Below, in pieces: positions 1 through 64,000 of a stretch of 64,000 nt of DNA. This DNA comes from Candidatus Nitrospira nitrificans (lineage in GTDB: Bacteria; Nitrospirota; Nitrospiria; Nitrospirales; Nitrospiraceae). Positions within the stretch are counted from its first letter, which is position 1, and each line of letters begins with the position of its first letter. The notes under the pieces were generated by a model. It did not search any database. It worked only from the letters and a program-made list of their open reading frames with translations, and had not been told where the DNA came from. Location: positions 62,001 through 126,000 of the forward strand of contig NZ_CZPZ01000035.1 of NCBI RefSeq assembly GCF_001458775.1, in the 5' to 3' direction. A program made the translations under genes and the position numbers.

Positions 1-652
1 CATCTCCGGGAGCGAGACCCCCCGGCAACGCCCCGATCCAAGCTTCCTCCGACATGACAGGATCGATATGTAGCCGATGCTCGTCATAGAGCGATGCCAA
101 ATGACCCACGCGTCGTTGGAATTCTTCATATTCCTCGGGGCGTCCAGGATCATTCAAGTACACAACCGTTCCGGCGTCGGATTGAATCCGCAAGGAACTG
201 GCCGCCATTTGCAGCGCCATGCCGACGTCCGCGCCGACCTCGAGCAATTTGAGAACTTTTCTTTCATCCAAGGGAGTTAGAAGGCGCGTGGTGAATTCCT
301 CACCATCGATCGGCACGATGGTGATGGTCGGGTTTTCAGCGGCTGTCGCACTGAACAGCGGGCCGACCAATCCTCGAGCATCTCCTTCCGGTGGTGTAAT
401 ACCCGCGCTTACGCGGAAGTCGAACGTAGCCGCGACACTGGAGACCTTCGTGAAATGTAGCGGCTGGTAAAATCGAGCGCGAATGATGTTCAACAACAGT
501 TGCTCGCTGGTCACCCGTTCTACGCTTCGATCATAAGCCAACACCGCGTGATGAAGCGCGGTCGGCGAGATACATCCCATGAGAAGAGACATCACGCCCA
601 CTACGCACGCGGGCGTGAAAGCATATGTGCATCCTGAGAAAGGGCGGCCCAC
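1..652 (-). CDS. Lipoprotein of unknown function, partial (runs off the left edge)
   Basis: The minus strand has an open frame from position 652 to the window edge with no stop, so the C-terminus is missing. I translated it from the sequence. A TAA lies just upstream of the GTG at 652. From this GTG the protein begins with an Arg-containing start, a hydrophobic run and a lipobox ending LLMGC, so an outer-membrane or periplasmic lipoprotein is likely. An ATG at 592 is an alternative start but would leave almost no signal peptide. After the Cys the mature part reads ISPTALHHAVLAYDRSVERV, then a region on ligand entry such as LLLNIIRARFYQPLHFT. I do not recognise a named family. No strong Shine-Dalgarno sequence is seen, so the start is uncertain. 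Confidence 0.6.
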   Translation of the reverse strand, partial: MGRPFSGCTYAFTPACVVGVMSLLMGCISPTALHHAVLAYDRSVERVTSEQLLLNIIRARFYQPLHFTKVSSVAATFDFRVSAGITPPEGDARGLVGPLFSATAAENPTITIVPIDGEEFTTRLLTPLDERKVLKLLEVGADVGMALQMAASSLRIQSDAGTVVYLNDPGRPEEYEEFQRRVGHLASLYDEHRLHIDPVMSEEAWIGALPGGLAPGD

Positions 653-1003
653 AATTGTATCTTATCCAGATAATTGGGCAGACCCACTAGGGAAATCCAC
701 AGTACGCCTTTATTCAACTGTAGGGCATGTTCTCGATTGGCTTTCAAGCTAGGACGCGGGCGATCCGCATCAGCACCGCATCACGAATGTCGTCGGAATT
801 TATCATATCTCGTCGCGTGCAGAGGGATATGCATTTTATTGAGATATGTATTTTGTTGAAAGGCGCGGCTTCTCGACAGGAGCGATATAGAAGCGGCGGA
901 AGATCATAAACAGTTGCGGCAAGACATATCATCTCAACGCTCGGTCGGCCGCCGAGCTGAGTTGCAGAAAACGAGCTGAAACGTTTCCGTATGGGAGGGC
1001 AGC
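653..1003. other. Intergenic region between divergent genes
   Basis: About 350 bp separate the cut-off minus-strand lipoprotein from the plus-strand FAD/Rieske gene. It is more AT-rich than the flanks around 800-870. I found no sigma-54 motif, no tandem AGACA palindromes and no credible gene here. Short frames reading out of the start of the next gene look like shadows. Promoters for both genes must lie here, but I cannot assign them. Confidence 0.4.
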
Positions 1004-2533
1004 ATGAAAGACAAACCAGCCGATCAGACCACCTCGATATGGATGGCAACGGCGAATCCACCGGAGTTGTCGCCGCTCCAGCAATCATCGCGCGCCGACG
1101 TATGCGTCATCGGCGCGGGTATAGCGGGGCTCTCCGTGGCCTATGGCCTGGCGCGCGAGGGAAAGTCTGTCATCGTCTTGGATGACGGCCGCATCGGGAG
1201 CGGAATGACCGAGCGCACGACAGCCCATCTTTCGAATGAAATCGACGACACCTATACGGAGATCGAACGGTTGCACGGCCGAGAAGGCGCGCGCATTGCG
1301 GCCGCAAGTCACACGGCGGCTATCGATCGAATCGAAACCATCGTGCGAGAAGAGGAGATAGACTGTGATTTCGAACGCCTGGATGGATATCTCTTTCCGA
1401 CAGGGGAACAAGCCGAGCATTTCCTCAAACAGGAAATGGAAGCCGTTGAGCGCGCCGGTCTCGGGGTGGAGCGGCTCGATCGCGCCCCCGTAATCCCGCT
1501 CGCGCCTGGTCCTTGTTTGCGCTTTCCCCGCCAAGGACAGTTCCACCCGTTACGATATCTCATCGGCCTGGCCGCCGCGATTCACCGGCAAGGAGGCCGC
1601 ATCCATACCGGAACCCATGTCCGCCGAGTGCAGGGAGGAGCCGAGGCGCAAGTGGAAACAGACGACGGACGGCGCATCATGGCCGGCTCGATCGTGGTCG
1701 CCACCAACAACCCTATCAACGACCTTGTCGCCATTCATACCAAGCAAGCCCCCTACACAACCTATGTCATCGGCGCACGGGTGCCGGCCGGCTCCGTGCC
1801 CAAAGCCCTCTATTGGGATACGGAAGATCCGTACCATTATGTCCGGACCCAGCGGGTCAAGACGGCGAAGAACGCATATGATTGTTTGGTGGTCGGTGGA
1901 GAGGACCACAAGACAGGACAGGCTCAGGATGGTCAGGCCCGTCATGCGCGCCTGGAACAATGGGCACGAGAGCGGTTTCCCATGATTGAACATATCGAGT
2001 ATCGTTGGTCGGGACAGGTCATGGAGACGGTGGACGGCATTGGATTCATCGGGCGAAATCCCGGTGACGAAGAGAACGTCTACATCGCCACGGGCGACTC
2101 GGGGATGGGCATGACGCACGGCACGATCGCCGGCATCCTGATCACGGATCTCATCATGGGACGTCATTCCGCATGGAGTACGCTGTACGACCCGGCCCGT
2201 AAGTCATTGGGCGCCGCCGGGGAGTATGCGAAGGAAAATATCAACGTGGCCGCGCAGTATACGGATTGGGTGACGGCCGGAGACGCGCAGTCCGTCGAAG
2301 AAATCCGAAACAACAGCGGAGCAGTCATTCGTCGCGGACTGGCGAAGGTCGCCGTCTATCGTGATGACGCGGGATCGCTTCATGAACGATCGGCGGTTTG
2401 CACGCACTTAGGATGCATCGTGGGATGGAACGACACCGAGAAAACTTGGGATTGCCCTTGCCACGGCTCTCGGTTCGACAAGCTGGGCAAAGTTATCACC
2501 GGTCCGGCCAACAGTGATCTTGCTCCTTCCTAA
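1004..2533 (+). CDS. FAD-dependent oxidoreductase with C-terminal Rieske [2Fe-2S] domain
   Basis: A 509-residue protein of the DAO/glycine-oxidase-like FAD family with a Rieske domain at its end. Residues 34-50 carry the dinucleotide-binding motif VIGAGIAGLSVAYGLA, followed by the acidic end of the second strand (VIVLDD). The Rieske cluster ligands are C466/H468 (CTHLGC) and C484/H487 (CPCHGSRF). The protein ends soon after with GPANSDLAPS, as is usual in this family. The start ATG follows GGGAGGGCAGC, a good ribosome site. There is no signal peptide, so it is cytoplasmic. The family architecture is well known but its physiological substrate is not. It stands alone and converges on the next gene. 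Confidence 0.88.
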   Translation: MKDKPADQTTSIWMATANPPELSPLQQSSRADVCVIGAGIAGLSVAYGLAREGKSVIVLDDGRIGSGMTERTTAHLSNEIDDTYTEIERLHGREGARIAAASHTAAIDRIETIVREEEIDCDFERLDGYLFPTGEQAEHFLKQEMEAVERAGLGVERLDRAPVIPLAPGPCLRFPRQGQFHPLRYLIGLAAAIHRQGGRIHTGTHVRRVQGGAEAQVETDDGRRIMAGSIVVATNNPINDLVAIHTKQAPYTTYVIGARVPAGSVPKALYWDTEDPYHYVRTQRVKTAKNAYDCLVVGGEDHKTGQAQDGQARHARLEQWARERFPMIEHIEYRWSGQVMETVDGIGFIGRNPGDEENVYIATGDSGMGMTHGTIAGILITDLIMGRHSAWSTLYDPARKSLGAAGEYAKENINVAAQYTDWVTAGDAQSVEEIRNNSGAVIRRGLAKVAVYRDDAGSLHERSAVCTHLGCIVGWNDTEKTWDCPCHGSRFDKLGKVITGPANSDLAPS

Positions 2534-2658
2534 TTGCGAAAGAAGGCCTCGACGATCCGGACAAATTGCAGACGAGTCCGCCGGTCGAGCGGCGCGATTC
2601 GACGATCAACGTCACAAACAATCCACAAAACGAAGGCGAGTGGTGTATCATTCGTTTA

Positions 2659-3819
2659 TCACAGCGAGGGCGACTTCACGCGAACGAGCGTTGGTTTCCG
2701 GACCGGCGGCCGTTTGATTACCTGCTCATGCGTGGGCCACTGCTTCTTGTCGGGAAGTGAGACGGACAGGGGGCGGCCGGTTTTCGCCGATCGGTACAGG
2801 GCCTCGACAATCGCCACATCGATCAGGCCTTCCAGCCCGGAGGGTTCCGGAGTGCGATCGTTGAGAATGCAATCCGAGAAATACAGAAGCTCCGGCGCAA
2901 ACTGATCCCGGCTTGCGTATCGCCGGGATCGGCTTTTGCCGTTGAGCGCGATGTTTTGCTCGAGTTCGCCCACATATTCATAGGCCGGATCCATCCGCAC
3001 ATGGCCTTTCGTGCCGACCACTTCATAGGCCGAGACATCGGCTGCGCCGAAACTACAGACAAAGGTCGCGAGCCGGTTGCCCGGAAATTCCAGCCAGGCC
3101 GTCGTCATCTCATCGACTTCTCGAAAACGACGGTCGGTTCCCTTGACCATAGAGGCGCTGACTTTTGTCGGGTTGGCTTGATAGATGTACCGGGCCGCAT
3201 TGATGCAATAGACGCCGATGTCATACAGCGACCCACCGCCTAACTCGGCCTCCACCCGAATGTCCCCTTCGCGGACTTGCATGGTGAAGACCGAATTGAA
3301 CAGTCGGAGGTTGCCGAGCTTGCCGGACCTGGCCAGCTCAACGGTGTTCATGTTGGCCTCTTCGAAATGCAGCCGGTACGCGACCATCAATTTGGTATCG
3401 GCCTTGTCGGCCGCTTGGATCATGCGCCGGCATTCCTGCGCCGTGACCGCCATGGGCTTTTCGCACAGCACATGGATTCCCGCCTTGGCCGCGCGGACGG
3501 CATAGTCGCAATGCAGGCTGTTGGGCAGCGCGATGTACACGGCGTCGATATGACCTTCCCGCAGGCATTGGTCGTACTCGCGATACGAATAGCAGTAGGG
3601 AACCTCATACCGACGGGACAACTGCTTCAGTTTTTGGGGATCATCCGAGACCAACGCCGTCAGTTCGGAGTTTCTTTCCGCGTTGCCGAAGGCTGGTATC
3701 ACCGCCACCTGCGCAATGTGGCCAAGCCCCACGACGGCATAACGGACCGGCCTCGCTTGAGAACGAGAGCCGGGACGACGAACGGTCGATGGCTTTGTGG
3801 GCACGGTTCGTAATGGCAT
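2659..3819 (-). CDS. Gfo/Idh/MocA family NAD(P)-dependent oxidoreductase
   Basis: A 386-residue dehydrogenase. The N-terminal Rossmann motif is GLGHIA (residues 31-36), and the family EKP motif, whose Lys is catalytic, is at 120-122 (HVLCEKPMAV). The C-terminal alpha/beta substrate domain is present (DVGVYC-like DIGVYCINAARY). I chose the ATG at 3819 because AGGTGAGG lies just upstream. The longer frame would overlap the preceding gene by 59 bp. It is the last gene of a katE/ferritin-like run, 34 bp after its neighbour. The substrate is probably a sugar or polyol but cannot be read from sequence. A decayed second copy of this gene lies near 24.9 kb. Confidence 0.88.
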   Translation of the reverse strand: MPLRTVPTKPSTVRRPGSRSQARPVRYAVVGLGHIAQVAVIPAFGNAERNSELTALVSDDPQKLKQLSRRYEVPYCYSYREYDQCLREGHIDAVYIALPNSLHCDYAVRAAKAGIHVLCEKPMAVTAQECRRMIQAADKADTKLMVAYRLHFEEANMNTVELARSGKLGNLRLFNSVFTMQVREGDIRVEAELGGGSLYDIGVYCINAARYIYQANPTKVSASMVKGTDRRFREVDEMTTAWLEFPGNRLATFVCSFGAADVSAYEVVGTKGHVRMDPAYEYVGELEQNIALNGKSRSRRYASRDQFAPELLYFSDCILNDRTPEPSGLEGLIDVAIVEALYRSAKTGRPLSVSLPDKKQWPTHEQVIKRPPVRKPTLVRVKSPSL

Positions 3820-3853
3820 TCGCCTCACCTTTCGAGAGGTTTTCGAACATCCT

Positions 3854-4444
3854 TCACACCATCGCTTTGCGGGAGGCCTTGGCGCGGGCCGCATCTTCGG
3901 CGGTTTTGACATCCTGTTCCTCCTCGGGAGGCGGCAAGACCGCCGGCAGGCCGAGAGACTCCATCCACAGCTCTCGGCTCCATCCCATGGAATGGTACAG
4001 GTGCTCGTCTTCCTGGTCCTCGACCTCGTCGTGGGCCTCCTTGATCGCCGTGCCTTCGGCGCCCAGATCCTCCGCCGCTTGTCCGAGCAGTTCCCAATTC
4101 TGATGATCTTTCGTCTCGGCGGTGACGACGCATTCCGCGGCCACCAATTGCGCGGCCTGGGGATTGTTCTTTTTCAACGCCAGTTTCATCACTTCCACCA
4201 GCGATTCGCCTTTGCGCCGGACGATCTGGCGGCCCGACGTTTCTTTCGCCGGATCCAACCCCATCTGCTCCAGCAATCGGCGCATCATCTGCTCGTGCGT
4301 GCGCGTCTGTTCCAAATATTTCCGCCATTCTTCCTTCAGATCCGGGTGCACGGCACACTGCAGGGCCGTCTCGTACACTTGCACGCCGCCCGCTTCGGTC
4401 TCCAAGGCTTGATACAACAACTCGTGAAGTTGGTCCTTTTTCAT
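3854..4444 (-). CDS. Ferritin-like four-helix-bundle protein
   Basis: A 196-residue, highly helical, acidic soluble protein with no signal peptide. The N-terminal helix carries ETEAGGVQVYETAL and the second helix has THEQM, the Glu/Tyr/His pattern of ferritin-like di-iron proteins. A second Glu-rich pair follows (VAAECVVTAETKDHQNWELL and EEDEHLYH-like EDQEDEHLYHSMGW). The start at 4444 is set by AAGGAGTCGTC just upstream; the longer frame adds 28 non-conserved residues. It lies 47 bp downstream of katE, so a role in handling iron or peroxide beside the catalase is a reasonable inference. Metal binding is not proven. Confidence 0.7.
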   Translation of the reverse strand: MKKDQLHELLYQALETEAGGVQVYETALQCAVHPDLKEEWRKYLEQTRTHEQMMRRLLEQMGLDPAKETSGRQIVRRKGESLVEVMKLALKKNNPQAAQLVAAECVVTAETKDHQNWELLGQAAEDLGAEGTAIKEAHDEVEDQEDEHLYHSMGWSRELWMESLGLPAVLPPPEEEQDVKTAEDAARAKASRKAMV

Positions 4445-4491
4445 GACGACTCCTTTGTGATTTGATTGTGGATCCGGCCACACCTCATTGC

Positions 4492-6696
4492 TTATGCCGG
4501 GACTTGCCCCTTCAGTTCGCGGTCCCAATGCCGATGTTGCCCGACGGCTTTGATGAACTGCTCGGCGAGAGGGACGATCTTTGCGCCACGACCGACGATG
4601 ATGCCGGAATCCGTGTTCAGGGGAGCGGTCGGATCCTGGATGGCGGCCTCGGCATGACTCTCCGATCGTCTGTCTTGGCCGGGGTGAGCGGCCAGCAGCA
4701 ACTTGACGCCCGCGTCGGTGGCGGCGATGGTCTTACAGTGAAGAAACGCCTCCAGAACGAAGGTCAGGGCTTTGGCATCGCCTTTGAGGATCTCGACGGA
4801 GGCCTCGCCTCCTGGAATGTAGACGGCATCGAAGAGAGGCGATCCCGCCGTGAGAAAACTGAAATCGATGGGCACCTGCGTTCCCTTCACGCCGGTCACC
4901 GTGCCGAGTCTCGGAGCGACGACTTTGGCTTGCGCGCCGGCGGCGGTCAGCGCCTTTTTCATGCCCGCAAGAGCCGCGTCATCGACTCCGTCGGCGGCAA
5001 GAATGGCGATCTTGCGGGTGTCGATGCCCTTAATGGTGTTCGCCATGCTGAGGGCTGGTGACCGATCGAGCGACGGGGTTTTAGGCTTCGGTTGAAACTG
5101 TTTGATATTGCCGTCCGCCGGAATGCTCATGTTGAGGGGTCCTTCTATTCTAGCCGGCACCTCCGTCCCAAGCCCTTGGGCGACCAGGCCCGCCAATGTG
5201 CGATCCACCTGCGCGAGCATTCCCAGCATCCTTGTCCTGATGGCCGCGGTTTCAACCTTTCCCAATTCGAACCGAAAGGCCTGGACAATATGCGCCTTCT
5301 CGGCATGGGATTGACTGTTCCAAAACAATGCGGCCTGCGTGAAATGATCGAAGAACTTCTCGCTCCGCGCGCGCGCTTTCTGCCCTTCCAACCGTTGCGC
5401 AAAACTGACGAAGCCGCCCATATCGGCCTTGGCCTGCATCGGACATCCACCGCCGAGGGAATTGGGATGGTAGCTCACGCGACCCTGATTGATGGTCTGG
5501 CGCATGTGTCCGTCGCGTTGATTGTTATGCACCGGCGCGATGGGGCGATTGATGGGAATCTCATGAAAGTTCGGACCGCCGAGCCGAATCAGCTGCGTGT
5601 CGAGGTAGGAGAACAGCCGTCCTTGCAACAGCGGATCGTCGGAAAACTCGATGCCCGGTACCAGGTGTCCTGGGTGAAAGGCGACTTGCTCTGTCTCGGC
5701 AAAGAAATTGTCCGGATTTCTATCCAGGGTCAGTTTGCCGATGCGTTTGACCGGCACGAGTTCTTCCGGAATGATTTTCGTCGGGTCCAGGAGGTCGAAA
5801 TCGAACGCATGTTCGTCTTTCTCCTCGACGAGTTGGACGCCCAGTTCCCATTCCGGGAAATCCCCGTTTTCGATCGCTTCCCACAAGTCGCGGCGGTGAA
5901 AGTCAGGATCGAGGCCGGAAATCTTTTGAGCTTCATCCCATACGACGGAATGCACTCCCAGGAGGGGTTTCCAATGAAACTTGACGAACCGGGATTTACC
6001 CTTCTCATTGACGAATCGAAACGTGTGCACGCCGAACCCTTCCATCATGCGATAGCTTCGAGGAATCGCCCTGTCGGACATCACCCACATCACCATGTGC
6101 ATGGACTCCGGCATCAATGAAATGAAATCCCAGAAGGTGTCATGAGCGGCGGCCGCCTGCGGCATCTCATGATGCGGCTCCGGTTTGACGGCATGAACGA
6201 GGTCGGGAAATTTCACCGCGTCCTGAATGAAAAACACGGGAATGTTGTTTCCGACCAGGTCGAAATTTCCCTCCTGCGTGTAGAACTTCACCGCGAATCC
6301 TCGGGCATCCCGCGCCAAATCGGTCGACCCGCGCGAGCCCACCACGGTGGAAAAACGCACGAAGACAGGAGTGCGTATCGAGGGATCATGGAGAAATGCC
6401 GCCTTTGTGTAGGGAGCCATCGACTCGTAGACCTGGAAAAATCCGTGGGCTCCCGCGCCCCGGGCGTGAACGACCCGCTCGGGGATGCGTTCATGGTCGA
6501 AGTGCGTGATCTTCTCTCGCAGATGAAAATCTTCGAGCAGCGACGGCCCCCGTTCTCCCGCTTTGAGGGAATTCTGATCGTCGTTTACCCGAAGACCCTG
6601 GTTCGTCGTCAGCGATTGGTTGGCGCTGTTCTCTTTGTTCTCCGCGAGGTGCTCGACTTTGCCGTTGTCCTTGCCCTTCTTGGTCCGTTTCATCAT
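4492..6696 (-). CDS. katE: Large-subunit catalase (HPII type) with C-terminal DJ-1/PfpI-like domain
   Basis: A 734-residue clade II monofunctional haem catalase, which converts hydrogen peroxide to water and oxygen. The catalytic His is about residue 77 ([12 protein letters not shown]), the catalytic Asn about 150 ([10 protein letters not shown]), and the proximal haem Tyr about 364 (RLFSYLDTQ). After the catalase core, roughly residue 575 onward is a flavodoxin-like type-1 glutaminase/PfpI domain starting [12 protein letters not shown], typical of the large catalases. The start is the ATG at 6696 after AAGGGGCGGTC; 6693 is also ATG. It heads the run katE / ferritin-like / Gfo-Idh-MocA. A sigma-70-like promoter with an abutting palindrome lies upstream at 6746-6792. 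Confidence 0.95.
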
Positions 6697-6745
6697 GACC
6701 GCCCCTTCGTAAATGGTCGCTCGTCGACCCGCCAAATGCTATTGC

Positions 6746-6792
6746 CATATAGTGGTAATTTGATGGTGAATCAACCTAGGAATAGTCCTAGG
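6746..6792 (-). promoter_or_regulatory. katE promoter (sigma-70 type) with abutting palindromic site
   Basis: On the minus strand TTGATT (6774-6769) and TATATG (6751-6746) are separated by exactly 17 nt and lie about 50 nt upstream of the katE start. Directly upstream of the -35, at 6775-6792, is the perfect inverted repeat CCTAGGA-ATAG-TCCTAGG. A shorter inverted repeat TTGAT-N5-ATCAA (6760-6774) overlaps the -35. The arrangement fits an activator or redox-sensing repressor, but the protein is unknown. Confidence 0.5.
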
Positions 6793-6867
6793 CTGATGCG
6801 CGCATAAGGAAACAATATATTGAGAAGCGGCTTATGGTATTGAGACTAGGTGTTCACTAGGCATTCT

Positions 6868-6960
6868 GTTTCGTGAAGCGTATCTCGTGATACGTGAAAC
6901 GCAGGATCCGGGATTCTGTTCAGCCTGCGCTTCACGCTTCACGAACGACGTGATACGTCG
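6868..6960. repeat. Intergenic inverted/heptad-like repeat, copy D (CGTGAAACG / GCTTCACG type)
   Basis: The spacer between katE and the next gene contains repeated units of CGTGATACG, CGTGAAACG and GCTTCACG. CGTGAAACGCAGG (6893-6905) pairs with CCTGCGCTTCACG (6924-6936) with one mismatch. Related units occur in the spacers at 32.7 kb and 36.1 kb. Confidence 0.6.
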
Positions 6961-6972
6961 GAATGCATTCCG

Positions 6973-7944
6973 TCATCCGGCTCGTCGGAACTCTGCTCGA
7001 TCGCCATATTCTTCCGCCTGCACTTCGAGAGTGAGTGTCTCCGGTGTGCCGGTCATGCCGCCTGCGATCGATACACCTAACGTGACGAGGCCAAGTGCGG
7101 CGAGCCACATCGCAATCGTTCCCATACGATCCAGCGCGCGATTGCCGGCTTCAACGGATTGTTGTTTGACTTGCTCGGCCTTGTCCTTCAGAGGCTCTAT
7201 GAGCCCGATTGTCGATTGCACCAACTGCCTTGCCTGGGGCTCGGTCATATTCATCTTGGTGGTCATGACATTAATGGCTGCGTCACGGTCCAACGCCATG
7301 AGCTTTTGCTGCAATTCTCGAAGAGCCGAATCCGCCGTCTGTTGCGGCGGCTGTCCACTTTGTGATGAATCGGCTATGCGGTTCACATCCTTTCGCACCT
7401 CGCCTGGTTGGAGCTCCTTTTTCCCTGTCGCCGCCAGGATAGATTCGGTTTGGCGACGCAATTCGTCTATTGAAATTGAGATGCTGTCCCCGTTCAGTTG
7501 CGAAGCGGCCGCGGACACGACTGTCGTAGCCCCTTGGCCGAGACTTTGTAGCGTCGCACCGAAGGCGGAAAACACGCCGCCCAACATGGTGGCCATGGCG
7601 GTGGTCGTCAACCAAGCGAAGACCAGCCAGTTCACGCCCCAAACGATCAAGCCATGATAGAGGCCGTCGCTTCGCAGCCGGCTGCCGGACATGCGCGCGG
7701 TGATATAGCCCCCCATGAAGGCTGAGATGAGCATGGAAACGCCGGTCCAGATTCCGGTCCCGATCGGCACTCCGCTTCCCGATTCGGCATCCTGTAGATC
7801 GATCGACCAGGCGCCGATAGCCAGTCCCAGCAATGTGAGCACCAATTGTGTCGCGAGACCCACCACCCATCCTGCCATGACCGCGCCCCATCGCACTCGC
7901 ACTCCTCCGAATGCCCACTGTTCTATCGTTCGTTCCATCTGCAT
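6973..7944 (-). CDS. Multi-spanning membrane protein, probable sigma-54 regulon member
   Basis: A 323-residue membrane protein. A soluble N-terminus (MERTIEQWAFGGVRVRWGAV) is followed by three hydrophobic helices up to about residue 140, including a Gly-rich FMGGYITARMSGSRLRSDGL loop. A long soluble, coiled-coil-prone region (about 150-280, many Gln/Arg/Asp) follows, then a final helix near residue 295 (MWLAALGLVTLGVSIAGGM). The start is the ATG at 7944 after GGAGGTCTTC. The N-terminal half resembles TIGR04086/YrzE-like small membrane proteins, but I cannot name a family with certainty. A GG-N10-GC promoter lies 74 nt upstream, sharing an enhancer region with the divergent gene at 8336. Confidence 0.75.
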   Translation of the reverse strand: MQMERTIEQWAFGGVRVRWGAVMAGWVVGLATQLVLTLLGLAIGAWSIDLQDAESGSGVPIGTGIWTGVSMLISAFMGGYITARMSGSRLRSDGLYHGLIVWGVNWLVFAWLTTTAMATMLGGVFSAFGATLQSLGQGATTVVSAAASQLNGDSISISIDELRRQTESILAATGKKELQPGEVRKDVNRIADSSQSGQPPQQTADSALRELQQKLMALDRDAAINVMTTKMNMTEPQARQLVQSTIGLIEPLKDKAEQVKQQSVEAGNRALDRMGTIAMWLAALGLVTLGVSIAGGMTGTPETLTLEVQAEEYGDRAEFRRAG

Positions 7945-8017
7945 GAAGACCTCCGTGTAAAGATAAACCTGCCGATCCGCCGTATGCGGAAGGCAAGGTG
8001 CTTTTACGTATGCAATT

Positions 8018-8031
8018 GCAAGACCTTCGCC
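8018..8031 (-). promoter_or_regulatory. Candidate sigma-54 promoter for the 7944 gene
   Basis: The minus strand reads GGCGAAGGTCTTGCA: GG and GC are exactly 10 nt apart and the -12 element is TTGCA. It lies 74 nt upstream of the start. The tandem palindromes at 8102-8133 lie 77 and 96 nt further upstream, centre to -24 GG. Confidence 0.7.
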
Positions 8032-8101
8032 GGCTCTCAATAATGTGTTGGAATCTTGGGGCCTGGGGAATCGGCGCGCGAAATGCGGGAAGGACCGTTC
8101 G

Positions 8102-8133
8102 ATCCATCATGTCTCTATCTAGACAGCATGTCC
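8102..8133. promoter_or_regulatory. Tandem enhancer-type palindromes shared by two divergent sigma-54 promoters
   Basis: AGACA-GCA-TGTCC (8121-8133) matches the (A/G)GACA-N3-TGTCC sites seen upstream of other sigma-54-type promoters in this window. A degenerate partner ATCCA-TCA-TGTCT (8102-8114) is centred exactly 19 bp away, the same spacing as elsewhere. It sits between divergent promoters at 8018-8031 (minus) and 8276-8289 (plus). Confidence 0.6.
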
Positions 8134-8275
8134 ACGCTGAAAGATTTGCGCGGAGAAGTCCGGTATCGGCCTTGTCTCCTTTTCAAACAATCTTCTCTCC
8201 TGTTTTCAGCAGTTAATGAAGTCGAGGACATTCACTGGCGCCGTCCCGCCGACTGGCGTGAATGATTCCGGCAAC

Positions 8276-8289
8276 GGCACATGGGTTGC
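8276..8289 (+). promoter_or_regulatory. Candidate sigma-54 promoter for the 8336 gene
   Basis: The sequence GGCACATGGGTTGCA matches the TGGCAC-N5-TTGCA consensus at all core positions except the first T. It lies 47 nt upstream of the start codon. This is the best consensus match of the six in the window. Confidence 0.72.
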
Positions 8290-8335
8290 ACTTTGACAAG
8301 GCATCGCAACCATTATTTGTTCTAAAGGAGGCAGC

Positions 8336-8776
8336 ATGAAAATTCTTATCGCGTCCACGTTCCTTACCGTAGGAATCGGTCTAGTCGGAAGCATGGGGTT
8401 GTTTCTTGCGGCGGGGGCTGAGGAGCACACTACGTCGTCCGCGACACATCAGATGACCCCTAAATTTCCGAAGTCCGATAAATGCACCACTTCGGCGCCG
8501 TGCCGCGATGTGATTGGGGAAATTGTGAGAGTCGAGGAATCTTATTGGATTAAGATGCCCAATGGGCACGAGACTCATATGCGCGTCACTGCCGACACGA
8601 AGATGGATTCTCGTGTCAAAGTCGGCGATCCGATCGCGGCGCAATTGACGTCGAGCGGCACGGCGGATGCGATCAAAAAGTTGAAGGAGCTGCCGAAGCC
8701 CACTGAGTTGAGCATCGAGAAACAAACAAAAGAAGTAGAAGAGCCGACCACGTTAAAAGACATGCGCCAGAAATGA
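8336..8776 (+). CDS. Exported protein of unknown function, probable sigma-54 regulon member
   Basis: A 146-residue protein with a clear Sec signal peptide (MKILIASTFLTVGIGLVGSM... AAGAEE, cleavage near residue 28). The ATG follows TAAAGGAGG, a very strong ribosome site. The mature part has two Cys (KCTTSAPCRDV) and a beta-rich stretch (GEIVRVEESYWIKM ... TKMDSRVKVGDPIAAQL) like small OB-type metal or solute-binding domains. The C-terminus is charged and helical. No named family is recognised. It resembles in design the two-repeat exported protein at 54989. It has its own sigma-54-type promoter and tandem enhancer, so stress induction is likely. Confidence 0.75.
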   Translation: MKILIASTFLTVGIGLVGSMGLFLAAGAEEHTTSSATHQMTPKFPKSDKCTTSAPCRDVIGEIVRVEESYWIKMPNGHETHMRVTADTKMDSRVKVGDPIAAQLTSSGTADAIKKLKELPKPTELSIEKQTKEVEEPTTLKDMRQK

Positions 8777-8996
8777 GCAGCTGTCTCCAATAAAACGGTC
8801 CGGAGGGCGATTCTTCTTTTCGGTGAACGCCGCCACTGGCAAGAGAACGATGCCGAGATCATAGCCACGGAAGGGTGGCCAGGATCATGGCTGTCCTTCC
8901 TGGCGATTGCGTGCTCCTCACGGCAGGAGGACTGTTTCATGGAGGGATCATCGTCCCGATGTGGTCATTCGGCTTCGGAGTGCGAATCTGCTTCCT

Positions 8997-10097
8997 TTAT
9001 AGGGATGGGTAGGGAGCGGTGCCCTGGTATTGTTCCTCATAAATTTGAAAGGCCGCCATCGCAATGGCCAACAGAATCGGGCCGAGAAATAATCCGATGA
9101 ACCCGAAATAAGCAAGGCCGCCGACCGAGGCAAAGAACAATGCCAATACGGGCAAGCTCGCGCCGGATCCGATGAGATAAGGTTGTAGAACATTGTCCAT
9201 GATCCCCACCAGGCCGCCTCCCACGGCGATCATGACGGCTCCTTTCCAGACCGGTGCGACGACAAACAAGTACAGCGCCACCGGGCCCCACACGAAGAAG
9301 GTCCCTCCGAACGGCAGAAGAGACAGTAGTGCGCTGAGCGCCCCCAAGAAAACCGGGAAAGGCACGTCAAGCGACCAAAATGCCAGGCCCGACACGAAGC
9401 CCTGGGCCATCGCCGTCAGCAGGGTGCCGCTCACGACCGCGACGATCGTCGTCCGCATGCGCTCGAACAACCTTGCCTTATGGTCGGAATTCAACGGCAC
9501 GGCGCGATACAACCGATCGAACAGGTGTTGGCCGTCGCGAAACAAGAAGAACAAGGTGAAGAGCATCACGAGAAAATCGGAAGCGATGAGAACGGCATTC
9601 TTCGCCACATCAGCCGCTTGGGCGAGCAAAAATCCACTGACCACCCGTCCTCCCGTCATGATTGATGCTTCGAATTCCTCTCGATGGACGATAAGCCGTC
9701 CAAGCCATTCCTGACTATAGGCCCCGATCAACGGTACGGTTGAGATGTATTCGGCCGCCTGAGTCAAGCCGCCGGCCTGGAGCCACTGAGCCACATGTTC
9801 GTACGCCGCCATGCTTTCCTGCACCAGGGCGAAGACGAAATAGGCGGCGGGGGCCACTGCCAACATCAACACGGCGACCGTCATGATGGCGGCGGCCGGA
9901 TCAGCTCGACCATGAAGCCGTGCGAGAACCCGCCGATAGATCGGATAGGACACCCGGACCAGGATAATGGCCCAAAGTATCGGCATGAGGAATGGGCTAA
10001 AGATGAGTCCCAGGAAGTAGAGCAAGGCCACGAGCAGCGCCAAAAAAAAGAGCGCGAAGATCCGGTTGCGGTCGAAGCCGTTCGATGGATGCGCCAT
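8997..10097 (-). CDS. AI-2E family transporter (PerM/DUF20 type)
   Basis: A 366-residue inner-membrane protein with about seven to eight hydrophobic helices. It shows the family pattern: an N-terminal helix pair (FALFFLALLVALLYFLGLIF, PFLMPILWAIILV), a central soluble segment with YRRVLARLHGR and a long amphipathic region, and the conserved C-terminal glycine-rich part (GALSALLSLLPFGGTFFVWGP, GGGLVGIMDNVLQPYLIG, GPILLAIAMAAFQIYEEQY). The family includes quorum-signal exporters and Na+/H+ antiporters, so the substrate is open. It starts 5 bp after the lipoprotein gene 10103-11089, so the two are probably co-transcribed. Confidence 0.9.
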   Translation of the reverse strand: MAHPSNGFDRNRIFALFFLALLVALLYFLGLIFSPFLMPILWAIILVRVSYPIYRRVLARLHGRADPAAAIMTVAVLMLAVAPAAYFVFALVQESMAAYEHVAQWLQAGGLTQAAEYISTVPLIGAYSQEWLGRLIVHREEFEASIMTGGRVVSGFLLAQAADVAKNAVLIASDFLVMLFTLFFLFRDGQHLFDRLYRAVPLNSDHKARLFERMRTTIVAVVSGTLLTAMAQGFVSGLAFWSLDVPFPVFLGALSALLSLLPFGGTFFVWGPVALYLFVVAPVWKGAVMIAVGGGLVGIMDNVLQPYLIGSGASLPVLALFFASVGGLAYFGFIGLFLGPILLAIAMAAFQIYEEQYQGTAPYPSL

Positions 10098-10102
10098 ACA
10101 AC

Positions 10103-11089
10103 TTATTTCGCCAGCGCCTGTTGAATCAGCACCTGCCGAATCAACATCTCCAAGTCTTGATGCATGAGTTCGACCGTACTGGCAAGGATCTTCAGCATCG
10201 CCGCCCGCGCCCGCAAGTCTTGTAGTTCGTAGACGCCTCCTTCGCGAAAAAACAGCGCGAGCCTTTTCTGCTCGATGTCCGAATCAGGCTCCCCCAACCG
10301 CCCTTCCTGTCGCCAGGCTTTGATCAACTCCGCTCGATACGTACTGCCGTCCAATTCGGTCTTGGTCTGACGAGTGAGATACCGCCACACAGAAGAGGGA
10401 ACCAGTGAGCTGGTCTTAGGTCCTTCCCAGACTTCCCGCAGCAAGTTCCGTGGATGGCTGTACTCTTGATGTGTCTCCGCGAACAGAGGCAGCGTGGCGA
10501 GTCCGGCAGCAACCGTGCCTCCCCCGATGGCCGCAGCGGCTTCCAAGGCCGTCAATCCGGCCAAGAGCGCTCCTCCCGATGCAACCGCGGCCACGCCGGC
10601 CACGACGATGGCGCTCAGCGTTTCGTACCTGACACGACCGGCGTTCTCGTCCTGCAGCCGGTCCGCCACCTGATTGGCGCGATCCGCTTCGCAGTCGATC
10701 TCGGCCACCAGGCTGTTGACTTCTTCGATTCCCAGGAGGATACGACCGACCAACTTCTCGCGGATGGTCAGCAATGTGATCCCGTCGGTGCCCCCTTCCT
10801 GTTGGAGGGCGTGCAGCTCCCTCAGCAGAGGAAGCGCTTCGATCGCATAGGCGGCATCGAGAGCTCGAAGGGAAAATCCTTCCGGATCCGGCAAATCCTC
10901 CGTGACGACGCCGCTTTCACCGACGGGACCTTCCAGCGCCGTCAAGGAGACATTTCGATGAATGGAGGGCGGCTTACAGCGGGACTCAAAACTGCGGGTC
11001 TTGTCGTGGCCGGGCGGCGGGAGCAAGCGGCTACATCCGGAAAACAGCACAGCCGAGATAATGCACAAACATAAGAGCAGCGGCATCAT
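10103..11089 (-). CDS. Lipoprotein of unknown function, paralogue of the 57962-58948 gene
   Basis: A 328-residue lipoprotein. The start at 11089 gives a good signal (MMPLLLCLCIISAVLFSGCS) with lipobox FSGC. The middle contains a hydrophobic Gly/Ala-rich stretch (IVVAGVAAVASGGALLAG) flanked by charged helices (VNSLVAEIDCEADRANQVADRLQ). The C-terminal 130 residues match the 58-kb gene closely (EYSHPRNLL, SSVWRYLTRQ, LMHQDLEMLIRQVLIQQA). Both proteins are 328 residues from their chosen starts. I do not recognise the family. It precedes the AI-2E transporter by 5 bp. The longer frame upstream of 11089 has no signal and is rejected. Confidence 0.78.
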   Translation of the reverse strand: MMPLLLCLCIISAVLFSGCSRLLPPPGHDKTRSFESRCKPPSIHRNVSLTALEGPVGESGVVTEDLPDPEGFSLRALDAAYAIEALPLLRELHALQQEGGTDGITLLTIREKLVGRILLGIEEVNSLVAEIDCEADRANQVADRLQDENAGRVRYETLSAIVVAGVAAVASGGALLAGLTALEAAAAIGGGTVAAGLATLPLFAETHQEYSHPRNLLREVWEGPKTSSLVPSSVWRYLTRQTKTELDGSTYRAELIKAWRQEGRLGEPDSDIEQKRLALFFREGGVYELQDLRARAAMLKILASTVELMHQDLEMLIRQVLIQQALAK

Positions 11090-11307
11090 ACTTAGTGGAC
11101 GGAATCCCGACTCTTCATCTATCCCCCACTCTCCACTACTCCCTTTGTCCAGCCTCCACCACTCACGCTCCACTCGCTACTGGGGATCTCCCTTGCCGTT
11201 TCCTCGCTCGGTTTTCCTCCCGCTCCTTCACCTCGACGGGCGCCGTCCCGACAGCAACACGCCGATGTCCGCGATGGCGTTGAGCTCGAGGGTCATGTGG
11301 ATGAGAT

Positions 11308-11745
11308 TCAGCGCGGAAGGACCGAGGAGAACCCGATCATGACGCGGCCGCGACCACGTGCCCGCATTTCCCCGCCGACTTTCTGAATCAGATACAGAGT
11401 GCCGGTTACATTGGTGTCGATGACATGCCGCACGTCGGCGAAGTCCTGATCGAGAAAAGCCTTCCCCAACCCATGACCGGCGTTGGCGCATAAGACGTCG
11501 ATGGGATGACCCCTTGCTTCGCGGTACAACTCATCGACACCTTCGAGCGTGGCCAAGTCCGCTTGCACCGCGTCGACAGACACCCCCATCCCTCGAAAAT
11601 CAACCGCCGCTTGTTCGATTTCCGGCTCATCCGCCGCAATCAATAGATCGAACCCTTGTTCGGCACAGTATTGAGCCAATTCGTAGCCGATGCCGCTTGA
11701 AGCGCCGGTCACAAGAGCGAACGGCCTTTCCATGGTATGAGTCAT
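11308..11745 (-). pseudogene. Truncated short-chain dehydrogenase/reductase
   Basis: A 145-residue frame starts with a typical SDR cofactor fold: TGASSGIG near residue 14 and NAGHG near 90, then the strand GRVMI. It stops at GFSSVLPR, before the Ser and YxxxK active-site region, about 100 residues short of the family's usual length. Just past the break another frame reads SALNLIHMTLELNAIADIG, unrelated to SDRs, so the break looks like a deletion junction rather than a simple point stop. A catalytically active product is not expected. It follows the broken SnoaL-like gene by 18 bp. Confidence 0.7.
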
Positions 11746-11763
11746 CTCCGTACGACTCCTTTT

Positions 11764-12270
11764 CTACGTTTCCGGATCTCGTCTGGTCGTCAGACACTCG
11801 TCTACAGGCCAGCCGAATTGCTCCCACATCGCAAGCTTGTTCCACTCTTTGATGAATTCAACGAGCTTTCCGTTTTCGACGCGAAACAACGCGCAGGCCG
11901 TCCAGCGCGATTTCCTGCCGGTGGGCAGCATGCCCCGGTGTAAGTCACCGCTGTACGTGCCTTCCGCCGTATATCGCATGCAGACACGGTCGCCTTTCGC
12001 AAACAGAACGTCGAAGCTCACAACGTGAAGGTCCTTCACCTACTTCATGAGGCGGCCGTGGTCCTCGGCGAATTCTTCCAGCGTATGGACATCAGGGAAC
12101 GTCGTTGATGCGATGAAGCGATTACCCGGGGCGCAGAGATGGGCGACGGCCTCGGCACTCGCCCGTTTCGGGTCATAAGCGATCTGCATATACTCCGTGA
12201 CCAAGTCGATATTCTTCTGTTCCTCCGGACTTGGGATCTCCGTGCTGGTTTCCATCGCCGCCGGGCGCAT
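11764..12270 (-). pseudogene. SnoaL-like ester cyclase gene interrupted by an in-frame amber codon
   Basis: Two frames in the same register are separated only by one TAG at 12040-12042. The upstream 76 codons (SPEEQKNIDLVTEYMQIAYD ... FAEDHGRLMK) and the downstream 91 codons (VKDLHVVSFDVLFAKGDRVC ... WNKLAMWEQFGWPVDE) join into one SnoaL-like/ester cyclase domain of normal length. The downstream half could start at the GTG right after the stop, but it would lack half the fold. The first ATG follows AGGGAAGG. It is 11 bp after the alcohol dehydrogenase gene, so the three genes (dehydrogenase, SnoaL, SDR) were one operon, now partly decayed. Confidence 0.72.
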
Positions 12271-12281
12271 TGAACCCTTCC

Positions 12282-13448
12282 CTACGGCGTCATCACGATT
12301 TTGACGCAGCCGTCCTGCTTGCGATTGAACATGTCAAACCCGAGAGGAGCATCGGACAGCTTCATGCGATGCGTGACGACAAAACTCGGGTCGATGTCTC
12401 CACCGGCAATGCGGTCGAGAAGCGGCTTGAGATAGCGCTGGACATGCGTTTGCCCCGTCTTGATCGTCAGCGAGCGATTCATCACCGCGCCCATCGGAAA
12501 CTTGTCGATGAGGCCGCCGTACACGCCCGGAACAGAGACCGTGCCGCCGTTGCGACAGGCCATGATGGCCTGGCGCAACGCGATGGGACGATCGGACTCC
12601 GACATCAGCGCCTGCTTGAACCGATCATAGTAATACAGCGGACCGGGCATGTGCGCTTCCAGGCCGACGGCGTCCATGCAGGAGTCCGGACCCCGGCCGC
12701 CTGTGAGTCGCATCAGCATGTCGTAGACATCCGTTTCTTCGTAGTTGATCGTGTCCGCGCCGCCGTCGCAAGCCATGCTGAGCCGCTCGGAAAAACGATC
12801 GATCGCAATGACTCGTTCTGCTCCGAGCAGAAAGCAGCTGCGGATCGCGAACTGACCGACCGGCCCGCAACCCCAGATGGCCACCGTGTCCCCTGGTTGA
12901 ATGTTGCATTGTTCGGCGGCCATATAGCCTGTCGGGAAAATGTCGGAGAGAAAGAGAACTTGCTCATCCGACAAGCCGTTTTCAATTTTCACCGTGCCGA
13001 CGTCGGCGAACGGCACGCGAACATATTCGGCCTGCCCTCCGGCAAAACCGCCGGTCAAGTGCGAATAGCCATAGATGCCGGCCGGAGAATGGCCGAAGAA
13101 TTGTTCCGCCATCCATGCATTGGGGTTCGTATTTTCACAAAGGGAGTAAAGTTCGTTTTTGCAAAAAAAACATTGCCCACAGGAAATCGGAAAAGCGACC
13201 ACGACGCGATCGCCGACGCGACGGTCCTTGACGTCCGGACCCACTTCCACAACCTCGCCCATGAACTCATGCCCCATGATGTCGCCCTGTTCCATCGTCG
13301 GGACGAAGCCATTGTAGAGATGCAGCTCCGACCCACAGATTGCCGTCGATGTGACTTTGATGATGGCGTCATACTTGTTGAGAATTCGCGGTTCCGGCAC
13401 ATCCACAACCCGCATGTCCTGTTTACCGTACCAGCAGTTGGCTTTCAT
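12282..13448 (-). CDS. Zinc-dependent alcohol dehydrogenase (glutathione-independent formaldehyde dehydrogenase-like)
   Basis: A 388-residue medium-chain dehydrogenase, complete at both ends. Catalytic zinc ligands are C38 in [14 protein letters not shown]60/E61 in GHEFMGEV, and the structural zinc Cys set [15 protein letters not shown] is present. The NAD-binding motif is [10 protein letters not shown] near 187. The insert and the DAVGLEAH segment fit the FDH-like/threonine dehydrogenase subgroup that acts on aldehydes and alcohols. The ATG follows ACGGAGAAATC. Downstream partners (SnoaL-like and SDR) are broken, so the original pathway may be lost while this gene remains intact. Confidence 0.9.
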
Positions 13449-13459
13449 GATTTCTCCGT

Positions 13460-13530
13460 TTCAGGTTTCAAGTTTAAGGTTTCAAGTTTCAGAGTGCGGA
13501 TTCTGAGAACTTGAAACTTGAAACCAGCAA
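13460..13530. repeat. Intergenic TTTCAAG heptad repeat, copy A
   Basis: The spacer between the alcohol dehydrogenase and SRPBCC genes carries TTTCAAG-type heptads. GGTTTCAAGTTTCA (13478-13491) and TGAAACTTGAAACC (13512-13525) form a perfect 14-bp inverted repeat around a 20-nt loop. Related copies lie at 32.6 and 36.0 kb. Confidence 0.75.
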
Positions 13531-13543
13531 CTCGTAACTGCCG

Positions 13544-14575
13544 TCAGCGGCGCACGGCTCTGTCATATTTCCACGACGTGCTTTCCGGCCGTCCCGCCGG
13601 CTGACCATCCGTCGTGATCACCTCGCCCGTTTCCATCACTTGCTTGAATCGGCGCAGATCCATCTTCACCGTTTGACTCGGATCCTCTCCGAACCAGGCG
13701 GCAACGGCGGAGCCCACCGTTCCCAGCGGAGGTCGATATTGCAGTTTCACTGTAACCATGGTGCCCCGGCCGCCTGGGGCGGACTCGAATCGGACCGAAC
13801 CGGCATGGTCCACTTCGGATCCGTCGACTGAACGCCAGGCGATGCATTCGTTAGAACGGTCCTCGGTAATCTCGGCATCCCACTCGACCGTCGATCCCGC
13901 CGGCCCCTTTGCGACCCAGTGCGACAACCGGTCGTCCGTCACCTCAATTCGAACTAGATGCTTCATGAATTGCGGCAAGTTGCTGAGATCCCGCCATCGG
14001 CTGTATAACTCTCCCCGCGGACGATCGATAATGAGGGCTGCCGTAATCGGAGTCGTGCCGTTTCTGGTTTCAACTGCCCGGCTCAACTGCTGCGCAACAA
14101 TGAGATCCATCACCATCGCTCCGGCCACGGAAGCCGTCGCCGCTACCAGTCGACCTCGATCGGACCGACGCGACGTGAGCGCTGCGCTTAAGAGCGCAAA
14201 ATCAAGCACATCGCCGGCAACGCGAGACCAGATTGCAGTGGTCGGCTTCCGTTGAATCACAATGGCCATGCCGCTGGTTATTTCGCGCAATCCCATCGTA
14301 CGAATCAGTCCCTCGTGTCCCGGAGGCGCGCCGATTATCCTCGCCAATCGACGAGGCGCTGTCATTTCCGCCAGGCCGAGTCCAATGCCGAACCATCCAA
14401 GCCCATACGCCCATTGTTCTTCTTGAGTGAAGTTTCTAGCGCCAGACACATCCGAGCGTCGCGGGACATGCCGGGATGTTCTCCCGTCTCCACTATCATG
14501 CTCGACAGCCGTGGCTTGTTCACTCCCACGCTCCGATTTCAAGGGTTGCTGATGTTTCATATGGCCGCTCTTCAT
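13544..14575 (-). CDS. SRPBCC (polyketide cyclase/dehydrase-like) protein with N-terminal membrane domain
   Basis: A 343-residue protein in two parts. After a hydrophilic N-terminus of about 50 residues come several hydrophobic segments (QWAYGLGWFGIGLGLAEMTA, LDFALLSAAL, AATASVAGAMVMDLI). From about residue 175 there is an SRPBCC lipid/ligand-binding fold (IDRPRGELYSRWRDLSNLPQ, VEWDAEITED, GTMVTVKLQYRPP, WFGEDPS). The soluble domain closely matches the 44069-44821 protein and more distantly 41088-41537. The ATG at 14575 follows GGAGACGTT; an upstream ATG at 14626 is possible. No ligand can be assigned. Confidence 0.8.
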   Translation of the reverse strand: MKSGHMKHQQPLKSERGSEQATAVEHDSGDGRTSRHVPRRSDVSGARNFTQEEQWAYGLGWFGIGLGLAEMTAPRRLARIIGAPPGHEGLIRTMGLREITSGMAIVIQRKPTTAIWSRVAGDVLDFALLSAALTSRRSDRGRLVAATASVAGAMVMDLIVAQQLSRAVETRNGTTPITAALIIDRPRGELYSRWRDLSNLPQFMKHLVRIEVTDDRLSHWVAKGPAGSTVEWDAEITEDRSNECIAWRSVDGSEVDHAGSVRFESAPGGRGTMVTVKLQYRPPLGTVGSAVAAWFGEDPSQTVKMDLRRFKQVMETGEVITTDGQPAGRPESTSWKYDRAVRR

Positions 14576-14679
14576 AACGTCTCCTTCTACGTCTCCTTCA
14601 GGAGGTCTTTCTTGAGTCATCAACATGCGTCAAGGCGTTTTCACGCCGATTTCCAAGAGACTTCACGCCCATCCTGAGA

Positions 14680-15135
14680 TCATGGTCGAGTCTTGTCAGA
14701 CTGATCTCCTCGGGATCCTGGCTGACCTTCCGTCAGGGTGCCGCTCGACACGCGCATGATGGACAGCTCCCGGGTTCCCTTGATTTCCAACTTTACGGGA
14801 GTTCCTGCTTCTCCACGAATCATGGAGACGACCTGCTCATAGCTTTTCCCCGCCACCGGCGTCCCATTGACAGCCACGATCTCGTCGCCATGTTTGAGCC
14901 CCGCCGCATAGGCTGGGCTGTCTTGGCGGACACTCATGACATACAGGGCCGCAGGCTCCCCAATCCGGTTAGCCGCTACTTGGATGATTACCCCGATCAC
15001 CCCCGTCGCCGGTTTTCCATCGTCGCCATGCCCATAGGGGGCTTGGCTTGTGGGCTGATCCGCCTTGGCCGTTACCGTCGCCAAAAGACTCAGAAGGAAA
15101 CATGTCGCGACAACGACGTCTCTCATCTTTCTCAT
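14680..15135 (-). CDS. Exported single-PDZ-domain protein
   Basis: A 151-residue protein with a signal peptide (MRKMRDVVVATCFLLSLLATVTAKA) and one PDZ domain from about 45 to 135: GVIGVIIQ, then the conserved PAYAAGLKHGDEIVAVNGTP and VVSMIRGEAGTPVKLEIKG. There is no protease domain, so it probably acts as a periplasmic adaptor or substrate binder. The start at 15135 is fixed by GAGGAGGAAAT just upstream. The upstream extension of 54 codons is non-conserved. The next gene upstream starts its end about 480 bp away, so it is likely its own transcription unit. Confidence 0.8.
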   Translation of the reverse strand: MRKMRDVVVATCFLLSLLATVTAKADQPTSQAPYGHGDDGKPATGVIGVIIQVAANRIGEPAALYVMSVRQDSPAYAAGLKHGDEIVAVNGTPVAGKSYEQVVSMIRGEAGTPVKLEIKGTRELSIMRVSSGTLTEGQPGSRGDQSDKTRP

Positions 15136-15615
15136 ATATTTCCTCCTCAATATTTTTAACGCGAATGCGATGGGAGACCAGTCCAAGAGAGACCTGCGTT
15201 GCGATTCGCACAACCTCTTCCTGAACTCAGGTTCCGACATTTTGCGATGCATTCCTGCAAGAATGCCGGCTGGCGTCACCGTTGCCATGATCGCCACAAC
15301 CTGGTTCTTCCAGCCGGTCAGGCATCATCGTCGAGGATTCATGAACGACATCTCCCAATGTTTCACAGTTTATGGCGACATGTTCTACTGGGAATATCCC
15401 CTGCATCAGCGGGTAGATAACGGGAATCGGCGAAGGATTTGCACACGACACGTAAATTGCCCTTGGCTTCTTTCGCACCAAATAATTGCAATGACCCGGC
15501 TCGGCAAGCCACCACCCTTGTTTCTAAGACCACACGAACGGCGAGATGCAGATGAACGAGACTCGCGAGGCCTCTACGCTGTGCCCCTGATGTAGATACC
15601 GGCAGCTACCGGTGC
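15136..15615. other. Intergenic region, nothing recognised
   Basis: About 480 bp between the PDZ gene and the PRC-barrel gene. Short frames on both strands show no recognisable motif. I found no tandem AGACA palindromes and no credible GG-N10-GC promoter. It must hold the promoter of the PDZ gene. Confidence 0.4.
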
Positions 15616-16362
15616 CTACGCCGCACCCTCTCCGTAATGTTTGAACAGCGCGACCTCGTAATCCGGCGTGACGGGATTTGACGGATCATGAGCGGGTGCC
15701 GATTCAATAGCGCGCCGAGTCAGGGACATAGTGATCGATCGGTTTGCCCAATCGATCTGCTGGATCCGGTGGGTCGGCACCAACACCTTCTTGCCGGGTA
15801 GCCAGTTCCGCGTATCGACCTGAACATACCGAATCATCCAATCTTCATCGTTGACGACGAGGTCGTCGAGACGGCCGATTTCGCCGTCCTTTGCATGAAT
15901 CCCGCAGCCTATGACTTCAGCACTGCTGCGAAGGTAGGATCGTTCCCATGGCTCGGGCAGGAGCGGCTTGTCAATAATCATGGTTGAATCGTCGAGGAAG
16001 CGAATCGGATTTCCGTACTCCGGGGAGTCCGGCTGCCAATATGGCTGCCACTGAAAATGCTTATAGTAGACTTCTTCGAATCGGCGCGAGATCGGCTTTG
16101 CCCGGTCAATAGACGGAGATTCCTCGATCTGTTTCTTCCGGAGATTGATCCTTAGGGAGGCGTCCGCATCATCGATATCTGCGATTGTAACCGGCGCAAT
16201 GAGCACCTCACGACCCATGAGCCGACCGTCGGTCCTCATGACGAGGTATCGGACTATCCAGGTTTGATCGTCGAAATAAAGCTCCTGTACCGTTCCCACC
16301 CGTCCGTCGTTTCCATACAGGGTCGATTTGGCGAAGTCTCGTACGCGTCGGTATTGCTTCAT
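15616..16362 (-). CDS. PRC-barrel domain protein with two PRC units
   Basis: A 248-residue soluble protein with two PRC-barrel-like units. The first (residues about 8-75) reads TLYGNDGRVGTVQELYFDDQ then WIVRYLVMRT; the second (about 150-225) reads AEVIGCGIHAKDGEIGRLDD then WMIRYVQVDTRNWLPGKKVL. The linker is rich in aromatics (YYKHFQWQPYWQPD). PRC barrels are found in photosynthetic and stress proteins as interaction modules. The ATG at 16362 follows GGAGAGC; the ATG five codons upstream lacks a ribosome site. It starts 37 bp after the neighbouring lipoprotein gene, so the two may be co-transcribed. Confidence 0.85.
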   Translation of the reverse strand: MKQYRRVRDFAKSTLYGNDGRVGTVQELYFDDQTWIVRYLVMRTDGRLMGREVLIAPVTIADIDDADASLRINLRKKQIEESPSIDRAKPISRRFEEVYYKHFQWQPYWQPDSPEYGNPIRFLDDSTMIIDKPLLPEPWERSYLRSSAEVIGCGIHAKDGEIGRLDDLVVNDEDWMIRYVQVDTRNWLPGKKVLVPTHRIQQIDWANRSITMSLTRRAIESAPAHDPSNPVTPDYEVALFKHYGEGAA

Positions 16363-16399
16363 ACGCTCTCCGAACACGATAGTTGGGTGGCCGTCGAGG

Positions 16400-16849
16400 C
16401 TATCCAGCCTTCGCTAGGACAAACATCTGCTGCCGTTCCCCGGCTTTGAAATCCGTGGGCGGCCGGCCGTTCGGCAAGGCATAAATCAGTTGGACCTTGT
16501 TTTGTTCGGCTTGGATTAAACCCTTCGCAACCTGACCGACCTCCGGAGCCTTGGTGCTGATCATCGTGATGTGCCAAGGCGTTTGTTGTGTGTCGAGCGT
16601 ATAGGTCGCCGCAAACATTTCTTTCCGCTCTTTGTCGTAGGCCACGATCGTGGTATCGCTGATAATAATAATGGCCGCATTGTTCAACTCGTTCTGATCG
16701 ATTGGAGCGCCGTTGCGCTCGCCGCCGACAATTCGATATTCTCCAGTGACATTGACTTTCTGCTGCTCCGGGGAGCGCGCGGTACAGGCCTGCATGAGGA
16801 CAAGAAGAATGGCGAACGCAAAGCAATATTGTGCTTTTGGATAGACCAT
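16400..16849 (-). CDS. TIGR03067-like lipoprotein
   Basis: A 149-residue lipoprotein with signal MVYPKAQYCFAFAILLVLMQ and lipobox MQAC (Cys22). The mature part follows the TIGR03067 pattern: an early GEYRIVGGERNGAPI strand pair, IIISDTTIVAYDKE, a middle WHITMIS with Lys-Ala, and an end LIYALPNGRPPTDF then QMFVLAKA. The family is common in planctomycetes and other bacteria with no known function. The ATG follows GAAAGGGATCTC. It heads a short unit with the PRC-barrel gene. Confidence 0.75.
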   Translation of the reverse strand: MVYPKAQYCFAFAILLVLMQACTARSPEQQKVNVTGEYRIVGGERNGAPIDQNELNNAAIIIISDTTIVAYDKERKEMFAATYTLDTQQTPWHITMISTKAPEVGQVAKGLIQAEQNKVQLIYALPNGRPPTDFKAGERQQMFVLAKAG

Positions 16850-17100
16850 GAGATCCCTTTCTCTTGAGCGATTCAGGTGTATGTGTTTCGGACGGATATC
16901 GGGGATGATCGGACGGGGCTACCGCTTCTGATGCATTGTGCCTTTTCAATCCGGCGATGATGTCGCATGTTCACCATCCGCCCCATTGTCATCCCTGTGA
17001 AGACCATAAATAAATATTGGTACACCTCTTCTTCGGATTAAACGTGCCGCGGTTGTCGCCAAGACTTACGCGAGACTTCACTTCATCCCCACCGATCAAA

Positions 17101-17589
17101 CTACCTTTGCTCATCAGATACGTGCCGGTATAAGGACACCTTTCCTCGCTTGATCTCTCGTTTGCCGACGTCAGCCGGCAAATTAGCGAGCCCGGCTTGG
17201 GTGGGTGAGACTCCGGTGGGAGCCTTTCCTGTTGTCCATCCGCTCGCGCTCCATTCCGCCGCGCGCTGTTCAATATCCACCGCTCCACATCGATCAAGCC
17301 TGTCGGCAATCTCATCCACTTGACTGTCATCGGCTCTGACACTCACGACGGTCCCCCCGCGACGGACTCCCTCCTGATACATGGCCTGGTTCGACGGACC
17401 GAACCCGAGGGTCTGCGAGAGACTTTCCCAAAATCCTTTTGTCGACGTGTCTGTTCCTCCAGTGAGCTGAAACCCGGCTTGATCAAAGACCTGGATATCA
17501 AGGCCAGGAATTTGGAGAGCCATGATTTCAGACCTGGCCTTCTCCGCTTGCGTCGGACCGTCAAATAATCCGATAACGGTACTGGCCAT
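17101..17589 (-). CDS. General stress protein 17M/YflT-like protein, sigma-54-type promoter
   Basis: A 162-residue soluble protein. Residues 1-115 are a YflT/general-stress-17M-like domain: TVIGLFDGPTQAEKARSEIM, LDIQVFDQAG, GGTVVSVRADDSQVDEIADR. The C-terminus reads DVGKREIKRGKVSLYRHVS, which resembles the first strand of the DUF2382 domain of YsnF-type proteins, but then stops, so that domain appears cut short. The ATG follows GAAAGGAGACCGAAC. A paralogue of 115 residues lies at 55754-56101. A sigma-54-type promoter and tandem palindromes lie upstream, nearly identical to those of the paralogue. Confidence 0.82.
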   Translation of the reverse strand: MASTVIGLFDGPTQAEKARSEIMALQIPGLDIQVFDQAGFQLTGGTDTSTKGFWESLSQTLGFGPSNQAMYQEGVRRGGTVVSVRADDSQVDEIADRLDRCGAVDIEQRAAEWSASGWTTGKAPTGVSPTQAGLANLPADVGKREIKRGKVSLYRHVSDEQR

Positions 17590-17677
17590 GTTCGGTCTCC
17601 TTTCTTAAGTTGTATAGGCCCGAGGTGAATGAAAGGTGCTGGAACTTACTCTTCAAGCTTCGTTAAATAGAATGAGT

Positions 17678-17691
17678 GCAACGGTTATGCC
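17678..17691 (-). promoter_or_regulatory. Candidate sigma-54 promoter for the 17589 YflT-like gene
   Basis: Minus strand GGCATAACCGTTGCA: GG-N10-GC with TTGCA at -12. The 14-nt core is identical to that of the paralogue at 56181-56194, although the flanking DNA differs. It lies about 90 nt upstream of the start. Confidence 0.72.
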
Positions 17692-17782
17692 TTAGACTTC
17701 TCCCCTGGCCCTTGTGCGCTGAGCCTGTACACTCCTTGTCTTAAACCAATTGGTATGCAAAGCTTGTTGAAAGCAATGGGAT

Positions 17783-17823
17783 GATGCCGGACAGATTGTC
17801 AGTCTGCTGGACAATCTGTCTGG
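17783..17823. promoter_or_regulatory. Tandem enhancer-type palindromes upstream of the 17589 gene
   Basis: On the minus strand AGACA-GAT-TGTCC and TGACA-ATC-TGTCC are centred 20 bp apart. The proximal centre is 104 nt from the -24 GG, a typical enhancer distance for NtrC-family activators. Confidence 0.7.
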
Positions 17824-18253
17824 ATCCTATCGCTCAATCGGGCAAGATGCGGAGTGACGACCAGAATTCTTCATGCCGGTTCATTCCTCCTCCATGCCTG
17901 GCGAACGAACACTTCAGGGGCCCTAGCCGGTCACCTATCGCGAAGCACACGTCCCTTCCTCCGGGAGATCGCGAGTCGCGCTTGCCGACTTGGTCTCCTT
18001 TCGCATACCCGTCGGTTTTCAACATCATATCGATCGGTGGGAAAGAGATTCCCCAGTATGACTGGGATTGAAGATTATAGGCCCGTGGAACGCCCTGTCG
18101 CCCCAATCCGCCTGCCATCGTTGAAACCTCAGATCTTGGATTACTCTCAAGCCTGTCGATGCTTGTCATGCATGCGAGCTGGAGGAACCAGACGTCAATC
18201 AACGTTCGTGCTGTCCTGGTCCACGCCGATGATCCACACGCATAACAGGCTCA
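17824..18253. other. Intergenic region downstream of the RND pump, nothing recognised
   Basis: About 430 bp from the end of the pump gene to the enhancer at 17783-17823. Two overlapping frames of 122 and 149 codons on opposite strands have no recognisable motif or ribosome site and I do not call them. No terminator with a T tract is evident. Confidence 0.35.
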
Positions 18254-21200
18254 TTATCCTTTGCTCATCTTTTGTTTCGGCTCGAACCATGGAAAGAGAA
18301 TAGGAAGGACCAGAAGCGTCAGCGTGGTCGAAGTCAAGAGGCCGCCGATCACCACCACGGCAAGGGGACGCTGCACTTCGGAGCCCACACCCGTGGCTAG
18401 GGCGAGAGGCGTCAAGGCGAGCAGCGCGACCGTGGCGGTCATGAGCACAGGGCGCAAACGCAGCATGCAGCCCTGGACGGCCGCCTCCTTGGCGGATTCT
18501 GTGTTCTCTCTCAGTTGGGCGATGTACGACAACAGCACGATGCCGTTCAGCACCGCGATGCCGAACAGATTGATGAACCCGACGGAGGCGGGCACGCTTA
18601 AATATTCGCCCGTCACCCAGAGGCCGACGATGCCCCCGATCAATGCCAACGGCAGATTGAGCATGATCAAAGTCGCATATCGGAATGAATTGAACGAGAC
18701 ATAGAGCAAGAGAAACATGATGCCGATCGTGATCGGAACGATGATCTTTAAGCGGGCCATGGCCCGCTGCATGTTCTCAAACGACCCGCCCCAGACGATG
18801 TGATAGTTCGAGGGAAGTTTTATTTTGTCAATTTTCTTTTGGGCCTCCGCGACGATGCTCCCGATGTCCCGTCCGTGGGTATTGAATCCGATATAGATGC
18901 GCCGCTGCAATTGCTCCCGGCTGATGAGGGCGGGGCCTTCACGCAATTCGACTTGCGCGAGGTCGCCCAAGGGAATCAGCGTGCCGGTGGCGCCGCGCAA
19001 CAGAATGTTGCGGATAGTTTCGACACTGTTCCGAAACGGCTCCGGATAGCGCAACGTCAGATCAAAACGTTTTTGACCTTCATACACTTGTGTGGCCGGT
19101 TCCATGCCGATCGCCGTCGAGACGATGTCCTGAATATGAGCGACATTGATGCCGCGCCGGGCGATCTTCTCGCGATCGATATCGATCGCGAGGTAGACTT
19201 GACCGAAGAGTTGTTCTACGCGGATATCGGCCACTCCGCGCACCTCGCTCATGATGCCGCGGATTTGCTCGGCGGTTTTTCGCAGCACATTCAGATCATC
19301 TCCCAAGACCTTGACGGTGGCCTCCGATCGAACACCCGACAGCAGCTCATCGACGCGCTGTTGAATGGGTTGGCTCAGCAAGAACGTGGCCCCGGGGATC
19401 TGTTCCAGGCGTTTGCGGACCGCGTGATCCAGTTCCGCCTTGGTCTCCGCCGTGGTCCATTCTTCCATCGGCTTCAGCGCGACGACGGGATCGCTCGCGT
19501 TCGGCTCCTGTGGATCGTTGCCGATCTCGGAACGGCCGATCTTTGAGAGCACCTTGGTGACCTCGGGAAATTCCATGACCGCTCGCTGCATCTCCTTTTC
19601 GATTTGTATCGACTCCTCGAGGGAGATGCTTGGATGGCGAATGGTTTGAGGAGTGATGGCAACCTCGTTCAGAATTGGAATGAATTCTCCGCCCAGGAAT
19701 GGAAACAGGGCCAAACTGCCGGCCAGCATCGCTCCGGCGACGCCGAGCAAAAGGAGGCGGTGCGCGAACGCCCAGTCCAACATGGGGCGATAGCCCTTCT
19801 TCGCCCATCGAACGAGGAACGGATCCTCATGGTGGCTGCCTTTCAACAACAACAGGCACAAGGCCGGCGAGAGAGTAAAGGACAACAAGAGAGATACGAA
19901 CAACGCCATCATGATCGTCAAGGCCAACGGACCGAACATTTTGCCTTCCATCCCCACGAGCCCCAGGATCGGCACAAAGGTCAGGGCAATGATCAATTCC
20001 CCGAACAGGCTGGGACCGCGGACCTCCGCCACGCCCTTCAGCACGATCGGGAGCCGACGTTCCACGGACCGACGATCCTCCTCCGAGGCTTCCGACAGAT
20101 GCCGGGCGACATTCTCCACTTGAATGATTGCGGCGTCGGTAATCATGCCCAACGAGATGGCCAACCCGCCAAGCGACATTAAATTGGCCGACAGATCGTA
20201 GTACCGCATCACGATGAAGGTACAGAGCGGCGCGACGATCAGCACGATCGTTACGGCCAGGGCGCTGCGAATGCTGCCGAGGAACAAGTACAGGACGATC
20301 ACGACAAAAATGATGCCTTCGATGAGCGCCTTGTAGACCGTATGCAAGGCGGCATTGACCAGTTCCATGCGGTCGTAGTACGGCACGATGCGCAGACCGT
20401 CCGGAAGGATATGTTTGTCATGGATCTCGTCGATTTTCTCCTTGACGGCGTGCACTACCTCTCGCGCATTGCCGCCGCGCAGCATCAGCACCAGGCCGGA
20501 CACGACTTCGCGCGAACCATTGAGCAGGGTGGCGCCATGCCGCACGGCATGGCCGAACCGCACCTCGGCCACATTCCGGACGTATACCGGCGTGCCGTCC
20601 ACCTCACGCAAGACGATATTGCCGATATCGTTCAGCGTGCGAATCAGACCGATGCCGCGGACGATGTATTTTTCTTCCTCTTTTTCGAGGAGACTTCCAC
20701 CGGCATTGGCGTTGTTCTTGGCAACCGCATCGAAGACGTCATGCAGGGCAAGATCGTATTTGCGGAGGAGGCCCGGATGGACGACGACTTGATATTGTTT
20801 GACATAGCCGCCCATCGAGTTGACATCCACGACGTCCGGCAGTCCCTTGAGCAGCGGGCGAATCACCCAATCCACCAAAGTTCGTCGCTCGGTCAATTCC
20901 TCAACGGTCGTCCGGTGATCCGGCTCATTGTCGTGCGGACCCTCCAGGTAGAATTGATACACCTCTCCCAGACCAGTGTAGTTCGGCACCAATTGTGACG
21001 AGGCCCCGGGGGGAAAAAGGTCTTGGACCTCGAGGACCCTTTCCAAGACGAGCTGGCGCGCCAAATAGATATCGATGTCGTCGCGAAAGACAGCCGTGAT
21101 GATGGAGGCTCCAACCTTGGAAAATGAGCGGATCTCCGTCAGCCCCGGCGCTCCACGCAATTGCAATTCAATCGGAAAGGTGATGAACCGTTCGATTTCA

Positions 21201-21376
21201 GCGGGCGACAGTCCCTCGGCCTTGGTGACCACCTGTACCAAAATCGTGGTGACGTCCGGAAACGCATCGATCGGAATCGTCTTGAATGCATACAGCCCTC
21301 CGGCGGCCAGGCCTGCGGACAAAATAAGGACAAGAATCCGTTGCCGAAGGGAAAACTCGAGAAGCTTGGTGAGCAT
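18254..21376 (-). CDS. Heavy-metal efflux RND transporter (CusA/CzcA family)
   Basis: A 1040-residue inner-membrane proton-driven pump with the full RND repeat architecture. The N-terminus (LRQRILVLILSAGLAAGGLY ... IPIDAFPDVT) matches the heavy-metal subfamily. The transmembrane helix 4 region reads ISLGMITDAAIIQVEN with D414 and E421. The extra Asp that CzcA-type divalent pumps have six residues before the conserved Asp (DFGxxxDG) is Ser408 here, so the site is closer to CusA (monovalent) types. This is suggestive only. It is the last gene of slp-like/tolC-like/adaptor/pump, 3 bp after the adaptor gene. Confidence 0.93.
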   Translation of the reverse strand: MLTKLLEFSLRQRILVLILSAGLAAGGLYAFKTIPIDAFPDVTTILVQVVTKAEGLSPAEIERFITFPIELQLRGAPGLTEIRSFSKVGASIITAVFRDDIDIYLARQLVLERVLEVQDLFPPGASSQLVPNYTGLGEVYQFYLEGPHDNEPDHRTTVEELTERRTLVDWVIRPLLKGLPDVVDVNSMGGYVKQYQVVVHPGLLRKYDLALHDVFDAVAKNNANAGGSLLEKEEEKYIVRGIGLIRTLNDIGNIVLREVDGTPVYVRNVAEVRFGHAVRHGATLLNGSREVVSGLVLMLRGGNAREVVHAVKEKIDEIHDKHILPDGLRIVPYYDRMELVNAALHTVYKALIEGIIFVVIVLYLFLGSIRSALAVTIVLIVAPLCTFIVMRYYDLSANLMSLGGLAISLGMITDAAIIQVENVARHLSEASEEDRRSVERRLPIVLKGVAEVRGPSLFGELIIALTFVPILGLVGMEGKMFGPLALTIMMALFVSLLLSFTLSPALCLLLLKGSHHEDPFLVRWAKKGYRPMLDWAFAHRLLLLGVAGAMLAGSLALFPFLGGEFIPILNEVAITPQTIRHPSISLEESIQIEKEMQRAVMEFPEVTKVLSKIGRSEIGNDPQEPNASDPVVALKPMEEWTTAETKAELDHAVRKRLEQIPGATFLLSQPIQQRVDELLSGVRSEATVKVLGDDLNVLRKTAEQIRGIMSEVRGVADIRVEQLFGQVYLAIDIDREKIARRGINVAHIQDIVSTAIGMEPATQVYEGQKRFDLTLRYPEPFRNSVETIRNILLRGATGTLIPLGDLAQVELREGPALISREQLQRRIYIGFNTHGRDIGSIVAEAQKKIDKIKLPSNYHIVWGGSFENMQRAMARLKIIVPITIGIMFLLLYVSFNSFRYATLIMLNLPLALIGGIVGLWVTGEYLSVPASVGFINLFGIAVLNGIVLLSYIAQLRENTESAKEAAVQGCMLRLRPVLMTATVALLALTPLALATGVGSEVQRPLAVVVIGGLLTSTTLTLLVLPILFPWFEPKQKMSKG

Positions 21377-21379
21377 GGG

Positions 21380-22576
21380 CTAGAGTTCTTCGCCCGTTAA
21401 TTCGGCTTTCAGCGTGAATCCGCCGTTCGTCACGACCGGTTCTCCTTCACGAAGGCCATTGAGGACCATGACTTGTGTGCCGTTGGAGTCGCCCAGCTTG
21501 ACGTCCCGAGCTTCGAACGTCCCGGAATCGATTCGCACGAATACGAATCGCCTCTCATGATCGCGTTGAACGGCGTTTTCCGGCACAGTGAGCGCATTGC
21601 TCGTCGGGCTGGAGTACATCCGAATGGTCGCGTACATGTCGGGTTTCAATTTCAAGCCCGGATTCGGCAGTTCGAGGCGGAGGTCCATGGTCCTGGTGGC
21701 CACATCCAAGACAGCGCTGACGTAGGTCACCGTGCCGCGGAAGACCTCGTCCGGATAGGCATGGACGTGCAACTCGCCGATCTGGCGGCCGCCCGTTCGC
21801 TCGGAATTCAGAATGAACGAAATGTCTTTTTCAGGAATGTTGGCGAATACCCACACTTCCGACAGGTCGGCCACCACAAACATGGTTTCCGTCACTTCCA
21901 CGACCTCCCCGACCGCGATGTTGCGCGCAATGACGAACCCCTGGAATGGCGCTGTGATGTAGATGCGGGGGTGGATGGATCGGCTTCGAGCAAGCTCTTT
22001 GATCTGCTCGCCGCTCATGCCCATGAGGCGAAGATGCTGGTACGATTCCCGCAGTTCGGCTTGCGCGCGGACCATGTCGCCCTCGCGTCTTTGTCCCTCG
22101 GCCACGGAAATGATGTCTTCCTTCAATAACGCCTGCGCCCGCTCGTACGCGCGGGTGACCACGTATAATGTGGACTTCGCTTTGAGATAGGCCGATTGGG
22201 CATCCCCGAATTCTCGACTCTCCAACGTGGCGAGCAAGGTTCCTCGTTCAACTTCTTGTCCGAGATCCACGTGCACTTCGATCGCACGCCCGCGGACCAG
22301 CGTTGTGAGATTCGCCACTTTCCGCCGATTCAATTCGATGGTTCCCGGAAAATCGCGATGGCTGCGGAAGGGTTGACGCTTGACCGGTTCGACTGTGATT
22401 CCCCTCTCCGCCATCGCTTTTTCGTCGAGGCTGACCGTCCTGAGGGCCTCCTCTTCTGTCGATGATTTTTGGGATGTCTCGGCGGGTGTATCGTTTGATC
22501 CGGCGTCACACCCGTGGGTCAGGCTCACGAGGGTGAGAAGAACGATAAGACGGTACGGCTTCTGTGTTATCTGCAC
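21380..22576 (-). CDS. RND efflux periplasmic adaptor subunit (CusB/CzcB family)
   Basis: A 398-residue membrane-fusion lipoprotein with signal MQITQKPYRLIVLLTLVSL and lipobox THGC (Cys23). It shows the hairpin and lipoyl halves: GTIELNRRKVANLTTLVRGR then GQEVERGTLLATLESREFGD, a helical hairpin (AKSTLYVVTRAYERAQALL), and a return GRIYITAPF-like IYITAPFQGFVIARNIAVGE. The beta-barrel domain follows (PNPGLKLKPDMYATIRM). It links the inner-membrane pump to the outer-membrane channel. It is 54 bp after the TolC-like gene. No His-rich C-terminal metal-binding tail is seen. Confidence 0.92.
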   Translation of the reverse strand: MQITQKPYRLIVLLTLVSLTHGCDAGSNDTPAETSQKSSTEEEALRTVSLDEKAMAERGITVEPVKRQPFRSHRDFPGTIELNRRKVANLTTLVRGRAIEVHVDLGQEVERGTLLATLESREFGDAQSAYLKAKSTLYVVTRAYERAQALLKEDIISVAEGQRREGDMVRAQAELRESYQHLRLMGMSGEQIKELARSRSIHPRIYITAPFQGFVIARNIAVGEVVEVTETMFVVADLSEVWVFANIPEKDISFILNSERTGGRQIGELHVHAYPDEVFRGTVTYVSAVLDVATRTMDLRLELPNPGLKLKPDMYATIRMYSSPTSNALTVPENAVQRDHERRFVFVRIDSGTFEARDVKLGDSNGTQVMVLNGLREGEPVVTNGGFTLKAELTGEEL

Positions 22577-22630
22577 GGTAGCCGACTCATGGAAGATCCA
22601 GGCGACGAATCGCGCCGGCTTCGATCCTCT

Positions 22631-23947
22631 TTATCGAACATACAAACTTCCGCCGACAAACCGTTCCAACTGAGTCGTCGCAATGGAAAGATCCTGGCGG
22701 GCCTGCCAGTAATCCAGCATGATTTCACGATGAACTCGTTGGGCATCCAGCACCTGAAGCAAACTGCTTTCCCCTCGTTTGAAACTGAACTGCGCCATTT
22801 GCAACGCGATTTGAGTCTTGCGCAGCAGGCCTTTTTCAAACACCCCGACCAGGCGACCTGCGGTTGTTGCATCTCTGAAATGTTGATTCACTTGCCGAAT
22901 AAAGTCATATCGGACACGTAAAAGATTGGCCTCTTCGCGCCGTAATGTTCCCAGGGCTGAGGCAATTTCGCCCTGGCGTTGATACCAAATTGGGACGGGC
23001 AAGCTGATGCCTCCCTGCACCGCTTCACGCCCCACTTCACGCCAATAGCCTCCCTGCACAGTCAGGTTGGGCACACGAGCCTGACGTTCAAAATCCACTG
23101 TCCGGCCCGACTCTTCGATCACTTTACGCAGACGGCGAAGTGTGGGGTGCTGTTGCAGTGCGTCCTCAACCAACTTCGTCCGTTCGAGAGCCGCCGGTAA
23201 ACGCTCGAATTCGCCTTCAATCCGATACCGGGAACCGAGCGATCCGGCCGTCAAGGTGTCGAGCACGACACGGCTGATTTCGACATTGTTTTCTTCTCGA
23301 GTCACTCGTTGTTCCGCTTTGAGGACTTCCACTTCCGCCTTGATCGCCTCGAATCGCGGAGTCTCTCCCAGCTCCACCCTCCGGTCAACGGTCCGACGGA
23401 TATCGTGAATGATGGCCAGGTTTTCTTTTGCGAGTTGAAGACTCTGCTGTGTCGAAAGAAGCGTCCAAAATGCCAGCTTTACATCAGCCCGAAGATGGAG
23501 CAGGGTTTCATCATATCCGACAATGGCGCCTTCCAATCCGGCTCGGGCAGCATCCTTTCGCGCCTCTCGTTTCGCCGGCCACTCGAAAGGTTGAGAAACC
23601 TGGGCATTATATTCAGTCACCGAATTCGGTGGCACCTCCGAGAAGGCCCCAGGTCCCAAGATCCCGGTATCCCGGATCGAGCCCTGACCACCGCGGCCCA
23701 TGATAGTAGGATTAGGATAGGCGCCGGCCTGGACGAGTAATCCTTGCTGTGTATCGATCACGCCGATGGCACCGGCAGGCCGTGGGTTGTGATCGATAGC
23801 CAACCCGATGACTTCCGGCAACGAATACGATCGTTCTTCATCCTGCGCCAGTAATAGCTGCCCATTCCCACTGAGGAGAAGAAGCAGCATGAGCACTAGC
23901 GCCATAATGTTGCTTGGCTTAAGAAGAATCCATCCTAACATCGTCAT
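22631..23947 (-). CDS. TolC-family outer-membrane channel (CusC/CzcC type)
   Basis: A 438-residue protein with a signal sequence (IMALVLMLLLLLSGNGQLLL) and two outer-membrane-efflux repeats. The first has YSLPEVIGLAIDHNP and FEWPAKREARKDAARAGLEG, and the second ALQQHPTLRRLRKVIEESGR and LPVPIWYQRQGEIASALGTL, ending in the equatorial helices. It completes the tripartite pump with the adaptor and pump genes downstream. It starts 24 bp after the Slp-like gene. It is slightly shorter than most TolC proteins, as is usual in CzcC types. Confidence 0.9.
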   Translation of the reverse strand: MTMLGWILLKPSNIMALVLMLLLLLSGNGQLLLAQDEERSYSLPEVIGLAIDHNPRPAGAIGVIDTQQGLLVQAGAYPNPTIMGRGGQGSIRDTGILGPGAFSEVPPNSVTEYNAQVSQPFEWPAKREARKDAARAGLEGAIVGYDETLLHLRADVKLAFWTLLSTQQSLQLAKENLAIIHDIRRTVDRRVELGETPRFEAIKAEVEVLKAEQRVTREENNVEISRVVLDTLTAGSLGSRYRIEGEFERLPAALERTKLVEDALQQHPTLRRLRKVIEESGRTVDFERQARVPNLTVQGGYWREVGREAVQGGISLPVPIWYQRQGEIASALGTLRREEANLLRVRYDFIRQVNQHFRDATTAGRLVGVFEKGLLRKTQIALQMAQFSFKRGESSLLQVLDAQRVHREIMLDYWQARQDLSIATTQLERFVGGSLYVR

Positions 23948-23971
23948 GACAGACCGTATGATCGAACGTTT

Positions 23972-24523
23972 CTACCAATAAAAGGGATACCCATAGTAGC
24001 CACGATATCCCCAACCATATGGATAACCGTAGCCGTAATACGGGACATACCCGCTTTTCACACGATCCCAATCCCAAACCGTGAGGTGTTTGAGGGCCAG
24101 TTGAGGAACCTGTTCTTGTACTTCATCGATTGTGACGGTGGTTGTGTCCAGCACCTCCCCCACGACCGTGATGCGTTTGTTTTCATCGTCGAATATGGTC
24201 GGATCGGCCACCTGGTCACCGCGGTCGATAACCACGAATCGCCCCTTCGACTCGGTTTCACGACCCGTCGGCATCAGATCCCCGGACAATGGGATCTGCA
24301 GCACTTCGATTCGCGTACCATCTTTCATGCGTTTGGCAGTCAGCACCTTGCCGCCCGCCAGCATCAGTTTTCCTTTGTGGGCAGGGGGATTGCTTTTGAT
24401 ATCGGAATATCGCAGATCGCGATCAACCTTTCCCTCGAGCCGTTCGGGGATCACGTCCGCCCGATTGCATCCATTGACGAACAAGAACGCCATCGACATC
24501 ATCGTGACAATCGACACATTCAT
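23972..24523 (-). CDS. Slp-family outer-membrane lipoprotein
   Basis: A 183-residue lipoprotein with lipobox FVNGC (Cys19). The mature part follows the Slp/YeaY pattern: VIPERLEGKVDRDLRYSDI, GKLMLAGGKVLTAKRMKDGT, IEVLQIPLSGDLMPTGR, SKGRFVVID, ITVVGEVLDTTTVTIDEVQE and the HLTVW end. It then has a Tyr/Gly-rich tail (YYGYGYPYGWGYRGYYGY). Slp proteins are starvation/stress outer-membrane lipoproteins. The ATG follows AAGGAGGAATCCC. It is the first gene of the pump operon, 24 bp before the channel gene, so it may help envelope integrity during metal stress (inference). Confidence 0.85.
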   Translation of the reverse strand: MNVSIVTMMSMAFLFVNGCNRADVIPERLEGKVDRDLRYSDIKSNPPAHKGKLMLAGGKVLTAKRMKDGTRIEVLQIPLSGDLMPTGRETESKGRFVVIDRGDQVADPTIFDDENKRITVVGEVLDTTTVTIDEVQEQVPQLALKHLTVWDWDRVKSGYVPYYGYGYPYGWGYRGYYGYPFYW

Positions 24524-25189
24524 GGGATTCCTCCTTTGCAGGTCTACAGACAGTTACGTCTTGCGATGGACCCGAATGGATGCCCTGATGATTCACGTAC
24601 CGATCAGAAAGGAGCGTAATCAATCGAGCGAGACCACCAGAGACTTAAAGGCGATATCTCCCGCAGCGAACATCTCCCAACCCACCGACAGTCTGTTCAC
24701 ACATCCACGCCGGTGGATTGATGAAAGCCCTCTAATCGACCCAAGGAACCGGGAGAAGCACCTGGTTCTGAAAGGCCACCACTGCCCGGATCCCTCGGAG
24801 CTGGATCACCTTCTGGACCTGGTCTCGCGCCAGGCCGCCGTCATCTCATCGACTTCTCGAAAACCGCGATCATCGGAGACCAGCGTCGTGAGCTCCGAAT
24901 TTTGTTTCGCGTGAGTGAAAGCGGGCAGGACCGCGCCCTGCGCAATGTGACCGAGTTCCCCTCACGGCATAACGGGCCGGGGTCACTTTGGGAGGCATCT
25001 TGACACGACGCACAATGGAGCTTTTGGTAGAAGACGGTACCGGCCATCAGAGCTCACCACAACAACGATGCCGTACCGTAGCATTGCCTCGTTCAACCTG
25101 ACACCTATTGATTTCCCTAGTCGGTAACACACCGCTTCCATTAGCTTGGCGCTTACACCAGACACCGGGCGTAACGAGGTCGGACATCG
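24524..25189. other. Intergenic region with degraded coding remnants
   Basis: About 665 bp between the Slp-like and SemiSWEET genes. It contains the Gfo/Idh/MocA remnant at 24836-24998. Further left, one minus-strand frame ends SVGWEMFAAGDIAFKSLVVS and stops near 24630. It looks like the tail of a former protein but I cannot identify it. No intact gene is supported. The promoter of the pump operon should lie near 24530-24650. Confidence 0.45.
24836..24998 (-). pseudogene. Decayed Gfo/Idh/MocA dehydrogenase remnant
   Basis: Starting from an ATG at 24998, the minus strand reads KMPPKVTPARYAV, then after a frameshift GHIAQGAVLPAFTHAKQNSE and LTTLVSDD, and then jumps to FREVDEMTAAW. These blocks match the intact gene at 2659-3819 (GHIAQVAVIPAFGNAERNSE, LTALVSDD, FREVDEMTTAW), which are about 170 residues apart there. 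The copy therefore has a frameshift near the glycine motif and a large internal deletion. Confidence 0.75.
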
Positions 25190-25444
25190 TCACCCATACT
25201 TCATTTTCAGTACAACGTTCATGCCGGCGAGCACGAACGTGACGGCGTTCGCTAGGATGATGGGTAGCGAGCCGATCATCAGTCCATAGATCAACCAGCA
25301 TAAGACTCCGGTCGTAAACGTGCCCAACATGGCCAAGGAAAGGTCCTTGGCCGATTTGCTCTTCCAGATCCGGATCACTTGCGGCAAGAAGGCGATCGTC
25401 GTCAGCGTTCCGGCCAACAACCCCAATGCGGTGGTAAAATCCAT
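25190..25444 (-). CDS. SemiSWEET-family sugar transporter
   Basis: An 84-residue protein with three transmembrane helices, the size of a bacterial SemiSWEET half-transporter that dimerises. The PQ-loop signature is FLPQVIRIWKSKSA at about 19-32, followed by LCWLIYGLMIGSLPIILAN with the conserved Trp and Asn of the sugar site. It starts 37 bp after the exported amylo-glucosidase gene, so uptake or release of a small glucan product is a fair inference. The transport direction is not fixed by sequence. Confidence 0.9.
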   Translation of the reverse strand: MDFTTALGLLAGTLTTIAFLPQVIRIWKSKSAKDLSLAMLGTFTTGVLCWLIYGLMIGSLPIILANAVTFVLAGMNVVLKMKYG

Positions 25445-25481
25445 GAGTCCCGTTTCTCTGGTTTAGACCAAAGGACTGCCG

Positions 25482-27770
25482 TCAGTTTCCCTTCTCCACC
25501 TGAACGTCCAGCTCACCCCGCTGCTTCACCACATCCACCTGAACGCCCTGCCTCCCGCGTCGAAAAGCGAGATCGACGACCGCTTCACCCACATGCAACC
25601 GCTGTAGTTCCAATCGGTCGAGAAACTCGGGCAACAGCGGCCGGCTGATGCGGAGTCGCTTCTCGAACGCCTCCGGCGTCAAGCCGAGTAATGTCGTCAA
25701 GAGACACGGGAGCGTGCCGGAGGCCCAGGCCTGCGGATGGCAGGCAACAGGATAGTTGATCGGGATTTCATACTGCTCTCGGCCGAAGCCGCAAAAGAGT
25801 TCGGGAAGCTGATGCGCATGAAAATGATACGCCGCATCGAACAGTCCATGAAAAATCCGCAGCGGTTCCCGATCTTGTCCGTAGCGCCGGCATCCCGCCG
25901 CGACGATCGAATTGTCGTGCGGCCACACCGTGCCGAGGTGATAACTGATGGGGTTATAGGCGCGGGCCTTTGACGATAGGGTACGGACGCCCCATCCGCT
26001 GAACATGTCCTCGGCCATGAGCCGCTTGATCGTCCGCTCGGCTTTGTCCTGATCCGCGATGCCGGTCCACAGCGCCTGGCCTGGATTCGAGGAGACGACA
26101 GCAGCATGGCTCCCATCCGCCTGCAGAGCGAGCGCGTAGCAGCCTTCATCCTCCATCCAAAAGTCCAAGTTGAACCGCTCGCGCAGCCGCCTGGCTTCGC
26201 GAATCAAACGATCCGCCCGGTCACGATCGCCGGTCCGCGTGAGCAACCCCGCGATCCCGAGTTTCGCGGCATACCCATACCCCTGTACCTCAACCAACGC
26301 GAGCGGAGGCGCAGCGACTTTGCCCTCAGCGGTCACAATGGCGTCTCCCGAATCTTTCCATCCCTGATTGACCAACTTGTCTTTCGATCGGCTGGTATAG
26401 GCGAGATAGGCTTCTCCGTGCCGATCGCCGTAGGTATCCATCCAGGACAGCGCCCGGTCGATGGGAGCCCGCAATTCATGGAAGAGGCTCAGAGAACCGG
26501 TCCACGCCGCATGTTCCGCGATCAGCATTAAGAACAACGGCGTGGCATCGATCGTTCCGTAGAACGGCGTATGGGGGATCGCGTCCAGGTTCGCCATCTC
26601 GCCGACTCGTAGTTCATGAAGAATTTTCCCCGGCTGTTCGTCCCGCCATTGATCCTCTTTCGTGCCTTGATATTGTGCCAACAGGCGCAGAGTTTGCTCA
26701 GCGATCCTCGGATTGTAGGCCAACATTTGCCAGGCGGTGATCAGGCTGTCGCGTCCGAACAATGCGACGAACCAGGGCACTCCGGCCGCAAAGAACGTTT
26801 CGTTTCCCACGTGTGTGCGCAACACTCGCAGCCCTCGGAATGAGCGTTCCATGAGCTGATCGAGGGCCGAGCCGTTGGTGACTACCTGGGTGACATGCGC
26901 CATCCAGGCCTGCGTTTCCCGTTCGAGCCCGCTATCCAATCGGCTGAAGTCCGCGGGATCGGGTGTCGGACGGAGGGCGGCCGCCCTATCCTTGGATTCA
27001 CCGATGACCAAGGCGACCTCGATTCGCTGTTGGCCGCGGGGGCTCAAACGCACGACGAACTCCGCCGTCGTTCCATGACGCTTGTCGGGCGGCGGGTCGC
27101 AATAGGCCGTCACTGTACGGAAGATCCCGTCTTTGCCGTCATAGGATAAGCGCAACACCCCGCCTTTCCAGGACGGCGGATGGAGCGTGCCCAAGTGCTT
27201 GGACAAGAGGCCCCGAACCGCGAACAGATCCTCGAAGGCGGATTGAATTGTCAGCGTGACGGGAAACTCGAGAGTCTGAAGCGTGAAGTTCTGAATGAGG
27301 AGGCGATCGCGCAGCGCCGGAGTTTCGTTGTCGATGAGCCGCCGCCACGTGATGCCAAGCTCCTCCTCAATGAGAATGCCTCCGTCCGCCAGCTCGATTC
27401 TGGGGTTGGTCAACGTAAAGACTCCGATCGAGCCTTGAACCGACGAGGCCGACAGATGAGCCGGTTTCGTTCCCGCCAGCTCGATTTCATAGCCGTTCAC
27501 GTACCGGCAGTCGTGATAGTAGAGACCCATGCCATGTGAGTTTGCCAAGGGCACGTTTCCGTCCGGTCGCGCCACGAAAAAGACATTCTCGTTCTTGATG
27601 ACGATCGCGTCGGCCAGGCTGTCCGCCATGGCCGGGCGTGCTTTCGTGAGCGTTTCCTCTCGCCGATCGTCCTTGGATTCTGCAGCCTGTAACAAGGTAC
27701 CGGACCAGAGCGGCACGGTGGCCGGCCATACGAGAGAGAAACGAAGCAACGAGCGCCGATTGATCCTCAT
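25482..27770 (-). CDS. Exported amylo-alpha-1,6-glucosidase-like enzyme
   Basis: A 762-residue protein. The N-terminus MRINRRSLLRFSLVWPATVP with LLQAAES is a twin-arginine-type signal, fixed by AAGGAGGCGC before the ATG at 27770. A GDE_N_bis domain follows (KNENVFFVARPDGNVPLANS, GLYYHDCRYVNGYEIELAG), then a six-hairpin toroid glycosidase domain (FVALFGRDSLITAWQMLAYN, YGYAAKLGIAGLL, GTVWPHDNSIVAAGCRRYGQ). Exported members of this group are unusual among glycogen debranching enzymes, which are cytoplasmic. The gene is followed by the SemiSWEET. The longer frame to 27836 has no signal and is rejected. Confidence 0.85.
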   Translation of the reverse strand: MRINRRSLLRFSLVWPATVPLWSGTLLQAAESKDDRREETLTKARPAMADSLADAIVIKNENVFFVARPDGNVPLANSHGMGLYYHDCRYVNGYEIELAGTKPAHLSASSVQGSIGVFTLTNPRIELADGGILIEEELGITWRRLIDNETPALRDRLLIQNFTLQTLEFPVTLTIQSAFEDLFAVRGLLSKHLGTLHPPSWKGGVLRLSYDGKDGIFRTVTAYCDPPPDKRHGTTAEFVVRLSPRGQQRIEVALVIGESKDRAAALRPTPDPADFSRLDSGLERETQAWMAHVTQVVTNGSALDQLMERSFRGLRVLRTHVGNETFFAAGVPWFVALFGRDSLITAWQMLAYNPRIAEQTLRLLAQYQGTKEDQWRDEQPGKILHELRVGEMANLDAIPHTPFYGTIDATPLFLMLIAEHAAWTGSLSLFHELRAPIDRALSWMDTYGDRHGEAYLAYTSRSKDKLVNQGWKDSGDAIVTAEGKVAAPPLALVEVQGYGYAAKLGIAGLLTRTGDRDRADRLIREARRLRERFNLDFWMEDEGCYALALQADGSHAAVVSSNPGQALWTGIADQDKAERTIKRLMAEDMFSGWGVRTLSSKARAYNPISYHLGTVWPHDNSIVAAGCRRYGQDREPLRIFHGLFDAAYHFHAHQLPELFCGFGREQYEIPINYPVACHPQAWASGTLPCLLTTLLGLTPEAFEKRLRISRPLLPEFLDRLELQRLHVGEAVVDLAFRRGRQGVQVDVVKQRGELDVQVEKGN

Positions 27771-27951
27771 GGTGCGCCTCCTTCCGCCGTCACAATCATC
27801 GTGAGCTCGGCGGCACAGCTTCCTCCAGCGTTCCATGAACGCTTCTACTGCACCCGCCGATACACCGCTTCGACCTGCATGACCGAAGGTGCCTGCGGCC
27901 AGGTGGGCGGTGCATGATCCGGGCTTGCGCCATCCGCCGGAAGCAGCCCAG

Positions 27952-29319
27952 TCACTCTTGCGTTTTGTGACTTTTTTTCTTTGTCGCCCAATACAACCAC
28001 GCGTACCCCATTACTGCGGCCATCAGCGACGCCGCCAAAATTCCGACTTTGGCATCCGCGCGCAGCGGCGCTTCATCAAACGCCAAACCGGTCATAAACA
28101 GCGACACCGTGAAGCCGATCCCGCCGAGCATTGCGACGCCCATGAGATGCGACCAGGTGATGTCTTTCGAGATGGTGGCTATTCCGGTCTGAACGGCGAG
28201 CCAGGAGAACCCGGCGATCCCCGCGAGTTTTCCGATCACCAGTCCGCCCACGACGCCGAGCGTCACCGGACTAGCCGCCGCTTCTCGAAGCATCGAACCC
28301 GATAAGGCGACTCCCGCGTTAGCCAGCGCGAAGAGCGGCAGAACCAGGAAACTGACCCATGGATGGACGATGCGTTCCAACCGATCAAGCGGCGCTTCGC
28401 TCATCCGCGTGAGTTCCTCGATCTCTCCCAATACCGCCTCGGCCCTCTCTGTCGCGCCATGGCGGAGCGCTTCAGCAACATGATCCACGCGCTTCGCCGC
28501 CGAGGCGACGAACGTCTTGCGGGTGAACGGCGCGTGGGCTGGAATGAGCGCGCCTAAGATGACCCCGCCGATCGTCGCATGGACACCAGACTTCAAGACC
28601 GCCACCCAGAACAGAACGACAAGCATGAGATACACCGCAATAGTGCGCATCATCCCACCCTGGCGCATCGCCAGAAGGAGGCCGAGCAACAGCGCGGCCA
28701 GCGCCAGCGCAGGCGGCGAAAGATGCGCCGTGTAAAAGATCGCAATCACCACGATAGCCCCGATGTCATCGACGGTCGCCAGGGCGAGCAAGAAAATCCT
28801 GAGGTGAGGTGGAATGCGTTTTCCCAGGAGGGCCAGCACGCCGAGCGCGAAGGCAATATCGGTCGCCATCGGAATGCCCCACCCTCGGCTCCCTTCCCCT
28901 GAGGCGATCGACAGAAAAATGAGCACCGGGACAACCATGCCGCCGAGAGCCGCCGCAATCGGCAACGCCGCGTTTCGAGCGTCCGACAACTCGCCTCGAA
29001 CGAATTCCCGCTTGATTTCCAAACCAACGACAAAGAAGAAGCTCACCATCAGTCCGTCGTTGATCCAGTGCCGGAGATCTTCCGACAGCGAAAACCTTCC
29101 GACGCTCACCGTGATCATCGTTTCCTGGAATGCCTGATAAGACGCGTGCCACGGCGAGTTGGCCCATGTCAGGGCCGCCAGCGCGGCGATCAAGAGCGTG
29201 ACGCCGCTGACGACCTCATTGTGAATCACGTACTGGGCGGGCAAAAGGACGGTGCGGGAAACAGGCGAGCGTTTTGCCTGGATGGTTTGTGAGCCGATTG
29301 TCCATGGTGGAATTTTCAT
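27952..29319 (-). CDS. nhaA: Na+/H+ antiporter NhaA
   Basis: A 455-residue membrane antiporter exchanging Na+ or Li+ for protons. It has the NhaA core: GRFSLSEDLRHWINDGLMVS, FFFVVGLEIKREFVRGELSD, and the helix IV/XI assembly with PMATDIAFALGVLALLGKR and the ion-binding pair in ALATVDDIGAIVVIAIFYTA. The C-terminal WSHLMGVAMLGGIGFTVSLF is typical. An in-frame extension to 29559 (GTG) adds 80 residues not typical of NhaA; I place the start at the ATG at 29319, though its ribosome site is poor. The extension may be a leftover of another gene. Confidence 0.9.
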   Translation of the reverse strand: MKIPPWTIGSQTIQAKRSPVSRTVLLPAQYVIHNEVVSGVTLLIAALAALTWANSPWHASYQAFQETMITVSVGRFSLSEDLRHWINDGLMVSFFFVVGLEIKREFVRGELSDARNAALPIAAALGGMVVPVLIFLSIASGEGSRGWGIPMATDIAFALGVLALLGKRIPPHLRIFLLALATVDDIGAIVVIAIFYTAHLSPPALALAALLLGLLLAMRQGGMMRTIAVYLMLVVLFWVAVLKSGVHATIGGVILGALIPAHAPFTRKTFVASAAKRVDHVAEALRHGATERAEAVLGEIEELTRMSEAPLDRLERIVHPWVSFLVLPLFALANAGVALSGSMLREAAASPVTLGVVGGLVIGKLAGIAGFSWLAVQTGIATISKDITWSHLMGVAMLGGIGFTVSLFMTGLAFDEAPLRADAKVGILAASLMAAVMGYAWLYWATKKKSHKTQE

Positions 29320-30004
29320 GACGTCGCCTGCGGAGCCGGTGAGATCAGCGCACAGGACACGAGCAAGGCCGCCAGCTTTCAGCAGCTCCGCGACCCGACC
29401 TCCAAATCGGCTGAACTGCTCCTTCCGTTGTGGAGCGAGGGTGGCCATGAGTCCGATGGCCTCGCCGAACGGTTCATACACCTCGGTCGCTTGAAACAAT
29501 CGATGATGCCACAGTTGAGCGCCGAGCCACGAGGCGGCCGCTCCCAGCGCGTCCAGCACAACCTCGCCGAGGAGCGCGCTCAGAGGCGGCGCGCCCGCGG
29601 TCGTGGGTCAGCTTTGCAGTGCGCCCATCGACTGATCAGACCCCCCGCGCCGAGCAGCGCGAATGCGTCGACCATCCACGCGCTCCATCCCGGAAAACCG
29701 AATCGCCGAAACAAGAGCACCTCGATGCGACAAACGCAACAATGAGATAGAGGACACTAAACTGGCGCCAGCACGGAGCTCGACGACCTCGCTCATGCAT
29801 CGACCTAACCATGCGGCTCACACGTTCAGTAACTCGCACGTTCCCTAGCCTGTTAGTTCCGACTCGCGAATCGAAGGCCAAGATCATGGACGGGTATTCG
29901 GATTTCGCACTTCATGCCTACGGCGCAAGCCCTCACCCGAGGGCGCGTACAATTGATTGCAAACGATCGCACGAGTCTATTCTTCCCATGCGCGTGTGCG
30001 TCCA
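29320..30004. other. Region with possible degraded membrane-protein remnant
   Basis: About 685 bp. The minus strand holds the NhaA in-frame extension (codons to 29559). Upstream of it are frame-shifted hydrophobic stretches, for example FSVLYLIVAFVAS in one frame and RRFGFPGWSAWMVDAFALLG then GGLISRWAHC in another. These look like one former membrane protein broken by frameshifts. I cannot name it. No regulatory motif is supported. Confidence 0.35.
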
Positions 30005-31318
30005 TCATGGAGGCAGCCGTTCGTAAGTGGATTGCTCATCGGAAAAAATCACGGCGCCATAGATCAGATATCCATTGTACGCGCGGGCCGTTTCCCGCAC
30101 CCACCCCATGCTCAGCATCGTCAACATGGCGCAGCCCGCGATCACGATGAGGATTTTCTGACTCGCGCGATCCTGGCCGCTCATGACAGCGGTCGTCCAG
30201 GAGACAGGGCCGGCGAAGGAACGCAAGAAGAGAATCCAATTCAGCAAGCCGAAAAACACCAGCGCCGCGATCGCGAAATATTTGTTCGGCTGCATTTTTC
30301 CGAGGGGATTGATCGGGGCGTCGGTCAGTCGGGAGAGGAAGGGAACATGTTGCAGATGATACGGCATGGCGAAGACAAGCCAGGCGACGATGAGCACTGC
30401 CAAGGATACCGGAAGGATCATGCGCGCGACGCTTTCCGGCCCGCTACCCGAACGGACGGCGCGAAGAATGTATGAAGATCCGAGCACGGCGATCAGCCCG
30501 TAGAGCAGGGCGACCAGATCGAACAGCCATGAGCGCTCGCCGAGCATGAGCGTGTGGAAGGCCTGCGGTTCGGCGTATCGCACATGCAGTAAATATTGGT
30601 AGCCGATCATCGGCATGATCAGGAGCGCCCCGAAGCCGACGGCGAAGCACCAGCCGCCGGCCCAGCGATAAAAGCGGCGGTCTTCCTCTACCTGCGAGCG
30701 CAGGAACGCGACGCTGCACAAAGCCGCAAGGACAAACCCCGCCCAGGTCAAGTTTCCGAACCACCGATGGAGGTCGAGATCGATCATGGTTGGGTTCAAA
30801 ATATTGGCCCACGACGAGTCAAGAGGATGGGGCGTCAACATATAGGATGACGTGATATCGATGAAGAACATCGCGACCACCGCGCAGAGAGCGGCGAGCC
30901 AGCTGAATGCGAGATGAACGAGCCTGCGCCATCCCGCGGCAGCAGACCAAGCCCACAGGTAGTACCAGGCATAGGCGAAGACGGCCTCGCCCAGGAACAA
31001 TCCCGCTTCCAACACGAACGGCCAGAACATGATCCGAAAAATCTTGTGCCAAAACCGGGGCCAGAAAATATTGAGCGCGAAGATGAAGGATACCCCGAGA
31101 AACGAGATCATGGCGGTACACAACACCAGGGCGAATGCGATCATGTGCGCCAGCCTCCGATATCGAGGTTGATCCGTCGCATGCGCCAGCGTCGCCGCGA
31201 TGGCGCCGATGACCGCGCTTCCCACAACCAGCGTGGCGAACAGACTGTGGCTCAGTGCCACCGTGGCAATGGCAATGCGGCCGTAGAGCAGTGGGATGTT
31301 GAGGGGATCGAATTCCAT
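30005..31318 (-). CDS. Cytochrome bd-like quinol oxidase subunit I homologue (second of two)
   Basis: A 437-residue membrane protein with about nine helices, related to CydA. The first helix has RIAIATVALSHSLFATLVVG with a His at the haem-ligand position, and a later segment reads DLDLHRWFGNLTWAGFVLAA with a second His. The canonical quinol-loop motif GRQPW is absent; the equivalent place reads MGWVRETARAYNGY. It is therefore a bd-like protein and may not be a standard bd oxidase. It is 12 bp from the paralogous gene upstream. Together they end the ACIII locus, suggesting a joint terminal electron sink (inference). Confidence 0.8.
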   Translation of the reverse strand: MEFDPLNIPLLYGRIAIATVALSHSLFATLVVGSAVIGAIAATLAHATDQPRYRRLAHMIAFALVLCTAMISFLGVSFIFALNIFWPRFWHKIFRIMFWPFVLEAGLFLGEAVFAYAWYYLWAWSAAAGWRRLVHLAFSWLAALCAVVAMFFIDITSSYMLTPHPLDSSWANILNPTMIDLDLHRWFGNLTWAGFVLAALCSVAFLRSQVEEDRRFYRWAGGWCFAVGFGALLIMPMIGYQYLLHVRYAEPQAFHTLMLGERSWLFDLVALLYGLIAVLGSSYILRAVRSGSGPESVARMILPVSLAVLIVAWLVFAMPYHLQHVPFLSRLTDAPINPLGKMQPNKYFAIAALVFFGLLNWILFLRSFAGPVSWTTAVMSGQDRASQKILIVIAGCAMLTMLSMGWVRETARAYNGYLIYGAVIFSDEQSTYERLPP

Positions 31319-31330
31319 GCTGGTCCGAGG

Positions 31331-32590
31331 TTAAGGTTGAGATTTAGGCTGAGCCGGCGGGATCTCAACGTCGGCCTGCACTCCTCCTTGTCGATGCCGA
31401 TCGAGCGCCGGTTGCCTGGCCTCATCTTGGAGTGAGATCACGTGACGCACGGTGTCCGGACGGCGCGCCGTTTCCCGGATGGTACCCATCGTCAAGTATG
31501 TCAGCGCCGCAATGACCGCCAGAGCGGCTGAAAGGTATCGAATGAGCGGCCGTTGGTGTTGCTCCGGGGACGCCGCTTCCGCGAACAGGCCGCGGGCTCC
31601 GTACAGGGCCACGGCGCTCAGTACCACGAGTAAAAAGGTCCAGACGCGCCGGAGGTCCGGACGGCCGACGGACAGCACCATCGCGAGCGCCGATATGCCG
31701 GCTGCCACAACGGTCCACCGCATCGGTTTCCCGGCGGACCACGCATGGTGGAGCCACAGATGGCTGCCGAGGAATAACAACCCGATCAGCAGGAATTGAG
31801 CGTAGACCAACGGCTGATAGGGCCCCTGCGTCAGCTGTCGATAGGCTTCCGGCGCCGACGCGCTGATCGTGTTGGCGTAGAGCAGGCCGCTCAGAGGCTG
31901 AAGCATCAGCATGGTGAATCCGAGCAGCAGGCTCGCCTTCAACAGATGCGCATAGTAATCGGCATCCTCCCCTCGCGCGGCGGCGAGCCGCCACGCTGCA
32001 TACCCCGCCGTCACGTATCCGGCCATGACAAGATTTCCCAGAAAACGATGCACGACCAAGGGACCCCAGGTGGGGTTCGCGAGGCGGCTCCACGCGCCGT
32101 CGGCCCGTGGCGGCGTGAGCATGTACGATCCGATCCCGTCGAGCACGGCAACCCAGATGAGCATGAGCAAGGCGGCGAGGAATCCAAGCGCCCGATGAAT
32201 GCTCGGGCTTCTGGCACGCAAGGCATCCCAGTAGTGATAGTAGGGATAGAGCGCAAACAGCTGCAGGAGAAAGGCGCTCACCGCGACGAAGATCGGGTAG
32301 CGGAATCGGTTGAACAAGTGGGTGTTCGTCAACGGAAACAACCCGATGAACAGATCCACCATGATGACCGCCAACACCAAGCTCGCCGTATAGGTGACGA
32401 TCGTAAATCTGGTCATCGATCGGGCGGCCTCGAGCAACCAAGGGCGCGCCTCTCCCAGTGATTCGGCCAGCGGCGCGAGCATCATGAATCCGACGCCCAA
32501 ACCGGCGAGCAGGATGTGTAGGAGCGCGAACAGGCCCACCACGAGGCTGTTCCCGATCAGAGGAAATTCGATAGCAGGCAATGTCGGCAT
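31331..32590 (-). CDS. Cytochrome bd-like quinol oxidase subunit I homologue (first of two)
   Basis: A 419-residue multi-spanning membrane protein. It has FALLHILLAGLGVGFMMLAP with a His in the first helix and WGPLVVHRFLGNLVMAGYVT with another, as in its neighbour. The end reads LTYLTMGTIRETARRPDTVR in place of the CydA Q-loop motif, followed by a polar tail of about 50 residues. It shares length and topology with the 30005-31318 protein, so the pair may form a heterodimer like CydA/CydB. The spacer upstream (32591-32713) holds a TTTCAAG-type repeat. Confidence 0.78.
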   Translation of the reverse strand: MPTLPAIEFPLIGNSLVVGLFALLHILLAGLGVGFMMLAPLAESLGEARPWLLEAARSMTRFTIVTYTASLVLAVIMVDLFIGLFPLTNTHLFNRFRYPIFVAVSAFLLQLFALYPYYHYWDALRARSPSIHRALGFLAALLMLIWVAVLDGIGSYMLTPPRADGAWSRLANPTWGPLVVHRFLGNLVMAGYVTAGYAAWRLAAARGEDADYYAHLLKASLLLGFTMLMLQPLSGLLYANTISASAPEAYRQLTQGPYQPLVYAQFLLIGLLFLGSHLWLHHAWSAGKPMRWTVVAAGISALAMVLSVGRPDLRRVWTFLLVVLSAVALYGARGLFAEAASPEQHQRPLIRYLSAALAVIAALTYLTMGTIRETARRPDTVRHVISLQDEARQPALDRHRQGGVQADVEIPPAQPKSQP

Positions 32591-32608
32591 AGCAGCGTAT
32601 CTCGTTCA

Positions 32609-32712
32609 TGAGTTCCAAGTTTCACGTTCAAAGTTTCAAGTCATGCAGAAGACCTGAAACCTGAAACTTGAAACCGTTGGCCGGTACGCTTCACGATCGA
32701 CGTTTCACGTGG
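32609..32712. repeat. Intergenic heptad repeat, copy B
   Basis: The spacer between the ActDE-like gene and the bd-like gene is almost entirely repeat: AAGTTTCACGTTCAAAG and TTTCAAG units, then CCTGAAACCTGAAACTTG as their complement, then CGCTTCACG and ACGTTTCACG units like those of copy D. Confidence 0.75.
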
Positions 32713-32713
32713 A

Positions 32714-33727
32714 TTACGGTTGAGACAACGATTTGACATATCCGGCCACAGAGCGCCGTTCGCCGGCCGACAGCTCACCCTTGAACGGCGGCATCACATC
32801 CTTCCCCTCAACCGCGAGCCCATACGTCACCGTGTCGTAGATCGCGTCTTCGGACAATCGCTGCACATCCGGGTTGTGGAGATTCGTCGGCTTCTCCTTT
32901 AAGAATGGGACAACAGGACTAGTACCCATTCCATCTATTCCATGACAATGGGAACAATTGATGAGGAAAAGCCTGGCCCCCTCATCCTGGGCTGCCGGCG
33001 GGACGGCGTTGGGAGTGATCGAGCGGCTGTGGCGCGGCACGCTTCCCACGGGCGAATGGAGGCGCGGCGCTTCTTGTGGCTGATAGGACGGCTGCTCTTG
33101 CATGTCCCGCGAACAACCGGCAAAAGAGGTCAAGACGCACAACGCGGTTAACCCAACAATCCCGGTGGCGGCCCCTCCCTCTCCCACGGATGTCCAGCAA
33201 GCCGAGGCCTCTTGCTCCGACGACCGGATTTCCACCGCCCCGGCTCGCTGCAAGAGATCCCGAACCTGACTCACCCGATCCGGATCAATCGGTAGCGAGA
33301 CGACCAGCATGCGATAGCCGTCATCGATACGCGGATCGCGTTCGGCAATATGTCGATGGGCACGCCTGATACCGACGATCATCGTCACGAAAGTCGTCAC
33401 AATCGCGAGCAGCATCATCGTCTCATAAGCAATAATGGCAACTACCGGCACCGCAACGATCGGCTTGCCTCCCGTCATCAACGGATACAGGGCGGCGGTC
33501 CCACCCGCGAAGAAGACGCCCACGCCGATTCCAACGAGGCCGGCGATTATCGTCACGAGATACAGAGGCATGGCGCCGACGCGCGCCGACGCGCGCTCGG
33601 ACAAGGGCAACGGCGTCATGATCGACACCGCCTCGTCCGCAATGCCGGCCTCACGCAGCGATTGCATCAAGGACTCCGGCTTAACGTCCTGTTGAAAGAG
33701 CGCCGTCAGGTTGTCCCGGTCATCCAT
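32714..33727 (-). CDS. Fused ActD-ActE: DUF3341 membrane domain plus monohaem cytochrome c
   Basis: A 337-residue fusion. Residues 1-170 are an ActD-like (DUF3341) part: LFQQDVKPESLMQSLREAGI and two hydrophobic hairpins (LVTIIAGLVGIGVGVFFAGG, TMMLLAIVTTFVTMIVGI). Around 190-206 a second hydrophobic stretch ends LTSFAGCSRDMQEQP, which is the lipobox and start of a free-standing ActE. Then a class I cytochrome c has CSHCH at 258-262 and an axial-Met region (AVEGKDVMPPFKGELS). The lipobox Cys205 is therefore internal. The frame is open throughout. It overlaps the ActC gene by 8 bp. Confidence 0.85.
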   Translation of the reverse strand: MDDRDNLTALFQQDVKPESLMQSLREAGIADEAVSIMTPLPLSERASARVGAMPLYLVTIIAGLVGIGVGVFFAGGTAALYPLMTGGKPIVAVPVVAIIAYETMMLLAIVTTFVTMIVGIRRAHRHIAERDPRIDDGYRMLVVSLPIDPDRVSQVRDLLQRAGAVEIRSSEQEASACWTSVGEGGAATGIVGLTALCVLTSFAGCSRDMQEQPSYQPQEAPRLHSPVGSVPRHSRSITPNAVPPAAQDEGARLFLINCSHCHGIDGMGTSPVVPFLKEKPTNLHNPDVQRLSEDAIYDTVTYGLAVEGKDVMPPFKGELSAGERRSVAGYVKSLSQP

Positions 33728-35051
33728 GGTCGGAAGCGCGCACGCGCCCTTCTTTTTCTTCCCATACGGAAATAATCGGCACGAACTTGACCGCCAACAG
33801 ATAGAGGAGGATCGCCAGGGCCAACGATCCCAAGAGCATGGTCAGCTCTCCCCATGAGGGGAAATAGCTGCTCCAGTTGTACGGCAATCGTGGCCGTGCC
33901 AGCGGCGGCACGATGATCAACATCCGTTCGATATACATCCCGAGATTGATGCCGACGCCGATCAACATCATGCCGAGCGGCCACCGACGAAAGGCCGGCA
34001 GCGTCACGGTGCAGAGCGGAATCACATAGATCAGCACCAGCATCGTCCAAAAGGGCGCCGCATAGACGCCCGAGACGATTGCCGTGAGTATCGCCGCGTG
34101 GTCGGGAATCCGGCCATACCAGACGGTGAGCTGATCGGCAAAGTAGAGATAGGCGAGGCTCAGCGTCGTGACGACGAGCAGCTTCCCCATCTTGTCGAAA
34201 TGCTCCGGCCCGATGTAGGCCTCCAGCCGATAGGTGCGCCGCAGGAAGTACATGCCGATCACCACCATGCCGAGTCCTGAATGGACGGCGCCGATCACGA
34301 AATAGGGCGCGATGACCGTGGAATGCCAGCCCGGCACCAGCGACATGCCGAAGTCCCATCCGACGATCGAATGGACGGAGATCATCACCATCACAATCAG
34401 CGGCGTGATGATACGGATGGCGGTGTTGAGTATTTCCCATTCTTTCTGTGTGCCCTTCCATCCGAGGCAGAGCATCGCATACAACCGCTTGCGCCAGCCG
34501 CCGATCCGATCCCGCGCCAGCGCGAAATCAGGAATGAGCGGCAGGTAGAGATAGATGGCGCTGGATGTCGAGTAGGTAAACACGGCGACCGCGTCCCACA
34601 TGAGCGGAGACCGGAAGTTCGGCCAGATCTCCCGCTGATTCGGATAGGGGATCAGGTAATACCATCGCCACACGCGGCCCAAATGATAGAAGACGAAGAG
34701 CATGGCGATCGTGACCGAAATGATGGTCATCAATTCGGCAATGCGCGTGACCGGTCTCCTCCACTGCGCTTTGGTCAGCCGCAGCACGCCCGAGATGAAT
34801 GTGCCGGAATGGCTGACGCCGATCCAGTAGACGAACGACGCAATGAAGGCTCCCCAAAAGACCGGCGGATGCATATTCGTCCGTCCGATGCCGGCTTCGA
34901 TTTGGTAGGCCCACGCGCCTAAGCCGGCCGCCGCCATGACCGTCAGGACAACTACCAGTGACAGATAGCCGATACTCGCGCCGTGAAGCGGGGCGAGCAG
35001 ATCCCGATTGATCGTGGGCATGTCGGCGCACGTGGCTTGTCCCGTCGCCAT
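33720..35051 (-). CDS. ACIII quinol-site membrane subunit ActC (NrfD/PsrC family)
   Basis: A 443-residue NrfD-like integral membrane protein with about ten helices that hosts the quinol site in alternative complex III. The N-terminus GASIGYLSLVVVLTVMAAAG is followed by family motifs FWGAFIASFVYWIGVSHSGT, WRRPVTRIAELMTIISV and LGRVWRWYYLIPYPNQREIW. The end is acidic. The ATG follows CGAGGAGCG. It overlaps the ActDE gene by 8 bp, and a 238-bp repeat-bearing spacer separates it from ActB2 upstream. Confidence 0.9.
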   Translation of the reverse strand: MATGQATCADMPTINRDLLAPLHGASIGYLSLVVVLTVMAAAGLGAWAYQIEAGIGRTNMHPPVFWGAFIASFVYWIGVSHSGTFISGVLRLTKAQWRRPVTRIAELMTIISVTIAMLFVFYHLGRVWRWYYLIPYPNQREIWPNFRSPLMWDAVAVFTYSTSSAIYLYLPLIPDFALARDRIGGWRKRLYAMLCLGWKGTQKEWEILNTAIRIITPLIVMVMISVHSIVGWDFGMSLVPGWHSTVIAPYFVIGAVHSGLGMVVIGMYFLRRTYRLEAYIGPEHFDKMGKLLVVTTLSLAYLYFADQLTVWYGRIPDHAAILTAIVSGVYAAPFWTMLVLIYVIPLCTVTLPAFRRWPLGMMLIGVGINLGMYIERMLIIVPPLARPRLPYNWSSYFPSWGELTMLLGSLALAILLYLLAVKFVPIISVWEEKEGRVRASDHG

Positions 35052-35059
35052 CAGGAGTC

Positions 35060-35280
35060 GCTCCTCGCAAGTTGAAAGGACGAGATTTGAATCCCAAAGG
35101 ATGTTGAAATAGCCTTCCAGTTTTCACCCACCCACCCCGGCGCGTTGAAACGCGCCCATCCCCAGGCAAGGCCGCGCTGAGCGTCACGCATGGTGTGGTG
35201 ACAATACCCCGCAAGAACGCTGCTTGGGACAAGGCGCGTCTGGACGCGCCAGGGTTGGACGGGTGAGAAGAGATGATTTT
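35060..35280. repeat. Spacer with two matched GGCGCGT hairpins inside the ACIII locus
   Basis: GGCGCGT-TGAA-ACGCGCC (35139-35156, extended by paired T/A) and GGCGCGT-CTGG-ACGCGCC (35233-35250, extended by C/G) are near-identical hairpins about 94 bp apart. The flanking sequence (TTCAAATCTCGTCC, GATGTTGAAATAGCC) has the look of a mobile palindromic intergenic repeat. Confidence 0.65.
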
Positions 35281-35289
35281 GCGACATCC

Positions 35290-35997
35290 TTATGTGATCC
35301 GTTTCAAGTAGGTGACGGCGGGATGAGTCCCGAGCGATTCCAGGAGATGAAAACCTCGGTCCTGCCGCGCCAGTTTCGAGACTCGACTATCGGGATCGTT
35401 GCGGTCACCGAAGACCAACGCCGACGTCGGACAGGTCTGGACACAAGCGGGCACGATGTCTCCATCTCGTACCGGCCGCCCTTCTTTCTCTGCCTGTTCC
35501 TTCCCCTGCCGGATGCGCTGCACGCAAAACGTGCATTTTTCCATGATGCCGTTTTGCCGGACCGTCACGTCGGGATTGAGCTGCTCCGCGAGTGGTTCAT
35601 CCCAATGCGGGTCGAACCAATTGAACTGCCTCGCCGTATACGGACAGTTGTTGCCGCAATAGCGAACCCCGATGCAGCGGTTGTAGACCTGTGCGTTCAA
35701 CCCTTCCGGCGTGTGGTACGAGGCATAGACGGGGCAGACCAGTTCGCAGGGCGCATCATCGCAGTGCTGGCAGAGCACCGGCATAAATCGAGCCTGGACG
35801 TTTGGATACTCCCCCTCCCAGTAACGCTCGATCCTAATCCAATTGATCGCCCGGCCCTGCGCCGCCTCCTCTTCCCCGGAGATTCGAATGTTGTTCTCTG
35901 CATGACAAGCCACGACACAGGCTTCGCAACCGGTACAGCGATCAAGATCGATGACCATCTCCCATTTGTGAGGCTTATTCTCTTTTGGCTGGCTCAT
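35290..35997 (-). CDS. ACIII iron-sulfur subunit ActB2 (four-cluster ferredoxin)
   Basis: A 235-residue electron-transfer protein with four ferredoxin-like Cys groups: CTGCEACVVAC, CQHCDDAPCELVCP, CIGVRYCGNNCPY and CTFCVQRI with later CVQTCP. This is the DMSO reductase B-type arrangement. In ACIII this domain is usually fused after ActB1; here it is a separate gene between ActB1 and ActC. There is no signal peptide, so it probably follows its Tat-exported partner. The spacer to ActB1 holds repeat copy C. Confidence 0.92.
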   Translation of the reverse strand: MSQPKENKPHKWEMVIDLDRCTGCEACVVACHAENNIRISGEEEAAQGRAINWIRIERYWEGEYPNVQARFMPVLCQHCDDAPCELVCPVYASYHTPEGLNAQVYNRCIGVRYCGNNCPYTARQFNWFDPHWDEPLAEQLNPDVTVRQNGIMEKCTFCVQRIRQGKEQAEKEGRPVRDGDIVPACVQTCPTSALVFGDRNDPDSRVSKLARQDRGFHLLESLGTHPAVTYLKRIT

Positions 35998-36028
35998 ATT
36001 GTGCCGCTCCTCTTCTTCTCTCGATCAT

Positions 36029-36133
36029 GAGTTCCAAGTTGTTCAAAAACCTGAAACTTAACTTGAAACATGAAACCTGAAACTAGAAACACAGTACCTA
36101 TCGCTTTACGCTTCACGAGATACGTTTTACGCT
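36029..36133. repeat. Intergenic heptad repeat, copy C
   Basis: The spacer between ActB1 and ActB2 has CCTGAAACTTAACTTG, AAACATGAAACCTG and GAAACTAG units, then CGCTTTACGCTTCACG and ACGTTTTACG. The two sub-types occur in the same order as in copy B. Its last bases enter the end of the ActB1 gene. Confidence 0.7.
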
Positions 36134-38316
36134 CCATGCTGTCGCTCTATCTCGATCAAATCACTTTGCTCCATCGCCGGTCGTTCGAGCGTCACTAGTC
36201 GTCCTTTCGCACCGGTGCGTTCGATGCGAACCCTGGTGGCGCCTGCTGCCAAAGTCCCGGTCACATTGTCCAGGACTGGTGCCAACAACTCGATGGGGTT
36301 CACACCGCGGTTCTTTGCATACCGGCCATAGCTCGAATGACCCTGTCCCAGCGGCATGGCCACGACGTCAGGCCTGATGCCAGGGAAAAGAACGGCCGGT
36401 GCCTCTAGCGATCCAAACGGCGAAATAACTCGCACCATATCGCCTTGTTGAATGCCAAGGTCCTTCGCCGCAATGGGATTTACTTCCACCCAAGAACCCC
36501 ATACCACCGTCGTCAAGGTGTCGGGGCACTCTTGCAACCATGGCCGATTGGCGCCTTCACCGTGACCGATCGCCATCGAAGGATAGGGATGGAGGACGAA
36601 CGGAAATTCGCGCTCTCCGCCGGAGAAGTTCGCCGTTTCGAATGCCCGCGAGGGAGCGAAGGTCAATGGAGGTTCGCTTCTGCTCTGCTCGGCCCACCAC
36701 CCTCCTTGCCGGAGGGAGGCGACCCAGGCCTTGTCGAACCAATCAGGCGTCTCTTCGTGCGGCTTGTCGGCCAGGAACGTTTTCCATCGTTCGCGAAGCA
36801 AGTCGTAGAAGGTCGGTCCTTGAGCGTGACCGAGGTTCAACCGGCGACTCACGTCAAGAATCGTGTCGCCGATCTGGCGTGTGTCATACAACGGCGTCAC
36901 GACCGGCTGAGACAACCCAATGGCCGGTGTCGTGGTCTCGGGGACATGATCGCCCCACGACTCCAGCGCGTCCCGATCCGGGAGTAAAAGCTCGGCCGTC
37001 TCGGTCGATTCATCCAGGAACGAACTGAAGCTCACGATGAACGAAGCCCGTTCGAACAATGACTTGATCGGTACCGATGGCGGCATCGTGAAGAGCGGAT
37101 TGCAACCGTACAAGAGCAGGACAGGCCCTGCGCCGGCCTTCTCCTGTTTCTCAACCAACTCGAACACCCGACGCTCGGTCAGCCATGGGATCGAACGGTC
37201 AGGACGGTCTCCGTACCGAATGCCGTGTGCGACGGATTCTCGGCCCAAACTTTCGACCAGGGCATTCAAGCCGTTGATCGCGATCAACGATGCCGTCCCG
37301 TTTGTCTGAGCGCAGCTCGTGCCGCCTCCGATGGCGAGCGGGGCTCGCGCAGAAGCGAAGTCATGGGCCAGACGAACGATCACCTCTCGAGGAAGTCCCG
37401 TGGCGTTCTCCACCTCATCCAGTCGAACAGAGCCATAAAATCTATGGAATGGATCGAGTGCTTTCCCCGCCGACTTGGCTCGATGAGTATCGAGAAGAAG
37501 CTGTCCGATGCCGAGAGCGAGCATCCCTTCCATGCCCGATCGAATGGGAAGCCATTGGTCGGCATTCGCGGCGGTCATCGACATCCGAGGCCCAATATGG
37601 ATGTACCGGCCGCGAACCGTCGAGCGCCCCTGTCGCATGTGGCCATAGGCAATACCCATGGAGACCGGAGACAACCAGTGTTCGAGAAAGGGGGCGCCGA
37701 AGGAGAGCAGATAGTCCGTCTGAGCCAGGTCGTAGAACGGCGCCTCGTCGGAGCCTACGCTCTCATGCCATGCGGCATGCAGCGGCAATTCGGCATCCGG
37801 CGCATAGAAGTAGAGCTTGCCCCCCAAAGAATCCATAAAGTCCGACAACAATCCGGCAAGCGTTCCGGAAAGCGGCCTGGTTACCATCAGCGGCGGCACC
37901 CTCCTATTTTGGAGAGCCTGCGCGCAACGTCGCAGGCCTTCTTCCCATTCTATTGGGATAAATGTTCTTTCCCCTCGACGGCCTTCTCGTTGAAACGGCC
38001 CTCGAAGCCGATCAGGATTGTAGAGACCTTGTAATGAGGCCTGTCCTCTTGCACAGAGCTTCCCATGATTCACCGGATGATCGGGGTTGCCCTCGATCTT
38101 TTTGGCTCGGCCCTCCATGGCGCGGACAATCACGCCGCATCCGGCAGAACATTCCCTGCACACGGAGGCGTACCAATCGGCGACGCCTGGCACGATCTCT
38201 TCATCCGGCAGGAGGTACGGGACCACGCGATGCGCCGCGCGCTCACAGCCTGGCAGGGTCGAGCTCAATGCGGCCAATGCCGCCGTCTTGAGAAAAGTAC
38301 GTCGTTTCAAATCCAT
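36127..38316 (-). CDS. ACIII large subunit ActB1 (molybdopterin-oxidoreductase fold)
   Basis: A 729-residue protein with a Tat signal (LKRRTFLKTAALAALSSTLP) directly followed by a lipobox-like LPGC (Cys24). The N-terminal 4Fe-4S Cys set is C53, C56, C60 and C88 (CRECSAGC ... KLCARG). The remainder follows the molybdopterin oxidoreductase fold. In characterised ACIII this subunit carries clusters but no molybdenum cofactor; I infer the same here from the gene order. It is preceded by ActA and followed by ActB2 as in other ACIII loci. Confidence 0.9.
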   Translation of the reverse strand: MDLKRRTFLKTAALAALSSTLPGCERAAHRVVPYLLPDEEIVPGVADWYASVCRECSAGCGVIVRAMEGRAKKIEGNPDHPVNHGKLCARGQASLQGLYNPDRLRGPFQREGRRGERTFIPIEWEEGLRRCAQALQNRRVPPLMVTRPLSGTLAGLLSDFMDSLGGKLYFYAPDAELPLHAAWHESVGSDEAPFYDLAQTDYLLSFGAPFLEHWLSPVSMGIAYGHMRQGRSTVRGRYIHIGPRMSMTAANADQWLPIRSGMEGMLALGIGQLLLDTHRAKSAGKALDPFHRFYGSVRLDEVENATGLPREVIVRLAHDFASARAPLAIGGGTSCAQTNGTASLIAINGLNALVESLGRESVAHGIRYGDRPDRSIPWLTERRVFELVEKQEKAGAGPVLLLYGCNPLFTMPPSVPIKSLFERASFIVSFSSFLDESTETAELLLPDRDALESWGDHVPETTTPAIGLSQPVVTPLYDTRQIGDTILDVSRRLNLGHAQGPTFYDLLRERWKTFLADKPHEETPDWFDKAWVASLRQGGWWAEQSRSEPPLTFAPSRAFETANFSGGEREFPFVLHPYPSMAIGHGEGANRPWLQECPDTLTTVVWGSWVEVNPIAAKDLGIQQGDMVRVISPFGSLEAPAVLFPGIRPDVVAMPLGQGHSSYGRYAKNRGVNPIELLAPVLDNVTGTLAAGATRVRIERTGAKGRLVTLERPAMEQSDLIEIERQHGA

Positions 38317-38350
38317 CTCAAATCGTAGTCCTCACGACACAGTCCTCGCT

Positions 38351-38884
38351 TCATTTGTGGCATGTCCAACAATCCAGGGACGCACCCCGCTGTTGATGAC
38401 AGGTCAGACACCAGCCCATTTCGTAACTGGCGGCGCGCGGTGTCAGAGACACGCGCCCCACATGACCGTGGCAATCAATACACCGCAATCGGGCCCTCAG
38501 ATGCATTTCATGGGTGAAATACACAAAGTCCGGCAACCGATGCAGCCGCACCCAGGGTATCGGCTCCTGTCGTTCCCAGTACCCCAATAGTTTCCGGGTA
38601 TCCGGAGTTTCTTTCATCAAGTTTCGATGGCAGCTCATGCACAGTTGAACGGACGGAACCCCCGCAGTAGCGGAGAGAGAAGCAAAACGATGGCAGTACA
38701 AACAGTCCACTTTCAGTCGCCCCGCATGCCGCGCATGACTAAACGGCACAGGTTGCATATCTTGGTCTCCTGTGTCGGAACTGCCGGCGGAATACAGCAT
38801 ACCCACCCAGGCGGCCATCACGCCGGTAAACAACAGCACGGCCACTGCGAGCATGATCGAGCGATGACGCGTCACAGCTCGCAA
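38351..38884 (-). CDS. ACIII pentahaem cytochrome c, ActA
   Basis: A 177-residue protein with an N-terminal membrane anchor (IMLAVAVLLFTGVMAAWVGM) and five CxxCH haem sites at 61-65 (CLYCH), 82-86 (CMSCH), 135-139 (CIDCH), 159-163 (CLTCH) and 172-176 (CWTCH), fitting ActA. The frame starts with TTG at 38884; a GTG at 38875 is an alternative, and neither has a strong ribosome site. It is the first gene of the ACIII set. A tandem palindrome of the sigma-54 enhancer type lies about 80 bp upstream, but no good promoter matches it. Confidence 0.88.
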   Translation of the reverse strand: MRAVTRHRSIMLAVAVLLFTGVMAAWVGMLYSAGSSDTGDQDMQPVPFSHARHAGRLKVDCLYCHRFASLSATAGVPSVQLCMSCHRNLMKETPDTRKLLGYWERQEPIPWVRLHRLPDFVYFTHEMHLRARLRCIDCHGHVGRVSLTPRAASYEMGWCLTCHQQRGASLDCWTCHK

Positions 38885-38955
38885 AAATGCAAGGACCAGA
38901 CCCTTCCAACAATCCGGGGTGAAAGGGGGATCGAACGATCAAGCGATTAGACGAT

Positions 38956-38988
38956 CGGACAATCTGTCCGGTTTCAGACAAGTTGACG
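38956..38988. promoter_or_regulatory. Orphan tandem palindromes of the enhancer type
   Basis: GGACA-ATC-TGTCC (38957-38969) is a perfect match to the site found upstream of six sigma-54-type promoters, and AGACA-AGT-TGACG (38976-38988) is centred 19 bp away. The nearest GG-N10-GC on the ActA side (minus strand, 38902-38889) has a poor -24 box and is only 61 nt away. Confidence 0.5.
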
Positions 38989-39439
38989 CATGCAAAGAAA
39001 ACATCCCAGTGATGAGATTGCCGAGCACGGCAACGTTGTCGTGCTTGTTTCGAAAGGCTTGCTTCATAGAGCGAGTACCCTGGGTGGAAGTCGCTTTCCC
39101 TTCCTTTTTCTTGGCGCGACGAACCGTCTGTTTTTCCGGCCGGACTCCAGATCACACGCATTGCTGCGCGTTATGACATCCGCCGACCGTTTACACCATG
39201 CTTCAAAGGAGTTCTTTTTGATCGAGCGGATTTCCGACGCATCCCTCTCCTTGCTTTGGTCTCTCCATGCCTGTTACCGACCATAACGGTGAACACCGGG
39301 CGTGGATTCCCTGCTGCCATCTATCAACTGATCCGATAGGATTCCTCGTCCGCGTCACTTCGCCCGAATATATGTCTCTGAGCGGACGGAAGCGATGACG
39401 CCTTGCTTGAGTCCTACACGATGAGAAGTAGATGACGCG

Positions 39440-39475
39440 CCGAGCTCCGGCAGAACACAACCTGCCGGAGCTCGG
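39440..39475 (-). terminator. Perfect 14-bp hairpin downstream of the DUF4142/DUF3015 operon
   Basis: CCGAGCTCCGGCAG (39440-39453) and CTGCCGGAGCTCGG (39462-39475) pair perfectly around the loop AACACAAC. It lies 85 bp past the end of the 39560 gene. There is no T run after it, so it may be a processing or stabilising hairpin rather than an intrinsic terminator. Confidence 0.5.
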
Positions 39476-39559
39476 GCTCGGTGGAAGGTCCTAGGCGGCA
39501 AACACTCCTCTCGCATAGATTTGTGCAAAGCCACTGAGAGTTTGGCCGACTCGCTGCGT

Positions 39560-39841
39560 CTAAGACACTCGGTCGTACCCGGCGACTTTTACGAGTTTGT
39601 TGTAGACGCCGAAGAGCAAAAACGGCGCTATCCATTGGCCCACAAAGAGGCCGTCTTCCCTTTTGCCGGTGCCGTGAAAGAGCATTGAAACACCAATCGC
39701 GGCGAATGCGGCCCATAACCACACATCGGAAGGCAGCTTTGCCGTCTGCTCTTCAATGGCGCGCGCAACTTTCCCTTCGCCGTGCGCGTGAGCTTCTTGA
39801 GCGTCGCTGTTATGTTTCGCTTTCGTCATTGTTTCAGCCAT
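39560..39841 (-). CDS. Small membrane protein of unknown function
   Basis: A 93-residue protein. The first 35 residues are polar with His and Glu (AHAHGEGKVARAIEEQTAKL), followed by two hydrophobic segments (WLWAAFAAIGVSMLFHG and APFLLFGVYNKLVKVAG). The start at 39841 follows AAAGGAAGTGTACC. No family is recognised. It begins 65 bp after the DUF3015 gene, so it is the third gene of a DUF4142/DUF3015/small-membrane unit. Confidence 0.72.
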   Translation of the reverse strand: MAETMTKAKHNSDAQEAHAHGEGKVARAIEEQTAKLPSDVWLWAAFAAIGVSMLFHGTGKREDGLFVGQWIAPFLLFGVYNKLVKVAGYDRVS

Positions 39842-39906
39842 CGGTACACTTCCTTTCAGATGAATAGTGAGACGAACACGAGACGTCTCGGCTATCAGAC
39901 AATGTT

Positions 39907-40428
39907 TCAACGGCTCACAGGAGCTTTCCCCTGACCGGACCGTTCCACTATCGCTTTCTGCAACGCGAGCAGCATCGTCCGCGGCGCGTCTTCTGCTTCT
40001 ACCGTCGCATCACCGGCTCCTTGCCGTTGCATCATGTCCCAGAAGATTTCCTGCGCCAGGCTAAAGAACTCAGCCTGACGATCCGTGGGTATGCCCATCA
40101 ATGTCGCCAATGACGACAAGTATTCTCCCCTGCCCCGAGCCATATCTTGCGACACATGGTCGGCATTCTGATCGACGAACACCGTCAATACTTCCCGCTT
40201 TACGATCATCCCGTTATTCGTGCATCCTGACGTTCCACTGGTGATAGCAAAGGGCTGAGTGGGGACGTTCAAGGTAGACCCGAAATGCTGCATCAAGATG
40301 GATTTCGGTTGGGTTTTGAATACCATCACCCCTAACCCACAGCCGGGACCTTCTCCCCAGCCCGCCATTCCGATTGAGGTACCCATACAGACCGTGGCAA
40401 ATACGGCCATCATCGCTGTTTTCATCAT
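39907..40428 (-). CDS. DUF3015-family exported protein
   Basis: A 173-residue protein with a signal peptide (MMKTAMMAVFATVCMGTSIG...). The mature start has the DUF3015 hallmark GPGCGLGVMVFKTQ and later FAITSGTSGCTNNGMI, with the two Cys that probably form a disulfide. The C-terminal half is helical (VSQDMARGRGEYLSSLATLM). The family is periplasmic and uncharacterised. It is 66 bp after the DUF4142 gene. Confidence 0.85.
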   Translation of the reverse strand: MMKTAMMAVFATVCMGTSIGMAGWGEGPGCGLGVMVFKTQPKSILMQHFGSTLNVPTQPFAITSGTSGCTNNGMIVKREVLTVFVDQNADHVSQDMARGRGEYLSSLATLMGIPTDRQAEFFSLAQEIFWDMMQRQGAGDATVEAEDAPRTMLLALQKAIVERSGQGKAPVSR

Positions 40429-40494
40429 GGTTGAGTCCTCTTCGCTTTTGTGATCTTTCTAGTCTCTCCTGTAGAAGAGAACATTCGGCTTGAA

Positions 40495-41007
40495 CTATAG
40501 GTGCGTCCGTAGCGCGGCGTGTAAGAGCCGGGCCTTCTCACGATGCGCATTCACGACGGGCAACATGTCATGGATCCATTGTCGCAGGTCCGGGTATGGC
40601 AACGTTTGCGCATAGCGCTCCCACTCGGACAGGGTGCTGTCGTGACCGGACACGATATGATTCATGTATGCCAGATCAAAATCATGGCCGGTCAATCGCG
40701 ATAATTCGTCTATCTGTTTCTCATGATCGCGGTTGAGTCCTGGATGCAGCACCACGTGTTGATGCAATGCCAATTGTTCCACGGCCATTTTGGTCTTCAT
40801 ATGCTCATCGAGCATATGCGTGCTGGAATCCTTGACGCGCTCGTTCTCCGCCCTCTGGGCGGCCAGCAGACTGACCGTGATCTCGGCTTGTTGTTCTTCC
40901 GCAACCCGCATGAGAAACGGTCCCGCGTTCATGATGGTTTCAGGATTGATCGGAGCGAAGGCCACCGTAGTCGCCATGAGAACAAGCAAGGCCCATCGCG
41001 TAGACAT
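40495..41007 (-). CDS. DUF4142-family exported protein
   Basis: A 170-residue helical protein with a short signal (MSTRWALLVLMATTVAFA). It has the DUF4142 pattern of a long helical hairpin, with AEEQQAEITVSLLAAQRAEN, VKDSSTHMLDEHMKTKMAVE, and later FDLAYMNHIVSGHDSTLSEW. The fold is a ferritin-like four-helix bundle and the family is often induced by stress. The ATG follows GGGAGGAACAC. It heads the unit of three small genes. Confidence 0.85.
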   Translation of the reverse strand: MSTRWALLVLMATTVAFAPINPETIMNAGPFLMRVAEEQQAEITVSLLAAQRAENERVKDSSTHMLDEHMKTKMAVEQLALHQHVVLHPGLNRDHEKQIDELSRLTGHDFDLAYMNHIVSGHDSTLSEWERYAQTLPYPDLRQWIHDMLPVVNAHREKARLLHAALRTHL

Positions 41008-41087
41008 GTGTTCCTCCCGGCTCGGCCGACAACATCAAAGCTCGACGAATTGATGGTCCTGGTTGCGACTTCTCCCGATTCATTTGA

Positions 41088-41537
41088 TCATGCAACGGTC
41101 CCCCGCCAGGCGCCGGTTTCCTGGCCGCGTGACTCGATGAATTCCTTGAACCGCTCCAGGTCCCCTTCCACTCGTTGAGAGACCACGCCGACGGCATCTC
41201 CGGTTTTTTCGACCATCCCTTCAGGTTCATACTCGATACGAAGATTGATCTTCGCCTTGGCGGCCGACATGGGCGCGAAGGTCACCACTCCGCTGTTCTT
41301 CGCCCCTCGCTGGCTCTTCCACGCGATGCGTTGATCGGGGATCTGCTCCGTGATTTCCGCATCCCATTCCTCTTCCTTGCCGCCGATGCTGGCTTTCCAA
41401 TGTAGATGTTTGTCGCCTTTTTGCAGAACCTGCACCACCCCTTCCATAAACCGAGGAAAGTCTTCAAATTGCGTCCATTGATTGTAAGCGGTATGCAAGG
41501 GCACATTGACCTCGATCGATTTTTCTATGACGGACAT
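41088..41537 (-). CDS. SRPBCC-family protein (short form)
   Basis: A 149-residue stand-alone SRPBCC/START-like domain with no membrane part: SVIEKSIEVNVPLHTAYNQW, FPRFMEGVVQVLQKGDKHLH, EEEWDAEITEQIPDQRIAWK and KAKINLRIEYEPEG. The start at 41537 follows AACAAGGAGGCGACT. It is a distant paralogue of the two larger SRPBCC proteins here. It lies about 180 bp downstream of the cytochrome c gene. Confidence 0.85.
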   Translation of the reverse strand: MSVIEKSIEVNVPLHTAYNQWTQFEDFPRFMEGVVQVLQKGDKHLHWKASIGGKEEEWDAEITEQIPDQRIAWKSQRGAKNSGVVTFAPMSAAKAKINLRIEYEPEGMVEKTGDAVGVVSQRVEGDLERFKEFIESRGQETGAWRGTVA

Positions 41538-41714
41538 AGTCGCCTCCTTGTTGAATGGATTAACGGACTCGTCGGACACCGGTAGATTTTCAATCGCTTG
41601 CTTCATCGTCCATATCTCAGGTTCATCTGGTCGTCTGATCTATCCCCTGTATCTGGTCTCGTCTTTGTCTCCGGAAACCAGACAGACCTCCCGCGCCGGA
41701 TAGACCTTCTATAG

Positions 41715-43295
41715 CTATAGCGCGCGCAGGAAGGCGACCAACGATGTTTTCTCTTCTTTTGTCAGCTTCAGTTCACCGACGATATTGAAAAATTCCACCG
41801 TATCTTCCAACGTCAAGAGCCGCCCATCGTGAAGATACGGCGGCGAATCTTTGATCCCCCGCAACGTAAAGGTCTTGATCGGTCCGTCACCTGGTTCGTC
41901 CTTGAGAAAGCGCTCGAGGCGCAGGTCATGCATCTTGTCGTCGAGGTAAAAAGGCGGAGTATGGCAACCCGCGCACTGCCCCTTGCCGAAAAAGACTTTT
42001 TCTCCCCGCATTTCCGCCTCCGTGGCCTTCTTCGGATCGAGCCGACCCGTCATGGGATCGAGCTTGGGCGCGGGAGGAAAGTCGAACATGTTCTGCATCT
42101 GCGCCATGTGACTGACTTGGATACGGTCTAAAATGTTCATCCCTTTCTTGATGGCATGGATTTGATCGCCGTTGAAATAGGCTGTTCGTTGCTCAAACTC
42201 CGTAAAATCTTCGATCGAGCGCAAGCTACGCTTGGATGAGTGGATCTGTTGGTTGAATACACCCCGTATACTGGTCGTATCGAGGCGCAAGCGCCGCTCC
42301 TCAGGCCGCATATCGGGATTCAGATGGAACTGTCCGGTCGTATGGCCATTGACATGACAGTCCAAACAGGTGACTCCGAGGCTAGGGCGGAGGCTCTTGC
42401 GGTCGTCGGTCGGGTTGAACTCCTCCTGCGGAAACGGAGTCAACAGCAACCTGAGTCCGTCAAGCTGGACGGGGGTGAGAAGATCCTTGAACAACCGATA
42501 ATAATTGTTGATGGACACCACTTCTCCCCGGGACACATCGCCCAATTCCGGGCGGTTGCTGAGGAAGATCGCCGGAGGAAATTCAGGCAAAAAGGCTTCG
42601 GGAAGGTCAAAATCTACATCAACCCGCTCAAGCCGTGGGAACATGTCGATTTGCATTTGTGGGAAGACCATGCCACCAGGAGATTGCAGCGGGTGCGGCA
42701 GAGAGGGATAAGGGAAGAGTCCCTGTTTCTTGATCTCTTCCGGGTTGAGTCCGGCGAGTCGTTCCCATGTCATACCTTCAGACAAGCGGGCCGTCGGGCC
42801 GACCGGCAGCGGTTTTCCCCGGGACATCTTGGCTTCGGAATCCAGTTTTGGCTTGAGATGATACCGGCGCTCCAACAGTTTGCGATGTGTCTCCATGACC
42901 TTTGGCTTAGCGGCGATATCCTTCTTCATGATCTCTTCCGGCTCTTGCATGGGCTTCTCCGCTCCCAAGGGATCGCGGTAGAAGTCGAAACCCAAAGTCT
43001 TGCCGTCTCTCGGTTGGTCCAAGAAAGTAGGCGAAGAAGGCCGCGCCTTCTGCGCATCGAAGATGGCTGAGCGATCGTGATCCGTCTTTTTCTGCTCAGG
43101 GCGTTCGATAGGAACAGTCCGGGGCTCTTGCGCCTCGACCACCGCATCGTGGGGCGGGCGAGAAGTCTTCGGGTCCTGAGTTTCGGCTGCCGTGACAAGG
43201 TCGGTCGCATGGAAGGACAGGCCCCAGGATACGAGCGAGACGATCACGGCCGTCATCATGAGCCGCCTGGGTGAAGAACGAGTTGGTTTCATCAT
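41715..43295 (-). CDS. Di-haem cytochrome c, peroxidase/MauG-like
   Basis: A 526-residue periplasmic protein with a Sec signal (LMMTAVIVSLVSWGLSFHAT) and a long Pro/charged linker to about residue 190. Two haem c sites are CLDCH at 310-314 and CAGCH at 441-445. The order, with an RGVFNQ motif between them and a final LRGIKDSPPYLHDGRLLTLE plus TVEFFN, matches the di-haem cytochrome c peroxidase/MauG group. Whether it reduces peroxide or oxidises another substrate is not shown. Confidence 0.85.
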   Translation of the reverse strand: MMKPTRSSPRRLMMTAVIVSLVSWGLSFHATDLVTAAETQDPKTSRPPHDAVVEAQEPRTVPIERPEQKKTDHDRSAIFDAQKARPSSPTFLDQPRDGKTLGFDFYRDPLGAEKPMQEPEEIMKKDIAAKPKVMETHRKLLERRYHLKPKLDSEAKMSRGKPLPVGPTARLSEGMTWERLAGLNPEEIKKQGLFPYPSLPHPLQSPGGMVFPQMQIDMFPRLERVDVDFDLPEAFLPEFPPAIFLSNRPELGDVSRGEVVSINNYYRLFKDLLTPVQLDGLRLLLTPFPQEEFNPTDDRKSLRPSLGVTCLDCHVNGHTTGQFHLNPDMRPEERRLRLDTTSIRGVFNQQIHSSKRSLRSIEDFTEFEQRTAYFNGDQIHAIKKGMNILDRIQVSHMAQMQNMFDFPPAPKLDPMTGRLDPKKATEAEMRGEKVFFGKGQCAGCHTPPFYLDDKMHDLRLERFLKDEPGDGPIKTFTLRGIKDSPPYLHDGRLLTLEDTVEFFNIVGELKLTKEEKTSLVAFLRAL

Positions 43296-43508
43296 GTTGA
43301 GACTCCCACGTACTTAGATGGAAATTGGATAGAATTGAAGCGGCCTACGAACTATCTTCCTTATATCGTCGATAGTGGTCCCTGACGACTAGCAAACTCC
43401 CGAGGTATGGGTGAGATAGCAAAAGTGCCACCGCTCCGGAATCGCAAATGGAGCGCGGTCATCAGTCTCGCGGCGGCATGAAGTGATCCGGCGCTGGATG
43501 ACGCAGCT

Positions 43509-44063
43509 TCAGCCATTCTTCTTGTTGGACAGGTGCCTCGACACGGTGCGCTCTAATTCATCGTTGTCCGACAGCAGCAGGCCATTGACGAAGAAAGTCG
43601 GCGTCCCTTGTACCCCGCACCGATGACCTGACCCCTCATCACGCCGCACTTTCAGTACACCGGCTCCCATATGAAGATCGTCTTTGAAGCGCGGGACGTC
43701 CAGTCCCGCCATCGCCGCGTAGCGATGGAGATCGTCTAGTGTAAGGTGCGTTTGGTTTTCGAACAGGACATCATGCATGGGCCAGAATCGGCCTTGAAGC
43801 GCGGCGGCTACGGAGGCCTCCGCCGCAAGCTGCGCATGGGGGTGTTTCTTGACCAGAGGAAAGTGCCGGTACACGAATCGGACGCGATCGGTGAATCGCG
43901 CGCGCAATCGACCGACGGCGGCGTGGGCTTGCCGGCAGTAGGGGCATTCGAAATCACAATAGGCAATGATGGTCACCGGCGCGGTCCCCTCGCCGATCAC
44001 ATGATCGTCCGGCAACACGATGAGGTCATCTCGATCACACCGGCTCTGGGCCACGTTGAGCAT
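43509..44063 (-). CDS. DsbA-family thioredoxin-fold protein
   Basis: A 184-residue protein with no signal peptide from the chosen start. The active site is CPYC at 40-43 (IIAYCDFECPYCRQAHAAVG), with the cis-Pro loop GVQGTPTFFVNGLLL near residue 155. This matches the DsbA-like NhaA-fusion/oxidoreductase group. The start at 44063 falls 5 bp past the end of the SRPBCC gene 44069-44821, so the two are co-transcribed. The long frame up to 44402 overlaps that gene and is rejected. Without a signal it would act in the cytoplasm or need a different start. Confidence 0.85.
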   Translation of the reverse strand: MLNVAQSRCDRDDLIVLPDDHVIGEGTAPVTIIAYCDFECPYCRQAHAAVGRLRARFTDRVRFVYRHFPLVKKHPHAQLAAEASVAAALQGRFWPMHDVLFENQTHLTLDDLHRYAAMAGLDVPRFKDDLHMGAGVLKVRRDEGSGHRCGVQGTPTFFVNGLLLSDNDELERTVSRHLSNKKNG

Positions 44064-44068
44064 GGCGC

Positions 44069-44821
44069 CTACACTTTCCCTTCGCCACCGGCCAGGGAAA
44101 AGACGTCGGTCTCCATCTGTTCTTTGAATCGCTGTAAATCCTGGGCCAGCTTGGTATTTGGGTCTTCTCCGAACAACTTGGCCAGAGCGACGCCGAACTT
44201 GCCGCCCGGAGGTTCGTATTGCAGCGTCACGGTCAGCCATGTTCGATTCCCATCCTCGGTCGGCTTGAACTCTACCGACCCGGTATTGTTCACGTCCGCC
44301 CCCCGCAGTGACCTCCATCCGATGCGTTCGTTTTTCACATCGTTGATGATTTCCGCATCCCATTCGACCTTGGGCGCGCCCGGTATCGTTGTCACCACCC
44401 AATGAGACAATCGGTCATCGATGACCTGAACGGAATCAAGATGTTTCAGGATGCGTGGCAGATTATTCAACGACCGCCAAAACCGATACATGTCATCCGG
44501 CGGGCGATTGATCTCGATCGCTCGTTGCATTTTCATCGCGCGGTCCGTGCGCACCTTACGCCGACCCAAACGGCTCGTGTCGTTCGGCCGATCCGGTCGG
44601 TCGTGGCTGCTCATATCGATTCCCATGGCCCCGAACGCCGGGCAATATCCGCTCGCCGCCCGATAGAGAAGCCCGCCTCCCACTATCGCCTTGACCGCGC
44701 CGGCCCAGTTACGGCGGGATAATCCGGAGACGAGAAAGGCCATTCCCATTACGGCCGACAGTACCCGCTGTCCATCCCCGATATTTTCTCGATGAACCTC
44801 GCGATTCGTTCTGTTATTCAT
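44069..44821 (-). CDS. SRPBCC-family protein with N-terminal DUF2892-like membrane segment
   Basis: A 250-residue protein. Residues 20-65 are a hydrophobic pair (VLSAVMGMAFLVSGLSRR, AVKAIVGGGLLYRAASGYCP) typical of the DUF2892 family. From about 100 an SRPBCC domain follows (KMQRAIEINRPPDDMYRFWR, LNNLPRILKHLDSVQVIDDR). It is highly similar to the C-terminal domain of the 13544-14575 protein, including DDRLSHWV, VEWDAEI and FGEDP. The start at 44821 follows GGAGGAGCGA. A DsbA-like gene begins 5 bp after it. Confidence 0.85.
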   Translation of the reverse strand: MNNRTNREVHRENIGDGQRVLSAVMGMAFLVSGLSRRNWAGAVKAIVGGGLLYRAASGYCPAFGAMGIDMSSHDRPDRPNDTSRLGRRKVRTDRAMKMQRAIEINRPPDDMYRFWRSLNNLPRILKHLDSVQVIDDRLSHWVVTTIPGAPKVEWDAEIINDVKNERIGWRSLRGADVNNTGSVEFKPTEDGNRTWLTVTLQYEPPGGKFGVALAKLFGEDPNTKLAQDLQRFKEQMETDVFSLAGGEGKV

Positions 44822-44849
44822 TCGCTCCTCCATGCGACCCTGGTGTGTG

Positions 44850-45056
44850 TCATCGGACGATGTGCCTGAGGGACTGGACGATGTGCCTTCCGATAGCCTT
44901 GACGACAACGGTTCCCTGGCTGGCCCCATGTATAGCCTTGCCGGCGGTGATCGCTTGCGCCGTGCCTCCACCCGACAAGACTTCCCGCGTTGCCGGCAAC
45001 GTGAAGTCCCAGTCATGAGACTTCCCATCCCGGCCGTCCTGAATGTTGTATTCCAT
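44850..45056 (-). CDS. Possible small protein of unknown function
   Basis: A 68-codon frame starts at an ATG preceded by GCGAGGGTCGAC. It reads MEYNIQDGRDGKSHDWDFTL then GQ-poor, and ends IGRHIVQSLRHIVR. It lies in an otherwise empty spacer of the same strand. No homology is recognised and the end overlaps a pair of 13-bp direct DNA repeats, so it may be a chance frame. Confidence 0.25.
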   Translation of the reverse strand: MEYNIQDGRDGKSHDWDFTLPATREVLSGGGTAQAITAGKAIHGASQGTVVVKAIGRHIVQSLRHIVR

Positions 45057-45173
45057 GTCGACCCTCGCCCGAATTTGCAAGAGGCCGGACTGCCTCACAA
45101 TTGTCCATGGATGTATAAAAAACCGTGCTTACGCCTCCGAATGAGACGACGGCCGCGGTGCGGTCCCGTCGTC

Positions 45174-45617
45174 TCATGCAGCACGATGATAGCTTTCCGC
45201 TATTTCAGCGGCTTGCGCGCGTTTACCGTACCCAAAATAGGCGGCAAAAGCGGCAGTCCCGCCATGGAGCCATACATCCCATCCATGTAAAGGAACGAGA
45301 CCGAATGTCATGCTGAGCAGGGGGATCGTGCCCATGACAGTCAGGATGCCGTACAACCAGGCGAGGCCCCGCGCAAAGCCGTTCGCCTTGCTCACGCTGC
45401 TTGCGGCGGATAATCCCGCAATGCCCACTCCTAGGTGAACGAGATTATGAATCCAGTTCACCGGGAAGAGGCCGAATAGAAGGCCATACCCGTCATCCGC
45501 GGATAAACCAGGCACCGCGTTTGGGTGAGGAGTGGACACGAGTAATGGGATGAATCCCATGACCCCCACCGCGAGAAATAGGACTCCGATAATTTGTGCG
45601 AAAGTTCGACTAGTCAT
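45174..45617 (-). CDS. DUF4383-family membrane protein, sigma-54-type promoter
   Basis: A 147-residue protein with four transmembrane helices of the DUF4383 type: MTSRTFAQIIGVLFLAVGVM, the conserved LFGLFPVNWIHNLVHLGVGI, WLYGILTVMGTIPLLSMTFG and a final Ala-rich helix. The ATG follows GGAGGTTACAAGCAC. The family is often stress- or desiccation-linked but uncharacterised. A GG-N10-GC promoter lies about 115 nt upstream, with two tandem palindromes upstream of it, so it joins the regulon described for 17589 and others. Confidence 0.88.
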   Translation of the reverse strand: MTSRTFAQIIGVLFLAVGVMGFIPLLVSTPHPNAVPGLSADDGYGLLFGLFPVNWIHNLVHLGVGIAGLSAASSVSKANGFARGLAWLYGILTVMGTIPLLSMTFGLVPLHGWDVWLHGGTAAFAAYFGYGKRAQAAEIAESYHRAA

Positions 45618-45731
45618 GTGCTTGTAACCTCCACGCAGTTATGATCGCCCCCTCTGCTACGGCCTTCATGTGCGCAGTCGGCATTACAGATTTCATTCCG
45701 TGATGCGACCTAGCGACTCTCAAACAGTCTT

Positions 45732-45745
45732 GCAGGAACTTTGCC
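45732..45745 (-). promoter_or_regulatory. Candidate sigma-54 promoter for the DUF4383 gene
   Basis: Minus strand GGCAAAGTTCCTGCA: GG-N10-GC with GGCA at -24 and TGCA at -12. Confidence 0.68.
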
Positions 45746-45842
45746 CATGACTTGTTCACACCGTTCGCCGGCAAACTGCGCCCGGGTAGACAAATTCACT
45801 TCCTAGGTCTTGTGAGGGTGGGTGGCGCGGGGGACTGACAAA

Positions 45843-45878
45843 GGACAGGCTGTCTTCTTCCGGACAACTTGTTTCCGG
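45843..45878. promoter_or_regulatory. Tandem enhancer-type palindromes upstream of DUF4383
   Basis: GGACA-GGC-TGTCT (45843-45855) and GGACA-ACT-TGTTT (45862-45874, extended by CCGG on the right) are centred 19 bp apart. The proximal centre is 104 nt from the -24 GG of the promoter. Confidence 0.68.
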
Positions 45879-45958
45879 GCGCCGGCGCATGAGAGCCGCA
45901 ATGGTAGCTGTGTCGATTGCTCAATCACTACTAACTCAAATAGGCGACGTTCCACAGG

Positions 45959-47710
45959 TCAGATCACTTCACGGATCTTGTTCTCAATCACGGTCTTGAT
46001 AATTTCCATCCTATCCTTCTGCCCACGCGCCATGGATTTTGTGAACTGCCATGCCTGGTCGGAGCTGATTTTCCCAGGCAACGGCGGTTCGTACGGATCG
46101 ACCGTGGCTTCCACGACCGCCGGTCCCTCGTGCGCAAAAGCCTCACGCAGAACAGATCCCACCTGCGCTGGGTCATCGACGGTATATCCCTTTGCGCCAC
46201 ATGCTCGCGCGACAGCGGCAAAGTCAATCGGCTGCAAATCCACCCCGTGCTGGGGATTGCCCTCAAATGCGATCTGTTCCCACTTGATCATGCCGAATGA
46301 ATTGTTTTTCATGACCACCACTTTGACGGGGAGACGATATTTCACGATGGTGGCGAGTTCGCCCATCAGCATCGTAAGCCCTCCATCACCGGCGAAACAG
46401 ACGACCTGCCGTCCAGGATGCGCCACGGCCGCTCCGATGCTATAGGGCAATCCATTCGCCATCGTGGCCAACGTCCCGGATACCGAAAATTGCATGGTGC
46501 CCCGGATTTTGATGTGCCGCGCCGCCCATGTCGTGACGGTGCCCGTGTCGCAACAGATGATCGCATCGTCCGCCAGGACCTCATTCAGTTGATGGGCGAC
46601 GACCTGGGGCTTCAATGGGGTGTCGGACCGTGTCCCCCGTTCCTCCATCAGCTGATTCCACTGTTTCATATGCCCCTGGGCCCGTTCGAGAAAACTCCGG
46701 TCTCGTTTAGACTGAAGGAGCGGAAGCAACGCTCGCAAGACATCCCAACATTGACCGACCAACCCCACCTCCACCGGATACCGCAATCCGATCCGGGCCG
46801 AATCGATGTCGATCTGTACGGCTCTCGCCTGTCCTGGTTTCGGATAGAATTCGAGATAGGGAAAACTGCTCCCCGCGATAATGAGCGTATCGCACGCTTC
46901 CATCGCATCCTGGGACGGGGCCGTACCCAATAATCCGATCCCGCCGGTCGTGTATGGATGATCGTCCGGCACGACCGCTTTGCCGAGTAACGGCTTGACG
47001 ATCGGGGCGCCAAGCAATTCCGCCAACGTGACGATCTCCTGGCTCGCCGCCAGACTTCCACGGCCGGCCAAGATCACGATCTTCGTGCCGGCATGGATCA
47101 ACGCGGCGGCGCGCTCGAGCTGCGCTTTCCCCGGGAGGGGCAATGCTTCGCTGTACAGGTCGCCGCTGTGATCAGGCACATTGGCCTTCGATCGAGCTCC
47201 GTCGGCAGGCCAATCCTGGATATCTTTTGGAATCGTGATGTGGGCGACCGTTCTCTTCGAAAGAGCTGTTTTGATGGCCTCATCCACCACGTTGCAGACA
47301 TGCGCCGGTCCCATGACCCGCTCGCTGTACGAGGCGACATCACTGAAGACTCGTTCCAAAGACACATCTTGTTGATAATGGGTGCCGATGAGATCGTGAA
47401 ACGTATGGCCCGTAATCGCCAAGACCGGCTGACCGTCGAATTTGGCATCGTACAGGCCGTTCAGGAGGTGGACCCCGCCTGGTCCTGATGTCGCGAGGCA
47501 GACTCCCAGCTTCCGAGCGAACTTCGCATAGCCGCATGCGGCGAGCGCCGCGGCTTCCTCATGTCGCACTTGAATGAGCCTGATCTCGTCGCGATGGGTC
47601 CGCAATGCTTCGTAAATGCCGTTGATGCCGTCTCCGGGCAGGGCGAAGATGGTGTCGACCTTCCAGGCGATCAAGCGCTCGACCAGCAAGTCGGCAACTG
47701 TGTGTGTCAT
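45959..47710 (-). CDS. ThDP-dependent enzyme (pyruvate oxidase / acetolactate synthase-like)
   Basis: A 583-residue enzyme with the three-domain ThDP fold. The N-terminal Pyr domain has LIQVRHEEAAALAACGYAKF with the catalytic Glu, and the C-terminal PP domain has GDGGLTMLMGELATIVKYRL then KNNSFGMIKWEQ, the Mg/ThDP GDG-N motif. The central domain resembles FAD-binding ALS/POX members. Pyruvate is the likely substrate, but oxidase, dehydrogenase or synthase activity cannot be told apart here. It has no adjacent small subunit as acetolactate synthase would have, which favours a quinone-dependent pyruvate oxidase. Confidence 0.85.
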   Translation of the reverse strand: MTHTVADLLVERLIAWKVDTIFALPGDGINGIYEALRTHRDEIRLIQVRHEEAAALAACGYAKFARKLGVCLATSGPGGVHLLNGLYDAKFDGQPVLAITGHTFHDLIGTHYQQDVSLERVFSDVASYSERVMGPAHVCNVVDEAIKTALSKRTVAHITIPKDIQDWPADGARSKANVPDHSGDLYSEALPLPGKAQLERAAALIHAGTKIVILAGRGSLAASQEIVTLAELLGAPIVKPLLGKAVVPDDHPYTTGGIGLLGTAPSQDAMEACDTLIIAGSSFPYLEFYPKPGQARAVQIDIDSARIGLRYPVEVGLVGQCWDVLRALLPLLQSKRDRSFLERAQGHMKQWNQLMEERGTRSDTPLKPQVVAHQLNEVLADDAIICCDTGTVTTWAARHIKIRGTMQFSVSGTLATMANGLPYSIGAAVAHPGRQVVCFAGDGGLTMLMGELATIVKYRLPVKVVVMKNNSFGMIKWEQIAFEGNPQHGVDLQPIDFAAVARACGAKGYTVDDPAQVGSVLREAFAHEGPAVVEATVDPYEPPLPGKISSDQAWQFTKSMARGQKDRMEIIKTVIENKIREVI

Positions 47711-47842
47711 AAAGTAAGGCCTTTCACCATAGGAGATCTGAAGACCAGGTTGAGCGGAAGAGGCCGTGCCTCGCTTTTCACAGCCGGCCGATCACTACGT
47801 GATCGATGTATACGGCATGACGTCCACCATCTCTCTACACGA

Positions 47843-48565
47843 TCAATGAGCAAGCAACCGTTTGAGCTCGCTCGCGTTTTGCACGGCGTAACCAGCCTCG
47901 TCGTTGTCGAAATAGACGTATGCAGCCGACAGTTGTTGACTCCACCGATCGAGCCGGCGAGCCCACGCTCGCATCGCAGCCGATGAATACTTGCCTTGAT
48001 ACCGCCGCTCCGGTCCGTGCAGGCGCACATAGGCGAAGTCGGCCGTGACGACCATCGGCGTTCGAAATCCCCCCAGCTCATAGAGACAGAAGGCTGCGTT
48101 GTGATGCCGCAACGTTCGATACACAGCCGAGGAATGCCAGCTCGCGTCTCGGAATTCGAAACTGTAGCGATACCCCGGCGGCAAGGCTTCGAGAAACGCG
48201 GTCAGACGTTCGACGTTGCAGTGCCAACGAGGCGGCAATTGAAACAGGATCGGCCCCAATTTGTGTCCAAGCCGATCGATCAACGGCATGAATCGTTCGA
48301 GAATCGTATCGGGATCCGTCAATTTCTTTCGATGCGTAATGAACCGGCTCCCCTTGACGGAGAAACGGAAATTGTCCGGAGTCGTCCTGCCCCAGGTCTC
48401 CAAGATGCCTGCCGTCGGGAGATGGTAGAAACTATTGTTGATTTCAACGGAATCGAAGTCTCTGACATAGAACTTCAACATGTGGGCAGACGGCAGCTTT
48501 TCAGGGTAGTAGGGCCCTCGCCAATGTCGGTAGTGCCACCCCGATGTTCCAATCCGAAGTTCCAT
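47843..48565 (-). CDS. DUF72-family protein (TIM-barrel fold)
   Basis: A 240-residue protein with clear DUF72 motifs: RIGTSGWHYRHWRGPYYPEK at the start, VEINNSFYHLP, FRFSVKGSRFITHRKKL, and YVYFDNDEAGYAVQNASELK at the end. The family adopts a TIM-barrel-like fold with no established reaction. It starts 39 bp after the debranching enzyme gene, so it belongs to the glycogen/trehalose unit. Members often appear next to such genes. Confidence 0.9.
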   Translation of the reverse strand: MELRIGTSGWHYRHWRGPYYPEKLPSAHMLKFYVRDFDSVEINNSFYHLPTAGILETWGRTTPDNFRFSVKGSRFITHRKKLTDPDTILERFMPLIDRLGHKLGPILFQLPPRWHCNVERLTAFLEALPPGYRYSFEFRDASWHSSAVYRTLRHHNAAFCLYELGGFRTPMVVTADFAYVRLHGPERRYQGKYSSAAMRAWARRLDRWSQQLSAAYVYFDNDEAGYAVQNASELKRLLAH

Positions 48566-48604
48566 TCGAGCCTCGAGTCGGTACGCTTCTTTCCTCCGCC
48601 CGCC

Positions 48605-50650
48605 TCACGCGTCTTCGGGCTGTTGTTTGGTCTTTTGATACGCTCGCAGCACCTCGGCGACACTCCAGGCCTGCGCGATACAGCCTCGGGGCGCATACGG
48701 CGGTTCGGCATCGAATATTTCACTGATCGTTCCGAGGCCGTCCTCGCTCAAATGGGCTCGGAATCCGTCCAACAGCCGGCGAGCCTCGACCCGGTCCAGA
48801 CCGGCCTTCAACCACGCGTCGATGTAAGGACCGATGAGCCATGCCCACACCGTGCCTTGGTGATAGGCGGCGTCGCGGGCTCTCAAATCTCCGAAGTACA
48901 TGGATTTATAGTCACGATGCCCCGGCGCCAGGGTTCTCAGACCGAACGGTGTCAGAAGCTTGTCGCGGACGACGGAAAGGACCTGTGTCCAGCGGTCCTT
49001 GTTCAAGATCGGATGACGCAATGAAACCGTCAGCACCTGGTTGGGCCGAAGGCTGGCGTCATCGCCGGACTCTCCGTCAATGACGTCGTACAGGTACCCG
49101 CCGGCTTCGTACCAGAACCGGCCGTTGAACGAATCTTCGATCTGTTTCGCCATCCCCTGCCAGCGTTCGGGACGGTCTCCCGCCGCTTCCGCCCATTGCC
49201 CCATCAAGCACACCGCGTTGTGCCAGAGCGCTTGAACCTCCACCGGCTTACCTCGCCGCGGCGTCACGATCCAACCGTCTACTTGGGCATCCATCCAGGT
49301 CAGCGCATGCCCGTCGGCTCCGGACCGCATCAATCCATCCCGTGGATCCATACCGATGCCGAAGCGCGTCCCATTCACATGATGTTCCATGACCTGGACC
49401 AATGCCGGGTACAGGGCCACCATTGTGTCTCGATCGTTCGTGACTTCGTAGTAACGATCCAATGCATGGAAGTACCATAGGGTCGCATCCACCGTATGAT
49501 AGAGCCCGGTTCGCTCGCCTTCCGGAAACAGGTTGGGAATCAAGCCGTCACGGATATACCGCGCGAAGGTGAGCAAAATGGCTCGCGCTTCACGGTGTCG
49601 ATTCGTGGAAAGCGTCAGCCCTTCCAGACTGATCATCGTGTCCCGGCCCCAGTCGGTAAACCAGTGGTATCCCGCCATCACGGTGCGCGCGACATCGGCG
49701 GAGGCTTCCGCCAGCGCCTGTTCTTCCCGACGGCTGCCCGGGAAGACGATAAACTGATCCGCTGCCAGACCGAGAAGCAGCTCGAACTCTTCTTTCTCTC
49801 CCGGCCATTGCGACATCCACTTCTGCAACCGATCGCGCTCGCCGGAAAGTACGGCATCCGAGCCGCGCTCAAGCATCTCCCACGGCTCCATGCTGGCCAC
49901 GAACGCCACGGAGCGGTCTTGTTCCAACTCGATCGAAAAATAGCCTGGGCTGAACAAGTTCTCGACGTGCGGCGATCCTCGGTCACGGTCCACCCGATAG
50001 GAAATCTCCGTGCTGATCGTATGATCGGCGATAAATACGCCGCCCTCCGGCCGAAGACACAATTTCATGGCCGGCACTCCGTCGCAAAGATGCACCTCAT
50101 AACATCCGCCCACGATCGTGAGTGGAAACGGAGATTGGCGAGCCTCGCTCAAAGGAGCATCCGGCCTGCGAAAGGTCACAAAGGGGCGTAGTCTTAATCT
50201 GAGCGGATCGCCTGCCTCCAGGCGATACTCCACATATACGGAATTCTGACCGTAGGGCATGATGATCCGTTTACTCAGTCGGCGCCCGTGAAACGCATAC
50301 TGCCAAGTCGGGGTTTGCCACTCCCGGCGAAACTCCGTGAGGTATCGCGGCAAATCTGAATCAAGCCTTCCGTCCGCATGCTCGGCTCCGCTCAATATCA
50401 CACGTGTATCGCCGATCTCGGCTTCGTCGTCGAGTCGGGGGACCACGATGGTGCGTCCTCTCGGAGACGGCAAGTCGGGCACAAACACACCATGGTACCG
50501 GCGGGTGGCCACATTCATCAGGGAACCGGATGCGTACCCGCCCAATCCGTTGGTGACCAACCATTCGCGGGACAGCAACTTCATCACATCTTCATCGGAA
50601 CGCCAGGGGACGACGATGGTCGGCGAGGGCGCGCGGCATACCTCATCCAT
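48605..50650 (-). CDS. Glycogen debranching enzyme, GH133 (archaeal type amylo-alpha-1,6-glucosidase)
   Basis: A 681-residue cytoplasmic enzyme. The N-terminal beta domain reads REWLVTNGLGGYASGSLMNV then RRYHGVFVP, the signature of this group. The catalytic toroid has GYHWFTDWGRDTMISLEGLT with Trp-Gly-Arg-Asp, and near the C-terminus AYHQGTVWAWLIGPYIDAWL. It removes alpha-1,6 branches from glycogen. It starts 8 bp before the end of the TreZ gene, so the two are coupled. Note that the window has another, exported, protein with a similar catalytic fold at 25482-27770. Confidence 0.9.
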   Translation of the reverse strand: MDEVCRAPSPTIVVPWRSDEDVMKLLSREWLVTNGLGGYASGSLMNVATRRYHGVFVPDLPSPRGRTIVVPRLDDEAEIGDTRVILSGAEHADGRLDSDLPRYLTEFRREWQTPTWQYAFHGRRLSKRIIMPYGQNSVYVEYRLEAGDPLRLRLRPFVTFRRPDAPLSEARQSPFPLTIVGGCYEVHLCDGVPAMKLCLRPEGGVFIADHTISTEISYRVDRDRGSPHVENLFSPGYFSIELEQDRSVAFVASMEPWEMLERGSDAVLSGERDRLQKWMSQWPGEKEEFELLLGLAADQFIVFPGSRREEQALAEASADVARTVMAGYHWFTDWGRDTMISLEGLTLSTNRHREARAILLTFARYIRDGLIPNLFPEGERTGLYHTVDATLWYFHALDRYYEVTNDRDTMVALYPALVQVMEHHVNGTRFGIGMDPRDGLMRSGADGHALTWMDAQVDGWIVTPRRGKPVEVQALWHNAVCLMGQWAEAAGDRPERWQGMAKQIEDSFNGRFWYEAGGYLYDVIDGESGDDASLRPNQVLTVSLRHPILNKDRWTQVLSVVRDKLLTPFGLRTLAPGHRDYKSMYFGDLRARDAAYHQGTVWAWLIGPYIDAWLKAGLDRVEARRLLDGFRAHLSEDGLGTISEIFDAEPPYAPRGCIAQAWSVAEVLRAYQKTKQQPEDA

Positions 50651-52583
50651 GCTCGCCCTCTTGGGCTAGTGCGGCGACGCCCGATTCCGCTCGAAAGAGC
50701 CAAGCCGATTCCGATGGGATATGCCATCCTTGTTCCGTGAGCGGATTAGGCGCGCCCGGACCTCCGTAGCGGGGATCGTCGCTTGACCACATCAACCGCC
50801 AATCCCCGTTTGATTGTGGAGCGAGCAAGGGCTCGGGGGCAGGCACGTAGTGGAGATCTGGTCCAAGATTGAGAAGTAAAAGACGATCACAACCATCGGC
50901 TTCAAAGTACCGTAGTGCCAATGCCTGGGGACCCAATACCGCGCCATCCACCCGTGCTCGATCCTGAGAGGAGATCACGATGTCTTCGCGGCGAAGACGC
51001 AAGAGATCATAATGGAGGCGATACACAGGAGCCTGGGTGTCATCATCGGTAAAGTTCAACTTCGATCGCTCGAATGTCATGGAATCATTTGGATCCGAGA
51101 TGGCCTGTTGGGCGTCCCGAGTGGCATAACTCGGAAACTGACTGAGGAACGTTTTGCGCCCCTGAAACACCTGGGAGCCGATCTCCTCTCCCGCATAATC
51201 GACGAAAAATTGGAAGGGGTTCGATACCCCCGATTCTTGCCCCATGAAGAGCATCGGCGTTTGCGGAGCCAAAAGAAGAAGCGCAAGGAGCGCGCGATAC
51301 CGTCCCGGACTCGTTTGCAGATGCAATCGTTCGCCGTGCACGCTGTTACCGACTTGATCATGGTTTTGAAGATAAAAGACAAAGCCGTTGGCCGGTTCGT
51401 CCTTCACCGTCGTGCCTCGCGGCTTGCGTTGCCAGTCGTACCGCTGCCCTTGATACAAGAAGCAGCGCTTCAGCAACGAAATCAGTTCCTGTGGACTACC
51501 ATGGTAGTCCGTGTAATAGGCTTCTCTCCGGCCGGTCGCCGCCACCCGACAGGCATGATGGAAATCGTCGCTCCAGACAGCGTCCAACCCCCACCCCCCT
51601 TGCTCCACCGGCTGAATGGCGCGAATCTCCTGACTCTCGCACTCTCCGATCAGTATCACGGTTCGTGGTTGCGCCACCTGCCGGACTCGTTGAGAGATCT
51701 CTCCTAGAATGTGTGTCTCGCTGAAATCATGAATGGCCTGGGTGGCGTCGAGTCGCAATCCGTCGAGATGGAATTCGTGAATCCAATAGCACGCATTATC
51801 GACAAAAAATCGTCGCACCTCCCGGGATCCTGGCCCGTCAAAGTTGATCGCCTGTCCCCATTCATTGGGGTGACGATCCGTGAGATACTCGTCGCTGAAG
51901 CTGGGAATATAGTTCCCGTCCGGGCCGAAATGGTTGTACACCACGTCGAGAATCACGCCCAAGCCCCGTCGATGAGCCGCGTCGACGAATCGCCTGAAGG
52001 CGTGATGGTTGCCATAGACATGAGCCGGGGCAAACAGGTCCACGCCGTCATATCCCCAGTTCCACCGCCCTGGAAATTCCGCCACGGGCATCACTTCCAA
52101 GAGAGTCACGCCCAAGCTCTTGAGCCCGTCCAATTTCTCAATCGCCGCATCGAACGTGCCTTCCCGTGTGAACGCTCCGATATGCATTTCATACACCACC
52201 TGTCCCTGCATACGGACGCCTTCCCATTCTTGATCGGTCCATTCGTATTCAGACGGATCGACGATGAGCGACGGGCCATGTGGCCCCTCAGGCTGGAATC
52301 TTGAACAGGGATCGGGAAGGGCTATTCCCCCGTCCATTCGATAACGATATGTCATTCCTGCTTGGGCATCGGCCACCTGTCCTGAAAAGTATCCCCTCGC
52401 CTCTTTGGTTAACGGACAGACGCGGTTATCCGGCAGCAGCACGTCCACATCCGTCGCCTTGGGGGCCCACACTCTGAAATGCACGCCATTCTGCTCGACA
52501 GTAGCCCCTAGCATCATTCGCCATGGACTGACATTCGACCGGTGTGAATCAGCACTGCCTGCCACAGTCATACTTGATTGCAT
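50643..52583 (-). CDS. treZ: Malto-oligosyltrehalose trehalohydrolase
   Basis: A 646-residue GH13 enzyme that releases trehalose from maltooligosyltrehalose. An N-terminal CBM48-like part (GVHFRVWAPKATDVDVLLPD) precedes the (beta/alpha)8 barrel. The nucleophile is in HLDGLRLDATQAI, the acid/base Glu in VILIGECES, and the third acid in LQNHDQVGNSVHGERL. TreZ-specific sequence is DAVWSDDFHHACRVA. The start at 52583 is the first ATG with a G-rich ribosome site (GGGGCGG); the ATG at 52571 is possible, and the ORF itself opens further upstream. It overlaps the GH133 gene and faces away from glgX. Confidence 0.92.
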   Translation of the reverse strand: MQSSMTVAGSADSHRSNVSPWRMMLGATVEQNGVHFRVWAPKATDVDVLLPDNRVCPLTKEARGYFSGQVADAQAGMTYRYRMDGGIALPDPCSRFQPEGPHGPSLIVDPSEYEWTDQEWEGVRMQGQVVYEMHIGAFTREGTFDAAIEKLDGLKSLGVTLLEVMPVAEFPGRWNWGYDGVDLFAPAHVYGNHHAFRRFVDAAHRRGLGVILDVVYNHFGPDGNYIPSFSDEYLTDRHPNEWGQAINFDGPGSREVRRFFVDNACYWIHEFHLDGLRLDATQAIHDFSETHILGEISQRVRQVAQPRTVILIGECESQEIRAIQPVEQGGWGLDAVWSDDFHHACRVAATGRREAYYTDYHGSPQELISLLKRCFLYQGQRYDWQRKPRGTTVKDEPANGFVFYLQNHDQVGNSVHGERLHLQTSPGRYRALLALLLLAPQTPMLFMGQESGVSNPFQFFVDYAGEEIGSQVFQGRKTFLSQFPSYATRDAQQAISDPNDSMTFERSKLNFTDDDTQAPVYRLHYDLLRLRREDIVISSQDRARVDGAVLGPQALALRYFEADGCDRLLLLNLGPDLHYVPAPEPLLAPQSNGDWRLMWSSDDPRYGGPGAPNPLTEQGWHIPSESAWLFRAESGVAALAQEGEHG

Positions 52584-52767
52584 CGATCCGCCCCGAAACC
52601 GCCGTATCGTGGTGTCGCCAGCATACCCCCTGTTGGATATCAAACCTCCACCAGGTCCCGTACTGGGGAACCCACTAGTTTCAATCGAACCTTCCACACG
52701 TTACACGTACTGACTACGTACCTGATCGTGGACAGATCCGCGGCAGGAGCCTTTGGAGGATACCCGT

Positions 52768-54909
52768 ATGCGAATCTGGCCTGGCAGTCCCTATCCTCTC
52801 GGAGCGACATGGGATGGACAAGGGGTGAATTTCGCGATCTTCTCTGAAAACGCCACCAAGGTTGAACTGTGTCTGTATAACGAACCGCAGGACACCCAAC
52901 CCATCGCGTGTATCCCGATCGAGGAACGGACCGACGAGGTCTGGCATCTCTATTTACCCGAGGGGATGCCCGGACAGTATTATGGCTATCGCGTCCATGG
53001 CCCCTATGATCCGGCGCAAGGCCATCGCTTTAATCCCGCCAAGGTCCTCCTTGATCCCTATGCCAAGGCCCTATCGGGAACCATCCATTGGTCGGATGAA
53101 ATGTTCGGGTATCCCATCGGCCATGAGAATGCGGATCTCGAGCGTGACGATCGTGACAATACGGCCTTTATCCCCAAAAGCGTCGTGGTGGACACGGCCT
53201 TCACGTGGGGCAACGACCGCCTCCTGCGCACGGCCTGGGATCGGACGGTGATTTATGAAGTTCACGTCAAGGGGTTGACCGCTAGGCATCCGGACGTGCC
53301 GGAATCGCAGCGTGGAACATACCTTGGCTTGACCTCACCGGTCATTTTGGATCATTTCAAGCAGCTGGGCATCACGGCGGTTGAGCTGCTTCCCGTCCAA
53401 CATTTCGTCAGCGATCGGTACTTGACGGATAAACATCTCAGCAATTATTGGGGCTACAACTCCATAGGGTTTTTTGCGCCGGATATCCGGTACGCATCGG
53501 CGCACACGCACGGTCGCCATATCCGTGAATTTAAGACGATGGTGAAGACCCTTCACAATGAAGGGATCGAGGTGATTTTGGACGTGGTGTACAACCATAC
53601 GGCCGAGGGCAATCAGCTGGGCCCGACTCTCTGCTTCCGGGGCATCGATAACGCCGCGTACTACCGATTGGTCGATAACGACAAGCGGTACTACATGGAT
53701 TACACGGGCACGGGAAACACCTTGAATATGAATCACCCGCGAGTCCTCCAGCTCATCATGGACAGCCTTCGATACTGGGTGCAGGAGATGCACGTGGACG
53801 GCTTTCGGTTCGATTTGGCCTCCACGCTCGCGCGCGAGCTTCATGACGTCAACCGCCTCGGCACGTTTTTCGACATCATCCATCAGGATCCCGTGCTGTC
53901 CCAGGTCAAGCTCATTGCGGAGCCATGGGACTTGGCGTCCGGCGGATATCAAGTCGGCAACTTCCCATTGGGCTGGGCGGAATGGAACGATCGTTATCGA
54001 GACACGATTCGTCGGTATTGGAAAGGAGACGGAGGACAAGTCGCCGAGTTGGGTTATCGATTAACAGGGAGCAGCGACTTGTATGAACAAAGCGGCAAAC
54101 GCCCCTATGCGAGCATTAACTTCGTGACGGCACACGACGGTTTCACATTGAAAGATCTGGTTTCCTACAATCAGAAGCACAACGAAGCCAACCAAGAAGA
54201 GAACCGCGACGGCAGCGACAATAACAACAGCTGGAATTGCGGGGCTGAAGGCGGCACGGAGAATCCTGATATTTTGGCCCTTCGAGAGCGGCAAAAGCGC
54301 AATCTCATGGCGACCCTTTTTCTCTCTCAGGGAGTTCCCATGCTCTGTGGAGGAGACGAGATCGGGCGGACTCAACAGGGGAACAACAATGCGTACTGTC
54401 AGGACAACGAGACCAGCTGGTTCGACTGGAAGCTCCACAAAAGTGCACGGGAGTTCTTGTCGTTTACGCGGCAGTTAATCCGCCTTCGCAGGGAACATCC
54501 GGTGCTCCGGCGCCGTCTGTTTTTTCAGGGGCAACGTATCCATCGTTCGGAAGTGAAGGATATCGAGTGGTTCAAACCCGACGGCCAGGGAATGACTGAT
54601 CAGGACTGGCATGGCGATCATGCGCGATGCTTGGGGGTCCGGCTGGCGGGAGATGCCATAAAGGAGAAGGATTACAAAGGCCAACCTATCACGGGAGACA
54701 CGCTCCTGATTCTCTTGAATGCTCATCACGAAGCCGTTCCTTTTATACTGCCCGCGCATCGCAGCGGGGTTCGATGGGAACCTATATTAGACACGGCCAT
54801 CCAAGAGATCGATGAGAATGGGGACGAGTATCGCCAATTCCACGGTGGAGAACCTTACAATCTTCAAGCGCGATCCCTGGCAGTGCTCCGGTTGAGACGG
54901 AAACATTAG
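52768..54909 (+). CDS. glgX: Glycogen debranching enzyme GlgX (isoamylase type)
   Basis: A 713-residue GH13 protein with an N-terminal CBM48 (GVNFAIFSENATKVELCLYN, YYGYRVHGPYDPAQGHRFNP). Catalytic residues lie in HVDGFRFDLASTL, LIAEPWDLASGGYQVGN and FVTAHDGFTLKDLVSYN. GlgX-specific RNLMATLFLSQGVPMLCGGDE is present. It hydrolyses alpha-1,6 linkages of limit dextrins. The ATG at 52768 follows GGAGGATACCC; an upstream TTG in frame is inside that ribosome site. It is transcribed away from treZ. Confidence 0.95.
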   Translation: MRIWPGSPYPLGATWDGQGVNFAIFSENATKVELCLYNEPQDTQPIACIPIEERTDEVWHLYLPEGMPGQYYGYRVHGPYDPAQGHRFNPAKVLLDPYAKALSGTIHWSDEMFGYPIGHENADLERDDRDNTAFIPKSVVVDTAFTWGNDRLLRTAWDRTVIYEVHVKGLTARHPDVPESQRGTYLGLTSPVILDHFKQLGITAVELLPVQHFVSDRYLTDKHLSNYWGYNSIGFFAPDIRYASAHTHGRHIREFKTMVKTLHNEGIEVILDVVYNHTAEGNQLGPTLCFRGIDNAAYYRLVDNDKRYYMDYTGTGNTLNMNHPRVLQLIMDSLRYWVQEMHVDGFRFDLASTLARELHDVNRLGTFFDIIHQDPVLSQVKLIAEPWDLASGGYQVGNFPLGWAEWNDRYRDTIRRYWKGDGGQVAELGYRLTGSSDLYEQSGKRPYASINFVTAHDGFTLKDLVSYNQKHNEANQEENRDGSDNNNSWNCGAEGGTENPDILALRERQKRNLMATLFLSQGVPMLCGGDEIGRTQQGNNNAYCQDNETSWFDWKLHKSAREFLSFTRQLIRLRREHPVLRRRLFFQGQRIHRSEVKDIEWFKPDGQGMTDQDWHGDHARCLGVRLAGDAIKEKDYKGQPITGDTLLILLNAHHEAVPFILPAHRSGVRWEPILDTAIQEIDENGDEYRQFHGGEPYNLQARSLAVLRLRRKH

Positions 54910-54988
54910 GGCTGGTCCGAGTGATTCGGAATCATCATCATGTGTTTTGGCATGTGTTGTAGATAGATGCATGGAAAGGAGATCGCCA

Positions 54989-55525
54989 ATGGTAATCAAT
55001 CTTCTGCGTGACGGAATCTTTGCGCTGATGGTCGTCGTGCTAGGAGCATACACCGCACAGTCCGAAGAGACCGCTCCACTTCACCGAAGCCTTCAAGGCA
55101 CCGTCGTCGAGAAAGGCGGCGCTCTTGCCGTGAAGGTCCCCGACGGCACGGTCTACCAACTGAACACCAACCGATCGCTCCGGCATGGTCATAAGCCGCC
55201 GCAGCTGGGAGAGGAAGTGACGGTCGTCATCGATGAAAATAATGCGGTACTCGAAGTCCATCCGAAGGGAAGCAAGATGAATCATAGGTTTATAACCGGG
55301 GATATAGTGTCGGTAGGGCTTCGACAAGGAACGATCACCTTGAAGACGGCGAAAGGGGAACAGTCTTTTCCTTTGGAGAAACGGGAAATGTCGGCATCGG
55401 TACGGGATGGATCGACGGTGACGGTAGAAATCAATGAAGCGGGAAGTGTCATTGACGTACATCCTGAAGAGCACCGGCAGCTGGATCCCAACGAGAAAAG
55501 CACGCCGATCAACCGATCGCATTAG
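54989..55525 (+). CDS. Exported protein with two tandem beta-domain repeats
   Basis: A 178-residue protein with a signal peptide (MVINLLRDGIFALMVVVLGA). It contains two similar units of about 65 residues: LQGTVVEKGGALAVKVPDGT ... TVVIDENNAVLEVHPKG and FITGDIVSVGLRQGTITLKT ... TVTVEINEAGSVIDVHPEE. Both have GxIVS-type strands and end VxxVHP, so they are an internal duplication, perhaps OB-like. No function is known. The start at 54989 follows AAGGAGATCGCCA. It follows glgX by about 80 bp. Confidence 0.78.
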   Translation: MVINLLRDGIFALMVVVLGAYTAQSEETAPLHRSLQGTVVEKGGALAVKVPDGTVYQLNTNRSLRHGHKPPQLGEEVTVVIDENNAVLEVHPKGSKMNHRFITGDIVSVGLRQGTITLKTAKGEQSFPLEKREMSASVRDGSTVTVEINEAGSVIDVHPEEHRQLDPNEKSTPINRSH

Positions 55526-55533
55526 CTGAACGC

Positions 55534-55558
55534 TCCGGCAGGGCGCCGGAACCGTTTT
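55534..55558 (+). terminator. Terminator-like hairpin after the 54989 gene
   Basis: TCCGGC-AGGGC-GCCGGA (55534-55550), then a TTTT run after five bases. The stem is short and the T run weak. It lies 8 bp after the stop of the gene. Confidence 0.45.
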
Positions 55559-55753
55559 CGGACGCATCCCGCATCCGATACCGACTACCGGCGCCCATGC
55601 TCGGGTTTGCAATTCCGATTGCGGCAGCGTGGCAGGCGAGATTCTCAGCATGACAACCATTCACTTCGCCGCGCCCTTCGCACGCATGGAGAGAATGGCC
55701 CGGTCCGGGAGAAACCTCTTTCAAACTATGCGGCCGGCGCAGCGCGCTATGAA

Positions 55754-56101
55754 TCATGAATCACGAATCATGCGGTGCTTATTGATATTCACTGTTCCGT
55801 TTCGATGTAGAATATCGGTTATCTCGTTCATGACACTATCATTTGCCCTGACACTCATCACTGTTCCCCCCTGACGGACATCGTCCTGATCCAGAGCCTG
55901 ATTGGAGGGACCGAACACGAGGGTCTCATAGAGCTTTTCCCAATAGTCTATCGTCGAGGCCTCGCTTCCTCCCATGAGCTGAACACCCGTCCGATCATAG
56001 ATCTCGATATCGATGGTGGGAATCTGTAGAGCCATTATTTCCGATCTCGCCTGCTCCGCCTGCACCAGATCCTCGAATACTCCTATAACCGTACTGTCCA
56101 T
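55754..56101 (-). CDS. General stress protein 17M/YflT-like protein (short paralogue)
   Basis: A 115-residue protein equal to the first two thirds of the 17101-17589 protein: STVIGVFEDLVQAEQARSEI, ALQIPTIDIEIYDRTG, VFGPSNQALDQDDVRQGGTV. It ends soon after VNINKHR without the C-terminal extension. The start at 56101 follows AAAGGAGATTAGTG. Its upstream region has the same palindrome pair and a 14-bp promoter core identical to its paralogue's, though the rest has diverged. It faces away from the universal stress protein gene. Confidence 0.82.
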   Translation of the reverse strand: MDSTVIGVFEDLVQAEQARSEIMALQIPTIDIEIYDRTGVQLMGGSEASTIDYWEKLYETLVFGPSNQALDQDDVRQGGTVMSVRANDSVMNEITDILHRNGTVNINKHRMIRDS

Positions 56102-56180
56102 CACTAATCTCCTTTCGTGAGGAGGATTATGCGTCCGAGGTGGCGAACGATTCGAGCGCGCGTCCTTCGCAACAGCCAAA

Positions 56181-56194
56181 GCAACGGTTATGCC
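56181..56194 (-). promoter_or_regulatory. Candidate sigma-54 promoter for the 56101 YflT-like gene
   Basis: Minus strand GGCATAACCGTTGCT: GG-N10-GC, identical in its 14-nt core to the promoter of the paralogue at 17678-17691. It lies 80 nt upstream of the start. Confidence 0.72.
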
Positions 56195-56283
56195 CTGCAT
56201 TCTCTTTACTCGAACCTGCATACTGAGCCCACAGCCCCCTCGGAAGCGCATTTCATTCGGCAAGGTTGATAACGCGCGTGAAC

Positions 56284-56323
56284 GATGCCAGACAGATTGT
56301 CGGCATCAGGACAATCTGTCTGG
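56284..56323. promoter_or_regulatory. Tandem enhancer-type palindromes upstream of the 56101 gene
   Basis: On the minus strand AGACA-GAT-TGTCC and CGACA-ATC-TGTCT are centred 19 bp apart. The proximal centre is 102 nt from the -24 GG. Confidence 0.7.
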
Positions 56324-56407
56324 TGAGAGTGATACGATCTTCAGAAAGAACAAAAGACCCGCTTGTCCAGGGCATCACGTCCAGATCAGCACGTCCGCAG
56401 ACTGAAT

Positions 56408-56557
56408 ATGAAGGGGGACCGCAGTCCCGATATGCTCCTGCCCTTTCCTCTATCTGCTCTCGCTTTTCTTATCTTAGGGACTTTCCGAGTATCGGATGAC
56501 AGAGAGCCGCGGTATCGTATGATCAGAACAAGCAATGGAAACATTGTGAAGGCATAA
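56408..56557 (+). CDS. Possible small membrane or exported peptide
   Basis: A 49-codon frame. From an internal ATG at about 56432, after AAGGGGGACC, the peptide begins MLLPFPLSALAFLILGTF, a hydrophobic run, and ends MIRTSNGNIVKA. A strong hairpin lies 42 bp after the stop. There is no recognised homology and the first ATG has no ribosome site, so this is only a candidate. Confidence 0.28.
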   Translation: MKGDRSPDMLLPFPLSALAFLILGTFRVSDDREPRYRMIRTSNGNIVKA

Positions 56558-56598
56558 CGGAAACGTTATCCACGCATAATGTAAAAATTGCGTGTTCG

Positions 56599-56631
56599 AA
56601 GGCTCCGTCCTTGAAAAGGGGCGGAGCCTTT
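56599..56631 (+). terminator. Strong hairpin upstream of the universal stress protein gene
   Basis: AAGGCTCCG (56599-56607) pairs with CGGAGCCTT (56622-56630), with a further CCTT/AAGG pair inside around GAA. Only TTTC follows. It could terminate a transcript from the spacer or act in the leader of the next gene. Confidence 0.5.
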
Positions 56632-56691
56632 CAAGGACCGCACAGCAGTCCACATGTCACTCATCGAGAAGGGCATAGGTTTGAGGCCGGG

Positions 56692-57177
56692 ATGCGGCTT
56701 CTACTAGCCATCGACGACTCCGAAAATGCCCAACGTACCGTCCGGTACGTGGGAACACTCCTGAAAAGCACTCCGGATATCGCTTTGACGCTGTTTCATG
56801 TGTTGAAGCCGATGCCGCGCGCGCTGTTGGAACACGGAGGTTCGGAGGATCCAGTCATCGAAGCACAATTGAGCGCCCACTTGCGCGAAGATCGGGAAGC
56901 CTGGCTCCGGAAGGAAAGGGAAACCGAATGCCCGATCCTGCTGAAAGCCTGCGAGACGCTGGCGCAATCCGGGTTTGATACGAGCGGCGTGACCGTGAAG
57001 TTCGGTCATGAGGACGATGTCGCCGCGAATATTCTCGACGAGGCGCGAAGCGGACGACACGACACGATCGTGATGGGCGGCCACGGGATGTCTCGCGTCA
57101 CGCGGATGTTCGGGGGCGGTGTCACCAATCGATTACTACGCGACGCGAAGGGGTTTACGATTTGGATTGTCGAATAG
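56692..57177 (+). CDS. Universal stress protein (UspA family)
   Basis: A 161-residue single Usp domain. The N-terminus MRLLLAIDDSENAQRTVRYV has the conserved Asp of the nucleotide pocket, and the C-terminal part has GRHDTIVMGGHGMSRVTRMF then GGGVTNRLLRDA, the phosphate-binding Gly pattern of ATP-binding Usp proteins. The start at 56692 follows GAGGCCGGG; the longer frame adds 27 unconserved residues. It is cytoplasmic, monocistronic, and next to the YflT-like and crystallin genes. Confidence 0.9.
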   Translation: MRLLLAIDDSENAQRTVRYVGTLLKSTPDIALTLFHVLKPMPRALLEHGGSEDPVIEAQLSAHLREDREAWLRKERETECPILLKACETLAQSGFDTSGVTVKFGHEDDVAANILDEARSGRHDTIVMGGHGMSRVTRMFGGGVTNRLLRDAKGFTIWIVE

Positions 57178-57206
57178 CGATGGCGCGCGAATTCATCATC
57201 GAACCA

Positions 57207-57237
57207 AGACATTCATTCCCTATGCGGACAGATTGCC
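57207..57237. promoter_or_regulatory. Tandem enhancer-type sites upstream of the crystallin gene
   Basis: AGACA-TTC-ATTCC (57207-57219) and GGACA-GAT-TGCCT (57226-57238) are each half-conserved relative to the palindromes of the other loci, but their centres are 19 bp apart and the proximal one is 104 nt from the -24 GG, exactly as elsewhere. Confidence 0.55.
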
Positions 57238-57335
57238 TTGCCTCGCGAAGCGCTTCTGAAACCGTGCGCCGCAATTGAATTTTCGAAACCCTTCAGTCTT
57301 CACGTATCTAGATGCATTACCATGCAGGAGGTAAC

Positions 57336-57349
57336 GGCATACCCTTTGC
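57336..57349 (+). promoter_or_regulatory. Candidate sigma-54 promoter for the crystallin gene
   Basis: GGCATACCCTTTGCA: GG-N10-GC with TTGCA at -12. With the bases that follow it matches the promoter of the 17589 gene at 16 of 18 positions. It lies 70 nt before the start. Confidence 0.7.
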
Positions 57350-57418
57350 ACTCTTGTCTTACGGTCGCGCGACGATGGGTGTACTTCACATCTTGGTGCA
57401 ATCGAAACGGAGGTTACA

Positions 57419-57802
57419 ATGATGAGAGGAGCGTTGATATTGGCAGGACTGCTTGGCCTGGGCGCGATGTCCGCCTATGCCGCGGCAGACATCGAATTGA
57501 AGACAGTGGACAAGGCTTGTTGGGCCGAGATTTACGAGGATACCGGTTTTGACCTGAAAGATCCGCATGTCAAAATCCAAGGCCCTGCGCAGATCGCGAC
57601 ATTGAAGGATTACAGCGGCCGAAACTGGAGTAATGAGATTCAAAGCATTGTCGTGGGCCCCAATGCACACCTCAAGGCCTATTCGGATAAGGATTTCAAA
57701 GGAACAGAGTTGGAATTGACGCCGAATAAGCGAGCCAACGACTTGAGTGAGTTGAATATGGGCGATGAAATTGAGTCGTTGAAGATCACCTGCGGTGGGT
57801 GA
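57419..57802 (+). CDS. Exported beta/gamma-crystallin domain protein
   Basis: A 127-residue protein with a signal peptide (MMRGALILAGLLGLGAMSAYA). The mature protein has two Greek-key-like motifs: CWAEIYEDTGFDLKD with IQGPAQIATLKDYSGRNWSN and then HLKAYSDKDFKGTELELTPN with NDLSELNMGDEIESLKI. This is the beta/gamma-crystallin pattern, usually calcium-binding and stress-related. Two Cys may form a disulfide. The ATG follows ACGGAGGTTACA. It belongs to the sigma-54-type regulon. Its stop codon lies in the loop of a perfect 11-bp hairpin. Confidence 0.82.
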   Translation: MMRGALILAGLLGLGAMSAYAAADIELKTVDKACWAEIYEDTGFDLKDPHVKIQGPAQIATLKDYSGRNWSNEIQSIVVGPNAHLKAYSDKDFKGTELELTPNKRANDLSELNMGDEIESLKITCGG

Positions 57803-57813
57803 CCCACCGCAGG
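57789..57813 (+). terminator. Hairpin with the stop codon in its loop
   Basis: CCTGCGGTGGG (57789-57799) and CCCACCGCAGG (57803-57813) pair perfectly over 11 bp. The 3-nt loop is exactly the TGA stop of the crystallin gene. No T run follows, so intrinsic termination is not assured. Confidence 0.45.
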
Positions 57814-57961
57814 ACTATCCGCAGGGCTGGATCCGGCAATGAGTGGGGAGGAGAGTCAGGTCTTGCCGGACCTGCTCCTCCCATGGTCCACTTCGTCATA
57901 TCCGCTTCGTCATATCGAAATCATTATGGATCTGTCCAACCGTCAGAAACTTCAGTATCCG

Positions 57962-58948
57962 TTATTCTTCCATCGCCTGCCTGATCAGCACTTCACGCAA
58001 CAGGGTTTCTAGGTCTTGATGCATAAGTTGGATACTCGATTCCAACTGTTGCAGCATGGCCTCCCGCCTGTGTAAATCTTCCGCGTCGTAGAGCCCCCCA
58101 CGACCAAAGATCAAAGATTCACGTTCTTGTTCTCGTCTGGAACCAGACTCGCCAAGTCGACTCTCCTCCCGCCATGCTTGGAGCAGCACATCGCGCAAAC
58201 TATGTCCTTCCAGGTCACGCATATCCGGTTGAGTCAGAAACCGCCAGACCCGCGGCGGAAAATAATCATTGTTTTGTGCGCCCTCCAGAAGGGCTTCGAG
58301 ATGATTGCGTGGGTGGCTGAACTCTTGCCGCACTTTTGCAAAGTTCGCGGATGTCCCGAACAGGACCTCCAGCCCTCCTCCCACGACTGTAACGATATGC
58401 GCCGTATCCCCTGCTCCGGTTGCCGACCCTACCCCCCCGGTGATCACGTTCGTCACACCTCCGAACACCACTGCGAGGATGGTTTGGAAAGTGGTCCGCT
58501 TGGTTTGCGCCTGTTTGAGTCGATCCTGCACCTCGTCCGCCCTTTGAGTTTCACATTCGATTTCCGCCACCAAGCTGGACACTTCCATGGTTGCCAGCTG
58601 AATCCTCGTTGTCAGCTTTCGGCGTGCCCGATCAATCTCCGTGGGATGTATCGACTCATTCTCCAGTCGCGCCAGTCGGTTGAGCAGCGGAAGCTCGTCG
58701 AGGATCTCCGCGATGTGTATCGCGATGGGACTGTACAATTTGGCGGCTTCGCCGTCGGTGATTATTTCTTCCTTTGCGGGAACAGGATCGACGTCGCTGA
58801 CCGGGATGGTTTTCAGGTTTGAACCGACCGGTGTGCAACGACGGTCAAAACTGTAAGTCGCCTTGACCGGCGGGAGCGTCGTGGCGCAGCCACCGTTGAA
58901 AAACGCCGAACAGGCTGAGAGCAGGCACGCAAAGGGAACCGCTCTCAT
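57962..58948 (-). CDS. Lipoprotein of unknown function, paralogue of the 10103-11089 gene
   Basis: A 328-residue lipoprotein with signal MRAVPFACLLSACSAFFNGG and lipobox NGGC (Cys21). It shares the hydrophobic core and C-terminal end (EFSHPRNHL, PPRVWRFLTQ, LMHQDLETLLREVLIRQA) with the 10-kb paralogue, including the C-terminal LMHQDLE signature. The start could also be the GTG at 58957, which overlaps the stop of Ku. It follows Ku almost without a gap. The family is not recognised. Confidence 0.78.
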   Translation of the reverse strand: MRAVPFACLLSACSAFFNGGCATTLPPVKATYSFDRRCTPVGSNLKTIPVSDVDPVPAKEEIITDGEAAKLYSPIAIHIAEILDELPLLNRLARLENESIHPTEIDRARRKLTTRIQLATMEVSSLVAEIECETQRADEVQDRLKQAQTKRTTFQTILAVVFGGVTNVITGGVGSATGAGDTAHIVTVVGGGLEVLFGTSANFAKVRQEFSHPRNHLEALLEGAQNNDYFPPRVWRFLTQPDMRDLEGHSLRDVLLQAWREESRLGESGSRREQERESLIFGRGGLYDAEDLHRREAMLQQLESSIQLMHQDLETLLREVLIRQAMEE

Positions 58949-58953
58949 GCGCC

Positions 58954-59820
58954 TCACGCGATCGCGCGGCGAGGCCGGCGTTTCCGGTGGGAATGCTTTC
59001 GCTCCAATGATCGGCGTCCTTCGCCTTTCGTCTCCACGCTCCGTTTTAGGAGCGCCATCAAATCGATGATCTCACCTTTGGTGGACTGCTTTTTCTCCTT
59101 TTCCGGCGGGGTGACTATTTCAGTCCGACCGGTTTTGATGCGCTTCTCGATGAGCGCCATCAGATCTTCATGGTAGGTGTCATGGAATGCTTCCGGCTTC
59201 CAGACCTCATCCATCTCCTCCACCAGGCGGCGAGCCATTTCGACTTCCCGCTCTTTCACACCGACTGTTTTGAGAGTGCCCGCGGGCGCTTCTATCTCGC
59301 CCACCGCTCGCAGTTCATTGGCATAACGCAGTGTGTTCAACACGATGACGTCGCCGACCGGGATCAACGCGGCGACATATTGCCTGGTTCGGATCACCAC
59401 GTTGGCGATGCCGACCCTTCCTGTCTGCGTCAAGGTCTCGCGCAACAGCGCATAGCCTTTGTACCCCCGTTTGTCGGGCCCAAGATAGTACGGCGTCTCG
59501 AAATACATGGGCGCGATTTGCTCTTGCTTGACGAAGCACAGGATATTGATCGTCTGTGTCGCTTCCACATTGGCCCTTTTGAAGTCCTCCTCCGTCAGCA
59601 CCACATACCGATCTTTCTCGTATTCATAGCCTTTGACGATCTCGTCCCATTGGACGTCCTTGCCCGTTTCTTTGTTGTATCGTTTGAATCCCACGGGCGT
59701 CATCGTGCGACGATCAAGCATGGTGAGGTCGAAGCTGTTGCGTTCCTCGGCGGAATAGAGCTCGACCGGGATATGCACAAGTCCGAAACTGATGGCGCCT
59801 TTCCAGAGGACGCGAGACAT
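58954..59820 (-). CDS. ku: Ku-family DNA end-binding protein
   Basis: A 288-residue bacterial Ku, the DNA-end-binding ring protein of non-homologous end joining. It has the core (WKGAISFGLVHIPVELYSAE, YEYEKDRYVVLTEEDFKRA, FVKQEQIAPMYFETPYYLGP) and a Lys/Arg-rich C-terminal tail (SLERKHSHRKRRPRRAIA), which can bind DNA. The usual partner ligase D is not in this window. It starts 6 bp from the YihY gene end and runs into the lipoprotein gene, so the three form an apparent transcription unit. The gene is complete. Confidence 0.95.
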   Translation of the reverse strand: MSRVLWKGAISFGLVHIPVELYSAEERNSFDLTMLDRRTMTPVGFKRYNKETGKDVQWDEIVKGYEYEKDRYVVLTEEDFKRANVEATQTINILCFVKQEQIAPMYFETPYYLGPDKRGYKGYALLRETLTQTGRVGIANVVIRTRQYVAALIPVGDVIVLNTLRYANELRAVGEIEAPAGTLKTVGVKEREVEMARRLVEEMDEVWKPEAFHDTYHEDLMALIEKRIKTGRTEIVTPPEKEKKQSTKGEIIDLMALLKRSVETKGEGRRSLERKHSHRKRRPRRAIA

Positions 59821-59826
59821 GGCCTG

Positions 59827-60819
59827 TCATCCCCTCGTCATTCGGGACTCATCGCTCGCGCAGAGGCTGTCCTCCTCCGTTTCGCGACCGGCATTCGCTA
59901 TCCGGGCGGCCGCCGAGCGCGGCCCTTCGGTCGCGGCCTGTCGTATTTCAGCGTTGATCTCCCCCCCGATCAGAAGAACGACGCCGCTCCAATACAACCA
60001 CAGCATCATCACGATCGTTCCCGCAAGCGACCCATAGACCTTGTTATAGTGGCCGAAATTGTCGACGTACAATTTGAACCCGAGGGACACAAGAAGCCAC
60101 ATCGCCACCGCGAACACGGAGCCAGGGGAAAACCATTGCCAATTCAGTTCGATATCGGGACACACATAGTAGACGACGGCGACGGCGACGAGCATCAAAC
60201 TCACGACGACCGGCCATTGCAGCACGGACCAAGCCCAGCTGAATGCCGTGCCCAGCCCGACGAAGGCGGCGAGCCATTCTCCGAGCGGTCCGCCGTAAAG
60301 AATCAGCGACATCGAAAGAATAAGAAACACGGCCAGCCCGATCGTCAAAAGAATCGCGGTCAACCGGACTCGCCAGAACGGCCGCGAATCTTCCTTGACG
60401 TTGTAGACCACATTCAGAGCTTCCATGATGGCGGTAACCCCGCTCGACGACGCCCACAATGCGCCCAGTCCCCCGAGCGAAACGATATCAGCGCCACTGC
60501 CCTCCGCCACCTGATCCAGGAAGCGCTCAACCATGGACAGAGCATCCTCGGGTAGGACCGTGCGGAGATAATTCATCAATTCGGGCATGTAACTTTGCAC
60601 GGAGAGCAAACCCATCGCCGCCGTGAGGACGATCAAGGCGGGAAACAATGCCAGCAGGACGTAATAGGACAGTTGGGCGGCGCGGCCCAGCACTTCGTCC
60701 TTTTGGCTCTGCTGCCAGAGCCGATGACCCAATTCCGTCAATGTCAGACCGCCAAGCTTCCATGGATTGTAGTTCGACGAGGGACCGGAGAGAGATGTAT
60801 CGGCGGTGGTGGAGCTCAT
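59827..60819 (-). CDS. YihY/BrkB-family membrane protein
   Basis: A 330-residue inner-membrane protein with six to seven helices. Typical motifs: HRLWQQSQKDEVLGRAAQLS at the N-terminus, SYYVLLALFPALIVLTAAMG, LGALWASSSGVTAIMEALNV, and the C-terminal YGSLAGTIVMMLWLYWSGVV then LLIGGEINAE. The family was once called ribonuclease BN, and its transport role is not settled. It lies directly before Ku (6 bp). The C-terminal tail is soluble and acidic. Confidence 0.92.
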   Translation of the reverse strand: MSSTTADTSLSGPSSNYNPWKLGGLTLTELGHRLWQQSQKDEVLGRAAQLSYYVLLALFPALIVLTAAMGLLSVQSYMPELMNYLRTVLPEDALSMVERFLDQVAEGSGADIVSLGGLGALWASSSGVTAIMEALNVVYNVKEDSRPFWRVRLTAILLTIGLAVFLILSMSLILYGGPLGEWLAAFVGLGTAFSWAWSVLQWPVVVSLMLVAVAVVYYVCPDIELNWQWFSPGSVFAVAMWLLVSLGFKLYVDNFGHYNKVYGSLAGTIVMMLWLYWSGVVLLIGGEINAEIRQAATEGPRSAAARIANAGRETEEDSLCASDESRMTRG

Positions 60820-60911
60820 ACGTAGCCTTCAAGCGGGGAAAGCCATCGCGTCAAGAGAAGCGTTCCGGACAAGACCGATTGCGTCCGTATCCATTACCAT
60901 GTTCCAGCAAT

Positions 60912-61472
60912 TTACGACGGCGCGAGCGGTTGTTGCTGGAGATCGGTTTTTACCGGACCATCCGCCTGTAGCCCGATCGTATTCGTAATCATCATCGAGT
61001 TAGGAATAAGAAACGCTTTCCCCTCCTTCTCCAGTCGCGTGTACCGCAAGTCGATATCCGTCACAATGCCTTCCATCCCGGCCACAGTGATTCGGTCATG
61101 GATCGAAAAGGGTCGATACAGCAGAATCAAAATGCCGGAGACCAAATTCGACAGAATATCTTTCAACCCAAAACCCAATGCAAATCCCGTGAGTCCCAAT
61201 CCGGCAACGAGGGCGGAGACATTGATGCCCATCGTGCCCAGCGCCGTGACTCCCCCCAACAACACCATTCCAAAGGACAGCGTCCGTCCGATGACCTTGA
61301 GAACATATCCTGTGTTGAAGTCAGCCCGTCGACCGAGACGGACAAACAGATTCCACGCGAGGAGGCTTCCCAGCCAGAAGCCGAGAAACACGAACACGCC
61401 GACGGTGAACTTGGGCACCCAGAGAATGATCTGGCCCGCCAACTCTTGGAGTGAATGGTTGAAAAGTTGCAT
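60912..61472 (-). CDS. Mechanosensitive ion channel (short MscS family)
   Basis: A 186-residue minimal MscS channel. Two N-terminal helices (IILWVPKFTVGVFVFLGFWL, LKVIGRTLSFGMVLLGGV) precede the pore helix NVSALVAGLGLTGFALGFGL and the conserved KDILSNLVSGILILLYRPFS with the beta domain (ITVAGMEGIVTDIDLRYTRL). The large C-terminal cage of E. coli MscS is missing, so it is a short channel. It relieves osmotic pressure (known for the family). It is in the YihY/Ku envelope-stress neighbourhood. Confidence 0.9.
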   Translation of the reverse strand: MQLFNHSLQELAGQIILWVPKFTVGVFVFLGFWLGSLLAWNLFVRLGRRADFNTGYVLKVIGRTLSFGMVLLGGVTALGTMGINVSALVAGLGLTGFALGFGLKDILSNLVSGILILLYRPFSIHDRITVAGMEGIVTDIDLRYTRLEKEGKAFLIPNSMMITNTIGLQADGPVKTDLQQQPLAPS

Positions 61473-61705
61473 GGTCGATAACGAGCATCAGGGGAATTCC
61501 CTTCCCCACAGATGCTTTTCGTCGACGGTGTTGAAACTGCGCCGTCATGAGCACTCCTGATCCGGCGAAGGCCATCACGGTATATGCACAGCCGACACAC
61601 AGCGTACCGCCGCGACATGCCCTGTTCTCGAATAGGCCGGCGCATTCACCTAATGAGTCTAGAGGCTGCCCTCCGGCATTCGCACACCTTCGCCGTCGGA
61701 TGACT

Positions 61706-62449
61706 TCATCGGCCTCTCGGCTGATGTTGCCTGCTCTGATCGCGGCCTGCATCGGTCAATTGCTCCATGAACGAAACCAACGATTGGCCGGCGATGTGCA
61801 CCATGTCCTGAGCAAAGGAACGCCCTATTTGCAGAGCAGCCTGTTGCAGGCGCACTCGCTCCTGGGTTAAATCGTCCTTCAAACCGTGCAAGAATGTCGA
61901 CAACTGCCGGGGGAGCGAGAATGAATTGTCCTCGCCGTCGTTTTTCTTGATCTCGCGGTTCGGATTCGACTGACGCGCGTGAGTCGAATGCGGCTCGCCA
62001 CTCCCCCTCCGCCGTGCATCCTCGCTCTGTGGCATGACGTCCGCGCCCTCGGCTCGAGGAGGAAAGTAAGGATAGACTCCCGATCTTCCCTTCCGTGGCA
62101 CACCGTCCGCGTCCCCAGCGTGGGGATAGTAGGGATAGACACCTGATCTTCTATGTGGTTTCTGTTGTGTCATCCAGATCGCCAGCAGGCCGATCGCTAT
62201 CACACCCCCCGCAATGACCGGGGGCCGCCGCCCCAGCATTTCAATGGGACTGAGCCGGCCTCTGCTCGACGTCATCCACTCCATGGCCTTGTTTTTGGCG
62301 GCTTCCATGGTATTCATGGCGTTCTCCCTCGCGCCTCGCGCCGTATCTTCCACCCGTTGCTCCAGAGACTGCACTTTGTCCATGAGAGCCATACGGGTGC
62401 GTATGATACTTTTTAGGTCTTCCTCGACGTCATGTTCTCTTTGATCCAT
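61706..62449 (-). CDS. DUF3618-like membrane-associated protein with repeated RSGVYPY segments
   Basis: A 247-residue protein. The N-terminal helix has REHDVEEDLKSIIRTRMALM and many charged residues (about 1-60), then one transmembrane segment (PPVIAGGVIAIGLLAIWMTQ). Downstream are two copies of RSGVYPYYPHAGDADGVPR / RSGVYPYFPPRAEGADVMP, a Pro/charged linker, and a final amphipathic helix. The N-terminal part resembles DUF3618 proteins. The start at 62449 follows AAGGAAAAC. It overlaps the end of the holin-like gene by 37 bp. Confidence 0.7.
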   Translation of the reverse strand: MDQREHDVEEDLKSIIRTRMALMDKVQSLEQRVEDTARGARENAMNTMEAAKNKAMEWMTSSRGRLSPIEMLGRRPPVIAGGVIAIGLLAIWMTQQKPHRRSGVYPYYPHAGDADGVPRKGRSGVYPYFPPRAEGADVMPQSEDARRRGSGEPHSTHARQSNPNREIKKNDGEDNSFSLPRQLSTFLHGLKDDLTQERVRLQQAALQIGRSFAQDMVHIAGQSLVSFMEQLTDAGRDQSRQHQPRGR

Positions 62450-62841
62450 TGTATGTTTTCCTTCATCGAAAAAATGGTCCGACGCGGGATCGGTTCCACG
62501 CTTCCGGCCAATGCCTGAGCCTTCATCACACAGGCGAGGCCGATAGCGGCGAGAATGAAGCCGATCAGCCCGTAACTGGCCCATAGAGGCAACGCGAGCC
62601 ACTCGTGCAACCCATGGACCAGCATGAGGAACAGAAAGATTCCCCCTACGCCTGACAGTGCAACCCCTACTCCAAATCCTGAGGCGGCACGGCCTACTTT
62701 GGACACCTCCAATTTGACTTCGTCTCGCAGAAGCTGTGCTTCCTGTTGCATAAGAGACTTGAAGTCGTGCAGGATCCCGTTAAATAGATCCATCAAACCC
62801 ACACGTCGTGGTGGAGTCGTCTGCTCAGATGTCTGATTCAT
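62413..62841 (-). CDS. DUF1469/phage-holin-superfamily-III-like membrane protein
   Basis: A 142-residue protein with two long helices (FGVGVALSGVGGIFLFLMLV, WASYGLIGFILAAIGLACVM) after an amphipathic helix (LMQQEAQLLRDEVKLEVSKV). This is the arrangement of the DUF1469/YqjE family. It commonly pairs with DUF3618-like proteins, as here. The start at 62841 follows GAGGTGATT. The family is associated with the cell envelope, and true phage holin activity is not implied. Confidence 0.82.
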   Translation of the reverse strand: MNQTSEQTTPPRRVGLMDLFNGILHDFKSLMQQEAQLLRDEVKLEVSKVGRAASGFGVGVALSGVGGIFLFLMLVHGLHEWLALPLWASYGLIGFILAAIGLACVMKAQALAGSVEPIPRRTIFSMKENIQWIKENMTSRKT

Positions 62842-63007
62842 AATCACCTCATCTCGTTCTATGTTTACACTACCGTTTGGCATCGGAGCCCCCAACTGGG
62901 ATCGTCCCTAGCTCTTGGAAGCACACCATGACGAGTGGATTGCAACTACAAACCATGGAGTGAGACATTTTCCCGCACAGGCCGTCTACTCCCAGCCAGT
63001 GTCTCTA

Positions 63008-64000
63008 TCAGGAGAGTCTCTCGAGGAGCGCGATAGGGCAGTGCTGGAAGACTTTTGCCAGGGGCAGGACCCACCGGCCACGTACCGATTCGGTGATCAC
63101 AATCTCCCCGGTGAAAAGATGACGAAACTCGCTTGGCCCCGGCCAAGGCGGGGCGGCGATACAACTGCCCTCCCACACGGCCTCCCCGATCGGAGTCTGT
63201 TGCGAATCAGGGTTCAGCACGGCCACAAGCCGGGGCACCACCGCGACGAGCGCTTTCCCCTCTTGAATGCGAGCGAAGGCGCAAACATGCTGTCTTTTAT
63301 TTCCGTCACACTCCAACGGCTGATATTCGCCGCGCTGGAACAGTTCCGGTCGGAGACGTCGACAGTCCAAACCCATCATCGAGATATAGAGCTTGATTCG
63401 CCCGTCATGGGCTTGTTCGAACAAAGACTGAACGAAGCGCGCGCGGTTCCAGCCCAATTGCTCGACCGTCCGCCGCAGCTGCTCGATCATCGTCGTTCGG
63501 ATATGATAGTCGACGGCGCTACGATTGTCGGGATCGACCAGGTGGAGGCTCCACAACTCCGTTCCCTGAAAAAAGTCCGGAATGCCGGGCGCCGTCATTT
63601 TCAGGAGAAGCTGCGAGAGCGAATTGTACAGCCCATACCGAGCGACACGCGCCTGGAACGGAAGAAAATCCTCCAGGAACCGATTCGTCTTCGTGCGATC
63701 CAACACCGCCTCGACGAAGCCTTGCAACGCGTGATCATACGTCGGATTAGGATTGATCCAACTTGTATGCACCTTGGCCTCGTTCGCCGCCTTCCGCATG
63801 TACCGTTGCACTCGTGCACAGAAACTGCGGTACGCGCCGTCGTTCATCGGTTCGAACGGCCATATGCCGATGAGTGTCTGGTAGAACAAATACTCGTCGT
63901 TCGGGTCCGGCAGGACTTCGCCTTCGGTTTCACGCCGGTGCCGCCGATTCAAACGCTTCCAGCGTCTGACGCGCATGTTCCACTCTCGCGGCAGCTCGGA
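63008..64000 (-). CDS. treY: Malto-oligosyltrehalose synthase, C-terminal part (runs off the right edge)
   Basis: The minus strand is open from the right edge to the stop at 63008. The translation gives the C-terminal 330 residues of TreY: the conserved WKRLNRRHRRETEGEVLPDP, NDEYLFYQTLIGIWPFEP, then PGIPDFFQGTELWSLHLVDP DNR and a beta-sandwich end. The barrel with the catalytic residues lies outside the window. TreY forms maltooligosyltrehalose from maltodextrin, the substrate of TreZ. The two genes are about 10 kb apart, not adjacent as usual. Confidence 0.92.
   Translation of the reverse strand, partial: SELPREWNMRVRRWKRLNRRHRRETEGEVLPDPNDEYLFYQTLIGIWPFEPMNDGAYRSFCARVQRYMRKAANEAKVHTSWINPNPTYDHALQGFVEAVLDRTKTNRFLEDFLPFQARVARYGLYNSLSQLLLKMTAPGIPDFFQGTELWSLHLVDPDNRSAVDYHIRTTMIEQLRRTVEQLGWNRARFVQSLFEQAHDGRIKLYISMMGLDCRRLRPELFQRGEYQPLECDGNKRQHVCAFARIQEGKALVAVVPRLVAVLNPDSQQTPIGEAVWEGSCIAAPPWPGPSEFRHLFTGEIVITESVRGRWVLPLAKVFQHCPIALLERLS

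Follow-up and report, generated by a model that had tools for sequence, protein, structure and literature searches.

A putative shared enhancer between two divergent sigma-54 promoters and a candidate regulon in Candidatus Nitrospira nitrificans

Comparison of related genomes indicates that a single 32-bp site in Candidatus Nitrospira nitrificans quite probably serves as a shared upstream activating sequence (UAS), through which a sigma-54 activator encoded at C35:24858-26315 would drive two divergent promoters. The site is situated at positions 8102-8133 of the window, i.e., the whole stretch of 64,000 nt that was analysed (C35:62001-126000 of the 4.1-Mb genome, labelled G000); positions given without a contig refer to this window. 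The initial annotation had proposed one enhancer for both promoters. Comparative evidence supports this proposal, since the layout is kept in five genomes, a second divergent gene pair is organised alike, and the UAS is associated with sigma-54 promoters far above any other dyad. Furthermore, the membrane gene of the pair has, where its partner is missing, either its own UAS and promoter or no UAS, and genomes with the sites tend to carry a matching activator gene, in most cases linked to the sites.

The UAS lies in a spacer of 391 bp (7945-8335) separating two divergent genes. The left gene (6973-7944, minus strand; ribosome binding site GGAGG at 7950-7954) codes for a multi-pass membrane protein of 323 aa (MQMERTIEQW...), the right gene (8336-8776, plus strand; ribosome binding site AAAGGAGG at 8324-8331) for a predicted exported protein of 146 aa with a hydrophobic N-terminus. 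Neither protein could be placed in a Pfam family, and no NCBIfam match of either passed a cut-off. Apart from a weak match in Ensifer, homologues of the membrane protein were confined to some members of Nitrospira and related genera; its closest named relatives are from Nitrospira metagenome-assembled genomes. In G001 and G024 (L042 and L043), two of the five genomes, the UAS and both divergent promoters are kept beside a truncated or broken membrane gene, reflecting either a recent loss or an assembly error.

The predicted UAS reads ATCCA-TCA-TGTCT-CTATCT-AGACA-GCA-TGTCC and consists of four half-sites. It matches 18 of the 20 positions of the consensus RGACA-N3-TGTCY-N6-RGACA-N3-TGTCY, which was generalised from the aligned sequence GGACA-N3-TGTCT-N6-AGACA-N3-TGTCC. 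The left outer half-site (ATCCA) is degenerate, which we count against the model. The core dyad TGTCT-N6-AGACA at 8110-8125, which also fits TGT-N10-ACA, is the top dyad upstream of sigma-54-like promoters. That a palindromic double site is located here between divergent genes was confirmed, and it is conserved in four relatives: the orthologous spacers of G016, G084, G001, and G024 contain the palindrome, with its core and right-hand TGTCC retained, together with both promoters. Since this region hardly differs between G016 and G084, the five spacers correspond to about four independent ones. From the edge of the UAS to the 16-mer promoter elements there are 75 bp on the minus side (conserved register) and 141 bp on the plus side; both distances are within the usual sigma-54 range. 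The dyad thus has the position of an activator site, about 70-200 bp upstream, and it recurs ahead of other sigma-54 promoters. Between the UAS and the plus promoter an extra block, GGAGAAGTCCGGTATCGGCCTTG (also given as GGAGAARTCCGGTATCGGCCTTG; 8153-8176), is conserved above the remaining spacer in the aligned orthologous spacers (13 of 24 columns invariant). No IHF site better than two mismatches was found in the spacer, and this too is counted against the model.

The plus-strand promoter was found where it had been proposed, at 8276-8289 (GGCACATGGGTTGC; predicted +1 at about 8301, leader of about 35 nt). Its GG and GC are 10 nt apart in a sequence resembling TGGCAC-N5-TTGCA, and the 16-mer CGGCACATGGGTTGCA (8275-8290, plus strand) scores 15.0 bits as a sigma-54 element, a value matched or exceeded on the plus strand by 0.1% of shuffled 391-bp spacers. 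A strong and a moderate element on opposite strands occurred in 0.05% of them. The promoter recurs as GGGCACATGRATTGCA in the orthologous spacers of relatives; it is conserved in the alignment with G016, G001, and G024 and was misaligned for one sequence in a later spacer alignment.

For the minus strand, a promoter had been annotated at 8018-8031 (CGGCGAAGGTCTTGCA, also given as GGCGAAGGTCTTGC), and the site-to-promoter distances given with it agree with that register. The register is present in this genome only, the relatives being without its -24 GG and -12 GC. It overlaps a second element at 8012-8025 (GGTCTTGCAATTGC; predicted +1 at about 8000, leader of about 56 nt), which reads AGGTCTTGCAATTGCA in the window and TGGTCTTTCAATTGCA in all four relatives. 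Across the five genomes 15 of its 16 columns are identical, compared with 42% spacer-wide; no other 16-mer of the spacer is conserved to this extent. In the window the element at 8018-8031 scores 10.3 bits versus 5.7 bits for that at 8012-8025; the latter has the GG-N10-GC arrangement and is weak here, reaching 9.0 bits in the relatives. The low score of the conserved register in this genome is a point against a shared enhancer. Because the register at 8012-8025 is near-invariant in the four relatives and the one at 8018-8031 is not conserved, the minus promoter is more likely located at 8012-8025, 6 bp from the annotated position. The annotated coordinates of this putative promoter needed revision.

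When the regions upstream of 84 sigma-54-like sequences were searched de novo for dyads, TGTCT-N6-AGACA came out first, being present ahead of 11 of them compared with 4 for the next dyad. Matches to at least 15 of the 20 UAS positions numbered 105 in 761 kb from activator-bearing genomes, whereas permuted half-sites gave 19-51. We counted a sigma-54 promoter if it scored at least 9 bits and was situated 40-215 bp off in the right orientation. By this measure, 33 of 45 sites with at least 18 of 20 matches stand beside a promoter, where random positions would give 3.2, and 10 of the 45 have promoters on both sides (0.13 expected). This is an enrichment of about tenfold for the one-sided and about 80-fold for the two-sided layout; the counted events are not independent, since the motif guided part of the choice of loci and orthologues are included. 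Statements on the whole genome are based on searches for patterns and protein families and on sequence stretches totalling about 760 kb. The palindrome with one mismatch is by itself barely enriched genome-wide (91 versus 76 in the control) and is informative only in combination with sigma-54 promoters and outer half-sites. No sigma-54 promoter lies near one exact core, at C35:148903, which was taken as a chance occurrence. For near promoters the distance to the UAS showed weak helical phasing (p about 0.01-0.02), for far promoters none, and phasing was therefore given no weight.

A second UAS is situated 36 kb away at C35:33850-33881 between CGGCCTGTGTTTTGCA (minus strand) and AGGCACTTCGCTTGCA (plus strand), with a PRC-barrel gene on the minus side and a gene similar to the Anabaena sensory rhodopsin transducer (ASRT-like) on the plus side. 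This pair with both promoters is also present in G016, G024, G084, G001, G090, and G091; the promoter on the PRC-barrel side recurs alone in G003, G010, G059, and G073, and in G007 a site stands ahead of the rhodopsin-transducer-like gene. Four further UAS-like sites were found in the window. That at 38957-38988 (18/20) is upstream of a minus-strand gene pair for a c-type cytochrome and a molybdopterin oxidoreductase, with a weak sigma-54 match at 53 bp; that at 45843-45874 (19/20) is upstream of a minus-strand DUF4383 gene, with the sigma-54-like sequence GGGCAAAGTTCCTGCA 96 bp away. The site at 56290-56321 (19/20) lies 94 bp from the sigma-54-like promoter GGGCATAACCGTTGCT (56180-56195, minus strand), and the one at 57207-57238 (17/20) lies 96 bp from the sigma-54-like promoter CGGCATACCCTTTGCA (57335-57350, plus strand). 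In five other Nitrospira records (L151, L152, and L154-L156), homologues of the membrane gene that have no exported partner are without a UAS.

Several additional observations were made at such sites. The gene at 57419-57802, preceded by the strong promoter CGGCATACCCTTTGCA and its UAS-like site, gives a weak beta/gamma-crystallin match. Near-identical sigma-54-like promoters GGCATAACCGTTGC are present at 17677-17692 and 56180-56195 (both minus strand), each having a long palindrome CAGACAGATTGTC-N8/9-GACAATCTGTC at a distance of about 95-125 bp and each preceding one of two paralogous genes (MASTVIGLF... and MDSTVIGVF...) that belong to no Pfam family. At G024:C1:584382 and G084:C349:4482 a UAS is found with a sigma-54 promoter 63 bp away; the gene ahead in G024 resembles the isoamylase-like gene of the window (52753-54909), and the copy in G084 is the sole perfect UAS (20/20).

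The genome encodes RpoN (PF04552 at C2:35396, E = 2e-57), and its sequence gave 23 strong hits for the sigma-54 activator domain. The candidate, a response-regulator-type activator gene at C35:24858-26315, is located about 37 kb to the left of the window start. It has REC, Sigma54_activat, and HTH_8 domains (PF00072; PF00158, E = 7.6e-68; PF02954) and shows the sequence GESGTGKE and an intact GAFTGA, and so combines an AAA+ domain with GAFTGA and Walker motifs and an HTH_8 domain as expected of a sigma-54 activator. Orthologues with 70-86% identity are present in 14 of 79 congeneric genomes; in the checked genomes without an orthologue the best match has about 50%. An exact core together with a sigma-54 element was found in 10 of the 14 genomes with the activator versus 3 of the 65 without it (Fisher p = 1.7e-7, a value that is not phylogenetically independent because the genomes are congeneric). 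Where both are located on one contig, the activator gene and the second divergent pair are mostly close together: 3-9 kb separate them in G000, G016, G024, G003, G090, and G091 and about 2 kb in G010, as opposed to 72 kb in G059. In G007 the activator gene, a receiver gene, and the membrane gene are consecutive, and the lone membrane gene has its own UAS with the matching promoter TGGTCCTGTTATTGCA at 74 bp. No histidine kinase linked to the activator was found among the matches listed.

The activator gene carries a UAS itself: in 13 genomes a site with 16-19 of 20 matches is located at the 3' end of the gene, and in G060 it stands just past the stop codon. We considered coding constraint (tail RTxYLxPDILS) as the cause of this conservation; it is disfavoured since the site in G060 follows the stop codon. 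In several genomes the UAS of the activator gene is about 75 bp before TGGACYGTTCTTTGCT, and a receiver-only regulator is encoded by the next gene after the activator in G000 and G007. Apart from this, a conserved sigma-54-like promoter TGGCAGTRTTYSTGCT is present outside the window at G000:C35:24646-24661, directed away from the activator gene; in several relatives it is 78-79 bp from a UAS, and in G090 a gene for a small exported protein lies ahead of it.

From the sites and promoters, their conservation and association, and the co-occurrence and linkage of the activator gene, all of which can be read from the sequences, we infer the following mechanism. The enhancer-binding protein (REC, AAA+ and a Fis-type HTH) would bind the 32-bp UAS, possibly triggered by phosphorylation, oligomerise there, and remodel sigma-54 closed complexes via looping, as would follow from what is known of sigma-54 systems such as those of ZraR and FhlA. 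From the single UAS it would contact sigma-54 RNA polymerase at 8012-8025 on the minus strand or at 8276-8289 on the plus strand, so that looping in either direction would open both promoters and co-induce the membrane protein and the exported protein. The same activator may serve a small envelope or stress regulon that includes the pair of PRC-barrel and ASRT-like genes and the neighbouring receiver-only regulator.

Other readings of the locus have to be weighed against this. The UAS could serve the plus promoter only; the minus match would then have arisen by chance or have decayed, and transcription of the membrane gene would start from another promoter. This would agree with the far higher score of the plus promoter in this genome (15.0 versus 5.7 or 10.3 bits) and with the broken membrane gene in G001 and G024; that this gene is broken there despite an intact minus promoter also speaks against a shared enhancer. 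We nevertheless regard it as improbable, as the minus element is the best conserved 16 bp of the entire spacer (15/16), and the membrane gene of G007, lacking a divergent partner, retains a UAS with the same type of promoter. Slightly less probable still is that a different sigma-54 activator binds the bidirectional UAS. The number of activator domain matches leaves room for this, the 22 other strong activator genes counting against our model, and a TGT-N10-ACA core is used by several Fis-type activators; against it, the orthologue of the gene at C35:24858 co-occurs with and is physically linked to the sites, and a UAS stands in or beside it in 14 of 14 genomes.

It is very improbable that the palindrome is the site of a regulator unrelated to sigma-54, e.g., a repressor, flanked by sigma-54-like sequences by chance. 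A single promoter match is weak evidence and simple scans yield many chance matches, yet the enrichment of promoters beside the motif, particularly on both sides, and the conservation of the promoters at the base level are difficult to reconcile with such a coincidence. A single UAS serving both promoters thus remains the preferred reading.

Among known activators, FhlA is without a receiver domain, and the upstream activating sequence of NifA is TGT-N10-ACA. The core found here, TGT-CTCTATCTAG-ACA, agrees with the NifA sequence in half-sites and spacing; in contrast to NifA, the candidate has a receiver domain, outer half-sites are added, and the genes are not those of nitrogen fixation. The candidate scored 340.4 bits against NifA (TIGR01817, cut-off 528.85; REC present, no GAF match), 416.8 against ZraR (NF007689, cut-off 760), and 488.9 against AtoC (NF008469, cut-off 714), which is nearest by score only and likewise below its cut-off. 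ZraR controls the divergent sigma-54 promoters of zraP/zraSR in Salmonella and E. coli (PMC4987338; promoter pair in PMC3844500). Shared with it are a response-regulator-type sigma-54 activator, divergent promoters in one intergenic region, and an envelope-stress theme, ZraR having a periplasmic protein as target. Unlike in the ZraR system, the activator gene is not divergent to its target, no adjacent kinase was found among the matches listed, and the motif comprises four half-sites in 32 bp. According to the account of Lutz et al. (1990) cited in PMC3844500, FhlA serves the divergent sigma-54 promoters of hyc/hyp; the hycA/hypA spacer is also listed in PMC8743547. There, too, one activator acts on divergent sigma-54 promoters in one intergenic region, but FhlA responds to formate and its site CATTTCGTACGAAATG (PMC4987338) differs from the UAS described here. 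In view of these precedents, the divergent layout with one enhancer is of a known kind.

The regulon, the motif, and the assignment of the activator to the motif appear to be new: none of them was found in the open-access literature searched, phrase searches of this literature for shared sigma-54 enhancers gave no match, and it gave only two papers in which Nitrospira occurs along with sigma-54 and an enhancer-binding protein, apparently neither of them describing a regulon of this genus. There is about an even chance that we are dealing with a new sigma-54 regulon that only some members of the genus Nitrospira possess, with a kinase-unlinked response regulator, an unusual four-half-site enhancer of 32 bp, divergent pairs at no fewer than two loci, and a feedback loop in which a UAS within the coding sequence of the activator, at its 3' end, drives the next gene. 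The targets and their neighbours, which include membrane, exported, PRC-barrel, and outer-membrane lipoprotein genes, suggest a role in envelope or general stress.

Nitrospira is hard to manipulate genetically. With a candidate activator, a binding motif, and a list of targets, an uncharacterised stress island becomes a testable regulon. Moreover, a single enhancer appears to be used repeatedly between two sigma-54 promoters, and depending on the species a given gene has its UAS 53-54 or 74-75 bp from the promoter; this natural variation would lend itself to studies of how two polymerases are served by one activator.
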